Assembly (NCBI RefSeq): GCF_022340605.1 | Contig: NZ_JAJDNQ010000078.1 | Span: 1 to 64,000 of the forward strand | From: Thiohalocapsa sp. | GTDB lineage: Bacteria > Pseudomonadota > Gammaproteobacteria > Chromatiales > Chromatiaceae | Length of the DNA stretch: 64,000 bases | Direction: 5' to 3' | Shown: positions 1 to 64,000 of the stretch, in pieces | Position numbering within the stretch: position 1 is the first letter of the stretch | Layout of the letters: every line of letters starts with the position of its first letter | Notes under the pieces: model-generated | The model's input: only the letters and a program-made list of their open reading frames with translations | Told to the model about the DNA's origin: nothing | Databases searched by the model: none | Translations under genes and position numbers: made by a program

Positions 1-40
1 GTGGCGGATGCGCTACGAGACTGTGTAAGTATTCGGTGTA

Positions 41-101
41 GTCGGGTTAGCGCAGCGTAACCCGACGTTCAGTGTCGGTAAGCCGTTGATTGTCGGCTTA
101 C
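41..101. repeat. Two adjacent intergenic hairpins downstream of trkH
   Basis: Two perfect inverted repeats stand side by side. At 41-66, GTCGGGTTA pairs with TAACCCGAC around an 8-base loop. At 78-101, GTAAGCCG pairs with CGGCTTAC around an 8-base loop. No T-run follows either stem on the minus strand, so they look more like dispersed palindromic repeats than a rho-independent terminator for trkH. Bases 1-207 contain no gene that I can support. Confidence 0.5.
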
Positions 102-207
102 GCCATCGCTAACCCGCCCTACGATTCACTCGTCGTCCGAGTTGCGAGCAATGCTTTCCCGGTCGCTACGCGTGCTCACCCGGCAAGCCTGCGAACCGTG
201 CGGCCGG

Positions 208-1680
208 CTATCGACGCCAGAACGCGGGCGTGAACAAGATCAATAGGGAAAAGACCTCCAGGCGGCCGAGCAGCATGGTGAAGGTCAGCACCCAGGTCTC
301 GTAGTCGCTGAGCCCCTGGTAGTTGGTCGCCGGCCCCACCAGGCCGAGCCCCGGGCCGGCATTGTTGATACAGGCGATGACGGCGGTGAATGCGGTAATG
401 AAGTCGAGTCCGCCGAAAATAAGCAGGAAGGTCAGTACGACGACACTCATGAAATAGAGAAAGATAAAGCCGAGGATGGCAAAAACGATGCTGTTCGGCA
501 CCTTGGCGCCGCCGATGGTGACGGGTGCCGCCATGGTGGGGTGGATCATGCGCTTGAGCTCGCGGGTGCTCTGGCGCATCAGGATCAAGGTGCGGACCAT
601 CTTGATCCCACCACCCGTGGATCCGGAGCTCACGGTGATGCAGGAGAGAAAGAGCATCCAGAAGGGGACGAAGATCGGCCACGTCGCATAGTCGGTGCTG
701 ACGAAGCCGCAGTCGGTGGCGATGGAGACCAGGTTGAAGCCTGCCTCCCGCAGGGCCATCAACGGCTCCGTGTAGGTGCCCCGCACCCAGAGATAGCCGG
801 CGCAGAAAAGCACGCTAAGTGCCAGCACCAAGAGCACCCCCCGCGCCTCGGCGTCGCGCAGATAGGCCCACGGTCTGCGGGTGCGCCAGGCGGTGTAGTG
901 GGTCGCGAAGTTGAGCGCCGCGATCACCATGAAAACGATGAGCACGCCCTCCACTGCCGGCGAATCGAAGGCGCCGACGCTTGCATCCCGGGTGGAGAAG
1001 CCGCCGAGCGACATGGCGGAGAAGGCATGACAGACCGCATCGATCCAGCGCATCCCAGCGAGCTTGAGGGCAAGGATGCAAGCGATGGTGATCCAGAGAT
1101 AGGCGGTCCACAGGATGGCCGCGGTATCGCCGATCCGCGCCGTGAGTCGGGTGTCCTTGACCGGCCCTGGCACCTCGGCGCGCAGCAGTTGCATGCCGCC
1201 GACGCCGAGCAGCGGCAGGATCGCCACGGCCAGTACGATGATGCCCATCCCGCCCAGCCAGTTGAGCGTATGCCGCCACAGATTGATCGAAGGGGCCAGA
1301 TGGTCGAGACCCACCATGACCGTCGCGCCCGTGGTGGTGAGCCCCGACATGGTCTCGAAGAAGGCGTCGGTGAAGGACATGGCGCCCGTTTCCGGGGTTG
1401 GCTCGTGCAGCAGCAAGGGCACGGTGGAGATGGCCGCCGTGAGGACCCAGGCCATGACCACCAGCGCGAACCCGTCCCGGGCCTTGAGCTCCTGTCGGCC
1501 GTGGTGACTGATCCACGCCAGCAGGGCACCGCTCACCAGACAGGCGAGCAGGCTCAACGAGAAGATGGCGAGGGTCCCATCCTGAAAATACAGCGCGCTG
1601 GTGATGGGCATCAGGTAGGTGAGACTGAACACCATCAGCAGCCGGCCCAGGGTGTTGGTGACGGACCAGAGCGCGCGCAT
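208..1680 (-). CDS. trkH: Trk potassium uptake system membrane subunit TrkH
   Basis: Inner-membrane ion-conducting subunit of the Trk K+ uptake system, 490 aa, the usual length. The protein is strongly hydrophobic throughout. It carries the repeated TrkH/KtrB pore-loop pattern: SGLTTTGATV near residue 115, SLGGFST, IATDCGFVSTDY and the late INNAGPGLG. The ATG at 1680 overlaps the last base of the trkA TGA, so the two genes are translationally coupled; a TTG one codon upstream is possible but unnecessary. It should work with the TrkA regulatory subunit encoded just upstream on the same strand. Family assignment is secure. Confidence 0.96.
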   Translation of the reverse strand: MRALWSVTNTLGRLLMVFSLTYLMPITSALYFQDGTLAIFSLSLLACLVSGALLAWISHHGRQELKARDGFALVVMAWVLTAAISTVPLLLHEPTPETGAMSFTDAFFETMSGLTTTGATVMVGLDHLAPSINLWRHTLNWLGGMGIIVLAVAILPLLGVGGMQLLRAEVPGPVKDTRLTARIGDTAAILWTAYLWITIACILALKLAGMRWIDAVCHAFSAMSLGGFSTRDASVGAFDSPAVEGVLIVFMVIAALNFATHYTAWRTRRPWAYLRDAEARGVLLVLALSVLFCAGYLWVRGTYTEPLMALREAGFNLVSIATDCGFVSTDYATWPIFVPFWMLFLSCITVSSGSTGGGIKMVRTLILMRQSTRELKRMIHPTMAAPVTIGGAKVPNSIVFAILGFIFLYFMSVVVLTFLLIFGGLDFITAFTAVIACINNAGPGLGLVGPATNYQGLSDYETWVLTFTMLLGRLEVFSLLILFTPAFWRR

Positions 1681-3083
1681 CAAAAAAAGCCCAGGCCGAC
1701 CTGGAAATAACGCTCCACCTTCGCCACCAGCGCCTTGCTCACCAGAAACAGGATGAGGTGGTCCTCCGCCTCGATGAGGATGTCGTGATGGGCCATGAGC
1801 ACCCGCGGCCGGTCCGCGGACCCGCGCCCCGCCTCGCCTTGCCGTACGACGGCCCCGACCGTCACCCCGTGGGGCAGATCGAGTTCGCCGATGCGCCGCC
1901 CGACCGCCTTGGACGTGGTGATGTCGCCATGGACCACCAGTTCCAGTGCCTCGGCGGCACCCCGGCGCAGGCTGTGCACCGCGGCGACGTCCCCCCGGCG
2001 CACATGGGCCAGCAGCGAGCCGATCGAGACCTGGGCCGGTGAGATGGCGACATCGATGCGGTCCCGCTGGACCAGGTCGACGTAGATGCGCCGATTGATC
2101 AGCGCCAGCACCCGCCGCGCGCCCAGATCCTTCGCAAGCATGGCGGACAGAATGTTGTTCTCGTCGTCGGGGGTCAGCGCAAGGAAGAAATCGATATCCT
2201 CGATCCCCTCGGCCCAGAGCAGGTTCTCGTCGGACCCGTCGCCCACCAGCACCAGGGCGTCGGTGAGCCTGGCGCCGATCTCCTTGGCCCTGGCTTCGTC
2301 GCGCTCGATGACCTTGACGTGATAGCCGTGCTGGGTCGCCAAAGCCAGGCGCTCGCCGATGTTGCCGCCGCCGGCGATCAGGATGCGCCGGGTCGGGCGG
2401 TCGCGCCCCCTGAGCTCGCGCATCACCGCACGCAGATCCCGGGTGGCGGCGAGGCAGAAGACCTCATCCCCCGCCTCGATGCAGGTACCGCCCTCGGGGA
2501 CAATGGCCTGGTCTCGCCGATAGATGGCGGTGATGCGGGCATCGAGCTTCGGCAGATGGCGCCGCAGGTCCGCGATCGGGTGACCCACCAGCGGTCCACC
2601 CTCGACCGCGCACACACCCACCAGGCTAAGCAGGCCGTCGGCGAACTCCAGCACCTGGAGCGCCTCCGGCAGCTCGATCAGCTTGACGATGTAGTCAGTG
2701 ACGATCTGCTCCGGGCAGATGCTGAAGTCCACCGCGAAGTTCTCTGGCGCCAGCAGCTCCGGGAAACTGACGTAGTCCGCGGAGCGCAGCCGGGCGATGC
2801 ACTTGGGCGTGCGAAACAGGGTCCTGGCCGTGCGGCAGGCACAGAGGTTGGTCTCATCGCTCTGAGTCACCGCGATCAGGAGATCGGCATCCTCCGCCCC
2901 GGCCCGCGCCAGGACCGACGGCAAGGCGGCATTACCCACCACGGTGCGCAGGTCCAGGTGATCCTGAAGCCGCGCCAGCCGGACCGCATCGCTATCGACA
3001 AGGGTAATCTCGTCGTCCTCCGAGACCAATTGCTCGGCCACGGAACTACCGACCTGCCCGGCGCCCAGGATCACAATCTTCAT
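1680..3083 (-). CDS. trkA: Trk system regulatory NAD-binding subunit TrkA
   Basis: Cytoplasmic nucleotide-binding gating subunit that docks on TrkH, 467 aa. It has the duplicated TrkA layout: a Rossmann RCK-N domain beginning MKIVILGAGQVGSSVAEQL, an RCK-C domain around residues 140-220, then a second Rossmann domain (ILIAGGGNIGERLA near residue 235) and a second RCK-C domain. First of the two-gene trkA-trkH operon, with its stop overlapping the trkH start. K+ uptake by this system is driven by the proton motive force and is typical of osmotically challenged gammaproteobacteria. Confidence 0.96.
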   Translation of the reverse strand: MKIVILGAGQVGSSVAEQLVSEDDEITLVDSDAVRLARLQDHLDLRTVVGNAALPSVLARAGAEDADLLIAVTQSDETNLCACRTARTLFRTPKCIARLRSADYVSFPELLAPENFAVDFSICPEQIVTDYIVKLIELPEALQVLEFADGLLSLVGVCAVEGGPLVGHPIADLRRHLPKLDARITAIYRRDQAIVPEGGTCIEAGDEVFCLAATRDLRAVMRELRGRDRPTRRILIAGGGNIGERLALATQHGYHVKVIERDEARAKEIGARLTDALVLVGDGSDENLLWAEGIEDIDFFLALTPDDENNILSAMLAKDLGARRVLALINRRIYVDLVQRDRIDVAISPAQVSIGSLLAHVRRGDVAAVHSLRRGAAEALELVVHGDITTSKAVGRRIGELDLPHGVTVGAVVRQGEAGRGSADRPRVLMAHHDILIEAEDHLILFLVSKALVAKVERYFQVGLGFF

Positions 3084-3716
3084 GGAGATCGGCCTCCCTC
3101 AGCCTTCAGAGGGCACCCCTGTCACAGGAGGTGGTGCCAACCGACAAGCGACCAAACCCGCAGGAGACCAGCCGCGTACCCGTAAGATGCTACACCGGCG
3201 CCGCCCCGCTTGCCCGACGTCCACCGGCGGGCCGCCGGCGCCATTCAGAGCGGTGGTCAGCCATGCTTCGGCGCCTCGTTGACCCGCCTCGTCCCCTAGG
3301 GCTGGCGTCTCCCTTGCCGACCCGCGCGGGCGCTCGTAATCTGCGGCCACCAGGCAAGTGGCGTCCGACTGTTCGCGCAGCGATGTGACCTGCCGCTGTA
3401 ACCCCACCCCTCGCCCCGTCAGCGCCCGGTACCGACAGCCATGTCGGCGGGCGCCCCGGAACCGCAAGCGCTCAAGGTTTCGACAGCGACACCCGCGTCG
3501 GTGACTCCCGGCGCCGTCCGAGCGCTCCATCGACCTGGCAGGCGCCGCAATCGGTGCCGCCGATGCAACCACCCGCGCTGGCCGTCCGTCCGCGCGACGC
3601 GGGCGAATAGACACGCTTCGGCAGCCCGTGCCGTCGAGACCGAGGTTTGCATGCCCGGCCACGATGGGCGGCAGTGGTGCATTCACGTTTCGTGTTGAGA
3701 CGTGATCATCGGGGGC
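3084..3716. other. Intergenic region between divergent trkA and secF; no secD
   Basis: About 630 bases lie between the divergent trkA and secF genes. Several open frames cross it, but none has a ribosome site, recognisable domain or credible composition. secD, which normally precedes secF, is not here. The promoters of both flanking genes must lie in this stretch, but I cannot point to convincing -35/-10 pairs. Confidence 0.6.
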
Positions 3717-4667
3717 ATGACCGTGGACCTGTTTCGCAAGCCGCTGCATATCGACTTTGTCTCCAAGCGCGTTCCCGCGTATGCGTTCTCCATTACCGCC
3801 ATCGTGCTGTCCCTGGTGTCGCTCGCGGTCCAGGGGCTCAACTTCGGCATCGACTTCACCGGTGGCAAGCTCGTGGATCTGGCCTTCCCGCAGGCCGTCG
3901 AGACCACCTATGTCACCCAACGCCTCGACAGCGCGGGCATCACCTACGCCACCGTTCAGCATTTCGGCACGGATCGCGACGTGCTGGTGCGTATCCCGCC
4001 GACGGCGGCCGTCGACAAGACCAACCTTCAGGACCAGGTGCTCGACGCCTTCCGGAAAGCCGGCGGGCCGGCGCCCGAGATCCGGCGGGTCGAGATCGTC
4101 GGCGCCCAGGTGGGGCAGGAACTGGTGGACAAGGGCGGCGTTGCGGTCATCATCGCCCTGGGCGGCATCGCGCTCTATATCTGGTTGCGCTTCGAGCGCC
4201 GCTTCGCCATCGGCGCGCTGGCCGCGACCCTGCACGACCCGATCCTGACCCTGGGCTGGTTCTCTTTGACCGGCACCGAATTCGACCTCACGGTGCTCGC
4301 CGCGATCCTGGCTGTAGTCGGCTATTCCGTGAACGACACCATCGTCATCTTCGACCGAATCCGGGAGAATTTCCGTAAGATGCGCCGGGCAGCGCCGCCA
4401 GACGTCATCAACGCCTCCATCAACCAGACCATGTCGCGCTCGGTGATCACCTCCGGCACGACCCTGGCGGTGGTGATCGCGATGCTGTTCTTCGGCGGCC
4501 CCTTGTTGTATGGCTTCTCGGTCGCGCTCGTCATCGGCATCGTGGTCGGGACCTACTCGTCCATCTATGTCGCCAGCGCGGTCGCGCTGGACCTGGGCGC
4601 GACGCGCACGGACTTCGCGACCATCGACAAGCAAACCGGCAAGCCGGTGGAGGAAGATGCCCGATGA
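3717..4667 (+). CDS. secF: Protein translocase subunit SecF (orphan, without adjacent secD)
   Basis: Six-helix RND-type subunit of the SecDF complex that uses the proton gradient to help pull exported proteins across the inner membrane; 316 aa from the ATG at 3717, with a GTG five codons upstream as alternative. Diagnostic features are the N-terminal IDF segment, NFGIDFTGGKLVDL in the first periplasmic domain, and the transmembrane signature LAVVGYSVNDTIVIFDRIREN, followed by NQTMSRSVITSGTT. secD, usually immediately upstream, is absent, so the partner must be encoded elsewhere. The stop overlaps the next gene start (ATGA at 4664-4667), coupling secF to an amino-acid permease, which is an unusual partner. 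Confidence 0.95.
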   Translation: MTVDLFRKPLHIDFVSKRVPAYAFSITAIVLSLVSLAVQGLNFGIDFTGGKLVDLAFPQAVETTYVTQRLDSAGITYATVQHFGTDRDVLVRIPPTAAVDKTNLQDQVLDAFRKAGGPAPEIRRVEIVGAQVGQELVDKGGVAVIIALGGIALYIWLRFERRFAIGALAATLHDPILTLGWFSLTGTEFDLTVLAAILAVVGYSVNDTIVIFDRIRENFRKMRRAAPPDVINASINQTMSRSVITSGTTLAVVIAMLFFGGPLLYGFSVALVIGIVVGTYSSIYVASAVALDLGATRTDFATIDKQTGKPVEEDAR

Positions 4668-6055
4668 ACGGCCTGTTGCGCACCAAGCCGATCAATGCCG
4701 ACCATCACCTCGCGAGCACGGGCCTGCGGCGCGTGCTCGGCCCCCTTGATCTGACCCTGCTCGGCATCGGCGCCATCGTCGGCGCCGGCATCTTCGTGCT
4801 GACCGGGGTCGCCGCGGCGACCAAGGCCGGTCCGGCCATCACCTTGTCCTACGCCATCGCCGGCATCGCCTGCGCCTTCAGCGCCCTGGCCTACGCGGAG
4901 CTGGCGGCGGCCGTCGGCGGTTGCGGCAGCGCCTACGGCTACAGCTACGCCGGGCTCGGCGAGTTGGTGGCCTGGGTGATCGGCTGGGACCTGATCCTGG
5001 AATACGGCGTCGCCACGGCCGCGGTTGCCATCGGCTGGTCCGGCTACATGGACAACGCCCTGACGGCCATGGGGCTGTCGTTGCCGCCGCCGTTGCTCGC
5101 GGCGCCGGCCGCCGGCGGGCTCGTCAACCTGCCGGCGGTGTTGATCGTGCTGATCCTGGCCGGGCTACTGGCCTTCGGGGTGCGCGCCAGCGCCCGCTTC
5201 AACGCGGCCATGGTGGTGGTCAAGCTGCTGGCCATCGCGGTGTTCATCGGCGTGGCCGCGAGCCGCGTGCAGCCGGAGCACTGGACGCCCTTCATGCCCT
5301 TCGGCTGGAGCGGCGTCATGGGCGGGGCAGCGCTGATCTTCTTCGCCTACATCGGCTTCGATGCGGTCTCCACCGCGGCCGAGGAGGCGCGACATCCGCA
5401 GCGCGACCTGCCCATCGGCATCCTCGCCTCGCTGGCCGTCTGCACCCTCATCTACATCGCCGTGGCCGGGCTGCTGACGGCGGTGGTGCCCTATCCGACG
5501 CTGAACGTCGGCTCGCCGGTGGCCGACGTGATGCTGCGCCTCGGCTACCCCTGGGCCGCGGGACTGGTGGCCGCCGGCGCCATTGCCGGCCTGACGACGG
5601 TCATGCTGGTGCTCTTCTATGGGCTCACGCGGGTGTTTCTGGCGATGTCCCGCGACGGCCTGCTGCCGCCCGTGTTCGCGCGCGTGAACGCACGCAGCCA
5701 GACCCCGGTGCGCATCATTATGGTGAGCGGCCTGCTCATCGCCACGGTGGCCGGGCTGACGCCCATCGGCGACGTCGCGGAGCTGGTGAACATCGGCACG
5801 CTGGCCGCGTTTCTGCTGGTCTGCGTTGGGGTCGTCAGCCTGCGCCGCACCCATCCGGACCTCCCGCGCCCCTTCAAGGCGCCGTGGAGCCCGCTGACCC
5901 CGGCGCTCGGTGCCATCGCCTGTCTGTACCTGATGCTGAGCCTGCCGGTCGTGACCTGGGTCCGCTTCGGCGTCTGGCTGGTGATCGGGTTGATCGTCTA
6001 CTTCATGTACTCCCGAAGCCACAGTCAGCTTGCGTTGGAGGCGGCCGGGTCCTGA
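4664..6055 (+). CDS. APC-family amino acid permease
   Basis: Polytopic amino acid/polyamine/organocation transporter of 463 aa, most like the cationic-amino-acid (CAT/YfnA-like) branch. The hallmark first helix is present (LGIGAIVGAGIFVLTG near residues 35-50), as are the conserved FFAYIGFDAVSTAAEE segment around residue 225 and the late RRTHPDLPRPFKAPW loop before the last helices. About 12 membrane segments are visible. Start chosen at the ATG overlapping the secF stop. The substrate cannot be read from sequence. Confidence 0.9.
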   Translation: MNGLLRTKPINADHHLASTGLRRVLGPLDLTLLGIGAIVGAGIFVLTGVAAATKAGPAITLSYAIAGIACAFSALAYAELAAAVGGCGSAYGYSYAGLGELVAWVIGWDLILEYGVATAAVAIGWSGYMDNALTAMGLSLPPPLLAAPAAGGLVNLPAVLIVLILAGLLAFGVRASARFNAAMVVVKLLAIAVFIGVAASRVQPEHWTPFMPFGWSGVMGGAALIFFAYIGFDAVSTAAEEARHPQRDLPIGILASLAVCTLIYIAVAGLLTAVVPYPTLNVGSPVADVMLRLGYPWAAGLVAAGAIAGLTTVMLVLFYGLTRVFLAMSRDGLLPPVFARVNARSQTPVRIIMVSGLLIATVAGLTPIGDVAELVNIGTLAAFLLVCVGVVSLRRTHPDLPRPFKAPWSPLTPALGAIACLYLMLSLPVVTWVRFGVWLVIGLIVYFMYSRSHSQLALEAAGS

Positions 6056-6134
6056 GGGCTTAGGGCGCCTCTAAGTGTCGGGCTTGTGGACCGATGGGAA
6101 GGCTTGGAGACTGGTCTTGGGCTGAACCTTGGCC

Positions 6135-6191
6135 GTGTCGCCCTGGAGGGCGACACTCCGGCCGACACTTCGGCCGAAACTCCGGCCGACA
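6135..6191. repeat. Palindromic repeat: GTGTCGCCCT hairpin plus CGGCCGA tandem units
   Basis: At 6135-6156 GTGTCGCCCT is followed by GG and then its exact reverse complement AGGGCGACAC, a 10-bp hairpin. It is followed by three imperfect units built on CTCCGGCCGACA (6157-6191). The same hairpin with CGGCCGA flanks recurs at 35591-35620 (inverted, one mismatch) and twice at 46460-46536, so this is a dispersed intergenic repeat family. The rest of 6056-6502 shows no gene. Confidence 0.75.
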
Positions 6192-6502
6192 TGGCGGAGC
6201 GGCCTCGGCATTGCCGCGCCAGTGCACGAGTTGCCGGTTGCGGTGCGTCCCCGGTTCGGGAAACTGACCGAAGTCAGGGCCAAAACCGGCCGGGCGCCGC
6301 AGGATGCGCCCCTGCCGCGCCATCGTTTGCAGTCATCCCGCTGCCGTGACCCAATGGCAACGGATGGGCACAAAAGGTGTCCGCACCCCGTGCCCCATCG
6401 GAAACACCCAGACATCGGCGTTTCCCTTACACTGCGCGGCATCCTCAGGCCCGTTGCCGTCACACCGCCCGCAAACTGGGCGTCTTGCCCCAGGAACTCC
6501 CC

Positions 6503-7849
6503 ATGCCGATGCTGTCCTTCGATATCGACATGTTCGTATCCGCCCTCATCCTCGCCGCGACCTTCGCCGGCATCTTTACCGAGGGCGTCCACCACATCCA
6601 CCGCACCAAGATCGCGATGGTCGGCGCCGCGGCCATGGTGTTCGCCGGCCAGATCTTCGGCTTCTACGGCCCGGAGCAGGCCATCGAGGCCATCGACTGG
6701 AACGTGGTCTTTCTGCTTGGCGCGATGATGCTGATCATCGCGGTCATGATCCCCACTGGCGGCTTCCAGGCCATCGCCTTCTACATCGCCCGGATCTCGG
6801 GCGGGCGGCAGTTCCTGCTGCTGGCCATGCTGGGCACCGCGGTGACGCTGTTGTCGCTGCTGCTGGACAACGTCACCACCGTCGTCATCTTCGGCCCGCT
6901 GATCGTGCTCATCTGCGAGGTGCTGAAGGTCTCGCCGATCCCTTATCTGCTGGCGGCCGCGCTGCTCACCGACACCGGCGGCGTGGCGACGCTGATCGGT
7001 GATCCGCCCAATCTGATGATCGGTTCGGCCGCCGACATCAGCTTCAACGCCTTCCTGCTGCGCATGGGCGGCGTCGTGCTGGCGGCCTGGCTCGCGACCC
7101 TGGTGGCGCTGCGCTTCCTGTTCTGGAAGGATCTGTCCGTCAAGCCGCAGGTGGTCAAGTTCGCGCCGGACGTCCGCATCGATGACCCCAAGACCTGGTG
7201 GTTGTCCGTCAAGATTCTCGGGCTGATGGTGGTGCTGTTCGTCATCCATCGCCAGCTGCACTGGGACGCCTGGGTAGTGGCCACCGTGGGCATGACGACA
7301 CTCTTCCTGGCGGGCCGGCATCTGCAGCTCGACCCCTACCTGGAAAAGGTCGAGTACACGCTGCTGCTGTTCTTCATTTCCCTGTTCGTCATGGTCGGCG
7401 GCGTCGAGCAGAGCCAGTTCCTGCAGTGGCTCGGCCAGCACATCATGCCCTTCGTGGAGCACGACCTGCTGGTGGCCTGCCTGACGCTGCTGTGGGTCTC
7501 CGCGATCCTGTCGGCGGCCATCGACAACATCCCCTTCACCGCGGCGATGATCCCGATCATCCTCAGCATGGAGAGCCAGGGGGTCAACGTGGCGCCGCTG
7601 TGGTGGTGCCTGGCCATGGGCGTCGGTATGGGCGGCAACGGCACCCATATCGGCTCCACGGCGAACGTCTTCATCGTCACCCTGTCCGAGCGCCTGGCAC
7701 AGAAGGAGCGCAACCCGGCGCTGGCCATCACGCCCGGGCTGTGGTTCCGCAAGGGCACCCCGGCCATGCTGACGACCCTGGTGGTCTGCAGCGTGTTCGT
7801 GATCATGTACTTCGACTTCTTCTCGATACCCATCCATGGCGGCCGGTGA
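6503..7849 (+). CDS. ArsB/NhaD-superfamily ion transporter
   Basis: Integral membrane transporter of 448 aa in the ArsB/NhaD ion transporter superfamily. The two internal halves each show the family signature of a broken helix: LLDNVTTVVIFGPLIV near residue 120 with TLIGDPPNLMIGS near 160, and the matching AAIDNIPFTAAMIPII with GVGMGGNGTHIGSTANV near 340-390. It is probably a Na+/H+ antiporter or anion permease; the sequence alone does not decide. Start at ATG 6503, preceded by AGGAA at 6492-6496; the in-frame extension upstream lacks homology. A CBS-domain gene follows after 50 bases and may regulate it. Confidence 0.85.
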   Translation: MPMLSFDIDMFVSALILAATFAGIFTEGVHHIHRTKIAMVGAAAMVFAGQIFGFYGPEQAIEAIDWNVVFLLGAMMLIIAVMIPTGGFQAIAFYIARISGGRQFLLLAMLGTAVTLLSLLLDNVTTVVIFGPLIVLICEVLKVSPIPYLLAAALLTDTGGVATLIGDPPNLMIGSAADISFNAFLLRMGGVVLAAWLATLVALRFLFWKDLSVKPQVVKFAPDVRIDDPKTWWLSVKILGLMVVLFVIHRQLHWDAWVVATVGMTTLFLAGRHLQLDPYLEKVEYTLLLFFISLFVMVGGVEQSQFLQWLGQHIMPFVEHDLLVACLTLLWVSAILSAAIDNIPFTAAMIPIILSMESQGVNVAPLWWCLAMGVGMGGNGTHIGSTANVFIVTLSERLAQKERNPALAITPGLWFRKGTPAMLTTLVVCSVFVIMYFDFFSIPIHGGR

Positions 7850-7899
7850 CGGTCATCGGCGCCATCATTGCAAGGCACAATCCACTGAGGGCTAAGACG

Positions 7900-8391
7900 A
7901 TGTTCTGTCGAAATGCGCTGGTTCCCCAGGTCATCTCGGCGGGTCCCGACGAGACGATCGCGGATGCCCTCGCGCTGCTCCAGCAGCACGGCATCCGCTC
8001 CCTGCCTATCGTCGACGACAAGCAAGTCCTGGCGGGGTGTTTCAGCTTCGATGTCGTGCTCTCGCGACTCCTTCCCGGCGCGATCACGCTGGAGCACCAC
8101 GGCCTGGAAGACACGGACCTGCGCCTGGACTACCTGGTGGATGCCGAGGAGAAGGTCGCCAGGCATCTCGGCGAACTGCTTCCGGTCAAGCTCGCGGACG
8201 TGATGGACCCGCCGGCCAACGTCGTCCATCCCGAGACCCCGCTCTGGGAAGGCATCCGCCAGCTCTTCCGGCGCGGCAGCCCGATACCCGTCGTGGACGC
8301 CGCGAGCGGCGAGTTCCTCGGACTGCTCACGGTGCAGTCCGTCATGGGCGAGCTGGCCAAACTGGTCGGGGAAGACGGCACGCCAGCTTGA
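7900..8391 (+). CDS. Tandem CBS-domain protein
   Basis: Small cytosolic protein of 163 aa made of a pair of CBS domains (about residues 5-60 and 98-155), a module that usually senses adenine nucleotides or ionic strength. Typical elements are VISAGPDETIADALALLQQHGIR early and VHPETPLWEGIRQLFRRG late, each followed by the hydrophobic strand with LPIVDD or IPVVD. Start at ATG 7900 with GAGG nine bases upstream. It follows the ArsB/NhaD-like transporter closely on the same strand, so a regulatory role for that transporter is plausible but inferred. Confidence 0.8.
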   Translation: MFCRNALVPQVISAGPDETIADALALLQQHGIRSLPIVDDKQVLAGCFSFDVVLSRLLPGAITLEHHGLEDTDLRLDYLVDAEEKVARHLGELLPVKLADVMDPPANVVHPETPLWEGIRQLFRRGSPIPVVDAASGEFLGLLTVQSVMGELAKLVGEDGTPA

Positions 8392-8468
8392 GTGCCAGCT
8401 CATTGAGCACCCGCTTGACGCGGCATGCCCGGGCGACCTGCCAGCAAGCGCAGCCCGGGCACGCAGAC

Positions 8469-10208
<1,740 letters not shown>

Positions 10209-10324
10209 GGGGTTCTCCGGAAAGGGCTCCGATGGCCGACGGCTCGGCGCGCGGGCGCGCACAGCGAAGGCACATCGCCGGTTGCGACAGAGTGGGAATC
10301 GGGCGGGCTCGGATCGGCGCCGCG

Positions 10325-11350
10325 TCAGGCGGCCGGCGGCGCATCCGGATAGAACGCGCTACCGAGGAAGCGATCGCCCTCCGGTGCCAGGGTCCGATCC
10401 CAGAAACCGGGCTCGGCGCAACCGAGACAGCCGTGACCGGACAGCATCGGGAAGCTGGTCCCGAGGTTCCACTTGAGCGTCGCGCAGGCGTTGTGGGCCT
10501 TCGGCCCCTTGCAGCCGAGCTTGGCCAGGCAATAGCCGTTGCGGGCGCCCTCGTCGTCGAACGCGAGCGCGAAACGCTCGTTCCGGAAGTGCATCAGCCG
10601 CGGGCAACGCTGGTGCACGGTGTCGGCGAAATAGGCCACCGGCCGCCGCAGGTCGTCCAGCTCGGGCGGTGTCCCGAAGGCGAGGAAATGGGCGATGACG
10701 CCGGTCATCGCGCCCGGCACCGGCGGGCAGCCCGGCACGTTCACCAGGGGTCGCTCTGGCACCTCGCTCGCCGACATCAAGTCGCCGACGCCCTTGGCGC
10801 CAGACTGATTCGGCCGCTCCGCGGCAATGGCCGCCGCCGCCGGCACGCCGCCGAAGGTGGCGCAGGTGCCGACCGCGATCACCAGCGCGGCGCCGTCCAG
10901 GGTCTCCTTCAGCATGTCGAGGTTCGTCTGGCCCGCGATGGTGGACCAGGTGGCCTGCTCGCCAGTGGGCACCGCGCCATCGACGATCAACACGTAGCTG
11001 CCGAAGTTGTCGTCGATCGCGTTCTGCCGGGCCAGCTCCGCGGCCTCGCCGCTGGCGGCCTGCAGCGTGTGGTGATAGTCGAGGGACAACTGGTCCAGGA
11101 TCAACGACTCGATGGTTGGCTCTGCGGCCCGCGTCAGGGACTCGGTGCAGCCGGTGCACTCCTGGAACGACAGCCAGATCACACAGGGTCGTTGCGCCGC
11201 CGCCAGATTCGCCGCCATGGTCCTGGCCGCCCCCATCGGCAGGGCCAGTGCCGATGCGGTCACGGCACAGAAGCCGAGGAAGCCGCGCCGGCTGATGCCG
11301 CGCCGGCTCAGGTAGTCGATGAAGGACTCGCGCTCTGTCATGTTGCTCAC
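10325..11350 (-). CDS. [NiFe] hydrogenase small subunit with Tat signal
   Basis: Iron-sulfur electron-transfer subunit, 341 aa. It begins with a twin-arginine export signal (SRRGFLGF at residues 20-27 and an Ala-rich hydrophobic stretch), which would carry the folded dimer to the periplasm. The proximal cluster cysteines start with ECTGCTES (C65, C68), then GTCATFGG and NVPGCPP. The distal/medial set is VHQRCP, GYCLAKLGCKGP, NACATLKW and HGCLGCAEPGFWD. The protein ends shortly after, without the C-terminal membrane anchor found in membrane-bound uptake enzymes, so it is either soluble or attached through other proteins. No Isp1/Isp2 genes separate it from the large subunit, unlike the HynS-Isp1-Isp2-HynL arrangement. 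Confidence 0.95.
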   Translation of the reverse strand: MSNMTERESFIDYLSRRGISRRGFLGFCAVTASALALPMGAARTMAANLAAAQRPCVIWLSFQECTGCTESLTRAAEPTIESLILDQLSLDYHHTLQAASGEAAELARQNAIDDNFGSYVLIVDGAVPTGEQATWSTIAGQTNLDMLKETLDGAALVIAVGTCATFGGVPAAAAIAAERPNQSGAKGVGDLMSASEVPERPLVNVPGCPPVPGAMTGVIAHFLAFGTPPELDDLRRPVAYFADTVHQRCPRLMHFRNERFALAFDDEGARNGYCLAKLGCKGPKAHNACATLKWNLGTSFPMLSGHGCLGCAEPGFWDRTLAPEGDRFLGSAFYPDAPPAA

Positions 11351-11700
11351 CTTCGGGTCGGGCAGATCCGACTTCAGGACTAGACAGGTAATCTGAAACA
11401 GGGCTCAGGACCATCAGGGTTAGTCGGTCCCCCTGGGTTTGAGCTGCGCCAGGTCAAGAAGGTGCGCAGGCGAGCGGCCAATCCGGAGCAGCCGGGACGC
11501 AGGCGTGGCTGGCGCCGGCCTCGTCGTGTCCGAAGCGCCCGGCGGCGAGGCCAACCCGAGGCATTCCTCCGCCGCGGACGCTGTAGGATGCAGCCGGGTG
11601 CGCCACCTTGCAGCGGATCGACGGATTGCACGCGCGCCGGCCGTCCCGACGACAGGAGCGCGACCGCGCCCTGTTACACACCTTCCCGAGGCAGAAAGGC

Positions 11701-12417
11701 ATGTTTCTCGACCCCTATCTCAGCGGCGACGCCGATGCGCCGCGTATCTCCGCCGCGCAGGGTAATGCCTTCGCCAAGGACATCGCCGGCGATTTCAACC
11801 CGATCCACGACGCCGACAACCCGCGTTTCTGCGTTCCCGGCGACTTGCTCTTCGCGCTGGTGTTGACCCAATTCGGGCTGAGCAGCCGAATGGAATTCCA
11901 TTTCAGCGGCATGGTTGGCGCCGATGTGCCGCAGCGGATCGACAGCTCGGACGAACAGGTGCTGGTGCGCGACGAGTCCGGCAAGACCTGCCTCACCGTC
12001 ACCCGTGCCGGCGCCTCGACCCGGGACCCGGACCTGATCGAGTCGCTGGTGCGGCGCTACGTGGCCTTCTCCGGCCACAACTTCCCCCACTTCCTGGTCC
12101 CGCTGATGCAGCGCCACGGCGTCATGATCAACACCGAGCGGCCCCTGGTCATCTACGAGCGCATGGCCTTCGAACTGAGCAGCCTGGATCGCCCCCTGGA
12201 CGGGCTGGAGCTCGTCGACAGCACGCTGGACGTCGCCGGACGCCGCGGTGACGCGCGCCTGCGTTTCGACCTGACATCCAACAGCGAGCGCATCGGCGAA
12301 GGCACCAAGAAGCTGGTCCTGAGCAGCCTGCGTCCGCTGGACCAAGCCGCTCTGGACGGGCTCGTCGCGCGCTATCACGGCTGGGCCGCGGCGCACCGGG
12401 GCAAGGCGGGCGGGTGA
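11701..12417 (+). CDS. DUF3581-like hotdog-fold protein
   Basis: Conserved protein of 238 aa, which I recognise as the DUF3581 type found in gammaproteobacteria. The first third has a MaoC/hotdog-like element (FAKDIAGDFNPIHDADNPRF then VPGDLLFALVL), resembling the hydratase-type substrate loop with Asp and His. No biochemical function is known to me. Start at ATG 11701 with GAGG at 11688-11691; the 31-codon in-frame extension upstream is not conserved-looking. It is divergent from the hydrogenase genes. Confidence 0.75.
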   Translation: MFLDPYLSGDADAPRISAAQGNAFAKDIAGDFNPIHDADNPRFCVPGDLLFALVLTQFGLSSRMEFHFSGMVGADVPQRIDSSDEQVLVRDESGKTCLTVTRAGASTRDPDLIESLVRRYVAFSGHNFPHFLVPLMQRHGVMINTERPLVIYERMAFELSSLDRPLDGLELVDSTLDVAGRRGDARLRFDLTSNSERIGEGTKKLVLSSLRPLDQAALDGLVARYHGWAAAHRGKAGG

Positions 12418-12433
12418 AGCTGGATACCGATGC

Positions 12434-12661
12434 CCCATCACCATCAAGAACGGCGCGCTCCTGATCCTCGCGCTCAAGCCCTCCGTGGACAAGGCCGCCA
12501 TGTACATCTTCGAGCGCAAGGCGCGCTACTACGAGAAGCGCCATGACCGCACCGCCGATCGACTGATCGTCGTCTCGCCGATGATCGAGCCGAAGGCCAT
12601 GGACATAGCCACGGCGCTGGGGATCGAAACCTACAGCGACTCGCTCGAAGTGCCAACCTGA
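12434..12661 (+). pseudogene. C-terminal remnant of a DUF3782-type nuclease-fold protein
   Basis: A 75-codon reading frame without a start codon. It matches the C-terminal end of DUF3782-type proteins (predicted PD-(D/E)XK nuclease fold): SVDKAAMYIFERKARYYEKR, then DRLIVVSPMIEPKAMDIATALGIETYSDS. The normal N-terminal coiled coil and first half are missing. It begins 16 bases after the preceding gene stop. Frame ends with TGA at 12659-12661. Identification is from family memory. Confidence 0.65.
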
Positions 12662-12903
12662 GCGCTACCGCGCGAACCGCCCGGCTCCACCGCCAGAGCA
12701 TGAGTCCACTCCGCCGCTCACCTGGGTACGCCGACTGGCAGTCATGGGGCACCTGAGCACAGCCGCTCTGCTTTTGTTGGACATCCAGCGTCGTTACAAT
12801 ACCGTTATGCGCAGTTCTTACTTCCGGGTGACATCGCATCGGGGCTGATGACTGGAAACCATACAGTTGCTGGTTAGGGGCGAAAGAACAAGGAGAAACC
12901 ACT

Positions 12904-13452
12904 GTGCCATTGACGGTTGAAGACAGAAGACTGCAGCTTTCAAATAGCATCCGAGCGTAGAAAAAGGCGCATTTCGGCCAGTTTCTCACGCCGGCAAGAA
13001 CCGCCGCGTTTATGGCTGACCTCTTTCCAGATGACAAGGGGCACTGCCGCCTTTTAGACGCGGGAGCAGGGATCGGCTCGCTATCTGCAGCCTTTTTGGA
13101 TAGATGGAGGAATGGACCGTTTCACTTTCAGCGCGTGGAAGTCGATGCCTTCGAGCTTGACCATGACCTAATTGAACATTTGTCAGGAACACTCAACAAG
13201 TACGATGGCCAAGGCGACTTTTCCTCCATAATCCGAGCAGACGACTTTATTCACTGCGCGACTGAATCATTGACCGGCGACTTTCTTTCCAGCCCGCCGC
13301 AACCCTTTACCCACGCAGTCCTCAATCCACCTTACAAGAAGCTCCACAGTAATTCTGCGCACCGGTTGGCCCTGCGCCGCGCTGGCATCGAGACAGTGAA
13401 ACTCGCGGCCGTCGCGATGAGATCCGCATGCAAGAGGCCGCCATGCATCTAG
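12904..13452 (+). pseudogene. Truncated Eco57I-type adenine-specific DNA methyltransferase
   Basis: N-terminal part of an N6-adenine methylase. A good ribosome site (AAGGAG at 12890-12895) precedes GTG 12904, and the frame starts normally. An in-frame TAG interrupts it at 12958-12960, where a few codons appear deleted before KKAHFGQFLTPARTAAFMADLF. Then come the SAM-binding motif I (LLDAGAGIGSLSAAFL) and the catalytic NPPYKK motif, followed by SNSAHRLALRRAGIET. After that homology ends near 13400 and the remaining two thirds of the enzyme are gone. Clearly non-functional as a methylase, and evidence of a lost restriction-modification gene. Confidence 0.8.
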
Positions 13453-13663
13453 TACTCGTTGTGGTGGTCGTAGACGCCACCACCTTCCATCGGTCGAAGC
13501 ATCGACTCGCTCCTGCTCAAAGAGACAATCGGCAAGCCCGCGCGAACCATTGCCGTGGCCTGGCCGCGGGTCATGACGGGCACTTGGCCGCCAGCGAGGC
13601 ACCAGAAGCAACGCCGGTATCGCTACAACTGCCTCGCCCGCGGCGGCTTGCGACCTTCACTCG

Positions 13664-13996
13664 CTATTCGATGACGAAGGAAATACCAAAGCAGCATCGC
13701 TGGCCGTCGAGATCCCCGACCCACTTGCAGACGCTCAGTGCCGCATCACCGTGCGCAGATTGGCGGACATGCTCGTGGATGAAGGAAGTCTTTCCGGACT
13801 CCAAAACCCGTCGATCGTCTGCTTGCAGTGCGTCGGCGTCTTTGCGCCAAACCAGGTCGTGGTCGGTCTTTCCAACCACGTCTTCGCCGGCGAGATCGCA
13901 GATTACCTTGTTGCCGAACAGGTGCCGGCCTTCGGCGTTCTTCACCCAGAACAGGAACGGCATCTCGTTAAAGATTTCCAGGTCTTTGATTTGCAT
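13664..13996 (-). CDS. Stand-alone PAS domain protein
   Basis: 110-aa protein consisting almost only of one PAS fold: LEIFNEMPFLFWVKNAEGRHLFGN at residues 6-29, GKTDHDLVW at 42-50, and a C-terminal strand with VCKWVGDLDGQRCCFGISF. Start at ATG 13996 with a strong GGAGG six bases upstream, which makes translation likely. No output domain is attached. It may be a sensory fragment of a larger signalling protein or a free-standing sensor. It sits among broken genes, so it may itself be a relic that kept its start. Confidence 0.65.
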   Translation of the reverse strand: MQIKDLEIFNEMPFLFWVKNAEGRHLFGNKVICDLAGEDVVGKTDHDLVWRKDADALQADDRRVLESGKTSFIHEHVRQSAHGDAALSVCKWVGDLDGQRCCFGISFVIE

Positions 13997-14979
13997 TGCA
14001 TGCCTCCGCGTGTCTACATGGATTTGGGCTTCTCGTGCAGCGTGGCGATCGGCCCGCGAGCGCGCTGTCTAGGGAATCGCTCACCTATTCAGGTCTTCCC
14101 GTGCAGTGCAGGATGCCCCCAAATTCGAGACCGCAAGGGGCTGAAAATGGAGCGATTCGAAAGCCACGCTGTTCGAATCGCGTTCGCTGGAAATTCCGGG
14201 ATGGCATTTTTCAGCGTGTCCCTTCAGGTGCCCGGTGTCGGCGGCACCCTCAGCACCGCGAGGCCGCCCTGATCCTGCTCCAGGATCGGTAACGTCGGCG
14301 TACGGGCGCGCGCGACCTCTTGGTGGTTCAGAAGCGCGCCACCGATTGTTGCCGTGTGGACCAATAAGCTGCATTCGAGTCCGGAAATGCGATGTTGAAA
14401 GTCTGGTTATCGATGACAAACAGCCAGGCACAGTACGGCGGCTCGCCGGCCATCTTCAGCTTGATGATGCGGGCGGTGATGCACACGACGTCCCGGACGT
14501 CCAAATCCTCACTCGCGACCGCCCGCTCTGCCTGTCGGTGATCACGCAGCGACGCGGCGCGCTAGGGCATTCCGGCAGCGTCGTGCTCTGCCCGTCCTTC
14601 ACCACTGTAATTCGGCGCAAGCTGTACAGAACCGCGACCGCTTGCCGGCAGATAGAGGCGCAGCCATACGAAGCGAAAGCTCTCCGGCAGTGACTCAACG
14701 AAATTCCCTAAACACGCTTTGCGTGGCCCGGCATGCGCGCCTTGCGCGACGAGCGCGGGGATCAAGAAGGTCGCGAGGTGTGCGAGCGAAACCCTCAAGC
14801 GAAAGTCAGGTAGCGAGATGATTCGCTCTGTAACTCAGCTGACCCGGCTTGACCCGCTTTCTAGGTTTCTTGGCATGACGAAGCGTAGACGACCATCGTC
14901 GAAAGCGATACCTTTCGTCCACGATATGGTGCGCCCCAGCCTCGTGTGTCTCCGTCCGGGACCCGGCTAAGTTATGGCG
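13997..14979. other. Gene-poor stretch
   Basis: Nearly 1 kb without a supportable gene. A minus-strand TTG frame ending at 14562 begins with a signal-peptide-like hydrophobic stretch, but then loses protein-like composition and has no ribosome site. I see no repeats of the families described elsewhere in this stretch. Confidence 0.5.
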
Positions 14980-15567
14980 CTAATCACCGCAGACCTGTAT
15001 GTCGCAGCCTATGTCCCCGGGGCAGCACGAAGCCACATCGTCCACAAAAACGTCAATCGATTCGTAGCTGCGATTCTCATCCAGTTGGCTAAAGGTCATC
15101 CCATTAGAGATGTTAGAAATGAGGTCGGGGGCATCGAATCCTTCGAGCAAACGACCTTTGAGAAAGACATACCCGCCGTTTGGCTCAACGTTGGCGTCCA
15201 GCGTCTCGATGATCAGTATCTCCACATTACCATCCGGCAAATGGCCGACAATCGCGAGATTGGCTGGATCGTTTGTCGCGACATCGGCTAGGAAGTCGAT
15301 GACGGTCTGCGTATCGATTGCGGCAACCAGGCGGCTGGGTCGATCACCAAACACGACACTCTGCCTGTCGGTGTCCGCGATCGTAATGCTGACATTGCTG
15401 CGGTCGTTAGGGGGCGCCGTTATGGTGCTGGCCCCAGCGTTGAAGACGAGCAGCACCTTGTCCTGGCCTGATTCGCAGGTTTTTTCTTGCGGGGCGGCAG
15501 ACGCGATGGCAATACATGCCAACAGACCGGCGAAAAGCGCGACAGTGGTGACCGAGGTTCGATGCAT
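14980..15567 (-). CDS. Secreted protein of unknown function with Cys-rich tail
   Basis: 195-aa exported protein. Start at ATG 15567 with AAGGAG eight bases upstream. Residues 1-24 form a typical signal peptide (RTSVTTVALFAGLLACIAIASA). The mature part has features I associate with an uncharacterised exported family: SVVFGDRPSRLVAAIDTQTV followed by NDPANLAIVGHLPDGNVEIL. The C-terminus carries four closely spaced cysteines (CCPGDIGCDIQVC). Divergent from the AraC-type regulator gene. Function unknown; GC content is lower than in neighbouring genes. Confidence 0.7.
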   Translation of the reverse strand: MHRTSVTTVALFAGLLACIAIASAAPQEKTCESGQDKVLLVFNAGASTITAPPNDRSNVSITIADTDRQSVVFGDRPSRLVAAIDTQTVIDFLADVATNDPANLAIVGHLPDGNVEILIIETLDANVEPNGGYVFLKGRLLEGFDAPDLISNISNGMTFSQLDENRSYESIDVFVDDVASCCPGDIGCDIQVCGD

Positions 15568-15979
15568 TGTATTTTCTCCTTGATGCAGATCATTATGTTG
15601 CCGAACCACCAGTGAATATTCATCTGATTGTGTTGTTCGGCTATTTGTTTCGCGGGTTGACAGCTTGGAGAATTCTGGACATTGCGCGGAGCCAGGCGTG
15701 TTCGTATGGACTAGAACGCCGCCCGAATCAATCGAGTCAGCACACGAGGAATGCAGTCGCTCACCCTCAATCTTGAAAGACATGGGCCACCCCGTACAGG
15801 TTGTGCGCTCGCGTGATCCCACGAGGCGAGCGCCGACAGTCCGACTTACCGGCATCGATGAACCTAGCGTAGCGCTGGGCCAAATGGGTCTGTTAGGCTT
15901 GGAGTCTCAAAATTTGTTGACCTGGCGTCTCACCGCTCAGTGTTCTACGCTTATCGGCCCTTCCATCCGGCGTCGATTT

Positions 15980-17044
15980 GTGACCTGCGTGGGCAAAGCC
16001 GACGCCCACAAACAACCCTTGGACAAGGTCCCCTCAGCCCATTTCGACTCCGATCAGTTTCCGCCGGGTGCGGGCCTTGCCGCATGGCGGCAGATGACCG
16101 CTTCGCTCTATCAGACCTGGCCCAGGGGGGAGCCAGAGGGCTTCCGCGCCCAGGCCGCCGGGTACAAGGTGGGTGAGCTGGTCTTCAACCAGGCGGAGTT
16201 CACCCCGGCACGCTTTCTGCGTGGCCCGGAGCTGCTTGTCGGGGAGGGCCGGGACTTCTTGTCATTGCAGATGCAGCTCGCGGGCGAGGAGCGCCTGATC
16301 ATGTCCGACGGTCACGTGCGTCTGCTTACCGGGAACCTCTACCTACGCGACTGGGCCTACGCCTTCGACTCGGAGGCGTCGGCCATGCGCCTGAACGCCA
16401 TCATGATTCCGCGCCATCGGTTGCGCGCTGGCGCCGGCATACAGGCGCACACCCCGGTCCTGTCCTGGTCCATTGCCGACCCTGAAGGCCGGCTGTTGGC
16501 GATGCTGTGGCAGCAATTGCTCGCCGAGCTGGGGCAGGTGACCTTGCCGCACGCGCGCACCCTCTGCGACGCCTTTCTCGCCTTTCTGGATGCCCTGCTG
16601 GGCTATGGCCCCACCCAGACGACTCCCGCGAGCCTGGGCGCCATGCAGCAATTCCTGATGACGCGCCTGCAGGGCAGCGTCGGCGTCGAGGCGCTCTGCC
16701 GACACTTTCACGTCTCCCGCAGCAAAGTGTATCGGCTGTTCGAGCCGCTCGGAGGGGTTCGGCAATTCATCAACGGCGCCCGCCTGGAGCGTTGTTATGG
16801 CGAGTTGCGCGGGGCTGACCCGCGGCGCGTCAAGATCGCGGACATCGCCTCTTCCTGGGGATTCGTCGACGCCAGCGCCTTCAGCCGCCGCTTTCGAAGC
16901 CGGTTCGGCGTGTCTCCGTCCGAGGTCCTCGGCACGGCGCTCGATCACACCGAGGATGCGGCGGTCCGAGCCAATTCCGCCGGCGCCCGACTCAACCGGG
17001 ACTACACCGACTGGTTGCTGCAGGCGTCGGGACGCGAGACCTGA
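15980..17044 (+). CDS. AraC-family transcriptional regulator
   Basis: Transcription regulator with an N-terminal ligand-binding/cupin-like domain and a C-terminal double helix-turn-helix. The DNA-binding part is around VEALCRHFHVSRSKVYRLFE and IADIASSWGFVDASAFSRRF, ending with the family element RFRSRFGVSPSEV. Conserved sequence begins at FDSDQFPPGAGLAAWRQ (about 16047), so the GTG at 15980 (354 aa) is a reasonable start. ATG 15884 is an alternative, and neither has a good ribosome site. Divergent from the secreted-protein gene at 14980-15567, which is a candidate target. Confidence 0.85.
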   Translation: MTCVGKADAHKQPLDKVPSAHFDSDQFPPGAGLAAWRQMTASLYQTWPRGEPEGFRAQAAGYKVGELVFNQAEFTPARFLRGPELLVGEGRDFLSLQMQLAGEERLIMSDGHVRLLTGNLYLRDWAYAFDSEASAMRLNAIMIPRHRLRAGAGIQAHTPVLSWSIADPEGRLLAMLWQQLLAELGQVTLPHARTLCDAFLAFLDALLGYGPTQTTPASLGAMQQFLMTRLQGSVGVEALCRHFHVSRSKVYRLFEPLGGVRQFINGARLERCYGELRGADPRRVKIADIASSWGFVDASAFSRRFRSRFGVSPSEVLGTALDHTEDAAVRANSAGARLNRDYTDWLLQASGRET

Positions 17045-17051
17045 ACCGCAC

Positions 17052-17219
17052 GCTAGTGCCCGTTTCAGCCAATTTTGCAGGCGTCAACCCGGTTGAGGGC
17101 GGAGCCGAGGAACCGGGTCGAAGTCTCTGCTCGTGGTCGTGGTCGTGGTCGTGGTCGGATACTCGACAACGACAACGACAACGACAACGAAAGCAAAGCT
17201 GGGAGAAACGCTGCACTAG
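17052..17219. repeat. CTAG-ended palindromic repeat element, copy A
   Basis: About 168 bases bounded by CTAGTGC at the left and GCACTAG at the right. Read inward, both ends continue with similar sequence (CGTTTC, then a TTTGC element), giving imperfect terminal inverted repeats of roughly 26 bases. The core has GTGGTC hexamers on one arm (17131-17157), the joint GGATACTCGA, and GACAAC hexamers on the other arm (17165-17190), forming a long hairpin. Related copies occur at 40472-40628 (inverted) and 46592-46763, with partial versions at 34907-34960 and 62812-62866. Confidence 0.8.
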
Positions 17220-17469
17220 GCGCCAGGTACATATGGGATAGGTGACCCTAACGAACGGGCACGCTGGCTTGGTGTGGAGGTCCGCTATGCGGACGTAACC
17301 CGCCCCGTCCCGTTTGAATTGACCGGGATTCGCTCATCTTCGATGGGAGAGTGAGGCCACCCCTCATGGTGACCAACGACCTTCGGGCTAGGGGCTGTCA
17401 AGGAAGAGTCCCGAAGCACGAGGTAAGCTCCTTGATGGCCTTGAGTCCCCAGGTAACCTCCTCACCAGG

Positions 17470-18207
17470 AGGAGTGGCCTGGGCCAGACTTCGGCCTCGC
17501 TCGCGCCTTCCTCGGCCTGGACCTGGTGCACGAGTCGGTGCCGGATGCCCACCACGGTGCTGAAGTTCCGCCGCCAGCTAGAGTACAACACGCTCCGTGA
17601 GCGGCTGTTCGAGCGGGTCAACGCGGTGCTGCGCGCGCACGGGCTGCTGCTGGACAAGGGCACGGTGGTCGATGACACCATCATTGCCGCGCCGTCCTCG
17701 ACCAAGAACCAGGAGAAGGCGCGTGATCCCGACATGCACCAGACGCGCAAGGACAACCAGTGGTACTTCGGGATGAAGGCGCATATCGGCGCCGACCTGC
17801 ACAGCGGGGCGGTGCACAGCCTCACCTGCACCGCCGCCAACGTCGCCGACATCACCGCGACGGCGAACCTGCTGCACGGGCGCGAAGCGACGGTTTGCGC
17901 CGACGCCGGCTACATCGGCGCGGACAAGCGTGAGGCATTGCAGGAGCGCGACGGGCGTTGGCACATCGCCGAGAAGCGCGGCAAGCTCGCGACCATGGAC
18001 GATGGGCCAGTGAAGTATCTCGCCAAGCAGGCCAAACGCCTCCAGGCGCAGATCCGCGCGCGCGTCGAACACCCGTTCCACGTCGTCAAGAACCTCTTCG
18101 GCCGTCGCAAGGCGCGCTACCGGGGGCTGAAGAAGAACACGACCCACCTGCACATCCTGTTCGCCCTGGCCAATCTCTACCTGCTGCGCAGGCCGCTGAT
18201 GGCCTGA
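17470..18207 (+). pseudogene. IS5-family transposase remnant, frameshifted and N-terminally truncated
   Basis: C-terminal two thirds of an IS5-type DDE transposase. The intact frame from about 17551 has the catalytic DDE blocks: TVVDDTIIAAPSSTKN, DADAGYIGAD-like ATVCADAGYIGADKRE, and RARVEHPFHVVKNLFG with the final Glu, ending LHILFALANLYLLRR at 18207. Just upstream, the preceding homologous segment (LGLDLVHESVPDA) lies in another frame because of one extra C at about 17550. The true N-terminus is missing. No target duplication or clean terminal repeats are visible. Confidence 0.8.
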
Positions 18208-18529
18208 ATGCAGGTGAGGTGCGCCCGGCCACCGGGTGCGCCTCGAAAAAGCTGAAGGAATCAGGGCCAACTCGCCCCAAAACCCAACCCCACCGCCCAA
18301 ATCAAGCCCTTTTCGAACACGTTGCGTGAGTCGGAACTCGCAACAGTTAGAGGCGAAAGAGAAGCGGTTCGCAAGGGCAATGGAGTCGAACGGATGCAGA
18401 TAGCGCTATGGCTGGGCGGCGTTATGATCGATGATCGACACCATGCTGAACACCCGGCACACCCTGTGCCGCCGTCCCCGCGGCCCCACCGCCTTTCCCC
18501 CTGCGACGACTGATACCTGCTGAACCCCA

Positions 18530-19483
18530 ATGACGACGACGAAACAGAAGCCCGACTGGGCCGGCGAAGACTGGCAATCCCGTCTGGTCAACCTGCTGAT
18601 CAACACCAAGCCGATCTACGCGGTCATGAAGCGCCAGGCCCGGCGGGTCATGATCAAGACCGCGCAGAAGAAGGGCATCCCCTGGAGTGCGCAGGTGCAG
18701 GCATTGGATACGCCCGGGATCAGGGCCTTGGCTGATCGCCTCACCAACTCAACGGTGCGCTATCCCGACTACTACCAGGTGCCCTTTCATGCCTATGCCC
18801 AGGGCAACCTGTGCTGGCTCGCGGCCTTCGAAGCCGCGCCGGCGACCTATGCCGTGGCCGCACGGCTCTGGCCGCAGGAATCCCTGACTCCCGACGCGTC
18901 GCACGCCAGAATGCGCGGCGGCTTCCTTCGGATTCTGGATGAATACGGCCCAGGCGAGGTCCGGGACATACTCGACATCGGCTGCTCGGTCGGCATCTCG
19001 ACGCTGACCATTCACCGCCATTTCGCCGAGGGCCAGCACCAGCCGGTGAGGACCACCGGTCTCGATCTGTCGCCCTACATGCTGGCCGTGGCCAAGACCC
19101 GCGACACCAAAGACGAAATCACAGCCTGGCTGCACGCGCCGGCCGAGGACACGGGGCTCCCGCCCGAGTCCTTCGATCTCATCACGCTGCAATTCGTCGC
19201 TCACGAGCTCCCCCGCGACGCCGCGCTCGACATCTTCCACGAGGCCCACCGGATGTTGCGCCCGGGCGGCACCATCGCGCTGGTGGACAGCGATCCTAAG
19301 TCCCCCGCCCTCCAAAGCCTGCCGCCGGTGCTCTTCACGCTGATGAAGAGCACCGAGCCCTGGAGCGATGACTACTACACATTCGATGTCGCGCGGGGCC
19401 TCGAACAGGCCGGCTTCCAGGCACCGGTGACGGCGCCGAGCGATCCTCGACACCGGGCGATCGTGGCGCGCAAAGGCAGCTGA
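18530..19483 (+). CDS. Class I SAM-dependent methyltransferase
   Basis: 317-aa protein with a methyltransferase core in its C-terminal half: motif I (ILDIGCSVGISTLTI near residue 150), an acidic motif II (TGLDLSPYMLAVAK), motif IV region ESFDLITLQFVAHELP and motif V/VI RMLRPGGTIALVDSDP. The N-terminal 130 residues contain a conserved-looking helical region (YPDYYQVPFHAYAQGNLCW) that may bind the substrate. Substrate unknown. Stands alone between an insertion-sequence remnant and a toxin-antitoxin remnant. Confidence 0.85.
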   Translation: MTTTKQKPDWAGEDWQSRLVNLLINTKPIYAVMKRQARRVMIKTAQKKGIPWSAQVQALDTPGIRALADRLTNSTVRYPDYYQVPFHAYAQGNLCWLAAFEAAPATYAVAARLWPQESLTPDASHARMRGGFLRILDEYGPGEVRDILDIGCSVGISTLTIHRHFAEGQHQPVRTTGLDLSPYMLAVAKTRDTKDEITAWLHAPAEDTGLPPESFDLITLQFVAHELPRDAALDIFHEAHRMLRPGGTIALVDSDPKSPALQSLPPVLFTLMKSTEPWSDDYYTFDVARGLEQAGFQAPVTAPSDPRHRAIVARKGS

Positions 19484-19727
19484 TCCGCACGCGCGGCGAG
19501 GACGGAAGCCGCGGCGGCAGTTTCGGAGACCAGTTCTTCAGTTCCGGTTTCGGCTTGCCGCCATCGCGCGACGGGGGCAAGATCGAAGGTTGGAGGGCAG
19601 ACGTTCCTACAAGCTGGATGCAGGCGATGGCTGATGGCCGCGTCCGATCCGCCACGCTGGCGAGACGCCGAATCTTTCCTTTCGCTGTACTGCTCCAAAC
19701 CCTGACTCGTCGCTTGGGTCGGGCTGC

Positions 19728-19949
19728 GTCGAAACACGACTCCAGGCCGCGCTCGCGGCAGCCCTGTTCCTGGCCATGCGCAAGACCCGCGTCGGCCCGT
19801 CCGTGCTTGCGCGACGGCTGGGAACCCACGAGAAGGAGGCGTCGCGCCTCCTCGATCCCCCCCGCCACGCCAGCAAAGCAGAGGCGCTGAAGCGGGCCTT
19901 GCTCGCCGTCGGACGACGTCTGGCGATCGAGGTCCAAAAGCCAGCGTGA
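19728..19949 (+). pseudogene. C-terminal remnant of a HicB-type antitoxin
   Basis: A 73-codon frame without start that closely parallels the last half of the intact hicB at 24002-24433: ALFLAMRKTRVGPSVLARRL versus ALFLAMRETGVGPTELARRL, and LLAVGRRLAIEVQKPA versus LLTVGRRLAIAIEKAA. Similarity extends into the bases after the stop (CCCCGCCAGGG, then GATGCCGGCAT). This indicates a second, decayed copy of the hic locus. Flanking bases 19484-19727 and 19950-20248 show no gene. Confidence 0.8.
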
Positions 19950-20248
19950 CCCTCACGCCGCGAACCCCCGCCAGGGCGATGCCGGCATAACCGATGAGCT
20001 GTCTGTAGCCGCCGGCGGTTGCGGGAATGGACGTGGCTTCTCGGCAGAAATCTGCAAATCGTGGTCTGCCCCACGATCGGCGCAACCCGGCACGCGGTCG
20101 ACATTCTTGTCGAGTCCGGAAAATGTTGTCGAGCTCGCCCCCGTCCCGATTGCCGCAACGCTCGATATCGACGGGGTTTTCTGGATGGCACAAGTCGTGC
20201 TTTGTGGTCAGAGCTTCCCTCACCACATCCACCGCGAGACAACCATCC

Positions 20249-20554
20249 ATGACGACACATCGCCTGATCCCGATGACTCTGAGCGTGCTGCTCTGCGCCC
20301 CGCTCACCCTGACCGCCGCCTCGCCGTCGACTGTCGGCACGCGAGCCATCGACATCGATCCCGCATCGACCCCGCGGCATGCCGATGCCGCGGCGCCGAG
20401 GCCTCGCGACACCCGCCAAGCGCTCGACCTGGTGCTGGCCGACACGCCAGCGCACGCACCGCTCGCGAAGCAGAAGCGTCAGGGCGGAGGCAATGGCAAC
20501 GGCAGCGGGTCCGGCCAGCGTGGGCGCAAGCGCAAAGGCGGCAGCGGCACGTAA
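20249..20554 (+). CDS. Small secreted protein with basic Gly-rich tail
   Basis: 101-aa protein with a clear N-terminal signal peptide (RLIPMTLSVLLCAPLTLTAA) and a disordered mature part. It ends in an alternating Gly/Asn/Ser and Arg/Lys-rich tail (GGGNGNGSGSGQRGRKRKG). No family recognised. It lies 89 bases upstream of the subtilase gene on the same strand, so it may be co-expressed with it, perhaps as an inhibitor or partner; this is speculation from position only. Confidence 0.5.
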   Translation: MTTHRLIPMTLSVLLCAPLTLTAASPSTVGTRAIDIDPASTPRHADAAAPRPRDTRQALDLVLADTPAHAPLAKQKRQGGGNGNGSGSGQRGRKRKGGSGT

Positions 20555-20643
20555 GCGGCAGTCCGCTTCGATCAATCCGCCCCCTGCATATCGACAACAA
20601 AAGAAACCGGCCGTCGCGGCCCTTTCCTGGAGCACAACACCCA

Positions 20644-22551
20644 ATGCATCCATCCAAACACCCGAATCTTTCCGCGAGGCGCCTGCCCATGTGGCTCATC
20701 GTTCTGGCGGCGCTCGCGATCACGGTTCCGGTGCAGGCCGGCGTGCCGGACCAGCATGCCGATGCCATCAAGGCTGCGGCGGACCGGGAGGCGCAGACCA
20801 ATGACCTGATGTCGCCGGCGCATTCCGGCCTGTCCCGAGAGGAGCGTCATGCGGCCCTGCTCGATCGCGCATCCACGAGCGACACGGTCCCGGTCATCGT
20901 CCGCTTCAGGGAATCGACCATGACAGAAGGGCTGACGCTCCCTGAGCGCCAATCCCTGTCGCGGGCGAAGCGGACACGAGCGCTCGCCGCGCTGGGCCTG
21001 CACGACGAGCGCGACCGCACCGGCGCGCGCGTGAAGTCCTTCGAGCGGCTGGACGGCTTTGCCATGCGGGCGAGCGCCCGCGACATCGCCCGCCTGATCA
21101 ATGATCCCGAGGTACTGGAGGTTGTGGAGGATGCCGCGTATTCGCCGGCCGTTCTGGACAGCATGCCCCTCATCGGCGCCGCCGCCGACGGCAGCATGGC
21201 AGGCTACACCGGCGCCGGCCAAACCATCGCCATCCTCGACACCGGGGTCGACAAGGATCATCCCATGCTGGTCGGCAAGGTCGTTTCCGAGGCCTGCTAT
21301 TCCACCAGCAGTCCGCGCTACGGGGTCTACTCCTTGTGTCCCGATGCGGTGACATCCTCCACCGCGGTCGACTCGGCACGGCCCTGCGACAGCGATCTCT
21401 GGGGCTCCGGGTGTGATCATGGCACCCACGTCGCCGGCATTGCGGCCGGGGACGACGGCCTTCACGTTGGCGCCGCCAAGGATGCCCAAGTGATTGCAAT
21501 CCAGGTCTACAGCGGCTTCAGCGCCAGCGCCTGCGGCGGCGCCCCCTGCGTGATGGCCTACACCTCCGACATCATCAAGGGCCTGGAGCGGGTCCAGGCA
21601 CTGCGCGAGTCGTACACCATCGCAGCCGCCAATCTCAGTCTCGGCGGTGGAAGCTATACCGAGCCCTGCGACGGCGACCCGAGCAAGCCGGCCATCGACA
21701 GCCTGCGCGCGGCCGGAATCGCGACTGTCGTGGCCAGCGGGAACAGTGGCTACGTCAACGCCCTCGCGGCGCCGGCCTGCGTCTCCAGCGCGATCAGTGT
21801 CGGTGCCACCTGCGACGATGCCGGCGTCTATTGCGCCGCCCAGGACGCGGTGGCCGACTATTCGAACAGCGCCGACTTCCTGAGCCTGCTGGCCCCGGGG
21901 AGCCTCATCACATCGTCCGTGCCGGGGGGCGACTACGCGAGCTGGCATGGCACCTCCATGGCCGCACCGCATGTCGCCGGGGCTTGGGCGGTGTTGAAAG
22001 AGGCCTATCCAACGGCCGGTGTCGACCCGCTCCTGGCGGCATTCAGGGACAGCGGCAAAGCGGTGACCGACAGCGACAACGGCTTCACGATTTCCAGGAT
22101 CCAGGCCGCCGAGGCAATCGCGGCATTGAGCGCCGGCGAGCTGCCCGGTGACGACGGGGACGAGCCAACCACGCCTCCCGCGCCGCCCGAAGCGCCGGTC
22201 CTGAGCGCCCCCACCAACGTCTCCACGAGCGGCTTTACCGCCAATTGGAATGCAGTCCCGGATGCCGCGGGCTACCGTCTCGACGTCTCGCTGCGCAGCG
22301 ATTTCCGCCGGCTGGTCCGAGGCTATGACGATCTGGACGTCGGCGCCGCCACCAGCCAAGCAGTCTCGGGTCTGCGACCTTACCGCACTTACTACGTTCG
22401 CGTACGGGCGTACAACGCCGCCGGCATCAGCGTGAGCTCCACGCCACAATCCGTGACGACGAGCTCTTTCACGTCTTTCGGTGTAGCAGCTCTGGTGGGA
22501 GCGGCACGCTCGGTGCCGCGACCAGCGGCAAGACAGCACACCACGCCCTGA
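20644..22551 (+). CDS. Secreted subtilisin-like serine protease with fibronectin III domain
   Basis: 635-aa S8-family protease. Residues 14-32 form a signal peptide, and residues ~75-170 look like an inhibitor-type propeptide (VPVIVRFRESTMTE ... LDGFAMRASARDIARL). The catalytic triad is visible: Asp199 in AILDTGVDKDHP, His262 in DHGTHVAGIAAG and Ser438 in HGTSMAAPHVAGAW. A linker rich in Pro leads to one fibronectin type III domain (about 517-607). The last 18 or so residues are encoded by a GTGGGAGCG-type palindromic repeat, so the natural C-terminus has probably been replaced. Confidence 0.9.
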   Translation: MHPSKHPNLSARRLPMWLIVLAALAITVPVQAGVPDQHADAIKAAADREAQTNDLMSPAHSGLSREERHAALLDRASTSDTVPVIVRFRESTMTEGLTLPERQSLSRAKRTRALAALGLHDERDRTGARVKSFERLDGFAMRASARDIARLINDPEVLEVVEDAAYSPAVLDSMPLIGAAADGSMAGYTGAGQTIAILDTGVDKDHPMLVGKVVSEACYSTSSPRYGVYSLCPDAVTSSTAVDSARPCDSDLWGSGCDHGTHVAGIAAGDDGLHVGAAKDAQVIAIQVYSGFSASACGGAPCVMAYTSDIIKGLERVQALRESYTIAAANLSLGGGSYTEPCDGDPSKPAIDSLRAAGIATVVASGNSGYVNALAAPACVSSAISVGATCDDAGVYCAAQDAVADYSNSADFLSLLAPGSLITSSVPGGDYASWHGTSMAAPHVAGAWAVLKEAYPTAGVDPLLAAFRDSGKAVTDSDNGFTISRIQAAEAIAALSAGELPGDDGDEPTTPPAPPEAPVLSAPTNVSTSGFTANWNAVPDAAGYRLDVSLRSDFRRLVRGYDDLDVGAATSQAVSGLRPYRTYYVRVRAYNAAGISVSSTPQSVTTSSFTSFGVAALVGAARSVPRPAARQHTTP

Positions 22552-22616
22552 GTAGCTTGCGGCGGCAGGCAACCTCCCAGCCGCCATCGCGCCACAAAAG
22601 ACAGTGGCGCTCCCAC
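22495..22616. repeat. GTGGGAGCG-type inverted repeat, overlapping the protease 3' end
   Basis: GTGGGAGCGGCACGCTCGGTGC starts at 22495 and the inverted end GTGGCGCTCCCAC finishes at 22616; stems are imperfect. Related inverted pairs occur at 23092-23150, 25169-25227 and 35394-35516, with single ends at 24526 and 61811. This is the widespread GTGGGAGCG intergenic palindrome type. The stop codon of the subtilase lies inside it. Confidence 0.7.
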
Positions 22617-23003
22617 GCCGGCTCGCCCGGAGGAGCCGCATCTCGAAGCGCATCCGCCCGCACAGGAAGGGCCAAGAGCCGCGCGCCGCCGGCCACGTAG
22701 TCCGGGCTCGATGCGAGCGTCACGGAATTCGATGCGTCCAGGCCGGCGAAGACATGCCCCAGATCGACGCGGGCACCGCCGAGCGCGACTACTTGGCTGT
22801 GGCGAATCTCGCACACCACCGCGGCCATGCCCGTCCAACTCGGCGACGCCGGAGTGCCCGCGGCGCCCGAAATCAGGAGGTTGCGAGCGCCGCCGGCAAT
22901 CACTGCTCCGGCGTAGGGACGGGCCGACCGCGAAGAGTCGTGCTGGAAGCGCCGGCTTTCAGCCGGCTCGCCGCGTGCCCGGCGCGACGCCGGGCACGCG
23001 GCG
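22617..23003. other. Region without a clear gene
   Basis: A minus-strand frame (about 22903 down to 22650) contains the protein-like segment ARVDLGHVFAGLDASNSVTL, but it runs into the repeat at 22495-22616 and has no ribosome site. It may be the remnant of a larger protein. Nothing else is supportable. Confidence 0.4.
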
Positions 23004-23396
23004 TCAGGGCATCGACACGTATGTAAGCCTCTGTCGAGGCGACAGATGTCTTGAGGACACCACGGCCTTGATCATAGGTCCATCCATCGTCGTGGGAGCG
23101 CGGTCCTCGGCGCGACGGGCGCCCAGTCGCGGCGGTGACGCCGCTCCCACAGGGCACGCGCTTGGTAGAAGTTGTGACCAAGACCGACCAGACGACAGGT
23201 CCGGGTCGCCCTCGGTGCAGCCGATCAACCCGGTGCGACACAGCACCTCCTCCGCTCGCACCGGCTTCGCCGTGACCTCGGCATCGTAGTGCTCCAACGC
23301 CTCCTTGATCAGTTCGGAGACCGTCCTGCCCGTCAGCGCGCGCAGGTGGTCGAGCTTGCGCGACTGCTCGTCATCGAGTCCGGTGTTGATGCGCAT
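23004..23396 (-). CDS. Ribbon-helix-helix antitoxin-like protein with repeat-derived C-terminus
   Basis: 130 aa from ATG 23396. Residues 1-40 are a ribbon-helix-helix DNA-binding module typical of CopG/RHH antitoxins: MRINTGLDDEQSRKLDHLRA, then TGRTVSELIKEALEHYD. From about residue 82 the frame reads through the GTGGGAGCG repeat at 23092-23150 and ends in sequence with no protein-like character. No toxin gene (for example PIN) lies downstream. The natural antitoxin tail and partner appear to have been lost, leaving an orphan DNA-binding domain. Confidence 0.6.
   Translation of the reverse strand: MRINTGLDDEQSRKLDHLRALTGRTVSELIKEALEHYDAEVTAKPVRAEEVLCRTGLIGCTEGDPDLSSGRSWSQLLPSACPVGAASPPRLGARRAEDRAPTTMDGPMIKAVVSSRHLSPRQRLTYVSMP
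23092..23150. repeat. GTGGGAGCG-type inverted repeat inside the RHH reading frame
   Basis: GTGGGAGCGCGGTCCTCGGC at 23092 pairs with GACGCCGCTCCCAC ending at 23150. The interior contains partly matching CGCGACGGGCGCCCAGTCGCGG. Same family as 22495-22616 and 25169-25227. Confidence 0.75.
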
Positions 23397-23775
23397 GGGG
23401 ATGACCCCGGCTTCAGGCTGTCTGTCAAACCGTTTGGCGAGCCGCACACGAACGCAACCGGACACCTGAAAACAGAAACAGAAGAGGCCGGCGGTCCGGG
23501 CGCTGCTGCACTGGTGCCGCGGCACTCCGGCTGGCGCCGGAGCTCCGCCTCGGCAACGCGCTTGACGGCTCTGCCGTCAGCGTCGCTCTCGGCGTGTGGC
23601 GGAGCCAGGCAGACGGCGTGCCGGGGCCAGCCTCGGCACGAGATCAAAGCTCAACCCCGGTATCGTATTAGCCACGAACTCCCGGTCGCCGGCGCTGGAC
23701 TTCCCGCCAACGCCTGCCGCTGGGGTCGCGTCGCGCCGATAGCCGAGCGGACAAAAATGTCCGATACTGTCACGC

Positions 23776-23989
23776 ATGAAAGGGACGGAATTCATCCAGC
23801 GGGTGCAACGCTATGCCAAGGCCCATGGGGTCGCCAGCCACGTGGACGAAAAGCGCGGCAAGGGGGAGCCATGTGACGCTTTATCTCGGCGCGCGGCTCA
23901 CCATCGTCCGCAACCCCAAGGATGAGCTGAAGACCGGAACTTTGCATGCAATGCTCAGGCAGCTTAGCTTGAGCCTCAGCGATCTCTGA
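23776..23989 (+). pseudogene. hicA: hicA toxin gene with single-base frameshift
   Basis: mRNA-interferase toxin of the HicAB system, read in two frames. ATG 23776 gives MKGTEFIQRVQRYAKAHGVA then VDEKRGKG. The continuation SHVTLYLGARLTIVRNPKDE and ELKTGTLHAMLRQLSLSLSDL, including the catalytic-type SH(V/F)T histidine, is in the next frame and ends with TGA at 23987-23989. The break is in a run of five G at 23862-23866; four would restore one 70-residue HicA. This is either a genuine inactivating mutation (or slippage site) or an assembly error in a homopolymer. hicB follows after 12 bases. Confidence 0.8.
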
Positions 23990-24001
23990 GCGGAGCATCC
24001 G

Positions 24002-24433
24002 ATGCAATTCATCTATCCCGCGACCCTGACGCCCGACCCCACCGGTGGCTTCGTGGTCACTTTTCGCGACTGGCCGGAGGCCATCACCCAGGGCGAGAGC
24101 CCCGACGAGGCGCTTCTGGAGGCAGCCGACTGTCTGGAAGAGGCCGTCGCCGCGCGCATCGACGATCGAGACGAGATTCCGGCGGCCTCGGCCCCTCTGC
24201 CCGACGAGCATCCGGTGGCGGTCCCAATCCAAACCGCGCTCAAGGCAGCGCTGTTCTTGGCCATGCGCGAGACCGGCGTCGGCCCGACCGAGCTTGCGCG
24301 GCGCTTGGGCATCCACGAGAAGGCGGCGCGACGCCTGGTCGATCCCCGTCACGCAAGCAAGGCAGCGACGCTGGAGCAGGCATTGCTCACCGTCGGGCGA
24401 CGTCTGGCGATCGCGATCGAAAAGGCAGCGTGA
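24002..24433 (+). CDS. hicB: HicB-type antitoxin with helix-turn-helix tail
   Basis: 143-aa antitoxin. The N-terminal HicB fold is clear (YPATLTPDPTGGFVVTFRDW, then EAITQGESPDEALLEAADCL). It is followed by a C-terminal helix-turn-helix (MRETGVGPTELARRLGIHEK, then RLVDPRHASKAATLEQAL) that would bind the operon promoter. GGAG precedes ATG 24002. The adjacent hicA is frameshifted, so this antitoxin may be an orphan. A decayed second copy lies at 19728-19949. Confidence 0.9.
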   Translation: MQFIYPATLTPDPTGGFVVTFRDWPEAITQGESPDEALLEAADCLEEAVAARIDDRDEIPAASAPLPDEHPVAVPIQTALKAALFLAMRETGVGPTELARRLGIHEKAARRLVDPRHASKAATLEQALLTVGRRLAIAIEKAA

Positions 24434-24536
24434 CCGCCACCCGCGGCCAACCCCGCCAGGGAGATGCCGGCATGGACGATGCCGGTTTGGCCTTCACGAG
24501 CACTTTGGGCAGGGGGTTTCCTGCCGTGGGAGCGGA

Positions 24537-24643
24537 GAGAAAAGAGGGACAGACCACGTTTTTCTGCTAGATAGGGTCGCGAGGATGGTTCTGCTCATGG
24601 TTGGTCGGAGAAAAGAGGGACAGACCACGTTTTTCTGCTAGAT
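24537..24643. repeat. Two direct 36-base repeats upstream of a RAYT remnant
   Basis: The 36 bases at 24537-24572 recur identically at 24608-24643, 71 bases apart. Each contains AGAGGGACAGACCACG followed by TTTTTCTGCTAGAT. GGGACAGACCACG motifs are commonly found beside REP-associated tyrosine transposase genes, and such a remnant begins at 24681. A lone GTGGGAGCGG lies just before at 24526. Confidence 0.75.
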
Positions 24644-24680
24644 TCCGGCAGCCTCAACGATCTTCTCCCTGCCCAGCCCG

Positions 24681-24770
24681 ATGCCCAGACGCACCGGTAT
24701 CGTCGCCGCGGGCTTTCCGATGCACGTGATTCTGCGCGGGATCGACCGGGCCGCCGTGTTCTTCGCGCAG
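24681..24770 (+). pseudogene. N-terminal remnant of a REP-associated tyrosine transposase (RAYT)
   Basis: From ATG 24681 about 30 codons match the start of IS200-like RAYT proteins: MPRRTGIVAAGFPMHVILRG, then IDRAAVFFA with the conserved His and Arg-Gly. Homology then stops, and the frame closes at 24848 after unrelated residues. The catalytic tyrosine region is missing. The two direct repeats upstream fit the usual REP context of such genes. Confidence 0.65.
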
Positions 24771-24819
24771 GGTTTCTCCGGGATGGGGGGGACTGTGCAT
24801 TTCGTGTTTCGAGGTGGGC

Positions 24820-25104
24820 TTAATGGTAGTCCTGATAGTCCACGATGATGGCATCTTCGCCGTCGAAGGCAAACGTCAGGCGCCAATTGCCGCTGACCGA
24901 TACCGCCCAATGCCCGGCCAGATCGGCTGACAATGGGTGCAGCTTCCAACCGGGCAGGTTCATATCCTGCGGGGTTTTGGCGACGTCGAGGCGGGAAAGC
25001 TGGCGCGAAAGCCAACTTGCGTGTGGAGCCTGGATGCCGGCTTTCGGTCCGGTCTCGAAGAAGCGCTGCAGCCCTTTGTGCCGGAAGTGCTTGATCACGC
25101 GCAT
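24820..25104 (-). CDS. RelE/HigB-like toxin, orphan
   Basis: 94-aa protein of the RelE/ParE superfamily, HigB (plasmid maintenance killer) branch: IKHFRHKGLQRFFETGPKAG at the start, LSRLDVAKTPQDMNLPGWKL in the middle and GHWAVSVSGNWRLTFAFDG then DAIIVDYQDYH at the end. The Arg of NWRLTF is the family's ribosome-dependent RNase position. In canonical higBA the antitoxin gene follows directly, but here the downstream sequence is the RAYT remnant and repeats, so no antitoxin is visible. A clear ribosome site is also lacking. Confidence 0.8.
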   Translation of the reverse strand: MRVIKHFRHKGLQRFFETGPKAGIQAPHASWLSRQLSRLDVAKTPQDMNLPGWKLHPLSADLAGHWAVSVSGNWRLTFAFDGEDAIIVDYQDYH

Positions 25105-25168
25105 AACTGGATATCAGTGCTATACGGCCGGCAAGCTTCGCAGCAGTGTAGGCGCGGCGGAACCTGCC

Positions 25169-25227
25169 GTGGGAACGGCGTCCTCGCCGCGACTCACGGC
25201 CGATCGCGCCGAGGACGGCGCTCCCAC
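25169..25227. repeat. GTGGGAGCG-type inverted repeat
   Basis: GTGGGAACGGCGTCCTCGCC (25169-) pairs with GAGGACGGCGCTCCCAC ending at 25227, with only a few mismatches and a short AT-poorer loop. It lies between the orphan toxin gene and the 2OG-oxygenase gene. Confidence 0.8.
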
Positions 25228-25241
25228 GGTGGGGGACGGAC

Positions 25242-26294
25242 TTATGATCGAGGTTGCTCAGCGCGGCGTTCCCCCCCGCCCGCCCCCAACAACCGCTCCC
25301 GGTTGGCCAAGTCCTTGTTGCGCTGCTGCACCCGCCGCTCGTAGCTCGCTTGGTTCTTGGTGCAGACCAGGGTGTAGGGGCGGCCGGCCTTGTCGGTGTG
25401 GGTGTCGAGGTCGCAGCGGTGGGTGCGGATGCTGTCTTCCACATGCCGGCGCTTGGCCTCGGCGATGAAGGCCGCGGCGGCATCGACGCCCTTGAGCGCG
25501 GCGAAGCCCAGCTCCGCCTCGGTGTAGCTGTGCTCCAGCGGGCAGAGCAGCTTGTGCGGCAGGCCCGCCCCCGGCTCGGTGTCTCCCCAGCGGCGCAGCA
25601 GCTCGGCGAGCTGCCGGCGCTCACGGTCATGATCCGGCGCCTCGGGCAGCGGCCCGCCGTCGGGGCGCAGCAGGTTGTAGACCAACGCCCAGCGGTAGCC
25701 GCCTTTCACCGGCAGCACCTCGTGGCGGCAGTCGGCGTAGAAGGCAGCGTAGGCGACCTCGGACGGGTCGTCGCATTGCAGGCCGAGGCGGACCTCGTCG
25801 CCCTTGTGGCGGATCACCAGCTCGCCGCCGCTGAACTCGGACGGCAGAGCCAGCACTAGCGTAGCGAACATGCCGGGTGCCTTCTCGGTGTCGCGGTGGC
25901 TGACGAAAAAGCTGCCGGTGTCGTAAATCAGCAGCTTGTAAGGCTCTGCCTGCACCTGGCCCTGAACGCCGAGCCCCTCGGTGACCGCGCGCAGGATTCG
26001 CTCCAGGTCCTCCGACCAGCGCCGGCCGGTGATGCGAATGCTACCGGCATCGATCTGCCAGGTGCGGCGGACTTCCGTGTCGAGGATGGTTTCGGGGCCG
26101 CGGCCGTAAGGCGCTTGCTCGGCGACGGCGATCAGCTGCTCGGCCTGCGCCGGCAACAGCGGCAGCGCGAGGGTGCCGACGCCGTCGACGCTGAGGCCCG
26201 GCAGATGGATGTCGACGGTGCCGGACGCGCAGAAGCTTCCCGGGCGGTTCACGCGCGACAGGACTTCGGCGACGGCTTGCTGGAACTCGGGCAT
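25242..26294 (-). CDS. 2-oxoglutarate-Fe(II) oxygenase, probably internally deleted
   Basis: 350 aa from ATG 26294 (GGAG seven bases upstream). The double-stranded beta-helix core shows the metal-binding HxD in FVSHRDTEKAPGMFATLVLA and a second His in DCRHEVLPVKGGYRWALVYN, with the oxoglutarate-type Arg. The C-terminal segment (HRCDLDTHTDKAGRPYTLVC, then TKNQASYERRVQQR) resembles the far C-terminus of much longer proteins of this family. The joint near AAFIAEAKRRHVEDS may mark an in-frame deletion. Function of the family is not established. Confidence 0.75.
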   Translation of the reverse strand: MPEFQQAVAEVLSRVNRPGSFCASGTVDIHLPGLSVDGVGTLALPLLPAQAEQLIAVAEQAPYGRGPETILDTEVRRTWQIDAGSIRITGRRWSEDLERILRAVTEGLGVQGQVQAEPYKLLIYDTGSFFVSHRDTEKAPGMFATLVLALPSEFSGGELVIRHKGDEVRLGLQCDDPSEVAYAAFYADCRHEVLPVKGGYRWALVYNLLRPDGGPLPEAPDHDRERRQLAELLRRWGDTEPGAGLPHKLLCPLEHSYTEAELGFAALKGVDAAAAFIAEAKRRHVEDSIRTHRCDLDTHTDKAGRPYTLVCTKNQASYERRVQQRNKDLANRERLLGAGGGERRAEQPRS

Positions 26295-26432
26295 GGAGGG
26301 ACTCCGCTCGGGCATCGTTCGACGACGAAATACACGAACCAAGCGAAAAGGTCCAAAGCGCGGTGTCGGGCTTCGTTCCTCAGCCCGACCTGCGGAGCGC
26401 TGACGCCAGCCCCGCGTTGCCCCCGCCCCGCC

Positions 26433-26582
26433 CTATTCGGTCTCCTCCCGCACCGGCGGCGCCATGAGCTCCGGACCGGCCGAATCGGTGACGTGCTCGG
26501 CAATGACCTTGTCGATGGCTCGGGTGCCAGGCCCGATGCGGGAGACGGTGAGATCGGTGTCTGCGAGTTTCGCGTATTCCAT
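26433..26582 (-). pseudogene. Miniature aldo/keto reductase relic (N- and C-termini fused)
   Basis: A 49-codon frame with good ribosome site (GAGG five bases before ATG 26582). Residues 1-20 (MEYAKLADTDLTVSRIGPGT) match the start of aldo/keto reductases, and residues 22-43 (AIDKVIAEHVTDSAGPELMA) match their very end. About 270 residues including the catalytic Tyr/Lys/His are missing, and the two ends are joined in frame. It lies only 20 bases downstream of nuoN and is probably co-transcribed with the nuo-like operon. Confidence 0.75.
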
Positions 26583-26602
26583 CCTGTCCTCGTTCTCTTG
26601 CC

Positions 26603-28012
26603 CTAAGGCAGCAGCACTGCCCCGGCCAGGCCCCTGAGCAGCCCATCCACGCCGAACCCAAGCCCGACGGTTAACGCACCCGCGAGCAGCATCGCCGTCT
26701 GCGCCCAGGGCCCCAGCACGGCGACCCGGGGCGGTGGCGGCTCGAAGTACATCGGGCCGATGACGCGGGCGTAGTAGAACAGCGAGATCACCGAGTTCAG
26801 CACCACGGCCACCGCGAGCCAGCTCAGGCCGCCGTCCACCGCCGCCAGCATCAGCAAGAGCTTGCCCGCGAAGCCCACGAGCGGCGGAATCCCGAGCAGC
26901 GACAGGAGCGCGATGGTCAGCACCAGCATGCTCCAGGGCCGCGCGCGGGCGAGTCCGCGATAGTCCTGAAGATCAGCGCGCCCCCGCAGCCGCGCCACCA
27001 CGGCGAAGGCGGCCAGGTTGGCCGCCGCATAGCCGGCGAGGAAGACGATCAGCGCCGGCAGCGCCTGCCCGCTGCGGCCGATCATGGCCACGGCCACCAG
27101 CAGATACCCGGATTGGGACACCGACGACCAGCCGAGCAGCCGGCGCACGTCCGTCTGCCGCAGCGCTGCCAGGTTGCCCAGGGTCATGCTCAGGACGGCC
27201 AGCGTGGCAATGAGCCCGGACCAGCCTGCGAGCTCGCCGCCGAGCACCTGGCCGAGGCGGGCCAGCGCGACGGCCGCGCCCACCTTCGGCACCACGGTGA
27301 GATAGCCGGCCGCCGGCACCGGTGCGCCTTGGGCGGCGTCCGGCATCCAGGTGTGCGCCGGCACGGCGCCGAGCTTGAAGCAGAGCCCGATCACCACGAA
27401 GGTCGCCGCGACCAGCCAGGCCGTGTCCGGCTGCCCGCTCCCGACCGCCTCTTTGATGACGGCGTACTCCGTCGAGCCGGCCAGCCCGAACAGCCAGACG
27501 ACGCCGATCAGCAGCAGCGCATTCGCCAGCGCGCCCACCAGGAAGAACTTCATCCCGGCCTCGACGGACAGGTCATCGCCGCGGTGATAGGCGGCCAGGG
27601 TATAGCCGGTGGTCGAGCTGAGCAGGACGCCGATGACCAGCTCCATGGTGTCGGCGGCGCCCGCCATCATCAGCGCACCGACGGTCGCGAACAGCAGCAC
27701 CGCATAGTATTCGCCGTGCCTGGGGTCGCGGCGCAGCCATTCCGGCGACATCAAGAGCACCAGCAGCGTCCCGCCCAGAATGATGAGCTTGGCCCAGACG
27801 GTGACGCGATCGATCGCCCAGGTGCCGCTGAAGCCGAGCGCCGCGGGCCAGCCCAGTTGCAAGCCCGCGGCCGCCGCCGCCACGACGAGCCCGAGCGCCG
27901 CGAGCAGCGCGCAGAACCCCTGCTGCCGCCGCGGCAGCAGGCTCGCGGACAGGATCACCACGATGGCGGCCAGCAGCACGGCGAGCTCCGGGACGAGCCG
28001 TGCCAGCGGCAT
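26603..28012 (-). CDS. nuoN: Complex I-like antiporter subunit NuoN
   Basis: 469-aa proton-translocating membrane subunit homologous to NuoN, last of the eight-gene complex I-like operon. The family segments GLCFKLGAVPAHTWMPDAAQ and the later VVPKVGAAVALARLG keep the channel lysines. The helix that normally contains the conserved glutamate (LGIEL in E. coli) reads VIGVLLSSTTGY here, so that acidic residue is missing. One base separates it from the nuoM stop. It should form one of three antiporter-like channels in the membrane arm. Confidence 0.9.
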   Translation of the reverse strand: MPLARLVPELAVLLAAIVVILSASLLPRRQQGFCALLAALGLVVAAAAAGLQLGWPAALGFSGTWAIDRVTVWAKLIILGGTLLVLLMSPEWLRRDPRHGEYYAVLLFATVGALMMAGAADTMELVIGVLLSSTTGYTLAAYHRGDDLSVEAGMKFFLVGALANALLLIGVVWLFGLAGSTEYAVIKEAVGSGQPDTAWLVAATFVVIGLCFKLGAVPAHTWMPDAAQGAPVPAAGYLTVVPKVGAAVALARLGQVLGGELAGWSGLIATLAVLSMTLGNLAALRQTDVRRLLGWSSVSQSGYLLVAVAMIGRSGQALPALIVFLAGYAAANLAAFAVVARLRGRADLQDYRGLARARPWSMLVLTIALLSLLGIPPLVGFAGKLLLMLAAVDGGLSWLAVAVVLNSVISLFYYARVIGPMYFEPPPPRVAVLGPWAQTAMLLAGALTVGLGFGVDGLLRGLAGAVLLP

Positions 28013-28013
28013 C

Positions 28014-29513
28014 TCAGCCCGCCACCAATCGCGTGGCCGTCGCGCCGATCACCGTGAGTGCCCAGCCCGGATAGACACCCAGTACGACGACGAGCAACAG
28101 CAGGCCGCAGAGCACCAGGGTCTCGGACCAACCGAGATCGGCAAAGCCCGACCAACGCGCCGGCAGCTCGCCGAAGAAGAGCAGTTGCAGCATTTGCAGG
28201 AACAGCGCCGCCGTGATCAGGATGCCGAGCAGGGCAATGGCCGCGAGCCAGGGGTAGACAGCGAAGGCCCCGGCGAAGACCTGGAATTCCGCGACGAAGC
28301 CCGCGAGCCCCGGCAGGCCCAGGCTCGCGAAGGCGGCGAGCACCGTGAGGCCGGTCAGCCGCGGCGCGCGCCGCGCCAGTCCGCCATAGGCGCGCAGCTC
28401 GTACTCGCCGCCGCGCTGCCAGAAGGCGCCCGCGATCAGAAACAGCGCGCCCGTGATCAGGGCGTGGGCCACCATCTCGAACGTTGCGCCCGTCAACGCC
28501 ACCGCCCGCGCGCTCGCCTGCCCGCTCAGCCCGGCGGCCGCCGCGATGCCGAGCACGACGTACCCCATGTGATTGACCGAGGTGTAGGCGATGCGCCGCT
28601 TCAGGTTGGTCTGCCCCCAGGCCACCAGGGCGCCGTAGACGATGGACACGACCGCGACGATCGCAAGCGGCAAGGCGTAGTGCGCAAAGGTCTCGCGCAG
28701 CATGGAAAACGGCAGACGCACCAGCCCGTAGGTGCCCATCTTCAGCAGCACGCCGGCCAGGATCGCCGAGGCCGGCCCGGGTGCGTCCACGTGCGCCGGC
28801 GGCAGCCAGGTGTGAAAGGGCACGATGGGCGTCTTGATCCCGAGCCCCAGGATCAGACCGAGCAGCACGAGCCCCGCGTAGGTCCCGCCCCCGGAGAGCG
28901 GCTGCGCGGCGATGAGGGTGCGCATGTCGAAGGTCAGCGGGTCCGTCGCCAGCACCAGGCCGATGATGCCGAGCAGCATCGCCAGCGACCCGCCAAGCGT
29001 ATAGATGAAGAACTTGAGCGCCGCCCGCCTGGCGTCCTCGCCGTGGCCAAAGCGGCCGATCAAGAAGTACATCCCCACCAGGCTGAGGTCGAAGAAGACA
29101 TAGAACAGCAGCAGGTCCAGCGCCAGGAAGACGCCGAGCGAGATGCCGTCGAGGAAAAGCAGCCAAGCGTAGTAGTGCCGCAGCCGGCCTTCGTCGGACG
29201 CGGAGTTGGGCGGCGGATAGGCGACCGCGGCGACGAAGACCAGGGCGCTGACGCTCGCCACCGCGAGCGCGATGCCGTCGACCCCGAGCCGCCAGGCGAC
29301 ACCCAGGGTCGAAATCCAGCGCAGCTCCTCCACCAGTTGGAACAGCGGCGCATCCGCCGCGGCGTCGAAGCGCACCCAGGCCACGACGAGCAGGACGAGC
29401 GGGATGGATGCGATGAGCACGGCGGCGATGCGCAGCCCCCGCGGGCTCGCATCGCGCCAGGCGGCGAGCAGCACGGCGCCGATCAATGGCACCCATATCG
29501 TGGCGCTCAGCAT
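28014..29513 (-). CDS. nuoM: Complex I-like antiporter subunit NuoM
   Basis: 499-aa homologue of NuoM/ND4. Features kept are GIKTPIVPFHTWLPPAHVDA with the channel Lys227, and LLKMGTYGLVRL. The helix-5 acidic residue, normally Glu in FFELxL, is Asp142 here (YVFFDLSLVGMYF). Start at ATG 29513, one base after the nuoL stop; longer in-frame readings into nuoL are not real. About 14 transmembrane helices are expected. Confidence 0.92.
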   Translation of the reverse strand: MLSATIWVPLIGAVLLAAWRDASPRGLRIAAVLIASIPLVLLVVAWVRFDAAADAPLFQLVEELRWISTLGVAWRLGVDGIALAVASVSALVFVAAVAYPPPNSASDEGRLRHYYAWLLFLDGISLGVFLALDLLLFYVFFDLSLVGMYFLIGRFGHGEDARRAALKFFIYTLGGSLAMLLGIIGLVLATDPLTFDMRTLIAAQPLSGGGTYAGLVLLGLILGLGIKTPIVPFHTWLPPAHVDAPGPASAILAGVLLKMGTYGLVRLPFSMLRETFAHYALPLAIVAVVSIVYGALVAWGQTNLKRRIAYTSVNHMGYVVLGIAAAAGLSGQASARAVALTGATFEMVAHALITGALFLIAGAFWQRGGEYELRAYGGLARRAPRLTGLTVLAAFASLGLPGLAGFVAEFQVFAGAFAVYPWLAAIALLGILITAALFLQMLQLLFFGELPARWSGFADLGWSETLVLCGLLLLVVVLGVYPGWALTVIGATATRLVAG

Positions 29514-29514
29514 C

Positions 29515-31365
29515 TCAGGCTCCGAGCAGGACGAAGGCCGCCATCCCGACCGCGCCGGCCGCGATCCAGAACAGGTAATGATGGGCGAGCCCCGTCTCCA
29601 GGTGTCGCAGGTCGCGGCCGGCACCATCCGTGAGCCAGGCAGCGCCCTCCGCGGCTCCGTCCATGACGCGCTCGATCCCCCGCGCCGTGACACCCACGGA
29701 CCAGCGGCCGAGCCGGGCAATGCCCGTGGGAATCGCATCCAGCACGGCGTCGTCGAACCGCGCCGCCGCCGTCGCCAGCCGCGCCAGCGGGCGCGAGACG
29801 GCAGTATCCACCAGGGTCGGCAGCCCGAGCCAATCCGCCAGCGCGCCATCGGCGTCGCGCTCGCCCAGGCGCGGCCGGCTCGCCACCAGCCAGCGCGCGG
29901 CGTAGAGGCCGACCCCCAGCGCCAGCAGTGTCGCCCGCGTCATCCACAAGGTCTCGCTGGGCAGCGCGGAAGCGAGGCCGGAACCGGCACTGGCATCCGG
30001 GCCGGCCGCCAGCCAATCCCTCACCGGCGGCGCCAACAGCAGCGACAGCGCAAGCGTCTCCACCGCCAGCAAGGTGACGGCGGCCATGGCGCCGCGGCCC
30101 GGCCGCGCGTGGAGCTCGCCGCCCTCCCCGCCCGAAGGTCCGAACACCTGCCACTGCCAGCGCGCCGCGTAGCAGCCCGACAGCGCCCCGACGAGCAGCA
30201 CGCCCGCAGCGAGCCAGGGGCTCCACTGCTCCGCTGCCGCCCCGATCAGCTCCTTGCTCCAGGCACCCGCGAGCGGCGGGACGCCCGCGAGCGCCAGGGT
30301 GCCGATGAGCGACAGCAGCGCCAGCCGCGGCAGGCGCCGGCCGAGCCCCAAATCGGCGAGCAGCGCGCTGCCCCCTGCCGACGCGGCGAGACCCGCGCTC
30401 AGGAACAACAGCGCCTTGAAGGAAGCGTGCACCACCAGGTGCAGCAGGGCGACCAGTGGGTAGCCAGCACCCACGGCCACCCACATGAGCCCGTAGTGGG
30501 CGGAGGTCGAGGCCGCGAGCAGCCGCTTGACGTGGGGCTGGAAGACCGCCACCAGACCACCGCCCACGGCCGTCGCGAGCCCGATGCCGATGACGGTCGG
30601 GGCGACCCAGCCAACACCGGCCAGCACCGGCTGCAGCCGCACCAGCAGGTAGGCCCCCGCGGCCACCATGGTCGCGGCATGCAGCAGCGCCGAGACCGAG
30701 CTCGGCCCGGCCATGGCGCGAAACAGCCAGAACGAGAACGGGAGCTGCGCCGACTTGGCGGCAGCAGCCAGCAGCAGCCCGGCCGCCACCAGGTGGAGCG
30801 GCCACCCGTGCAGCGTGCCGATCGCCTCGAACGCGAAGGAGCCGGTGGCCGCGAAGGTGGTCATCGCGGCCAGGAACAGGCCCAGGTCGCCGAAGCGCGT
30901 CACCAACAGCGCGAGTGTCGCGCTGCGCGGGTTCTCGAGCGCACGCCAGTCGTGCGCGATCAGCGCCCAGGAGCAGGCCCCCACCAGCTCCCAGCCGATG
31001 AGCAGGGTCAGCAGATCATCGGCCACCACCAGAAGCTGCATGGCGCCGGCGAAGAAGAGCAGCAGCGCGACCAGCCGCGTCAGCCCCGCGCGGGCCTCGT
31101 GCATGGCCGCGAAGAGCACCACGGGGAGCGCAACCGCCGGGACGAGGCAGACGAGCACGTCGCTCGCGGGCGCGAGCCGGGCATGGAGGGTGATTGCCGG
31201 CCCAAAGCCCCACTGCCCGCTCCAGTCACCGAGCACCGCCGCCGCGCTCTCGCCGAGCGCGGCGAGCATGGCTGCCGTGCCCCAGGCCGCGAGCGCGATA
31301 CGCCCGCGCAGGCCCAGCGCCAGTACGGCCGCGAGCATGGCGGTGAGCGGGAGCAGCCAGAGCAT
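29515..31365 (-). CDS. nuoL: Complex I-like antiporter subunit NuoL
   Basis: 616-aa homologue of NuoL/ND5. The channel residues look intact: Glu126 in LLIGWELVGACSWALI, Lys204 in AKSAQLPFSFWLF, and His229 in SVSALLHAATMVAAGAYLL. The C-terminal part should form the long lateral helix. Its ATG overlaps the nuoK TGA by one base. DabB-type NuoL-like proteins of bicarbonate uptake are an alternative family, but the M, N, H, J, K and A companions argue for a complex I-like assembly; no DabA gene is present. Confidence 0.92.
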   Translation of the reverse strand: MLWLLPLTAMLAAVLALGLRGRIALAAWGTAAMLAALGESAAAVLGDWSGQWGFGPAITLHARLAPASDVLVCLVPAVALPVVLFAAMHEARAGLTRLVALLLFFAGAMQLLVVADDLLTLLIGWELVGACSWALIAHDWRALENPRSATLALLVTRFGDLGLFLAAMTTFAATGSFAFEAIGTLHGWPLHLVAAGLLLAAAAKSAQLPFSFWLFRAMAGPSSVSALLHAATMVAAGAYLLVRLQPVLAGVGWVAPTVIGIGLATAVGGGLVAVFQPHVKRLLAASTSAHYGLMWVAVGAGYPLVALLHLVVHASFKALLFLSAGLAASAGGSALLADLGLGRRLPRLALLSLIGTLALAGVPPLAGAWSKELIGAAAEQWSPWLAAGVLLVGALSGCYAARWQWQVFGPSGGEGGELHARPGRGAMAAVTLLAVETLALSLLLAPPVRDWLAAGPDASAGSGLASALPSETLWMTRATLLALGVGLYAARWLVASRPRLGERDADGALADWLGLPTLVDTAVSRPLARLATAAARFDDAVLDAIPTGIARLGRWSVGVTARGIERVMDGAAEGAAWLTDGAGRDLRHLETGLAHHYLFWIAAGAVGMAAFVLLGA

Positions 31366-31670
31366 CAGTGCTTCATGCTCCCGAGCCGGTCGGTCATATC
31401 CACTTCCCGGCGTCGGAAAACGGCGACGACGAGCGCAAAGCCGATGGCCATCTCCACCGCCATCACCGCCATCGCGACGATGGCCAGCAACTGCCCCTCC
31501 GGCAAGCCCCCGGTGGTCAAGGACCAGAAGCCCACGGTGGCCAGCAGCACGCCGTTGATGATGAGCTCCAGACCCATCATCAGCATCACGATGGACTGCT
31601 GCGACAGCGTCCCGTACACGCCGAGCCCGATCAGGCCGGCCGCCACCACCCCGATGGCCTGCAGGGTCAT
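31365..31670 (-). CDS. nuoK: Complex I-like subunit NuoK
   Basis: 101-aa three-helix subunit. Both conserved membrane glutamates are present: in VMLMMGLELIINGVLL (helix 2) and in MAVEMAIGFALVVAVF (helix 3). These are the residues essential for proton transfer in known complex I. The start overlaps the nuoJ stop (ATGA), and the stop overlaps the nuoL start. Confidence 0.92.
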   Translation of the reverse strand: MTLQAIGVVAAGLIGLGVYGTLSQQSIVMLMMGLELIINGVLLATVGFWSLTTGGLPEGQLLAIVAMAVMAVEMAIGFALVVAVFRRREVDMTDRLGSMKH

Positions 31671-32227
31671 GGATCTTCCTCGATGGCTGGATCGACGGCC
31701 GGTGGCACCGAGCCCAGGTCCGACGGGCCGAAGCGCCCCGAGCGGCTGGACAGGATGACCACGCAGAGCATGGTGGCGAGCAGCGTCACCCCCGCCGACT
31801 CGAACACCAGCATCGATGGGCCGAGCAGCTCGCGCCCGAGCGGGGCGATCACCTCGGCGCCGCCCGGCAGTGGCCGGTCCGGCAGGTCGAGGCTCAGCGC
31901 AAAGGCGCTGAGGCCGGCAAAGGTCACGAGTCCGGCGACGATGGCGAGGCCATGCTGATGGACCATGACCATCGGATTCAGCCCGGCCGGGTTCATCATG
32001 AACATCACCATGAACAGGGCCATGACCATCATCTCCACGGCCATCATGAAAATGGTCGCAAAGCCGAGATAGGCGGCGCCGAGCATCAGCATCATGGCGC
32101 CCACCGCGATGAAGGACGCGAGCAGCAAGAACGACGCGCGCACCATGGAGTCGGTACGGAACACGCGCCAGCCTGTCAGCAGCGCCACCGCGGCGAGCAG
32201 CCAGAAGACGCCGTCCGCCCAGCTCAT
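31667..32227 (-). CDS. nuoJ: Complex I-like subunit NuoJ
   Basis: 186-aa hydrophobic subunit homologous to NuoJ/ND6: RASFLLLASFIAVGAMMLML, then AYLGFATIFMMAVEMMVMAL, which is the region of the pi-bulge helix with the conserved Tyr/Glu area. The start overlaps the nuoH stop by ATGA. Length and helix pattern are normal; Met content in the third helix is high. Confidence 0.88.
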   Translation of the reverse strand: MSWADGVFWLLAAVALLTGWRVFRTDSMVRASFLLLASFIAVGAMMLMLGAAYLGFATIFMMAVEMMVMALFMVMFMMNPAGLNPMVMVHQHGLAIVAGLVTFAGLSAFALSLDLPDRPLPGGAEVIAPLGRELLGPSMLVFESAGVTLLATMLCVVILSSRSGRFGPSDLGSVPPAVDPAIEEDP

Positions 32228-33150
32228 CGCAACGCCTCCAGGCCGGCGATGGCGAGATCCAGAAACGACAGCGGCAGCAGCACCACCCAGATGAAGGTCA
32301 TCATGCGCGACGCGTCCGGCCGGGCGAGCAGGTGACCGAGCACGACCAGCACGGCCGCGACGAGCCCGGCCTTCAGCGCGAGCCAGACGGGCCCCGGCAG
32401 CACCGGCCCCAGCGGCCCGCCGAGGAAGACCGTCGCCGCCATCGCGGCGAAGGCCACCAGCATGGCCGCCCGCGCGAGCTGCCAGGCGAGCCGGAGCTGG
32501 GCGTTGTCCTCGGCGGAGGTGCCGCCCGCCAGATCCGGCGCATCGGCGTAATCCAGCGGCCCGCGCAGCGTGATGGCGAGCCCGAGCAGCAGAAACAGCG
32601 GCAGGCCCAGGGGCTGGCGGACCAGGTTCCAGAGCTCGCGCTGCGACTCGACGATGGCGGTCAGGCGCAGCGACCCGGCCGGCAGCGCCGCACCGATGAG
32701 CACGAACATGCTGACCAGCATGATGGAGAGCCCAATGGCGACGAAGCGATAGGCGCCCATCAGCGGCAACAGCGCGTTGCTGGACCAACCGTGCAGGAAG
32801 ACGGCGATCACCGTCAGCGCCTCCACCGCCCCCCAGACGACGATGCCGGCCTCGACGTCCACGGGCGCCCGACCCACCGCCACCGCCACCGGCACCAGCG
32901 CCAGCCCGGCCGCGGCGAGGCCAAAATACAGTGCCGGCGCGAGCCGCCAGGCGGCGAGATCCGGGCGCTCCGTGCTGATCGACTGGCGGCGGATCACGGC
33001 GCGCAGCCCGCCGAGCGTCAGGCGATCATCGTCATCGATGGGCACCCGTCCCAGCAGGCGCCAGGCGAGCGCGTCCAGCACACCCACCAGGATCATGCCG
33101 GCGAAGAGCACGCAGAGGGTGAGGGGCAGCGCGGTGAGCGGGCCCATCAT
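32224..33150 (-). CDS. nuoH: Complex I-like subunit NuoH with degenerate quinone site
   Basis: 308-aa NuoH/ND1 homologue. C-terminal features are recognisable: GWSSNALLPLMGAYR, AGSLRLTAIVESQRELW, PGPVWLALKAGL and VLLPLSFLDLAI. Two hallmarks of quinone-reducing complex I are lost. The first cytoplasmic loop lacks the GPNxxGP signature (GRVPIDDDDRLTLGGLRAV instead). The ETNRxPFDxxEAExELVxG loop reads AITLRGPLDYADAPDLAGG at residues 192-210, losing several glutamates of the E-channel. It overlaps both neighbours by ATGA. Confidence 0.85.
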   Translation of the reverse strand: MMGPLTALPLTLCVLFAGMILVGVLDALAWRLLGRVPIDDDDRLTLGGLRAVIRRQSISTERPDLAAWRLAPALYFGLAAAGLALVPVAVAVGRAPVDVEAGIVVWGAVEALTVIAVFLHGWSSNALLPLMGAYRFVAIGLSIMLVSMFVLIGAALPAGSLRLTAIVESQRELWNLVRQPLGLPLFLLLGLAITLRGPLDYADAPDLAGGTSAEDNAQLRLAWQLARAAMLVAFAAMAATVFLGGPLGPVLPGPVWLALKAGLVAAVLVVLGHLLARPDASRMMTFIWVVLLPLSFLDLAIAGLEALR

Positions 33151-34415
33151 CCTGCCGCCCCGAGCATCCGGCGCAGGGCATCGGGCGAGAAGCTGGCGAG
33201 CACGCTGACGGCCTGGCCCCATTCGAGACCGCGGAGCAGCGCATCCAGGTCCAGTGCCGGCCGGTCGCCCCGGTCGCCGCCCGCGGGCGCGCCGAGCGCA
33301 CCCGCCGGACCTTCCAGCCCCTCGGCGAAGGTCGTCGGCGGCAGCCCCTCCAGCCGCGCCGCGAGATCCAGCGCCTGCGCCGCCTCGGCGAGCCACTGAT
33401 CGATGCGGGCACGCACATCGCCGGCTTGCCGGGCGATGGGCGCAAAGCCGACCCCGGTGTATGGCTCCAGCCGCGTGCGCAGGTCGTCCGGCACCCCAGC
33501 CGCGCGCAGCGCCGGCCCACTCAGACAGCCCCGCTGCGCTGCACTCAGAGTGCCGAGCCCGGGCGCGATGCCCGGCCGCAACCCCGAGAGCCAAAGCCAC
33601 CGCCTGAGCGACCCGAGGTCGACCCTGCCGCCAATCGTTGCCCGATACGCCGACGCGTAGGCGCGGGCCGCCGGCGCTGCGGCACCCCGCAGGGCGCAGA
33701 AGCGCCCGAGGCAGCGCAGATGGTGCACCGCGCGGGCGCGCTCGAGACCGGCGGCCGACATGGGCCGGTCGATGGCCGCGGCGAAGGGTGCCTCCACCAT
33801 CGCATCGCGAAACGGCGGCTGCATCACCTCGACCCGCTGGATGACGTCGCCTTGCAGCCGCAAGTCCAGCGCCAGGCCCGGCGGCAGCATGGGCGCGAAC
33901 GGACCGAGGGTGACCGCGTGGGCGTCGAGCCTGAGACCGTCCCGCAGCTCGTCGCCACGCATGGTCATGGGGCGCCCGTAGGGCGTACCACCCATCATGC
34001 CCTCCCCGCCCTGACCGTGCGGCCCCTTGCCCAGCCAGGGTGCCGGCGGCTCGTTCGGGAGCAGGTCCGGCGACGAGCCCCTGGCGCCACGGTCCAGATC
34101 GCCCTGCAAAGCGCGCATTGCGACGGCGGGCGTGGCGGCCGGTGCGAGCGCCACCGCGTCCGGCACCGGCTGCGCCCCCTCGCCCCAATGGAGCACCGCC
34201 CGCGGATGTGGCATCTGGTCGTGCACCCGGCGCAGCGCGGGCCAGCTCCGCTCCGGCAGCCGTCCCGCGATCAACAGCAGGCTGGCGGCGCGCGGCGTGG
34301 GCACGCGCCGCAGCCCGGCGTCCCGCGCCAGACCCTCGACCCACGCCAGGGCGTCCTCGCCGATAGCGGCGAAGTAGCGAACTTGCCGGTGTCCGCGCGG
34401 GATCGCTTCGCTCAC
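33147..34415 (-). CDS. Fused, cofactor-less NuoB-NuoD-like protein
   Basis: 422-aa protein between nuoA and nuoH, starting at GTG 34415, which overlaps the nuoA stop (GTGA). Residues ~36-78 follow the NuoB pattern: PTPRAASLLLIAGRLPERSW, then PALRRVHDQMPHPRAVLHWG, matching the SPRxADLLIVAGTVxxKMAP / LRRxYDQMPEPKxVIxMG block. No Cys is present there, so the N2 [4Fe-4S] cluster cannot form. A Gly-rich linker (GKGPHGQGGEGMMGG, 129-143) leads to a NuoD-like part (about 160-290): AVTLGPFAPMLPPGLALDLR, then LQGDVIQRVEV, where the quinone-site histidines of GPQHPxxHG are absent. I know of no named family with this arrangement; assignment rests on pattern and gene position. Confidence 0.75.
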   Translation of the reverse strand: MSEAIPRGHRQVRYFAAIGEDALAWVEGLARDAGLRRVPTPRAASLLLIAGRLPERSWPALRRVHDQMPHPRAVLHWGEGAQPVPDAVALAPAATPAVAMRALQGDLDRGARGSSPDLLPNEPPAPWLGKGPHGQGGEGMMGGTPYGRPMTMRGDELRDGLRLDAHAVTLGPFAPMLPPGLALDLRLQGDVIQRVEVMQPPFRDAMVEAPFAAAIDRPMSAAGLERARAVHHLRCLGRFCALRGAAAPAARAYASAYRATIGGRVDLGSLRRWLWLSGLRPGIAPGLGTLSAAQRGCLSGPALRAAGVPDDLRTRLEPYTGVGFAPIARQAGDVRARIDQWLAEAAQALDLAARLEGLPPTTFAEGLEGPAGALGAPAGGDRGDRPALDLDALLRGLEWGQAVSVLASFSPDALRRMLGAAG

Positions 34416-34759
34416 TGCCACCGGAAGATCCCCTCCCGCCAGCCGTAGAAGATGCCAATGGACAGGATCAGCAGGAACATCCCCATCTCGGCCAGCGCCT
34501 TGGCGCCGATCTCGGCATAGACCACGGCCCAGGGGTACATGAACATCATCTCCATCTCGAAGGCGATGAAGAGCAGCGTCATGGGGTAGTAGCGCAGGTG
34601 GAAGCGCTGCCAGGCGTGCGTCGCAGGCTCGCTGCCGCCAAGAAAAGGCACCTTCTGCGGCTCGCTGCCCGGCATCGGTCCCACCTCGACCTGGGCAAGC
34701 AGCAGCATCAGCCCGCCGGACAACAGCAGGATGAGCGCGAGCGCGATCAGCGCTGTCAT
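34412..34759 (-). CDS. nuoA: Complex I-like subunit NuoA
   Basis: 115-aa three-helix subunit and first gene of the complex I-like operon. The core PMTLLFIAFEMEMMFMYPWA, then VVYAEIGAKAL, is clear, with the conserved acidic pair as E-M-E. The loop that normally has the YECG cysteine reads KVPFLGGSEP, so that cysteine is absent. The ribosome site GGGGG precedes ATG 34759. A perfect palindrome TGCCTTAAGGCA at 34814-34825 lies upstream and might be an operator. Confidence 0.9.
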   Translation of the reverse strand: MTALIALALILLLSGGLMLLLAQVEVGPMPGSEPQKVPFLGGSEPATHAWQRFHLRYYPMTLLFIAFEMEMMFMYPWAVVYAEIGAKALAEMGMFLLILSIGIFYGWREGIFRWQ

Positions 34760-34906
34760 ACACCACCCCCGAAGGTCTTGACGCCCGTCCGGCGCCGAAC
34801 CGGCCCCATTCGTGCCTTAAGGCATAGCCTGGACGCAGCGTCCGTCATCGCGGTCATCTCCCCCTAACCCGGGAGAGCCGGAACCAACCCCGTGGCCGAA
34901 GCATCT

Positions 34907-34960
34907 CCTCGTTGTCGTTGTCGTGCGAATACTCGATAACTTCAACGAAACCTCCTCGAC
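34907..34960. repeat. Partial CTAG-type palindromic repeat, copy D
   Basis: CCTCGTTGTCGTTGTCGTGC, then AATACTCGATAAC and TTCAACGAAACC, repeats the hairpin core of the 17052-17219 family: a GTCGTT arm, an ATACTCGA joint and a short AACGA arm. Recognisable CTAG ends are missing. It lies upstream of the nuo-like operon. Confidence 0.6.
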
Positions 34961-35740
34961 ACTTTGTTCAAGACTTGCGCAGTCAGGGGCTAACTGCGGC
35001 ACAGCCTGATCTTGGGCCACACTGCGCCTCCCTGAGGCATACACAAGATTGATACCAAGGCGCCTATGAGCCCGACCGCCTCCGGCAGCAGTCGCACATT
35101 GCGCGGGCCAGGCAGGGCGCTTGGAGCTCGCTGACCCGCGCGGCGCGCCGGGTCCAGCCGAATTGCCGGTGCAAATGAGCCATCGGACGGGGCATATGCC
35201 GAGATTGCACAGAGCTGACCGGGTGCTGATGCACCCGCGCTGCGATGCGGCGAACACCAGCAGACGCCGCCCGGCCCGTGGACGGCCTGCATGGGATTTG
35301 CAGTGCAAAGCGGAGGCCGAATGTCTCGCGCAATGGGCGCTGCGCCACAATGATTGCGACGGGCGGCGCGTCGTTGCGCCGCTGCGCGCAACCGTGGGAG
35401 CGCCACTGCTGTTCGTGGCGCGATGAGGGATGCGCGGTGGCCTGCGCCTTGGTGAGCGCTCGGGCCCGCGCAAGCGGCCTGGCCGCGGGTCGCGGCACCG
35501 GGAGTGCCGCTCCCACAAGACGGGGCTGGTCCGGCTAGTGCACGGCCTTGGAATTGTCGATACCGTTCGCTGTCCGGCGTGAGCGAGTGTCGGCCGGAGT
35601 GTCGCTCTGGAGGGCGACACGGATCAGCGCCGCGGGAGGCCTCGAGAGCGGCGGCCTCCATACTTCCGCCGCGACGGCGGTTCCAGTGGGCGATCGGCGG
35701 CATCGCGATCATGCCCACGCAACGCGGCGGCGATTCCGAC
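34961..35740. other. Repeat-rich intergenic region upstream of the ZIP gene
   Basis: No gene is supportable here. It contains a GTGGGAGCG-type inverted repeat (35394-35516, interior CTGCTGTTCGTGGCGCGATG) and the GTGTCGCCCT-type hairpin with one mismatch (35599-35620), preceded by CGGCCGGA at 35591-35598. Open frames across 35064-35600 on both strands look like shadows of GC-rich sequence. Confidence 0.6.
35394..35516. repeat. GTGGGAGCG-type inverted repeat
   Basis: GTGGGAGCGCCACTGCTGTT at 35394 and the inverted end AGTGCCGCTCCCAC finishing at 35516 bound about 120 bases. The internal arms match imperfectly (TGGCGCGATG near the left, GTCGCGGCACC near the right). Family members are at 22495-22616, 23092-23150 and 25169-25227. 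Confidence 0.7.
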
Positions 35741-36475
35741 ATGAGCAACGAATTCCTTCAGATTCTCGGCTTGGCGCTCCTCCCTGCCCTGGGCAATTTC
35801 GCGGGCGGCCTGCTCGCGGAAGGCTTGCGGCCGTCCGGGGCATTCCTGAACCGCGCGCTGCACGCCGCCACGGGCGTCATTCTCGCCATCATCTCCGTGG
35901 AAGTGATGCCGGAGGCGCTTGGAACGGCGCCGGCATGGCTCCTCGCGCTCGCGTTTTTCGGCGGCGGCTGCGCCTATCTGCTGCTGGAGACGGCCGTCGA
36001 CCGATGGCAGCAGAGTAAGCAGACCGGCGCGGGAACGGGCGCCTGGATGGTCTACGCGGCGGTGACCACGGACCTGCTCGGAGACGGCCTTTTGATCGGC
36101 GCCGGGGCCGCGGTGTCGACGCATCTCGCGCTGTTCCTGGCGCTGGGCCAGGTGTTGGCGGACGTGCCCGAAGGCTTCGCCGTGATCGCCAATTTCCGCG
36201 CCAAGGGTGTGAGCCGCGCGCGGCGGCTCCTGCTCGCGGCGTCCTTCGTCGTTCCCGTCATGGCCACGGCCGCGCTGGCCTACGTCGCGCTGCGCGGGCA
36301 GCAAGACGCCGTGCAGATGACGGCACTGGTGTTCGTCGCGGGCCTGTTCATCCTCGCCGCGGTGGAAGACATGCTGAGCGAGGCCCACGAGACGGCGGAA
36401 GACAGCCGCTGGTCCGCGCTCAGCCTCATCGCCGGCTTTGCGCTCTTCCTTGCGGTCTCCAACGGATTGGGGTAA
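35741..36475 (+). CDS. ZIP-family metal transporter
   Basis: 244-aa inner-membrane protein of the ZIP (ZupT-like) family, which imports divalent metals such as zinc. Eight helices are visible. The metal-path helices appear as LHAATGVILAIISVEVMPEA (HxxxG and E) and LALGQVLADVPEGFAVIANF (the ADxPEG variant of the ZIP signature). TDLLGDGLLIGAGAA precedes it. Start at ATG 35741 (MSNEF); an ATG ten codons upstream is possible. Followed by a GDT1-type transporter gene. Confidence 0.88.
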   Translation: MSNEFLQILGLALLPALGNFAGGLLAEGLRPSGAFLNRALHAATGVILAIISVEVMPEALGTAPAWLLALAFFGGGCAYLLLETAVDRWQQSKQTGAGTGAWMVYAAVTTDLLGDGLLIGAGAAVSTHLALFLALGQVLADVPEGFAVIANFRAKGVSRARRLLLAASFVVPVMATAALAYVALRGQQDAVQMTALVFVAGLFILAAVEDMLSEAHETAEDSRWSALSLIAGFALFLAVSNGLG

Positions 36476-36551
36476 ATCCGCGGGCTTTCCTGGCCTCGAC
36501 CGACCGGAGCACACCCTGGACGCACTCGCTTCCGCATCGGCGCTCGGCGGC

Positions 36552-37112
36552 ATGACCGCCACCGCGATGACGTTCGGCCTTATCTTCGTGGCCGAGGTCG
36601 GCGACAAGAGTCAGCTCGTCTGCATGGCCCTGGCGGCCCGGTATCACCACCGGCCGGTCCTCTTGGGAGCACTGACCGCCTTCGTCGTGCTCAACAGTCT
36701 CGCCGTGGCCGTGGGTGCGGGACTGGCACACTGGGTTCCGGAGCGCCTCCTGGCGGCGGGCGTTGCCACCCTATTCGCGCTGTTTGGGGTGCTCTCGCTG
36801 CGCGCCGACGCGGCAGACGACACCGAGCAGATCGCGGAGCGACGCGGCTACGGCGTCTTTGCCACCACGTTCCTGATGCTGTTTCTCGCGGAGATGGGCG
36901 ATAAGACACAACTCGCCGTGGCCGGCATGACGGGGACACTGCCGGCCGCTTCGGTCTGGGTTGGCGCCACCCTGGCGCTCGGTGCGACATCGGCGCTCGC
37001 GGTGCTGGTCGGGCACCGACTGCTGCGGCGCATCCCGCTGCATCGGTTGCACCAAATCAGCGGCATCTTCTTTCTGAGCTTCGCGGCCTTAGCGCTGACC
37101 AAGGTGTTCTGA
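36552..37112 (+). CDS. GDT1/TMEM165 (UPF0016) family cation transporter
   Basis: 186-aa membrane protein with the two-fold repeat of this family. Each half carries the E-x-G-D-K-(S/T) signature: FVAEVGDKSQLVCMALAARY near residue 13 and FLAEMGDKTQLAVAGMTG near residue 110. Bacterial members export manganese or exchange Ca2+/Mn2+ for protons. It starts 76 bases after the ZIP gene on the same strand, so the two probably form a metal-homeostasis unit. Start could also be the ATG five codons later. Confidence 0.88.
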   Translation: MTATAMTFGLIFVAEVGDKSQLVCMALAARYHHRPVLLGALTAFVVLNSLAVAVGAGLAHWVPERLLAAGVATLFALFGVLSLRADAADDTEQIAERRGYGVFATTFLMLFLAEMGDKTQLAVAGMTGTLPAASVWVGATLALGATSALAVLVGHRLLRRIPLHRLHQISGIFFLSFAALALTKVF

Positions 37113-37642
37113 GAGCAGCGCGATGGCTCGCGCCCGCCGCGGCCAAGCTTGGGCGCACGAACCCAAGCACGCCCGCCTGATCCGAATCGGCGACGCGGAA
37201 CGCCTCAACCCCGGGGCACTGTCATGCGCGCGCCGGGGCGCGCTATCTCCCACGATCCAGGATCAACCTGGCCAGTCGATTGGCTTGCGCCCGACTGGCC
37301 TGACCGGGAGGCATTGGCCCGTAGCCGGACCAACGGCCGGAGACACCATTAGTGATCGCCCGGGCCATTCGGCAGGCAGGCACAGAGCGTCAGGCATCGG
37401 AGCTGTAGTGGGCACATCAGTTGCATTTTCCGCATGGTCATCCTCATGGGCTGGATAAAGGTCAGCCGCTGATCGACTCGCCACGATATTTGTAGCTTCA
37501 AGCAATAAATGCGCCAAATCTAACAGAGCATGCCGATTCCCGCGCCGTGGGCCAGGCGCCGCCGAACAAGCGCGACTTCTGGTGGATCGTCCCCACCATC
37601 GGGGGTCGGTTTCTCTCATCCGTGAGCTCACCGGAGGTCAGC
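37113..37642. other. Intergenic region upstream of copZ
   Basis: About 530 bases with no convincing gene. A minus-strand frame contains the protein-like EATNIVASRSAADLYPAHED but lacks a ribosome site and homology that I recognise. The 3' part (37470-37530) is unusually AT-rich for this genome and is the likely promoter area of copZ-copA. I do not see a clear CueR-type dyad. Confidence 0.4.
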
Positions 37643-37861
37643 ATGATCGAGCTGAAAGTCGAAGGCATGTCCTGCATGCACTGCGTCAAGGCGGTCACCG
37701 AGGCGCTGTCGCAGGTGCCGGGCGTGACGAAGGTCCAGGAGGTCAGCCTGGAGCAAGGCAGGGCCAGGGTGGAAGGCTCTCCGGACCCGGATGCCCTGGT
37801 CGCGGCGGTCAAGGAGGCCGGCTATCAGGCCGAGGTCCGTGAGGCGGGCGCAGCCGGTTGA
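37643..37861 (+). CDS. copZ: CopZ-like copper chaperone (HMA domain)
   Basis: 72-aa cytosolic metallochaperone made of one heavy-metal-associated domain: [20 protein letters not shown] with the CxxC copper site (Cys11, Cys14), then a betaalpha-beta pattern ending [14 protein letters not shown] strong GGAGG precedes ATG 37643. It lies 88 bases upstream of copA, to which it presumably delivers Cu(I). Confidence 0.9.
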
Positions 37862-37949
37862 TGGCCATCGGCGGAGGCGCTTCGCCAGGAGGCGCTCTAT
37901 CCACGAGCCATCGGCTCAAGCATTGTCGTCCCGCCGGCAGGGGGTGGAC

Positions 37950-40475
37950 ATGACGAAAGAGGTGCGCATCGGCGTCGGCGGCATGACCTGTGCCTCCTGC
38001 GTGGCGCGGGTCGAGCGGGCCATCGCGCGCAAGCCCGGGGTCGAGTCCGCCAGCGTCAATCTGGCGGCGGAGACGGCGGTGGTCCGGTACGACGAGGTGG
38101 AACTCCCCGAGCTGCTGGAGGCGGTGCGCGGCGCCGGCTACGACGCCGTCGTCGAGCAGGTCAATATCGGCGTCTCGGGCATGACCTGTGCCTCCTGCGT
38201 CGCCCGCGTGGAGCGGGCAATCAAGGCGCTGCCGGGCGTGATCACGGCGACCGTGAACCTCACCACCGAGTCGGCGGCGGTCGAGTACCTGCCCGCCACG
38301 GTCAGCCGCGAGCGCATCGCCCAGGCGATCCGGGCGGCGGGCTACGAGCCGGCGGCGGCGGACGCGGCGCCGGACGCCGAGCACGCCCGTCACGAGCGCG
38401 AGCTGCGCGCCCTGCGGCGGGACCTGATCTTCGCCGCGGCGCTCACCGTCCCACTCTTGCTGATCAGCATGGCGCCCATGTTCCTGCCCGGCGTCCGGGC
38501 GCTGCTGTTGAAGCTGGCGCCTCTGCCGGCCTGGGACTGGATCGAGCTGGCGCTCGCCACGCCGGTCCTGCTGTGGTCAGGGCGGCGCTTCATCACCCGC
38601 GGCTGGGCGGAGCTGCGGCATCTCAGCCCCGGCATGGACACCCTGGTGCTGATGGGGAGCTGGTCGGCCTACCTCTACTCGCTCGCGGCGCTCACCATGC
38701 CGCAGGCGTTTCCGGAGGGGACGGCCCACCTGTATTTCGAGGCCACCGGGGTCATCATCACGCTGATCCTGCTCGGCCGCTACCTGGAGGCAGTCGCCAA
38801 GGGTCGGACCTCCCAGGCCATCCGCCGCCTGGTGGGCCTGCAGCCAAAGACGGCACGGGTGGTCAGCGCCGACGGCGAGACCGAAATGCCGGCGGATGCC
38901 GTGGTGCCGGGCGACCTGATCGCCGTGCGGCCGGGGGAGCGCATCCCGGTGGACGGCACCCTGACCGAGGGCCGGAGCCACGTCGACGAGTCCATGATCA
39001 GCGGCGAGCCCGAACCGGTGAGCAAACACCCCGGCGACGAGGTCATCGGCGGCACCGTGAACCAGACCGGCGCCTTTCGCTACCAAGCAACGCGGGTGGG
39101 CTCGGAGACGGTGCTGGCCCAGATCATCCGGCTGGTGGAGGATGCCCAGGCCGGCAAGCCGCCGATCCAGCGCGTCGCCGACCGGATCGCCGCGGTGTTC
39201 GTGCCGCTGGTCATCCTCGCCGCAGCGATCACCTTCATCACCTGGCTCTGGCTGGGACCGCAGCCGGCGCTGGAGCTCGCGTTCGTGGCGGCAGTCAGCG
39301 TGCTGCTCATCGCTTGCCCGTGCGCCATGGGTCTCGCCACGCCCACGGCCATCATGGTGGGCACCGGGCGCGGCGCGGCGCTGGGCATTCTGTTTCGCCG
39401 CGGGGCCGCGCTCGAGACCCTGGCGCGGGTGGACCGCATCGTGCTGGACAAGACCGGCACGCTCACCGTTGGGCGCCCGGCGCTCACCGACCTACAGTCC
39501 TACGGCGTTGCCGAGGACGAGGCACTGGCCCTGGCTGCCGCGGTGGAGCGCGACAGCGAGCATCCCATCGGCACCGCCATCGTGGCCGCGGCCCGGGAGC
39601 GCGGTCTGGCCCTGGCCGAGGCCACCGACGTGGACGCCGTCCCCGGCTACGGTATCCGCGCACGCATCGGTGAACGGCAGGTCGCCGTCGGTGCGCACCG
39701 CTTCATGGAGCAGCGCTCGGTCTCGGTGACGGCAGCCGCGGAGACGGCCAACCACCTCGCGAAGGACGGCAAGACGCCCATCTATGTCGCCGCCGACGAC
39801 GCGCTGATCGCCGTGCTCGCGGTGGCGGACCCGATCAAGCCCTCGAGCCGGGAGGCCGTGGCCCGATTGCAGGCGATGGGGCTCGAGGTCGCGATGCTGA
39901 CCGGCGACGGCTGGCGCACCGCCGAGGCCGTCGCCCGCCAGGTGGGCATCGAATCCGTGGTGGCCGAGGTGCTGCCGGCGGACAAGGCGGCGGAAGTCAA
40001 GCGGCTCCAGGAAAAACAGGGCGCAGAAGGCGGCAAGGTCGCCTTCGTCGGCGACGGCATCAACGACGCCCCGGCGCTCGCCCAGGCCGATGTCGGCATC
40101 GCCATCGGCACCGGCACGGACATCGCCGTGGAAGCCGGCGAGCTGATCCTGATGAACGGGGAGCTCACCGGCGCCGCGGATGCGGTAGCGCTGGCGCGGC
40201 GCACCCTGCGCACCATCCGGCTCAATTTCTTCTGGGCCTATGCCTACAACGTCGCACTCATTCCGCTCGCCGCCGGCGCCTTCTATCCGCTCAACGGCTG
40301 GCTGCTGAATCCAATGATCGCCGCCGGCGCCATGAGCATCTCCAGCCTGTTCGTCGTAACCAACAGCCTGCGCCTGCGCCGCTTCCGACCATCCCGGCCC
40401 GCGGCCAAGACCACGCCGTCCGATCAACCTCAAGGGTGGAACAACAGCTCCATGCAGACACAGGCGCCCAGCTAG
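37950..40475 (+). CDS. copA: Cu(I)-exporting P1B-type ATPase CopA
   Basis: 841-aa copper pump. Two N-terminal HMA domains each have GMTCASC (Cys14/17 and Cys80/83). The membrane copper site CPC is at about residues 456-458 ([15 protein letters not shown]). The phosphorylated Asp is in DKTGTLT near 500, the nucleotide-domain SEHPIG follows, and the hinge [14 protein letters not shown] comes near 695. Start at ATG 37950 ([11 protein letters not shown]) with a G-rich ribosome site. The TAG stop at 40473-40475 is part of the CTAG end of a repeat element, so the original C-terminus may have been slightly altered. Confidence 0.96.
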
Positions 40476-40628
40476 TGCAGCGTTTCACCTAACTTTGCCT
40501 TCGTTGTCGTTGTCGTTGTCGTCGTCGTAATCCCGATCTCAACCGTCCGGGTATTCGATGACGACCACGACCACGACCGCGACAACGAGGGAGCCCGGTC
40601 TCGGAATGTCCGCAACGAAGCACTCGTG
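40472..40628. repeat. CTAG-ended palindromic repeat element, copy C (inverted)
   Basis: Starts CTAGTGCAGCGTTTC at 40472, matching base for base the reverse complement of the right end of copy A (17052-17219). It continues with CTTTGC, then four GTCGTT-type units. The joint GGGTATTCGATGACGACC and the complementary GACCAC/GACAAC arm follow, and the element fades at GCACTCG near 40628. Orientation is opposite to copies A and B. It contains the copA stop codon. Confidence 0.75.
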
Positions 40629-40694
40629 CAACCACCCGAAATGCGGCTAACCTCCGGTGGCCGGTGGGAATAAGCGCCGAAGAGGAGGATCACG

Positions 40695-41501
<807 letters not shown>

Positions 41502-41512
41502 TGGACGCACAT

Positions 41513-41833
41513 CAGGATTCCGAGCCTGTCCTGCAGCCTAGTCGGCGCCCTGCCCGGCGCCCTTTGCGCCCTCGCCTGCTCGCAGGACACGCCAGCCAGT
41601 ACGGACGACGCATGATGGCCCGCGCTGCCGCGCTGATCCTGGACCAGGGCCGCTGGTGGGTTCTCACCGAAACCCCCGGCGGCCTCGTGCGAAGAGCGGT
41701 CGAGCCGGGGCCGGCGAGGGGCGACCACACGCTGATTCTGAAGGGGCTCGCGGCAGGAGACGCGGTGGTGTCTCGCGACGCCTACCTGCGCTTTCATCGT
41801 GACTTTGGACAACACTACACGCCGCCCGATTGA
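41513..41833 (+). pseudogene. Wrecked RND efflux adaptor (membrane-fusion protein) gene
   Basis: Two pieces in different frames. The first (41513-41613) encodes a lipoprotein-like leader, SLVGALPGALCALACSQDTP, with a lipobox LAC, and lacks a proper ATG. The second (from ATG 41612) encodes the adaptor C-terminus: RAAALILDQGRWWVLTETPG, then ILKGLAAGDAVVSRDAYL. Some 250 residues of hairpin, lipoyl and beta-barrel domains are gone. It is located directly before the RND pump remnant, as in intact efflux operons. Confidence 0.7.
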
Positions 41834-41924
41834 TCTGCCCGATTGAGCTGGGCTCGGCGCGGCGAGCAAATTCGGCCCCACGGACCGCGGCGCCGTGGCA
41901 TGCATCCCGCGAGGGCCAAACAGG

Positions 41925-43299
41925 ATGACCGCACTTCGGCTGCTCACCCGCCCGTCGCTCTGGACAATGGTCTACGCGGGCATGATCGCGTGGTCGGCCT
42001 ACGCCCTCTGGGCCATGCCGATGGAGGTGCTGCCGCGCTTCGCGTATCCCCAGGTCGGCATCGTCGCGCACTGGCCCGGCGCCTCGCCTAACGAGATGGA
42101 GGCACTGGTCCTGAGGCCGCTGGAGGGCGAGTTGCTGGGGCTGTCCGATCTCGCGAGCCTGCACGCGCTCGGGCAAACGCTAAACCTGCTGACCCTCGGC
42201 GCCCTCACCGTCGCGGTGGGCCTGCTCGCCGACGACGGCATCATCGTCCTGGAGGCGATCTTTCACCGCTGGGAACAAGGACAGCTCGGCAGCGACGGGG
42301 TTTGGCTGGGCCTCAAAGACATTGCCGCGCCCGACAACAGCGGCACCCTGACAACGGTCTCGACCTATCTGCCGTTGGTCGCCGTGACCGGGCTCGCCGG
42401 CCTCTTCTTCGTCCCTTTCGCCCTGGCCATGAGCCTGGCGCTGATTGGCTCGCTCGTGGTCTCGCTGACACCGATTCCGCTGCTTGCCGCGAGGCTCAGA
42501 TCGTCGCGCCAGCCGGCGCAGACGCGCGGTGGCAGGCTGCTCGCGACGCTCGGCCGACTGAACAGCCGACTGCTCGATATCACCATCGCACATCCGCGCG
42601 TCAGTCTGGCCATCAGCGCGCTGCTGCTGGCGGCGAGCGCGGGCGCACTGGCGCTCGCGCCGACCCACTTTCTTCCGCTCCCCAACGAGGGTGTGCTGCT
42701 CGACAGCTTCACCCTGCCCCCGGGGACCTCACTCGATCAGACGCGCGCCACGATGATCGACCTGGACATGCTGCGCAAGCTCTCCGCGCAGGCCGTGGCG
42801 CGACTGCGCACCGTCCCGGCCCTAACCGACCTATTCAACAACGACGCCTATCCGGTGACGCAACTGCGGATCAGCCCAAAACCGGAGGCGATGCGCGCCT
42901 TCGCGATCACTCCCGCGGCGCTGAGCCGGCAGCTGCGGCCCACCCTGCGTGGGGACGTCATCGCCCAGATGCCGGATGGGGACTATCGATTGGCGCTCTT
43001 CCTGCGCCTCACCCACGCCGAGCGGCTCTCCACCGAGGCGCTCGGAGGCATCCTGATCAAGACCGGGCAGGGCTGGACCCCGTTGGGCATGCTTGCCGAT
43101 GCGCATTCGCTTCCGCCCCATCGTGCTGACCACGCTCACCGCGGTGCTCGGCATGCTGCCCACTGCATTGGGCTGGGGGATCGGTGCCGCGCCCGAGCAA
43201 GGGCTCGCCCTGGTCATCGCGGGCGGCGTCCTGTGGAGCTCCATCCTGTCCACCAACCTGCTGCCGACGCTCTATCTGCATTGGCGGCGGCCAGACTGA
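41925..43299 (+). pseudogene. Internally deleted RND efflux pump gene
   Basis: Fragments of a ~1000-residue RND transporter compressed into about 460 codons. Segments in order: helix 1 and the porter start (MEVLPRFAYPQVGIVAHWPG), then directly the helix-4 region with the proton-relay Asp pair (TVAVGLLADDGIIVLEAIF), later helices, and part of the second porter half (FLPLPNEGVLLDSFTLPPGT). A frame change near 43090 leads to the last helices (MRIRFRPIVLTTLTAVLGML to LLPTLYLHWRRP). It has a start at ATG 41925 but cannot form a working pump. Confidence 0.8.
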
Positions 43300-43312
43300 A
43301 CCGGAGGTCGAG

Positions 43313-43969
43313 ATGACTTGCTGTGCCATGTCCAACGCCGACACCGGCCGAATCTTCTCCCGCTTCGCGGGCATGCACCGCTGGCGCCATCGACTGCTGG
43401 GCCTGGAGCGCACCCAGCGCCAGCTCGTCGCGGGGCTGCGGCGGGCAGGCATCGTCGATGCCTCGCTGCTGGAAGTCGGCTGCGGCGCCGGGGAGCTCCA
43501 GCGCGCCCTGCTGCGGGCGGGCGCCAGCCAGGCGACGGGGGTCGACCTGTCGGCGGGCATGCTCGCCATCGCCCGGGCGGAGGCCGCGGCGAGCGGGATG
43601 TCCAATCGGACCGAATACCGCCAGGGCGACTTCACAGCGATGGCGGAAGAACTGCCGGACGCCGACGCGGTCGTCCTGGACAAGGTGGTCTGCTGCTACC
43701 CCGACTGGGAGCGCATGCTAGACCGCTCGCTGGGCAAGGCGCGCCGCCTCTACGCGCTCACCTACCCGCGCGACCGCGGCCTGACCCGGCTGGTGCTGCG
43801 GGCAATGCGCTGGGGCCTGCACCGGGCGGGCTGCTGCTACCAGCCCTACCTGCACGATCCCGAGCGCATCGCCGCGCGCATCCGGGAGCACGGCTTTCAC
43901 CGGGTTGACGCCGCGCTCACCCCGGTCTGGCTGACGGAGGTCTACGCCCGCGCCCGAGACAGCCGCTGA
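43313..43969 (+). CDS. Class I SAM-dependent methyltransferase
   Basis: 218 aa with ribosome site GGAGGT before ATG 43313. Motif I is ASLLEVGCGAGELQRALL near residue 50, acidic motif II TGVDLSAGMLAIARAEA, and the motif IV region PDADAVVLDKVVCCYPDWER resembles Mg-protoporphyrin methyltransferase-like proteins (BchM branch). The N-terminus has an unusual MTCC and the C-terminal region a second CC pair. Its place inside a copper cluster is consistent with a detoxification-linked role, but the substrate is unknown. Confidence 0.8.
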   Translation: MTCCAMSNADTGRIFSRFAGMHRWRHRLLGLERTQRQLVAGLRRAGIVDASLLEVGCGAGELQRALLRAGASQATGVDLSAGMLAIARAEAAASGMSNRTEYRQGDFTAMAEELPDADAVVLDKVVCCYPDWERMLDRSLGKARRLYALTYPRDRGLTRLVLRAMRWGLHRAGCCYQPYLHDPERIAARIREHGFHRVDAALTPVWLTEVYARARDSR

Positions 43970-44048
43970 CCAGCGCGGACAGGACCGAACTGGCGCGGGG
44001 TGTGCTTCCAGGGAGTCGCCGTCCGGATGCTCGGTGCGTGCAACCAGC

Positions 44049-44069
44049 CGCTCGCCTAACGGGCGAGCG
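44049..44069. other. Short hairpin between methyltransferase and Met-rich protein genes
   Basis: CGCTCGCC-TAAC-GGCGAGCG type inverted repeat (8-bp stem, 4-base loop). There is no T-run, so it is a weak terminator candidate for the upstream gene. Just downstream, GAACCAACCCAC occurs twice in tandem (about 44132-44160). Confidence 0.4.
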
Positions 44070-44176
44070 AGCCGCGCCCGCGTTCTTCCGGCGGTCGGTG
44101 GTGACTTTCGACCGTCGAGCGGTTTCCAAGAACCAACCCACTGCAAGAACCAACCCACAACTGGAGCAACCATCCG

Positions 44177-44737
44177 ATGCGTAGAACACACTTGGCACCT
44201 CTTGCCCTGTCGGCCTTGCTGCTGGCAAGCCCGTTCGCCATGGCCGCCGAAACCGGCCAATCGCAGTCAGGGACCGCAACGAACACCGAAAGCGCAACGG
44301 CCATAAAGCCCGCCGCGGGCACCTCGGAAACCTCCGCTGCCGGTGCCGGTGCCGGGATGACGACGGGGAGCTCAGCGGCAACAGGGGCCGGCATGAAAAG
44401 CAGCGAGGGCAGCCAGAGCGGCCAGAGTAACGAGGGCGGCCAGGAGGCCGAGGAAAGCACCCAACCGGGCTACATGGGACCGGGCATGATGATGGGTGGC
44501 CCGGGCATGGCTGGTTGCCCCTACATGATGGGCGGCGGCGCGGGCATGGGGCCTGGCTACGGCATGGGTGGTCCGGGCGCGGGTAGGAGCGGCTGCATGG
44601 GCATGATGCACCATCACCACCACCATGGGACGTGCGGCGGGCAGAAGACCTACAACGCGCTGATGAATCGTCTTGACCTGATGGACGCGAGAATGGCCAA
44701 GATCGAGACCCTGCTGGAGGGGCTCATGCAGCGATAG
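44177..44737 (+). CDS. Periplasmic Met/His-rich putative copper-binding protein
   Basis: 186 aa with signal peptide (LAPLALSALLLASPFAMAAE), a low-complexity Ser/Thr/Gly segment, then a Met-Gly-rich domain (YMGPGMMMGGPGMAGCPYMM) and a six-histidine run in GMMHHHHHHGTC. It ends in a short helix, LMNRLDLMDARMAKIETLLE. Met and His clusters with Cys are typical of periplasmic Cu(I)/Cu(II) buffers, and the neighbours are copper genes. No formal family recognised; start ATG 44177 lacks a strong ribosome site. Confidence 0.7.
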   Translation: MRRTHLAPLALSALLLASPFAMAAETGQSQSGTATNTESATAIKPAAGTSETSAAGAGAGMTTGSSAATGAGMKSSEGSQSGQSNEGGQEAEESTQPGYMGPGMMMGGPGMAGCPYMMGGGAGMGPGYGMGGPGAGRSGCMGMMHHHHHHGTCGGQKTYNALMNRLDLMDARMAKIETLLEGLMQR

Positions 44738-45030
44738 GCGCTGCGCGGCCTGAACGCCCTGCAAGCCTGGCGTCTGGGCGGTCCGCACTCGGCGGATGGC
44801 CGGTTCCTATCTCGTGTCGGGAAGTGGCGATTGAGCAGCGCTTCCGGCGGGCAGGACCGCCCGCCAGGCTCTGCACCGGGCTCTGCGGCCGATTACCATG
44901 ACCAATGCCGCACCGGTGGCCGGTCCGCTCGCGGGGCGGTGCGCGCGAGCCCCCTCTGCGGCATGAGGAGAACCAGCGGAACGACGGCAGCGGCGAAGGG
45001 TCCACAGTATCAGCCCGGCAGGAGGAGGGA

Positions 45031-45681
45031 ATGAACCGCCAACGACTCAACTTCCTGGTAGACGCCGTCGCCTTCACCGCGTTTGCCTTTCTCACCACGA
45101 CGGGCGTCCTGAGCCGGTATGTGCTGCCGCCCGGGTCCGGCCGTTACGCCACCCTCTGGGGCCTCAACCGGCACGGCTGGGGCGACATCCACTTCTGGGT
45201 CGCGGTGGTGCTGCTGGGCGTCCTTGCGCTCCACGTTGCCCTGCACTGGAAGTGGATCCTGTACGCCGTGCAAGGCAAGCGCTCAAACGCATCCGGCGCG
45301 AGGCTCGCCCTGGGCGTGGTCGGGCTCGTCGGCCTCGTTGGGCTCGCGGCCGCGCCGCTGCTGGCTCCCGTGGAGCAGGCCGGTACCCCGCGGCAGGCGG
45401 CCGGTCTGCCACCGACGATAGCGCGGGACGCCTCGCCGGCGCCGGCCGGGCCGGCAGCACCGCCCGCGTCGACCGCCCCGGGCATCGAATCCATTCGCGG
45501 CTCGATGACTCTGCGACAGGTGCAGCAGGCCACGGGGGTTCCCGTGGATGCCCTGATCGCGCGGCTTGGACTACCGCACGACATCGATCCGGACGAGCGC
45601 ATCGGGCGCATCCGCAAGCGCTACGACATCTCGCCGGACGACGTGCGCCAGGCGGTGCAGAACTATAGCGCAGGGCATTAG
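45031..45681 (+). CDS. DUF4405 membrane protein
   Basis: 216 aa; start at ATG 45031 after AGGAGGAGGG. The first ~85 residues are three membrane helices of the DUF4405 type with conserved histidines: HGWGDIHFWVAVVLLGVLAL, then HVALHWKWILYAVQGK, reminiscent of cytochrome b-like heme ligation. A fourth helix follows, then a Pro/Ala linker and a soluble C-terminal domain (GSMTLRQVQQATGVPVDALI). Function unknown; possibly a small periplasm-facing redox or metal protein. Confidence 0.75.
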   Translation: MNRQRLNFLVDAVAFTAFAFLTTTGVLSRYVLPPGSGRYATLWGLNRHGWGDIHFWVAVVLLGVLALHVALHWKWILYAVQGKRSNASGARLALGVVGLVGLVGLAAAPLLAPVEQAGTPRQAAGLPPTIARDASPAPAGPAAPPASTAPGIESIRGSMTLRQVQQATGVPVDALIARLGLPHDIDPDERIGRIRKRYDISPDDVRQAVQNYSAGH

Positions 45682-45896
45682 ATCTCGCAGGCGCAACACG
45701 CAATCAGCCGACCCGGTCTGCTGGACGCGCTCGACGAGACCGTAATAGCGCACCACGCGTTGATCGGCGTTACCGGGACGGGGCAGAATATCCGACCTTT
45801 TCAGTCGGCCATGCAGGACTCATCGCCGAACAACCGACAGCACAAACCCCGCTGGTCCATCGACCTATGCCTGCAACGCCAGACCGGAGATTCCAG

Positions 45897-46271
45897 ATGA
45901 ATAAGGTCATTCCGTTCACCGCCCTCTTCGCGGCGCTTGCGACGGCGCCCGCGAGCGCCGCAGATCAATTCCCGGACTCTGGCAAGACGATAGAACATGG
46001 TGCCATCAGCGAGGCCGACATGATGCACGGCGAAACCGGCGCCGGTGCTACAGGCCAGGGCGTCATCAACAGCGTTGATACGGACAAACGTATCGTCAAT
46101 ATCACCCATGGCCCCATCCCGGCATTGAGCTGGCCCGGGATGACCATGGACCTGCCGGTGACCAAGGATGTTGACCTGAACGGCATGCAGCCGGGCGACA
46201 AGGTGCGTTTCCACATCGCGCTCGGTGCCGATCAGGTCTACCGGATCACCGCAATTGACCCGACACCCTGA
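45897..46271 (+). CDS. CusF-type periplasmic copper-binding protein
   Basis: 124 aa with signal peptide (residues 1-22, ending ASAAD) and a CusF-like OB-fold domain: GVINSVDTDKRIVNITHGPI, then PALSWPGMTMDLPV, containing the His, Trp and two Met that bind Cu(I)/Ag(I), and QPGDKVRFHIA. GGAG precedes ATG 45897. CusF normally hands copper to an RND CusCBA pump; in this cluster the RND genes are broken, so it may act with CopA or as a buffer. Confidence 0.88.
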   Translation: MNKVIPFTALFAALATAPASAADQFPDSGKTIEHGAISEADMMHGETGAGATGQGVINSVDTDKRIVNITHGPIPALSWPGMTMDLPVTKDVDLNGMQPGDKVRFHIALGADQVYRITAIDPTP

Positions 46272-46302
46272 CTCGTCGCGCTGCCGCTATGGAGACGACG
46301 TC

Positions 46303-46548
46303 ATGCCCTACGACAAGACAAGGGAGTTGACCGACTCGACGCGCGACAATCTGCCGGGCGGGGCGCAGGAAATCGACCGTAAGGCGTTCAACAACGCCTG
46401 GGGTGAATACGCGGACCAGGACGATCGCTCCGAGACCGGCCTTGGACCGATCCTTGCCCGTGTCGCCCTGGAGGGCGACATGCCGGCCGACATTCGGGGC
46501 CGACGGCTCCGGGGAGTTCGCCCTGGAGGGCGACACGATAGGCGCTGA
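46303..46548 (+). pseudogene. ChaB-like gene truncated by a palindromic repeat
   Basis: The first ~44 codons (MPYDKTRELTDSTRDNLPGG, then AQEIDRKAFNNAWGEYAD) match the conserved start of ChaB-family proteins. At about 46440 the frame enters the GTGTCGCCCT repeat block and continues as Arg-rich nonsense to 46548. The conserved C-terminal half of ChaB is missing. Start ATG 46303 follows the CusF gene by 31 bases. Confidence 0.65.
46460..46536. repeat. Two GTGTCGCCCT-type hairpins
   Basis: GTGTCGCCCT-GG-AGGGCGACA at 46460-46480, then CGGCCGACATTCGGGGCCGAC, then a second TTCGCCCTGGAGGGCGACAC ending at 46536. Same family as 6135-6191 and 35591-35620. The block truncates the ChaB frame and abuts the CTAG-type element at 46592. 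Confidence 0.75.
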
Positions 46549-46591
46549 TGCCGACACGGCGAGTGGTCTCACCCTTTCCGCGCCGGCGCAC

Positions 46592-46763
46592 GAGTGCCCC
46601 GTTTCAGCCAATTTTGCAGGGCGCCAGCCCGGGTGGGGGCCCGCGTCGAGGAACCTGGTCGAAGTCTCTGCTCGTTGTCGTTGTCGTGGTCGTGGTCGGA
46701 TACTCGACAACGACAACGACAAGGACCTGAGACGGTCTCGGGACTTGTGCACTGGTGCACTAG
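46592..46763. repeat. CTAG-ended palindromic repeat element, copy B
   Basis: The left end GTGCCCCGTTTCAGCC, then AATTTTGCAGG, is nearly identical to copy A. The core has GTTGTC units (46675-46692), GGATACTCGA and then GACAAC units, a near-perfect hairpin. The right end is GGTGCACTAG at 46754-46763. Its CTAG supplies the TAG stop of the hybrid kinase gene on the minus strand (46760-46762). Confidence 0.8.
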
Positions 46764-49700
46764 GTTGCAGCGCCGCGTGGCCCGGCCTCCGCCAGAATTG
46801 CCTGCAGGTCTTGCAGGCTCGGCGGCTTGGCCAGGTGGGCGTCAAACCCGGCCGCCAGCGCCCTGGCCACATCGTCGGGCGCGGCGTATCCGGACAGGGC
46901 GACAAGCTTGGGCACCCGCGGTCCGGGCTCCTTGCGCAGCGTCCGCGCGACCTCGTAGCCATCCATCCCGGGCAATCCGATATCGCACAGGACCACGTCG
47001 GGCACGAAGGCCCGCACCTGCTCGACGCCCTCCGGCCCGGACAGCGCGACCGCGACGATGTGGCCGGTGAGCCCGAGGAGCATCCGCAGGCTTTCGGCCG
47101 CATCGGTGTTGTCTTCGATGATCAGGACGCGCCGCCCGTCACCGCGGGGCCGGGACCGCGCCTGGGACAGTCTTGCCGGGCGCGGCGGCGGCACCATCGG
47201 CAGACGCACGGTGAGCTCGGCGCCCCGGCCCTCGCCGGCGCTCGCCGCGCTCGCGGTGCCCCCGTGCATCTCGACGAGCCCCTTGACCATGGCCAGCCCG
47301 AGGCCGAGCCCTCCCCGGGTGCGCGCGAGTGTCGTGTCGGCCTGTGCGAAAGGCTCGAAGACACGCGGCAGCATGTCGGGCGCAATGCCGATCCCGGTGT
47401 CGCGGACCGTCAGGATGGCCTGCCCGAGCGCCGTGTCGTGCACCGCCGAGACGACGACCCGCCCCCCGCCCGGCGTGAACTTCTCGGCGTTGTTGAGCAG
47501 GTTGTCGATCACCTGCGCAATGCGGATACGGTCGGCGTTGATCCACAGCGGCTGTTCCGGGAGCGCCACCTCGAGGCCGAGCCGGCTCTGGGCGATGGGC
47601 TCGCGATAGTCCTCGACGGCGCGCCGGATGAGGTCGCAGAGGTCCAGCCGCTCGCGCTGGAGCTGGATCTTGCCGCGCGCGATGCGGGTGACATCGAGGA
47701 GGTCGTCCACCAGCCGCGTCAGGTGGGTGACCTGGCGCTCGATGACCGCCTTCGCCTTCAGTGCTGTCGCGTCGCCCGGTGCCGCGTGGTCGATCACATG
47801 GAGGCTGTTGCGAATGGGGGCGAGCGGATTGCGCAGCTCGTGCCCGAGCATGGCCAGGAAGTGGTTCTTGCGCCGGTGGGATTCCTCCAGCGAGACGCGT
47901 GCCGCGACATGCTGGAGGGCCAGCGAGGCCACGGTGGCGAGTTGCCGCAGCAGGGCCTCGTCCTCCGCCGTGAAGTCCCCGTTCGCCTTGTCGGTGACCA
48001 GGATCATCCCGTTCGTGCCGCCACCGCGCGCGCGGATAGGCACGCCGAGCAGCCCGCGCACCCCCACGTGGCCATCCGGCAACCCCCACCACCTGGGGTG
48101 CGCGCGCAGTTGCGCGTCGGTGAGCCGTATGGCGTCGGTGCCGTCGGCCAGGTCCATGTGCACGCCGCCCTTGTCGACCTGGAACATCTCCTCGGGCGGG
48201 CGGGCCGACGCATGCGGCGCGTGCGGCGCGTGCGCGACACCGCCGACGATCGCCGTGCCGCTGACCAGCCCGTGCCCGCAGGTCGCGAGCCGCGCCCCGG
48301 TAAGCGGCAGTGCCGCCTCCGCGACGGCTTGCAGCATATCGTCGAGATCGGTCTTCGCCATGACCGAGAGCGAGGCATCGGCGAGCCGGCTCAGGCCCTC
48401 GCGGGAGCGCAGCAGCGCCTCCTCGGCGGCCTTCTTTTCGCTCACATCGCGCCAGGCCACGACGCCGCCGACGATGTTGCCAGCGCCATCTCGGATGGGG
48501 GCCGCATTGCACAGCAGCGAAAGCTTCTCGCCACGGGCACTGACCTGCACCAGTTCCGCGTCGAGCACGGTTTGGCCCTGGAGCGCGCGCACCAAAGGAA
48601 GCTCTGCTGGCGGCATTGGGGTTTCGCCGTCCGGCATAAAGACCTGCCAGTCGCAGGCGACCTCCTGGATCGACTTGCCGGCGTGGGGGCCGCCCAGGAG
48701 CTCTTGTCCGCGCCGGCTGATCAACCGCAGCTCGCCGCCGGCATCGCAGATGGTGATGCCCTCGGGCACATGCTCCATCAGCGCCGCCAACATCCGGTCG
48801 CCCGCCTCTGCCTTGTCCAAGGCCTGCCGCAGGGCCCGCTCGGCCTGCCGGCGCTCGGTGACGTCCAGGTTCATTCCGATCCACTCGACGACCTCACCGG
48901 CCTCATCGCGGATCGGCGCCGCATGAACGCTCATCCAGCGCCATGCGCCATCGCGCCGGCGGATGCGGTGCTCGTTCGAGAACGGCTCGCCGCGCCCGAC
49001 GGCCTCTGTCCAGCGCTCGGCCGCCGCCGCGAGGTCGTCGGGATGCACCGCCCGCGTCCAGCCGCTGCCCAGCATCTCCTCGGCGCTCTGGCCGGTGAAC
49101 ACCATCCATTCGGGCTGCGGGGCCACGTGCATGCCCGACGGCGGGCAGGACCAGGTCACCGCGCTGCTCGCGGCGACGAGTGTGCGATAGCGCAGCTCGC
49201 TCTCGCGCAGCGCCGCCTCGGCGCGCTTGAGCTCCGAGATGTCGACGAAGGTGACGACCACGCCCGCGATGGCGTTGTGAACGGTCCGGTACGGAATGGT
49301 CCGCAGGATGAACCAGGCGCCGCCGTCCGCGCTCTGCAGCTGGCGCTCGGCGGGCGTCAGGGTGCGCAGCACCGCCTGCACGGTGTCGACGAGCGCCGAG
49401 TCCTCGAAGCGCGGGGCGAAGTCGCCGATCGACCGGCCCACATCGCTGTCGACGAGATGGAACAGACGGGTGGCCGCGGGAGTGAATTTCGCGATGCGCA
49501 GACGGCGATCGAGGAACAGCGTGGCGATCTCCGTGCTCGCGAACAGGCTCTGCAGGTCGCTGTTGGCGCCGCCCAGCTCCTCGACGTTCTGGCGCAGCTC
49601 GGCGTTGATCGTCTCCAGCTCCTCGTTCAACGACTGCAGCTCTTCCTGGGAGGTCTGCAGCTCCTCGTTCGCTGACTGGAGCTCCTCGTTGGTGGAGATC

Positions 49701-51775
49701 AGCTCCTCATTGGCCGACTTGAGTTCCTCGTTGGCCGATTCGAGATCCTCGACGGTGGTCTTGAGCTCAGCGCGGGTGGCGCGCAGCTCGCTCTCCAGCC
49801 GATCGAGGGCCGGCTCGTCGCACAGCCCGGCGGCGGCGTCGGGCGCCTCGGGCGTATCCAGCGGCGCGTGGTCCTGCAGCGCCACGAACAGCAGCCCGGC
49901 ATCGGCCTCCAGGCCAGGCAAGGGCCGCAGCGTCAGCCGCAGGCGATGCATGCCGTCGTCGAGCTCGACGGGGATGTCGTCACGAATCACCCGCCGCCGC
50001 ACCGTCGCCGCCATCTTCAGCGCCCGCCGGAGCTCCACGCGCAAGGCCGCCGGGAGCAGATCGACGAGGTTCGTGGTGACGGCACCGGAGGGGAGCCGGA
50101 AGTACCGATCCAGCCGTCCGGCCACCAGGATCAGGTCGCCACGATCATTGACCACCGCGCAGGGGGTCGAGTACTCGTCGAGCACGATGCGCTCGAAGGC
50201 GGTGCCGAGACGCTGCTGCAGCGCCAGCGGGGACTGCTCCCGGCTCGGCGCGGCCGGTACCAGCGAGGCCTGGCTGCGGGCGGCCATCGGGAAGTCCACG
50301 GCAGGACGGATGACGGTCTCCTTGCGGCGGAAGATCCGGCTCGGCTTGTCGATGGTCTCGAACAGCTCGGAGCCGCCGGCGAGACCCTCGGAGGGCCCGA
50401 GGAACAGGAAGCCCCCGGGGCGCAGTGCGTAGTGCAACAGCGGCACCAGCTTCCGCTGCAACGCGCCGGAGAAATAGATCAGCACGTTGCGGCAGAGAAT
50501 CAGATCCAACTGCGAGAACGGCGGATCGCGGATGAGGCTGTGCTCGGAGAAGATGCACAGCTCCCGCAGCTCCTTGGCCGCCTGGTAGTGCTGGCCCTCG
50601 CAGACGAACCAGCGCGACAGGCGCTCGGCACTCAGCTGCTCGGCGATGGCCGGGGAGTAGCGCCCGGCGCGGGCTTCGGCCAGCATCTCCGTGTCCAGGT
50701 CGGTGGCGAAGATCTGGACGAAGCGCGCGGAGCGCAACCGTTCCAAGTGCTCCCGCACGAGGATGGCGATCGAATACGCCTCCTCTCCCGAAGCGCAGCC
50801 GGCCACCCAGATGCGCAGCGGCGCATCCGCCGGACGCCCCTGGATCAGCCGCGGAATGACCCGCTGCGCCAAGGTCTGGAAGGCATCCGGATCGCGGAAA
50901 AACTGGGTCACGCCGACGAGGAGGTCCTTGACGAGGGCTTCGGCCTCCGCCTTGTCCCGCCCGAGCAGCGCCAGATACCGACCGACCGCGGGCATATGCA
51001 TCACCTGCATGCGCCGGCGGATGCGCCGCAGCATTGTGCCCTCCTTGTAGGCCGAGAAATCGTGGCCGGTCTGCTGCTGGATGAGATCGCAGATCCGCTC
51101 CAGGTGGTCGGCGAGCTGCGCCTCTAGGGTCGCGCTCGCCGCGTTGTGCGCGCTGGCGAGATAGCCGGCGTGCTCCAGCAGCTTCGCGGCCAGCTCATCC
51201 GGCGGCAGGACATGGTCCGCGAGGCCCGCCTCGATCGCGCTCCGGGGCATGGACGCGTACCGGGCGGTCTCGGGGGCCTGTACGAGCGTCAGCCCCCCGC
51301 GCTCCTTGATCGCACGCAGCCCCGCAGTGCCATCGTGGCCGGCGCCGGAGAAGAGCAGCGCGACCGCCCGCTCCGCCGCCGCCGCGGCGAGGGAGCGAAA
51401 GCAATGGTCGATGGCACCGCCGGCAACCCCCACGGTTAACGCCGTCACCCGGAAGGCGCCATCTGCCAGCGCCAGCAACGTGCCGGGTGCGATGACATAG
51501 GCGTGATCAGGCTCGGGCCGCATGCCGTCGGCCGCCTCGAGCACCGGCATGGCGGTGTGGCGGCCCAGCAGATCCGTCAGGATACTCGGCTGACGGGGCT
51601 CCAGGTGCTGCACCACGACGACGGTCAGGCCGGCGTCGGGGGGCAGATGTGCCAACACCTGCTCCAGCGGCTCGAGCCCCCCGGACGAGGCGCCCAGCCC
51701 CACGATCATTTCGGGCCCGTGCCGTCCCTCGGGTGTGCTGATGCCAGCTCCTTGCTGGTGCGGCGTGCGATTCAT
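46760..51775 (-). CDS. CheB-CheR-PAS-GAF hybrid histidine kinase
   Basis: Very large 1671-aa signalling protein. In order: CheB methylesterase (about 20-200, GLGASSGGLEPLEQ and FSGAGHDGTAGLRA); CheR methyltransferase (about 215-490, MLRRIRRRM and WVAGCASGEEAYSIAIL); PAS-like region; a coiled coil of repeated NEELQSANEELQ heptads (about 655-735); several PAS domains; a GAF domain; HisKA with the phospho-His in GHELRNPLAPIRNS (about 1310); HATPase with DNLLNNAEKFTP, GIGIAPDM and GGLGLGLAMV; and a receiver domain with the Asp in DVVLCDIGLPGMDGYEV (about 1595). Such hybrids merge chemotaxis-type methylation modules with two-component output. The stop lies in repeat copy B. Confidence 0.93.
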   Translation of the reverse strand: MNRTPHQQGAGISTPEGRHGPEMIVGLGASSGGLEPLEQVLAHLPPDAGLTVVVVQHLEPRQPSILTDLLGRHTAMPVLEAADGMRPEPDHAYVIAPGTLLALADGAFRVTALTVGVAGGAIDHCFRSLAAAAAERAVALLFSGAGHDGTAGLRAIKERGGLTLVQAPETARYASMPRSAIEAGLADHVLPPDELAAKLLEHAGYLASAHNAASATLEAQLADHLERICDLIQQQTGHDFSAYKEGTMLRRIRRRMQVMHMPAVGRYLALLGRDKAEAEALVKDLLVGVTQFFRDPDAFQTLAQRVIPRLIQGRPADAPLRIWVAGCASGEEAYSIAILVREHLERLRSARFVQIFATDLDTEMLAEARAGRYSPAIAEQLSAERLSRWFVCEGQHYQAAKELRELCIFSEHSLIRDPPFSQLDLILCRNVLIYFSGALQRKLVPLLHYALRPGGFLFLGPSEGLAGGSELFETIDKPSRIFRRKETVIRPAVDFPMAARSQASLVPAAPSREQSPLALQQRLGTAFERIVLDEYSTPCAVVNDRGDLILVAGRLDRYFRLPSGAVTTNLVDLLPAALRVELRRALKMAATVRRRVIRDDIPVELDDGMHRLRLTLRPLPGLEADAGLLFVALQDHAPLDTPEAPDAAAGLCDEPALDRLESELRATRAELKTTVEDLESANEELKSANEELISTNEELQSANEELQTSQEELQSLNEELETINAELRQNVEELGGANSDLQSLFASTEIATLFLDRRLRIAKFTPAATRLFHLVDSDVGRSIGDFAPRFEDSALVDTVQAVLRTLTPAERQLQSADGGAWFILRTIPYRTVHNAIAGVVVTFVDISELKRAEAALRESELRYRTLVAASSAVTWSCPPSGMHVAPQPEWMVFTGQSAEEMLGSGWTRAVHPDDLAAAAERWTEAVGRGEPFSNEHRIRRRDGAWRWMSVHAAPIRDEAGEVVEWIGMNLDVTERRQAERALRQALDKAEAGDRMLAALMEHVPEGITICDAGGELRLISRRGQELLGGPHAGKSIQEVACDWQVFMPDGETPMPPAELPLVRALQGQTVLDAELVQVSARGEKLSLLCNAAPIRDGAGNIVGGVVAWRDVSEKKAAEEALLRSREGLSRLADASLSVMAKTDLDDMLQAVAEAALPLTGARLATCGHGLVSGTAIVGGVAHAPHAPHASARPPEEMFQVDKGGVHMDLADGTDAIRLTDAQLRAHPRWWGLPDGHVGVRGLLGVPIRARGGGTNGMILVTDKANGDFTAEDEALLRQLATVASLALQHVAARVSLEESHRRKNHFLAMLGHELRNPLAPIRNSLHVIDHAAPGDATALKAKAVIERQVTHLTRLVDDLLDVTRIARGKIQLQRERLDLCDLIRRAVEDYREPIAQSRLGLEVALPEQPLWINADRIRIAQVIDNLLNNAEKFTPGGGRVVVSAVHDTALGQAILTVRDTGIGIAPDMLPRVFEPFAQADTTLARTRGGLGLGLAMVKGLVEMHGGTASAASAGEGRGAELTVRLPMVPPPRPARLSQARSRPRGDGRRVLIIEDNTDAAESLRMLLGLTGHIVAVALSGPEGVEQVRAFVPDVVLCDIGLPGMDGYEVARTLRKEPGPRVPKLVALSGYAAPDDVARALAAGFDAHLAKPPSLQDLQAILAEAGPRGAAT

Positions 51776-52322
51776 CAGGTTTCGTATCGCGAACGCGAGG
51801 GACTGCGGTTGTGCGGTGGTAAGCCGTCCGCGCGGTCTGGGGCACGCTCCACCGTAGTTAGGCGGCGAGTGGCTGGAAAGAAACGGCCTGCCAGGTCAGC
51901 GCTTGCGGCCGCCCACCGATAAGCCGGGCGCATCCCAAGGATTCTTGGTCAAAGCGCCAACATCCGCAACAGCGCCGAGGCCGGATCTGACAACAATGGC
52001 GCCATCGCTGCCTACGAGAAGCCCGGAGCGGTACCCGGCGGGACGTGGTGGCGCGCGTCGAGGGCACCTCGAAAAATTCGAGGTCCCCTCGCGAGTTCTT
52101 CTGGCCGAAACCGGCTCACGGCTAGCGACATGCTGTCCGAGTAACAATCCCGCATCCTAGAGGGCCCGCTGCCGCGGGAATGCTGGATTGCAAGACCTGA
52201 CCCCGAAGATGTGACCCCGAGGATTTACGAGGATGGAAGAGCGGCCTGCCGCAGCCGGGATCAGCCGGCGCCCGCGCGGGCGCAACTGTCGCGCGCGGGA
52301 CCGTGGTAGCGATGCAGCGAGC
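51776..52322. other. Intergenic region between the hybrid kinase and truD
   Basis: About 550 bases without a supportable gene. It holds a small hairpin CCTCGAA-AAA-TTCGAGG (52067-52083) and a motif TGACCCCGAAGATGTGACCC near 52197-52216, of a type often seen near REP/RAYT sequences. Open frames on both strands lack ribosome sites and recognisable domains. Confidence 0.5.
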
Positions 52323-53498
52323 TCATCCGTCCATCCATACCGCCGCCAGCTCGCGCAGCAGCGCCGTGGCATAGCTACCCACGGGGAGCGAGAACTGAAG
52401 CCGTACCTGGTCTTCCGCGGCTCGGGACAACCGCAGGTCTTCCGGATAGAGCGCCAGCGGCCGGCGCTCCTGCTTGAGCCCGGCAGCCGCGAGGCCCTGC
52501 TGCCACTGCGCGAAGGGCGCGGCGATCTGTGCTTCGAGGCGCGCGACCTCGCCGGCGGTGAGCGGCTCGCCGGCGCCGAAGAGTGGGCCGGTGGGCTGGG
52601 TGTCGCCGCTGGCGACGCGCTCGCGGATGCGCTCGTCGATGGTCTCGGCCAGAAAGTGAGAATGGCTGCCGCGCAGTTGCAGCCGCTCTCCGGGCAGGGC
52701 GCTGTGCCAGTCGCCGCGCTCCACGCGGGCCGCCAGCACCTCATTGAAGAGCTGGGAGCGCGCCGCGGAGAGATAGAGCCCACGCAGGTGGCGGTCGGCG
52801 CGGCGGCCGCGGTCGTCGGCGGCGGGGGCACCGCGGAACATGGCCGCGGCACGGTGCAGGTTGTTCTGCTCGCGGCCGAAGCGCTGGGGGCCGTAGTAGT
52901 TGGGCACGCCGAGACTGGCGATGGCAACGACACGTGCCGCGAGCGCATCGACATCGCCCTCGACGTCGCGCAGCAGCAGGTCGAAGCGGTTGCCGGCGAG
53001 CACGCCGCGGCGCAGCTTGCGCTTGTGCGCATGAGACTCCAGCACCTCGATGCCGTCGGTGGCCAGCAGCGACCAGTCCGGCTCCGGCCTCGCGCCCAGG
53101 TGCACCGAAAACCACTGGGTGGTCACGGCACGGCGGTCCTTGAGCCCGGCGTAACCGACCATTTTGTGGGGCACGCCGGCCAGCGCCGCGAGGCGCCGCG
53201 CCGCCCAGTCGGTGTTGCAGTTGGTCTTGCGCACCCGCAGCATGCGGTGCTCGCCGTCGCCGTCGGGGCCGAAGGCGAGGATCTCATCGACCACGAAGTC
53301 CTCGGGCTGGCTGCGCAGCCGACAGCGGATCAGCGGCTCGCTGTGGGCGTATGGCAAGGTGTCGAACGGCCGCCACCAGGGCACGGGGACGGACATCTCG
53401 TCGGACTGCCGCGGCGCGCTCGCCGTTGCTGTTGCGGGCGTGGGTGCTGGCATTGACCGGTCGGCGTCCTGCAGGAGGCGGGGGTGTAGCCTGATCAC
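52323..53498 (-). CDS. truD: tRNA pseudouridine(13) synthase TruD
   Basis: 391 aa from the GTG at 53498, which overlaps the ispF stop (GTGA); an internal ATG at 53396 would give 357 aa, closer to E. coli TruD. Family features: [20 protein letters not shown], then RKTNCNTDW, the catalytic-Asp segment [18 protein letters not shown], and [17 protein letters not shown]. Converts U13 of tRNA-Glu to pseudouridine. Member of the ispD-ispF-truD run typical of gammaproteobacteria. Confidence 0.95.
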
Positions 53499-53968
53499 GA
53501 TGCGTCGAGCAGGACGACCGCGAAAGCGGCAATCCCCTCACCCCGGCCGGTGAAACCCATGCGCTCCGTCGTCGTGGCCTTGACGTTGACGCGCGCGGAC
53601 GGACACCGCAGATCGGACGCCAGCGTCTCGCGCATGGCGGCGATGTGCGGCGCGAGCTTCGGCGCTTGGGCGGCGATGGTGAGGTCCGCGTTGTGCACGC
53701 TGAGCCCGCGCTCGGCGAGCGCGTCCATCACCCGCCGCAGCAGGATGCGGCTGTCGATGCCGGCGTAAGCGGCATCGTTGTCGGGAAAGTGGTGGCCGAT
53801 GTCGCCCAGTCCGGCAGCGCCCAGCAACGCATCGCAGAGGGCATGAATGACGACGTCGCCGTCCGAGTGGGCGGCGAGCCCCTGGTCGTAAGGGATCTCG
53901 ACGCCACCCAGCACCAGCCTGCGGCCGGTCTCGAACCGATGTGCGTCGATGCCTTGTCCAATCAGCAT
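53495..53968 (-). CDS. ispF: 2-C-methyl-D-erythritol 2,4-cyclodiphosphate synthase
   Basis: 157-aa MEP-pathway enzyme that cyclises the CDP-ME 2-phosphate to MEcPP. It begins [20 protein letters not shown] with the zinc-binding D-x-H, then [30 protein letters not shown], and the C-terminal [19 protein letters not shown]. Start at ATG 53968, eight bases after the ispD stop; an upstream in-frame ATG would overlap ispD. Confidence 0.97.
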
Positions 53969-53976
53969 GGCTAGTA

Positions 53977-54708
53977 CTACTCCTTCACCCGTCGGCACCC
54001 GTCGGCTGCCTGCTGTTGCCCGAGGAAGAAGACCGCAAGCGGCAGATCCTCGGGCCGGGTGATCTTGATATTGTCGGTATGTCCGTCGATGAGCCGCGGG
54101 CGCATGCCGAGGAGCTCGACAGCGCTGGCGTCGTCGGTGACGATCAGGTCCTGCGCCTCGGCATGGTCCAGGGCGCGGCGCAGCAGACCGAGCCGGAACG
54201 CCTGCGGCGTGTAGGCACGCCAGAGGTCACTGCGCGGCACCGTGGCGGCCACGCGATCGGCGTCGGCACGCTTGACGGTGTCGGCGATGGGCACGGCCAG
54301 CAGCGCGCCAACGGGCTCGTCCGCCAGCGTCGCCAGCAGGGCGTCGAGATCGGCGCGCCGCAGACAGGGGCGCGCGGCATCGTGCACCAGCACCCAGTCG
54401 TCGTCGGCGGCGTGCCGTGCGAGCACGTCCAGCCCATTGCGTACCGAGTGGCAGCGCTCGGCACCGCCCGGCGCGCGATGCACCCGCGGGTGCCCGGCAT
54501 AGCCACTGGTATCGGCCCACCAGCCGTCCTCGCTGCCCAGCACGACGACGCAGCCGGCGATGCTGGGGTGGTCCACGAAGGCGCCGATGGCGTGGTCGAT
54601 GACGGGCCGCCCGGCAAGGTCCAGGTATTGCTTGGGCACCTCTGCGCCGAAGCGCCGGCCGACGCCCGCGGCGGGGATCAGCACCCAGTGGCGTGCATGG
54701 GCGCTCAC
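53977..54708 (-). CDS. ispD: 2-C-methyl-D-erythritol 4-phosphate cytidylyltransferase
   Basis: 243-aa MEP-pathway enzyme making CDP-ME. It has the nucleotidyltransferase N-terminus [33 protein letters not shown], the metal-binding [12 protein letters not shown], and the C-terminal [14 protein letters not shown]. Directly precedes ispF. Confidence 0.96.
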
Positions 54709-54730
54709 CGGAGGCCCAGTCCGATACCGG

Positions 54731-55027
54731 TCACTTGCCCGCCTCCGGCCTGTCCTTCTCGATCACCTGCAGGAAAACCTCTCCACGTTGGATCATGCCG
54801 AGCTCGCTGCGGGCGCGGTCCTCGATGGCCTCCAGTCCAGTGCGCAGGTCCTCCACCTCCGCCGTCAGCGCGAGGTTGCGCGCCTCCAGCCGGTCCAGCT
54901 CGGCGTGGTAGTCGTCGATCTGGGCGCGCAGGGCTTGCAGCTCCTCGAGGCTGCCCCCGCCCACCCAGAGCCGGTACTGGAGCAGACCCAACAGCAGCAG
55001 GAGGCCGAGGATAACCCAGCGTGTCAC
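54731..55027 (-). CDS. ftsB: Cell division protein FtsB
   Basis: 98-aa bitopic divisome protein: one N-terminal membrane helix (VILGLLLLLGLLQYRLW), then a leucine-zipper coiled coil (LRAQIDDYHAELDRLEARNL) and a short C-terminal domain with ARSELGMIQRGEVFLQV. Located between eno and ispD, as in many gammaproteobacteria. Confidence 0.93.
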   Translation of the reverse strand: MTRWVILGLLLLLGLLQYRLWVGGGSLEELQALRAQIDDYHAELDRLEARNLALTAEVEDLRTGLEAIEDRARSELGMIQRGEVFLQVIEKDRPEAGK

Positions 55028-55075
55028 GGCTTTGCCCCCTGCTGCATTGACAAATTCCCCTATGGGGGTCGTTAC

Positions 55076-56383
<1,308 letters not shown>

Positions 56384-56540
56384 CTACAGAGCGATGGGCA
56401 GGGGGATGTGCATGTTCGGCAACAGAGGCGCGTCAATGACCGGCGCAAGGCGGCGGAGCCAGCCGGACGGCATGGCCCGGACCACATGGGTCGGGCGGCG
56501 CGGATCAGACAACCGGGGGCCGGGCGGCATGGCATGCCGC

Positions 56541-58304
<1,764 letters not shown>

Positions 58305-58422
58305 TCACCCGGCAAGTCCGGGACGTTAGCAAAATACCCGGCCTGTCTCAATTCAGCGCCGGACGGCCGCAAAGGCGCGCGAGCATAAGCGAAAAGCTCT
58401 GAGAAACGGGCTTTTAGCGCAC

Positions 58423-58451
58423 TTCACAAGCCGAAACCGGACACGTATACT
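58423..58451 (+). promoter_or_regulatory. Sigma70-type promoter of the sulfur globule protein gene
   Basis: TTCACA at 58423-58428 and TATACT at 58446-58451 are separated by 17 bases, a near-consensus vegetative promoter and unusually AT-rich for the region. A start about 58458 would leave a leader of about 100 bases before the strong ribosome site AAGGAG (58547-58552) of the gene at 58561. Confidence 0.65.
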
Positions 58452-58560
58452 CGGCCGCGTTCGTAGTCCTACGGACCGCCGGACCCGCCCGCCGCGGCAG
58501 CAGCCGCCACCCGCATCCGGCGCGACGAGTCAAACAGAATCCCTTAAGGAGCGTCAGATC

Positions 58561-58968
58561 ATGCAAAAGCTTGCCAAGATCTTCGGCATCGCCGCCATCG
58601 CCGGTGCGGCCACCTTCTCGATGAGCGCCGCGCAAGCCTGGTGGGGTCCGGGCGGCTGGGGCGGCCCCGGCTACGGCAGCGGCTGGGGCGACGGCATGGG
58701 CGATTGGTTCAACGACATGTTTGGCGACGGTTACGGCGACTTCAACATGAGCATGTCCGGCGGCGGCCGTGGCTATGGCCGCGGTCGCGGCTACGGCTAT
58801 GGCCGCGGCTACGGCTCTGGCTACGGCTACCCGTACGGCGGCTATGGCTGGGGCGGCTATCCGGGGGGCTGGGGCGGCTATCCGGGCTGGGGTGGCTACG
58901 GCATGCCGTACGCTGCGCCTTACGCCGCACCGGCAGCCCCCGCTGCCCCGGCTGAAGAGGCCAAGTAA
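58561..58968 (+). CDS. Sulfur globule envelope protein
   Basis: 135-aa exported structural protein. Residues 1-26 are a signal peptide ([20 protein letters not shown]). The mature protein is almost entirely Gly with Tyr, Trp, Arg and Pro in short repeats ([30 protein letters not shown]), plus a Pro/Ala tail. This composition, size and export signal match the sulfur globule proteins that coat periplasmic sulfur deposits in purple sulfur bacteria. It has its own promoter and terminator, so it is a single strongly expressed gene. Other Gly-rich secreted proteins are possible, but this is the best fit. Confidence 0.85.
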
Positions 58969-59020
58969 GGGCTCGCCATCTGCGTCCCTGCGGCCGATGC
59001 CGTCCGGCATCGGCCACGGA

Positions 59021-59048
59021 GGCCGCGCCCTCCCCGGCGCGGCCTTTT
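59021..59048 (+). terminator. Rho-independent terminator of the sulfur globule gene
   Basis: GGCCGCGCC (59021-59029) and GGCGCGGCC (59036-59044) form a 9-bp GC stem followed by TTTT. A second perfect stem GGCCGATGCC/GGCATCGGCC at 58992-59014 precedes it and may act as a 3' mRNA stabiliser. Confidence 0.85.
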
Positions 59049-59242
59049 AGTTTCTGCACACATCGGCTCGACAGATCGCCAGGGCGATCCTGCCGCACGG
59101 GCGCACCACACCGTCGGACAGTCCTGCAAACCGAAGGGCACGCGCCGAAATCGCGCTACGGAAAGCCCCTATATAGGCGGCTTCGCCGAGAAAAATCAGT
59201 AATTACACCAACACCGACGCGTGAAAGCGACAGCAATCGGCC

Positions 59243-59256
59243 TTGATGCATGTCAA
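59243..59256 (+). promoter_or_regulatory. FNR/ANR-type operator upstream of the FNR-family gene
   Basis: TTGATGCATGTCAA differs at one base from the FNR consensus TTGAT-N4-ATCAA. It ends 44 bases before the gene it would control, whose own recognition helix (ETVSR) is of the FNR type, so autoregulation is likely. Confidence 0.7.
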
Positions 59257-59300
59257 CTTGAGTTGCAGAATAGGGCTGTCAACCAGCCGGGGACACCGCC

Positions 59301-60059
59301 TTGACTCAACGCAAAGTTATTTCCTTCGACACCATCCGGGTCGCCTGCAAGAACTGTACGCTGTCGCAGCTGTGCCTGCCGATGGGCTTGTCGCCGGAGG
59401 ACGTCGACCGGCTCGATAGCATCGTGAAGCGCTCCCGCCCCCTGCACCGCGGGGATCACCTCTTCCGCAGCGGCGAGCGCTTTCGCTCCCTGTATGTCGT
59501 GAAGACCGGCTCGGTGAAGACCTACACGCCGAGCGAAGAAGGCGGCGAGCAGGTGCTGGGCTTCCATCTGCCCGGCGAGATCATCGGCCTCGACGCCATC
59601 GACCAGGACTCTCATGCCTGTTCCGCCAAGGTGCTGGAGACCTCCGCCATCTGCGAGGTGCCATTCCAGCGCTTCGAGGAACTGTCCTCCTCCATCCCGA
59701 GCTTGCAGCACGCCATGTTCCGGCTGCTGAGCAAGGAGATCGGCCACGACGCCGAGATGCTGCTGCTGCTCGGCAAGAAGAACGCCGAAGAACGGCTCGC
59801 GGCGTTCCTGGTGAGCATGTCGCAGCGCCTCAGCAAGCGCGGCCTGTCACCCACCGACTTTTACCTGAGCATGTCCCGCCACGAGATCGGCAACTATTTG
59901 GGGCTCGCCGTGGAGACCGTCAGCCGGCTGTTCACCCGCTTCCAGGACGAGGGCCTCGTGAAGGTGGACCGCAAGCACGTCGAAATACTGGACCTCCCCA
60001 CCATCGAGGGCCTCGCCGGCGCCACGCAGACCGCCGGGAGCCGGCGCCACTCGCACTGA
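59301..60059 (+). CDS. fnr: FNR-family oxygen-responsive transcription regulator
   Basis: 252-aa CRP/FNR-type regulator. N-terminal cysteines C16, C19 and C25 (CKNCTLSQLC) plus C107 (SHACSAK) match the four ligands of the oxygen-labile [4Fe-4S] cluster of FNR. The sensory beta-roll follows (FRSGERFRSLYVVKTGSVKT), then a dimerisation helix and a helix-turn-helix, SRHEIGNYLGLAVETVSRLF, with the Glu/Ser/Arg of FNR recognition. The start appears to be TTG 59301 with GGGGA upstream. An FNR box lies just upstream. It fits an organism switching between anoxic phototrophy and respiration. Confidence 0.93.
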   Translation: MTQRKVISFDTIRVACKNCTLSQLCLPMGLSPEDVDRLDSIVKRSRPLHRGDHLFRSGERFRSLYVVKTGSVKTYTPSEEGGEQVLGFHLPGEIIGLDAIDQDSHACSAKVLETSAICEVPFQRFEELSSSIPSLQHAMFRLLSKEIGHDAEMLLLLGKKNAEERLAAFLVSMSQRLSKRGLSPTDFYLSMSRHEIGNYLGLAVETVSRLFTRFQDEGLVKVDRKHVEILDLPTIEGLAGATQTAGSRRHSH

Positions 60060-60309
60060 CGCCTCCCGCAGAACCGACATCCAGGGCAACCAGAACGCGG
60101 GCTCCCCGCGGCCTGGCTGCCTCTCCAATCCCCCGGCGCGGATAGGTCCCCATCCCCCTCGGCGCCATCCGGGAAAACCAATACAATGGCGCCCTCGCGC
60201 GGGCGCCCCCAGCCATTGGGGTACCTCGCGCCGGCCGCGCCGCTGCGCCATGAAGGCCGCCTGGCCTGCTGACACCCCGATCCCAGACGACGATCCTCAA
60301 GGAGCTTCC

Positions 60310-61737
60310 ATGCATCAACCGGCGGTAAAGACGACGCTGGCCCTGCTGCTATTTCTGTTGGCGCCCACGCTGGCGTTCGCGTCGGAGGGCGGCGCGCCGC
60401 TCGATCTGACCTCGGCATGGGTGGGCTACGCCGCGCTCGCGATCTTTATCACCGCCTACGGCCTTGTGATGGCCGAGGAGTACACGGACCTGCGCAAGTC
60501 CAAGCCGGTGGTGCTGGCGGCGGGTCTCATCTGGTTTCTGATCGCCTACTACTACGCGTTCGAGCACGGCGACACGCACACCGTCGAAGGCGCGGTGCGG
60601 CACACCATCATGGAGTTCGCCGAGCTGTTCCTGTTCCTGCTCGCGGCCATGACCTACATCAACGCCATGGAGGAGCGGCGGGTGTTCGAGTGGCTGCGCG
60701 CCTGGCTGGTGGGCAGCGGCTGGAGCTATGGCAGGCTGTTCTGGACAACCGGCTTTCTCGCCTTTTTCATCTCGCCGGTGGCGGACAACCTGACCACGGC
60801 ACTGCTGATGTGCGCGGTGGTGATGGCCGTCGGCGCGGACAGCCCGCGCTTCGTCGTGCTCAGCTGCATCAACATCGTCGTCGCCGCCAACGCCGGCGGC
60901 GCCTTCAGCCCCTTCGGCGACATCACGACGCTGATGGTCTGGCAGAAGGGCGTCATCGAGTTCCGCGACTTCTTCCTACTGTTCCTGCCCGCGCTGGTGA
61001 ACTACGTGGTGCCGGCGTGGTTCATGAGCCGAGCGATCCCGGCTGGCACACCGCCGCCGAGCGATGAGCAGGTGCAGATGAAGCGGGGCGCCAAGCGCAT
61101 CGTGCTCCTGTTCCTGTTGACCATCGCGACGGCCGTCAGCGCGCACAGCGTCCTGCACGTGCCGCCGGTGCTCGGCATGATGACCGGACTCGCGTACCTG
61201 AAGTTCTTCGGCTACTACCTGGAGCTGACGCGGAAGAAATCCACTGCAAAGGCGGGCCGCATCGAGGACAGCATGCCCTTCGACGTCTTCGACAAGGTGG
61301 CCCGCGCGGAGTGGGACACGCTGCTGTTCTTCTACGGCGTGATTCTCTGCGTCGGCGGCCTGGGCTTCATCGGCTACCTGGAGCTGGTGTCGCACTTCGC
61401 TTACGGCGATATGGGTCCAGGCGTTGCCAACGTCTTGGTGGGCCTGCTCTCGGCCATCGTCGACAACATCCCGGTGATGTTCGCCGTGCTCACAATGAAC
61501 CCGGACATGTCCCAAGGGCAGTGGCTCCTGGTGACGCTGACCGCCGGCGTCGGCGGCAGCCTGCTCTCCATCGGCTCCGCCGCGGGCGTGGCGCTGATGG
61601 GCCAGGCGAAGGGCGTCTACACCTTTGTTGAGCACCTGAAGTGGAGCCACTACATCGCGCTGGGCTACATTGCGAGCATCGCAACGCACTTCCTCGTGAA
61701 CTTCTGGATGTTCTCGAAGCCGGCGGGAGTCGGCTGA
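60310..61737 (+). CDS. nhaD: NhaD-type sodium/proton antiporter
   Basis: 475-aa inner-membrane antiporter with an N-terminal signal-like segment (LLLFLLAPTLAFASEGG). NhaD features: ISPVADNLTTALLMCAVVMA, VVAANAGGAFSPFGDITTLM, and in the second half LSAIVDNIPVMFAVLTMNPD then GGSLLSIGSAAGVALMGQAK. Ribosome site AAGGAG precedes ATG 60310. It exports Na+ (or Li+) at alkaline pH; together with trkAH and the transporter at 6503 it suggests a saline habitat. Confidence 0.94.
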   Translation: MHQPAVKTTLALLLFLLAPTLAFASEGGAPLDLTSAWVGYAALAIFITAYGLVMAEEYTDLRKSKPVVLAAGLIWFLIAYYYAFEHGDTHTVEGAVRHTIMEFAELFLFLLAAMTYINAMEERRVFEWLRAWLVGSGWSYGRLFWTTGFLAFFISPVADNLTTALLMCAVVMAVGADSPRFVVLSCINIVVAANAGGAFSPFGDITTLMVWQKGVIEFRDFFLLFLPALVNYVVPAWFMSRAIPAGTPPPSDEQVQMKRGAKRIVLLFLLTIATAVSAHSVLHVPPVLGMMTGLAYLKFFGYYLELTRKKSTAKAGRIEDSMPFDVFDKVARAEWDTLLFFYGVILCVGGLGFIGYLELVSHFAYGDMGPGVANVLVGLLSAIVDNIPVMFAVLTMNPDMSQGQWLLVTLTAGVGGSLLSIGSAAGVALMGQAKGVYTFVEHLKWSHYIALGYIASIATHFLVNFWMFSKPAGVG

Positions 61738-61810
61738 GCGCGCACTCGGGCTTCGCTGTCGCTCGGCCCGATCGGCGCCTAGAGATATTCCCGAAGCCCG
61801 CGAGGGGACT

Positions 61811-61833
61811 GTGGGAGCGGCGTCCCCGCCGCG
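61811..61833. repeat. Single GTGGGAGCG-type repeat unit
   Basis: GTGGGAGCGGCGTCCCCGCC, then GCG, is the left half of the family seen at 22495, 23092, 25169 and 35394. No inverted partner follows nearby. The 200 bases between nhaD and dnaQ otherwise hold nothing. Confidence 0.6.
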
Positions 61834-61939
61834 ATGATCAGCGCGGCATTGCGGCGTGGCGCCCCGCCCACGGCAGTCTGCGGCGGCGTTCCGGCTTACG
61901 CGATCGCTCGCGGGCGCCTCGGCAAGGGCGACTGCCAAG

Positions 61940-62686
61940 TCACCCGGTGGCCACCGCCACCCCGGCATCGTCCGCCGTCTCTTCGGCGAGCCAGACACAG
62001 CCGCCGCTGGCCTTGTGGATGGCGGCGAGCCGGGTCTCGTGGGCTGCCAGCTCTTCGGCGCTAGCGCGCACGACCCGGAGCTTGCCGCGCGGCACGGACA
62101 GGTGACGCACCTCCTCGCGCCGCAGCCCCGTCTCGGCATTGTCCTCGCCGCCGAGGTGCAGGCTCACCTGGCCGCCGGTCATGGCCAAATAGACATCGGC
62201 CAGGATCTGCGCGTCCAGCAGCGCGCCGTGCAGCTCACGGTGGGCGTTGTCGATGCCGTAGCGCTTGCACAGCGCATCCAGGCTGTTGCGTTGCCCTGGG
62301 TGCATGCGCCGCGCGAGGGCCAGGCTGTCCGATACCGTGCAGAGCTGGTCGATGGCCGGCGCGTCGGACCGCCACAGCTTGAGCTCGTGGTTCAGGAAGC
62401 CCACGTCGAAGGGCGCGTTGTGGATCACCAACTCCGCGCCCCGGCAGTAGTCCAGGAATTCCCCGACGATCTCGGCAAAGCGAGGCTTGTCGGCGAGGAA
62501 CTCGTTGGTGATGCCGTGCACCGCCTCCGCGCCCGCGTCGATCTCACGGTCCGGCTGGATGTAGCGGTGGAAGTCGTTGCCGGTGAGCCGCCGCTCGATG
62601 ACCTCCACGCAGCCGATCTCGATGATCCGATGCCCTTCCGACGGCTCCAGGCCGGTGGTTTCCGTATCCAGGACGATCTGACGCAT
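61940..62686 (-). CDS. dnaQ: DNA polymerase III epsilon subunit (3'-5' exonuclease)
   Basis: 248-aa proofreading exonuclease of the replicative polymerase. DEDD motifs: VLDTETTGLEPSEGHRIIEI (Exo I, D-x-E), VIHNAPFDVGFLNHEL (Exo II), and HRELHGALLDAQILADVYLA (Exo III, H then D). The C-terminal tail should bind the alpha subunit. rnhA, often divergent from dnaQ, is not adjacent. Confidence 0.95.
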   Translation of the reverse strand: MRQIVLDTETTGLEPSEGHRIIEIGCVEVIERRLTGNDFHRYIQPDREIDAGAEAVHGITNEFLADKPRFAEIVGEFLDYCRGAELVIHNAPFDVGFLNHELKLWRSDAPAIDQLCTVSDSLALARRMHPGQRNSLDALCKRYGIDNAHRELHGALLDAQILADVYLAMTGGQVSLHLGGEDNAETGLRREEVRHLSVPRGKLRVVRASAEELAAHETRLAAIHKASGGCVWLAEETADDAGVAVATG

Positions 62687-62811
62687 AACGATTCTTGTCC
62701 CCTAAGGTTCCAAGCTCAAGATTCAGCACGTGCCGAGCGCCAAGCACCGGGCGCCAAGCGCCGCAGGCTGCCGTGAGGCCGGCGCTTGGGGTTCGGCGCG
62801 GCGTTTGCCAA

Positions 62812-62962
62812 GGTCGTTGTCGTTCGTTGTCGTTGTCGCTGTCGCTGTCGCTGTCGCTGTCGCCGCGATCATTAACGCATTTGCGAAGAATTCAGCGCGC
62901 TGAAGACTGCACGGTCTTGGCAGTCGGCAGTCGGCAGTCGGCAGTCGGTAGTCTGTAGTCGG
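62812..62962. repeat. GTCGTT/GTCGCT microsatellite and heptamer tandem repeat
   Basis: 62812-62866 contains GTCGTTGTCGTT units followed by five GTCGCT hexamers, resembling one arm of the CTAG-type element without the return arm or ends. At 62921-62962 the heptamer CAGTCGG is repeated six times, the last two copies altered. No gene lies between dnaQ and cobQ. Confidence 0.7.
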
Positions 62963-63014
62963 CCGCGCAGCTTACTCAATTCCCCACCCTCACCACAAAG
63001 GCTAACCCGAGCCC

Positions 63015-64000
63015 ATGTCAGACACCGCCCCCAGCATCGACCTCCAGCTCCCGCCCTTAGGCGATCACGGCCCGCGCCGCGCCCGCGCGCTGATGATCCA
63101 GGGTACGGCCTCCGACGTGGGCAAAAGCCTGCTCGTCGCCGGGCTGTGCCGGGCCTACACCCGGCGCGGGCTCGTGGTGCGGCCGTTCAAGGCGCAGAAC
63201 ATGAGCAACAACGCCGCCGTCACCGCCGACAGCGACGCCCCGCCCGGCCCCGACGGCGAGCGGCCCCGCGGCGAGATTGGCCGTGCGCAGGCATTGCAGG
63301 CGCGCGCCTGCGGCGTGCCGCCGTCCATCCACATGAACCCGGTGCTGCTCAAGCCCCAGACCAACGTCGGCTCGCAGGTGGTGCTGCGCGGGCGCGCGCT
63401 GGGCAATTGCCCGGCGCGGGTCTACCACGAGATGCGCCAGGGCATGATGCCGGCGATCCTCGACAGCTTCGAGCGCCTCTGCGCCGAGGCCGACCTGGTG
63501 CTGGTGGAGGGCGCCGGCAGCGGCGCGGAGATCTATCTGCGCAACAGCGACATCACCAACATGTACTTCGCCGAGCGCGCCGACTTGCCGGTGGTGTTTC
63601 TGGGCGATCTGGACAAGGGCGGCACCATGTCGCACCTGGTGGGCACCTGGCTGCTGCTGGACCAGCCGGACCGGGACCGTGTCGTCGGCTACCTGGTGAA
63701 CAAGTTCCGCGGCGACTTCTCGCTGTTCGAGCCCGCCTGCGAGACCATCACCGCGCACACCGGCTGGCCCTTCCTGGGCGTCGTGCGCTGGTTCGAGGGC
63801 GCATCCCGCCTGCCCGCCGAGGACTCGCTCGCGCTGGAGCGCCCCGCGGAGCAGGACTGGACCGGCGGCGGCACGCTCAACATCGCCGTCCCCCGGCTGT
63901 CGCGCGTCGCCAACTTCGACGACATGGACCCGCTCGCCGCCGAGCCCGCGGTGAACCTGCGCTGGCTGATGCCCGGCCAGGCCCTGCCGGCGGACACCGA
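63015..64000 (+). CDS. cobQ: Cobyric acid synthase CobQ (partial, runs off the window)
   Basis: First 328 residues of the cobalamin-pathway amidase that amidates adenosylcobyrinic acid a,c-diamide at four positions. The N-terminal ATP-binding domain has the P-loop [31 protein letters not shown], and [40 protein letters not shown] and [11 protein letters not shown] follow. The glutaminase domain lies beyond position 64000. Start ATG 63015. Cobalamin synthesis is consistent with a bacteriochlorophyll-producing anaerobe. Confidence 0.95.

Follow-up and report, generated by a model that had tools for sequence, protein, structure and literature searches.

The window, that is, the whole stretch of 64,000 nucleotides analysed here, carries a tight run of eight minus-strand genes, which extends from position 34759 down to 26603 and follows the order A-X-H-J-K-L-M-N. 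Seven of these genes were identified by Pfam and NCBIfam as Nuo-type membrane subunits A (34412..34759, Pfam Oxidored_q4, E 4e-25), H (32224..33150, Pfam NADHdh, E 8e-37), J (31667..32227, Pfam Oxidored_q3, E 5e-15), K (31365..31670, Pfam), L (29515..31365), M (28014..29513) and N (26603..28012), the last three being matched by both Pfam and NCBIfam. The remaining gene, X (33147..34415), encodes a protein of 422 amino acids and starts with a GTG codon that overlaps the end of nuoA. An earlier note on this DNA had described X as a NuoB-NuoD fusion located between A and H. Its coordinates were exact, and the position between A and H was found in the window and in nearly all relatives with intact gene calls. 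At 33147-34415 the frame is also open on the plus strand, but the NuoB and NuoD matches belong to the minus-strand frame and a plus-strand gene was rejected.

A canonical nuo operon is present on another contig of the same genome (L143), and its genes A, B, C, D, E, F, G, H, I, J, K, L and M were recovered before the fetched stretch ends. Canonical NuoB was also detected in all 16 other cassette-bearing genomes tested. The electron-input subunits C, E, F, G and I were absent from the window cassette and from related cassettes and occurred only in the separate canonical operon. Thus, the cassette is an extra copy that lacks these subunits. The genome of the window gave ten PF01058 matches, and at 8469-11341 (minus strand) the window carries a pair that is by sequence the large and the small subunit of a [NiFe] hydrogenase.

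X consists of a NuoB-like domain (residues about 12-115, 34071..34382, minus strand), a glycine-rich linker (residues 127-153, 33957..34037, minus strand) with the aligned pattern GxGxxGQGGEGMMGGxPYGRPMxM, and a NuoD-like domain (residues about 165-354, 33354..33923, minus strand). For X itself, Pfam and NCBIfam gave only weak matches. Residues 34-81 matched NuoB models (NCBIfam, E 3e-7) with a score under the curated NCBIfam cut-off, residues 286-352 matched NuoD/FpoD (E 2e-6), and the Pfam NuoD score was marginally under the cut-off for the window protein and over it for relatives. Among 60 relatives, 55 matched a NuoB model and 33 a NuoD model. When the profile of the X family was compared with the PDB, NDUFS7 was retrieved at E 2e-8 and NDUFS2-type chains at E about 2e-6. 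Profile-profile comparison by hhalign, which the earlier note had suggested as a check, gave a probability of 94% (E 1e-7) for X against canonical NuoB and of 93% (E 2.5e-7, residues 268-357) against NuoD.

The AlphaFold2 model of X has a mean pLDDT of 89.7 and a pTM of 0.88. In Foldseek, the whole model was aligned with NuoD over about 390 columns with TM values of 0.4-0.5 and E-values down to 1e-8; a low whole-model TM is expected since the first quarter of X is NuoB-like. For the NuoB-like N-terminal domain modelled alone (pLDDT 91.7) TM values of up to 0.65 were obtained, and the 50 Foldseek matches listed were all NuoB or the equivalent subunits of group-4 hydrogenases and photosynthetic complex I. 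Structure prediction thus yielded matches to both folds, and the no-match outcome that would speak against a fusion did not occur. The assignment of the C-terminal part to NuoD also held, but not its placement in the first beta-sheet region, since the strongest match lies in the middle of NuoD (GxG..SGpalRAaG..DlR...GD..aR).

The linker is nearly invariant in the main clade and is retained in the divergent G026/G085 proteins. Residues 136-153 form the sole long disordered stretch of the model and are at the same time the most conserved part of the protein. The patterns used for the genome scan sit in this linker and could inflate its apparent conservation, but all 7 homologues that came from whole-protein or profile searches retain it and we therefore rejected a search artefact. 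The possibility that X is a decayed pseudogene was rejected as well, because about 120 loci share a conserved reading frame and linker.

X was said to lack the cysteine for the N2 cluster and the histidines of the NuoD motif GPQHPxxHG, and both statements were borne out. In an alignment of 60 members there was no column with cysteine in more than 11 of them, and 7 members were wholly cysteine-free. The MGxC motif of NuoB reads HWGEG in the window protein, the region of the later cysteine ligands is absent, and the N2 Fe-S cluster ligands of NuoB are not conserved. GPQHPxxHG is changed to GPFxPxxPPG (GPFAPMLPPG in the window), so that both quinone-site histidines are lost.

Residue mapping of the membrane subunits gave a divided picture. 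In NuoH, 67 of 68 main-clade members lack Glu157 (E. coli numbering), which is mostly replaced by Ile, Met or Leu; the acidic loop is altered, and several acidic residues of the quinone-entry loop are retained as Asp. The membrane arm is predicted to be no longer able to use quinone in the known way. The channel residues of NuoL (E144, K229, H254, H338, K342, K399), NuoM (K234, K265, E407) and NuoN (K217, K247, K395) are kept, as are NuoA E81, NuoK Glu35/E36 and NuoK Glu73/E72 (D in 5 sequences). Exceptions are NuoM Glu144, which is Asp in 65 of 65 sequences, and NuoN Glu133, which is Leu in 66 of 66. Retention of the channel residues and loss of the cofactor residues indicate that the ion-moving part is under selection and that the electron-moving part is gone.

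Several features of the cassette proteins hint at the handling of copper. In a divergent form of X, the NuoB and NuoD parts are separated by an insertion of two or three HMBD domains (YTCPMHPEVxSDxPGxCPxCGMxL, Pfam HMBD, best E 3.5e-44) and of His-rich runs, at the site of the main-clade segment GEGMMGGxPYGRPMxM. His/Met-rich C-terminal tails were found in 13 X members, mostly alphaproteobacterial. In the membrane arm, the methionine content of the cassette proteins exceeds that of canonical comparison sets (12-17 proteobacterial sequences per subunit) in NuoA (8.1 vs 2.8%), NuoJ (8.3 vs 4.4%) and NuoK (8.6 vs 3.8%); the corresponding P-values ignore ancestry, and the enrichment may represent one event that was later preserved. 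A general methionine bias was rejected because H, L, M and N of the same cassettes are poorer in methionine than their canonical counterparts.

The additional methionines occupy fixed positions. NuoA M69, M71 and M74, which lie in the Met-rich TM2 (FEMEMMFMYPW in the window), were present in 74 of 74 cassettes and in 3 of 3 divergent sequences, and are mostly other residues in canonical NuoA. NuoK has Met29/31/32/70 added or kept. In NuoJ, 13 columns contain at least 90% methionine in the cassette vs 2 in canonical sequences. Its TM3 and the following loop (31955..32056, minus strand) form a Met-rich helix followed by NPAGLNPMxMVHQ; here M61, M62, M66, M69, M73, M77 and M78 were found in 57 of 57 cassettes (canonical V, Y, V, L, V, L, D) and the new E65 in 56 of 57 (canonical A). 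Both divergent NuoJ sequences examined retain the methionine set and E65. A methionine stripe on one face of NuoJ TM3 was not significant (p 0.14). M62, which is methionine throughout, corresponds to E. coli Tyr59 and is followed three residues on by E65. Complex I Y59 corresponds to Mrp E706, a residue that belongs to the Na+/K+ site, and the path by which cations leave Mrp coincides with the E-channel of complex I (PMC7419157).

The scan for X covered 84,980 species genomes and yielded 120 relatives, 80 of which were retained. They occur in Gamma- and Alphaproteobacteria, one Burkholderiaceae, one Rhodanobacter and two MAGs labelled Actinomycetota. The cassette itself was found in about 120 loci, nearly all proteobacterial, which fall into three clades, and all loci with intact gene calls have the order A-X-H-J-K-L-M-N in common; the simple gene caller missed genes at several loci (e.g. 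L040, L083), and gaps there are not biological. In an even phylum sample, a clear X was present in 5 of 399 genomes and the divergent, longer form in 4 more. Plasmids of Halomonas, Vreelandella, Roseivivax and Acuticoccus carry the cassette, with X annotated as hypothetical protein or left fragmentary. On the Vreelandella sulfidaeris plasmid pBAA-803-A (L042), the cassette is annotated as short hypothetical proteins with split genes, probably owing to frameshift errors of the record. The X of a record named Endozoicomonas sp. G2_2 (L044) is >88% identical to that of Salinisphaera, which suggests mislabelling or recent transfer.

In the NuoH tree, the main clade, the G026 clade and the longer form make up one group (100/95), a topology that indicates a single origin of the cassette. 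This group is sister to canonical NuoH (100/95) and stands apart from Hyf-like proteins (100/98). An ancestral hydrogenase-type complex is therefore not favoured.

To characterize the genomic context, we compared the fetched flanks (mostly 10 kb) with reference proteins from annotated copper clusters. A copper or heavy-metal gene was found beside 41 of 84 cassette records vs 0 of 14 random stretches (Fisher p 3e-4), the few controls being random stretches of 20 kb, drawn from other genomes, that were usable. Roughly half of the loci lack any recognised copper gene within 10 kb, and many of these lie in Halomonas chromosomes. Since the loci are also non-independent, the copper context is an association and not a proof. 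In named records the neighbours include multicopper oxidases, CopB/C/D, DUF411, CueR and Cu-ATPases; the divergent clade L123/L124 adjoins CusF-like and Cu-ATPase genes, and at L183, a locus of clade 3, a multicopper-oxidase fragment lies upstream.

In the window, an HMA protein, a copper-type P-type ATPase and a CusF protein lie 3-11 kb from the cassette on the opposite strand. The heavy-metal-associated (HMA) protein is encoded at 37547..37861 (plus strand, Pfam HMA, E 3e-16) and the ATPase, which has two HMA domains, at 37944..40475 (plus strand, Pfam and reference copper proteins); the periplasmic copper-binding protein of the CusF type follows at 45897..46271 (plus strand, Pfam CusF_Ec, E 1e-26). 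A small protein whose sequence is rich in Met, His and Gly is encoded at 44393..44737 (plus strand). At 41925-43316 there is an RND gene of the CusA/AcrB type of only 463 aa, which is the pattern of a truncated or internally deleted pump. CueR-like boxes were detected upstream of six cassettes vs 0.7 expected, exclusively in alphaproteobacteria and only in some of them, and the best box (L041) is located upstream of a different gene. With six loci only, a general regulation of the cassette by CueR was rejected.

To our knowledge, no described family joins metal-binding parts and a NuoB-NuoD cap devoid of cofactors to the membrane arm of complex I. In the open literature searched, such a cassette is mentioned only by Eddie et al., for one organism. 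The copper cluster of Marinobacter atlanticus includes a cassette of this type, which is co-expressed with copper genes (Eddie et al. 2021, PMC8233155). It resembles the present one in having A, H, J, K and L genes and a hypothetical protein, and almost certainly belongs to the same family. Eddie et al. called a D-like gene NuoD, took another gene as a hypothetical protein and reported no M or N; the fusion, the ligand loss, the metal domains, the methionines and the wide distribution were not described (PMC8233155).

The cassette is a variant of the complex I/Mrp superfamily. With respiratory complex I (NDH-1, NuoA-N) it shares the membrane subunits and their order, the sister relationship of NuoH and the NuoB and NuoD parts from which X is built. 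Unlike complex I, it lacks the electron-input subunits, Fe-S and quinone ligands in X, NuoH Glu157 and NuoJ Tyr59, has Met-rich A, J and K subunits and is an extra copy beside the canonical operon. Like the Mrp antiporter (PMC7419157), it appears to use antiporter machinery without redox chemistry, but it has NuoA, NuoH, three separate antiporter subunits and the NuoB-NuoD cap, lacks MrpE/F/G and carries methionines where Mrp has polar residues. At the position of Mrp E706, NuoJ has methionine (M62), with the acidic E65 three residues later. NuoN Glu133, which is lost in the cassette, matches the coupling-point Glu of Mrp, and the Mrp analogy is therefore not exact. Group 4 [NiFe] hydrogenases, FHL and MBH have NuoB, NuoD, NuoH and antiporter folds in common with the cassette and were among the Foldseek matches; unlike X, they keep Fe-S and usually NiFe ligands, and their NuoH homologues form a separate branch. 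CusCBA and the Cu P-type ATPases export copper, and HMBD or HMA domains occur in their wider family, but their folds and their energy coupling are unrelated to those of the cassette. For CusA, Met-based Cu(I) pathways have been described (PMC8092243).

A respiratory proton pump seems to have been remodelled by bacteria into an ion transporter linked to metals. The copper link of the cassette is well supported, and we infer that the complex may transport copper. Our preferred reading, for which we see slightly less than an even chance, is a redox-dead, Mrp-like complex that would catalyse Cu(I)/H+ antiport and help to keep copper from the cytoplasm. X, a single cap without cofactor ligands, would replace the electron-transfer module on the A, H, J, K, L, M, N arm and, by homology, would dock on NuoH/A/J/K where NuoB and NuoD dock. 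Its linker, HMBD domains or His/Met tail may constitute a metal site that takes over from the N2 cluster and the quinone chemistry, and Cu(I) would be the most likely metal. Cu(I) held by X at the cytosolic face near the former quinone chamber would then occupy a Met/Glu-lined site in NuoA/J/K at the location of the Na+ or K+ site of Mrp antiporters; binding or passage of Cu(I) there would be coupled electrostatically to proton flow through L, M and N, like that of Na+ in Mrp. Because of the resistance-gene neighbourhood, the likely direction would be protons in and copper out. The folds, the lost ligands, the gene set, the single origin, the copper context and the Met/Glu pattern are consistent with Cu(I)/H+ antiport; the copper-gene-free half of the loci, the insignificant NuoJ methionine face, the loss of NuoN Glu133 and the patchy CueR boxes count against it. 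Somewhat more tentatively, we suggest a fourth mode of the complex I machine, in which neither electrons nor Na+ but Cu(I) would be the coupling ion, bound by a dead NuoB/NuoD cap, conducted through the Met-lined former E-channel and coupled to proton flow in the three antiporter subunits.

Copper may instead be the signal and not the cargo. X would then sense cytosolic Cu(I) and gate a Na+/H+, K+/H+ or plain H+ path, which would protect pH or proton-motive force under metal stress. The metal-binding parts on the cytosolic cap, the intact L, M and K channels, the abundance of the cassette in halophiles and the many loci without copper transport neighbours would all suit such a gate, but taken alone it leaves the 20 or so methionine columns inside A, J and K unexplained and we consider it rather unlikely. 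The earlier note regarded a purely structural adaptor that caps the membrane arm as the simplest reading, and a cofactor-free fusion that serves to stabilise an antiporter for protons or sodium, without any relation to metals, does fit as a cap. The cap role stands by homology, but a purely structural function is weakened because the most conserved part of X is disordered in the model, because one clade has heavy-metal-binding domains in the linker and other members have His/Met-rich tails, and because the membrane helices expected beneath the cap have gained invariant methionines. The copper context and the Met/Glu pattern of A/J/K point in the same direction, and we regard this function as improbable. 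The conserved linker, the HMBD domains, the tails and the new methionines make it more likely that the cap binds or senses a metal ion, probably copper.

Readings in which electrons are still transferred must be weighed against the missing ligands. Eddie et al. proposed that the M. atlanticus cassette draws energy from copper redox reactions (PMC8233155), so that Cu(I) oxidation at X would power the pump; the co-expression with copper genes in this organism (PMC8233155) and the multicopper oxidases and cytochromes c that are often nearby agree with this proposal. X, in turn, offers neither an electron-transfer cofactor site nor quinone histidines. As the potentials of Cu(I)/Cu(II) and of ubiquinone lie close together, little energy would be left. 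Because of the missing cofactor chain and these potentials, copper redox as energy source is less likely, and we judge it quite improbable. Very improbable, in our view, is a complex that is still a redox enzyme and recruits an unlinked soluble electron donor to a changed quinone site. The Asp residues kept in the quinone-entry loop of NuoH would be compatible with it, as would the neighbourhood of clade 2, which includes a molybdopterin oxidoreductase-like gene and a small cytochrome b-like membrane protein, but X has no cofactor ligands, NuoH Glu157 is almost always lost in the main clade and the cassette contains no extra conserved subunit.

If the Cu(I)/H+ antiport reading is correct, copper transport by the cassette would represent a coupling of a new kind. 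It has long been asked how quinone chemistry in complex I is linked to proton channels far away from it, and a complex that keeps the proton channels and much of the coupling axis with electron transfer removed would separate coupling residues from redox residues. It could also show an antiporter machine that is driven or used by a metal ion. Moreover, it would add an unrecognised class of copper-handling complex, which is present on some plasmids and annotated as NADH dehydrogenase subunits and a hypothetical protein.

Additional genes were observed next to individual cassettes. The relative G085 (L012/L124) has a Cu-type ATPase, a small membrane protein and a SUOX-type gene that is molybdopterin oxidoreductase-like in its neighbourhood. 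Just upstream of nuoA at a Halomonas locus without other copper gene in our count (L052, 9115-9456), a Cys-rich small protein is encoded that resembles four-helix copper storage proteins. The ergothioneine genes egtB and egtD directly follow nuoN at L039 (23078-25350) and about 17 halophilic gammaproteobacterial loci, and their presence in many loci of the Halomonas group may further connect the cassette with copper or with oxidative stress. Genes for small cytochrome c-like proteins (about 210-340 aa, with a start like ...SGxYNxxA...) adjoin the cassettes at L045, L058, L060, L105 and L109, and these recurrent proteins might be partners of the complex.
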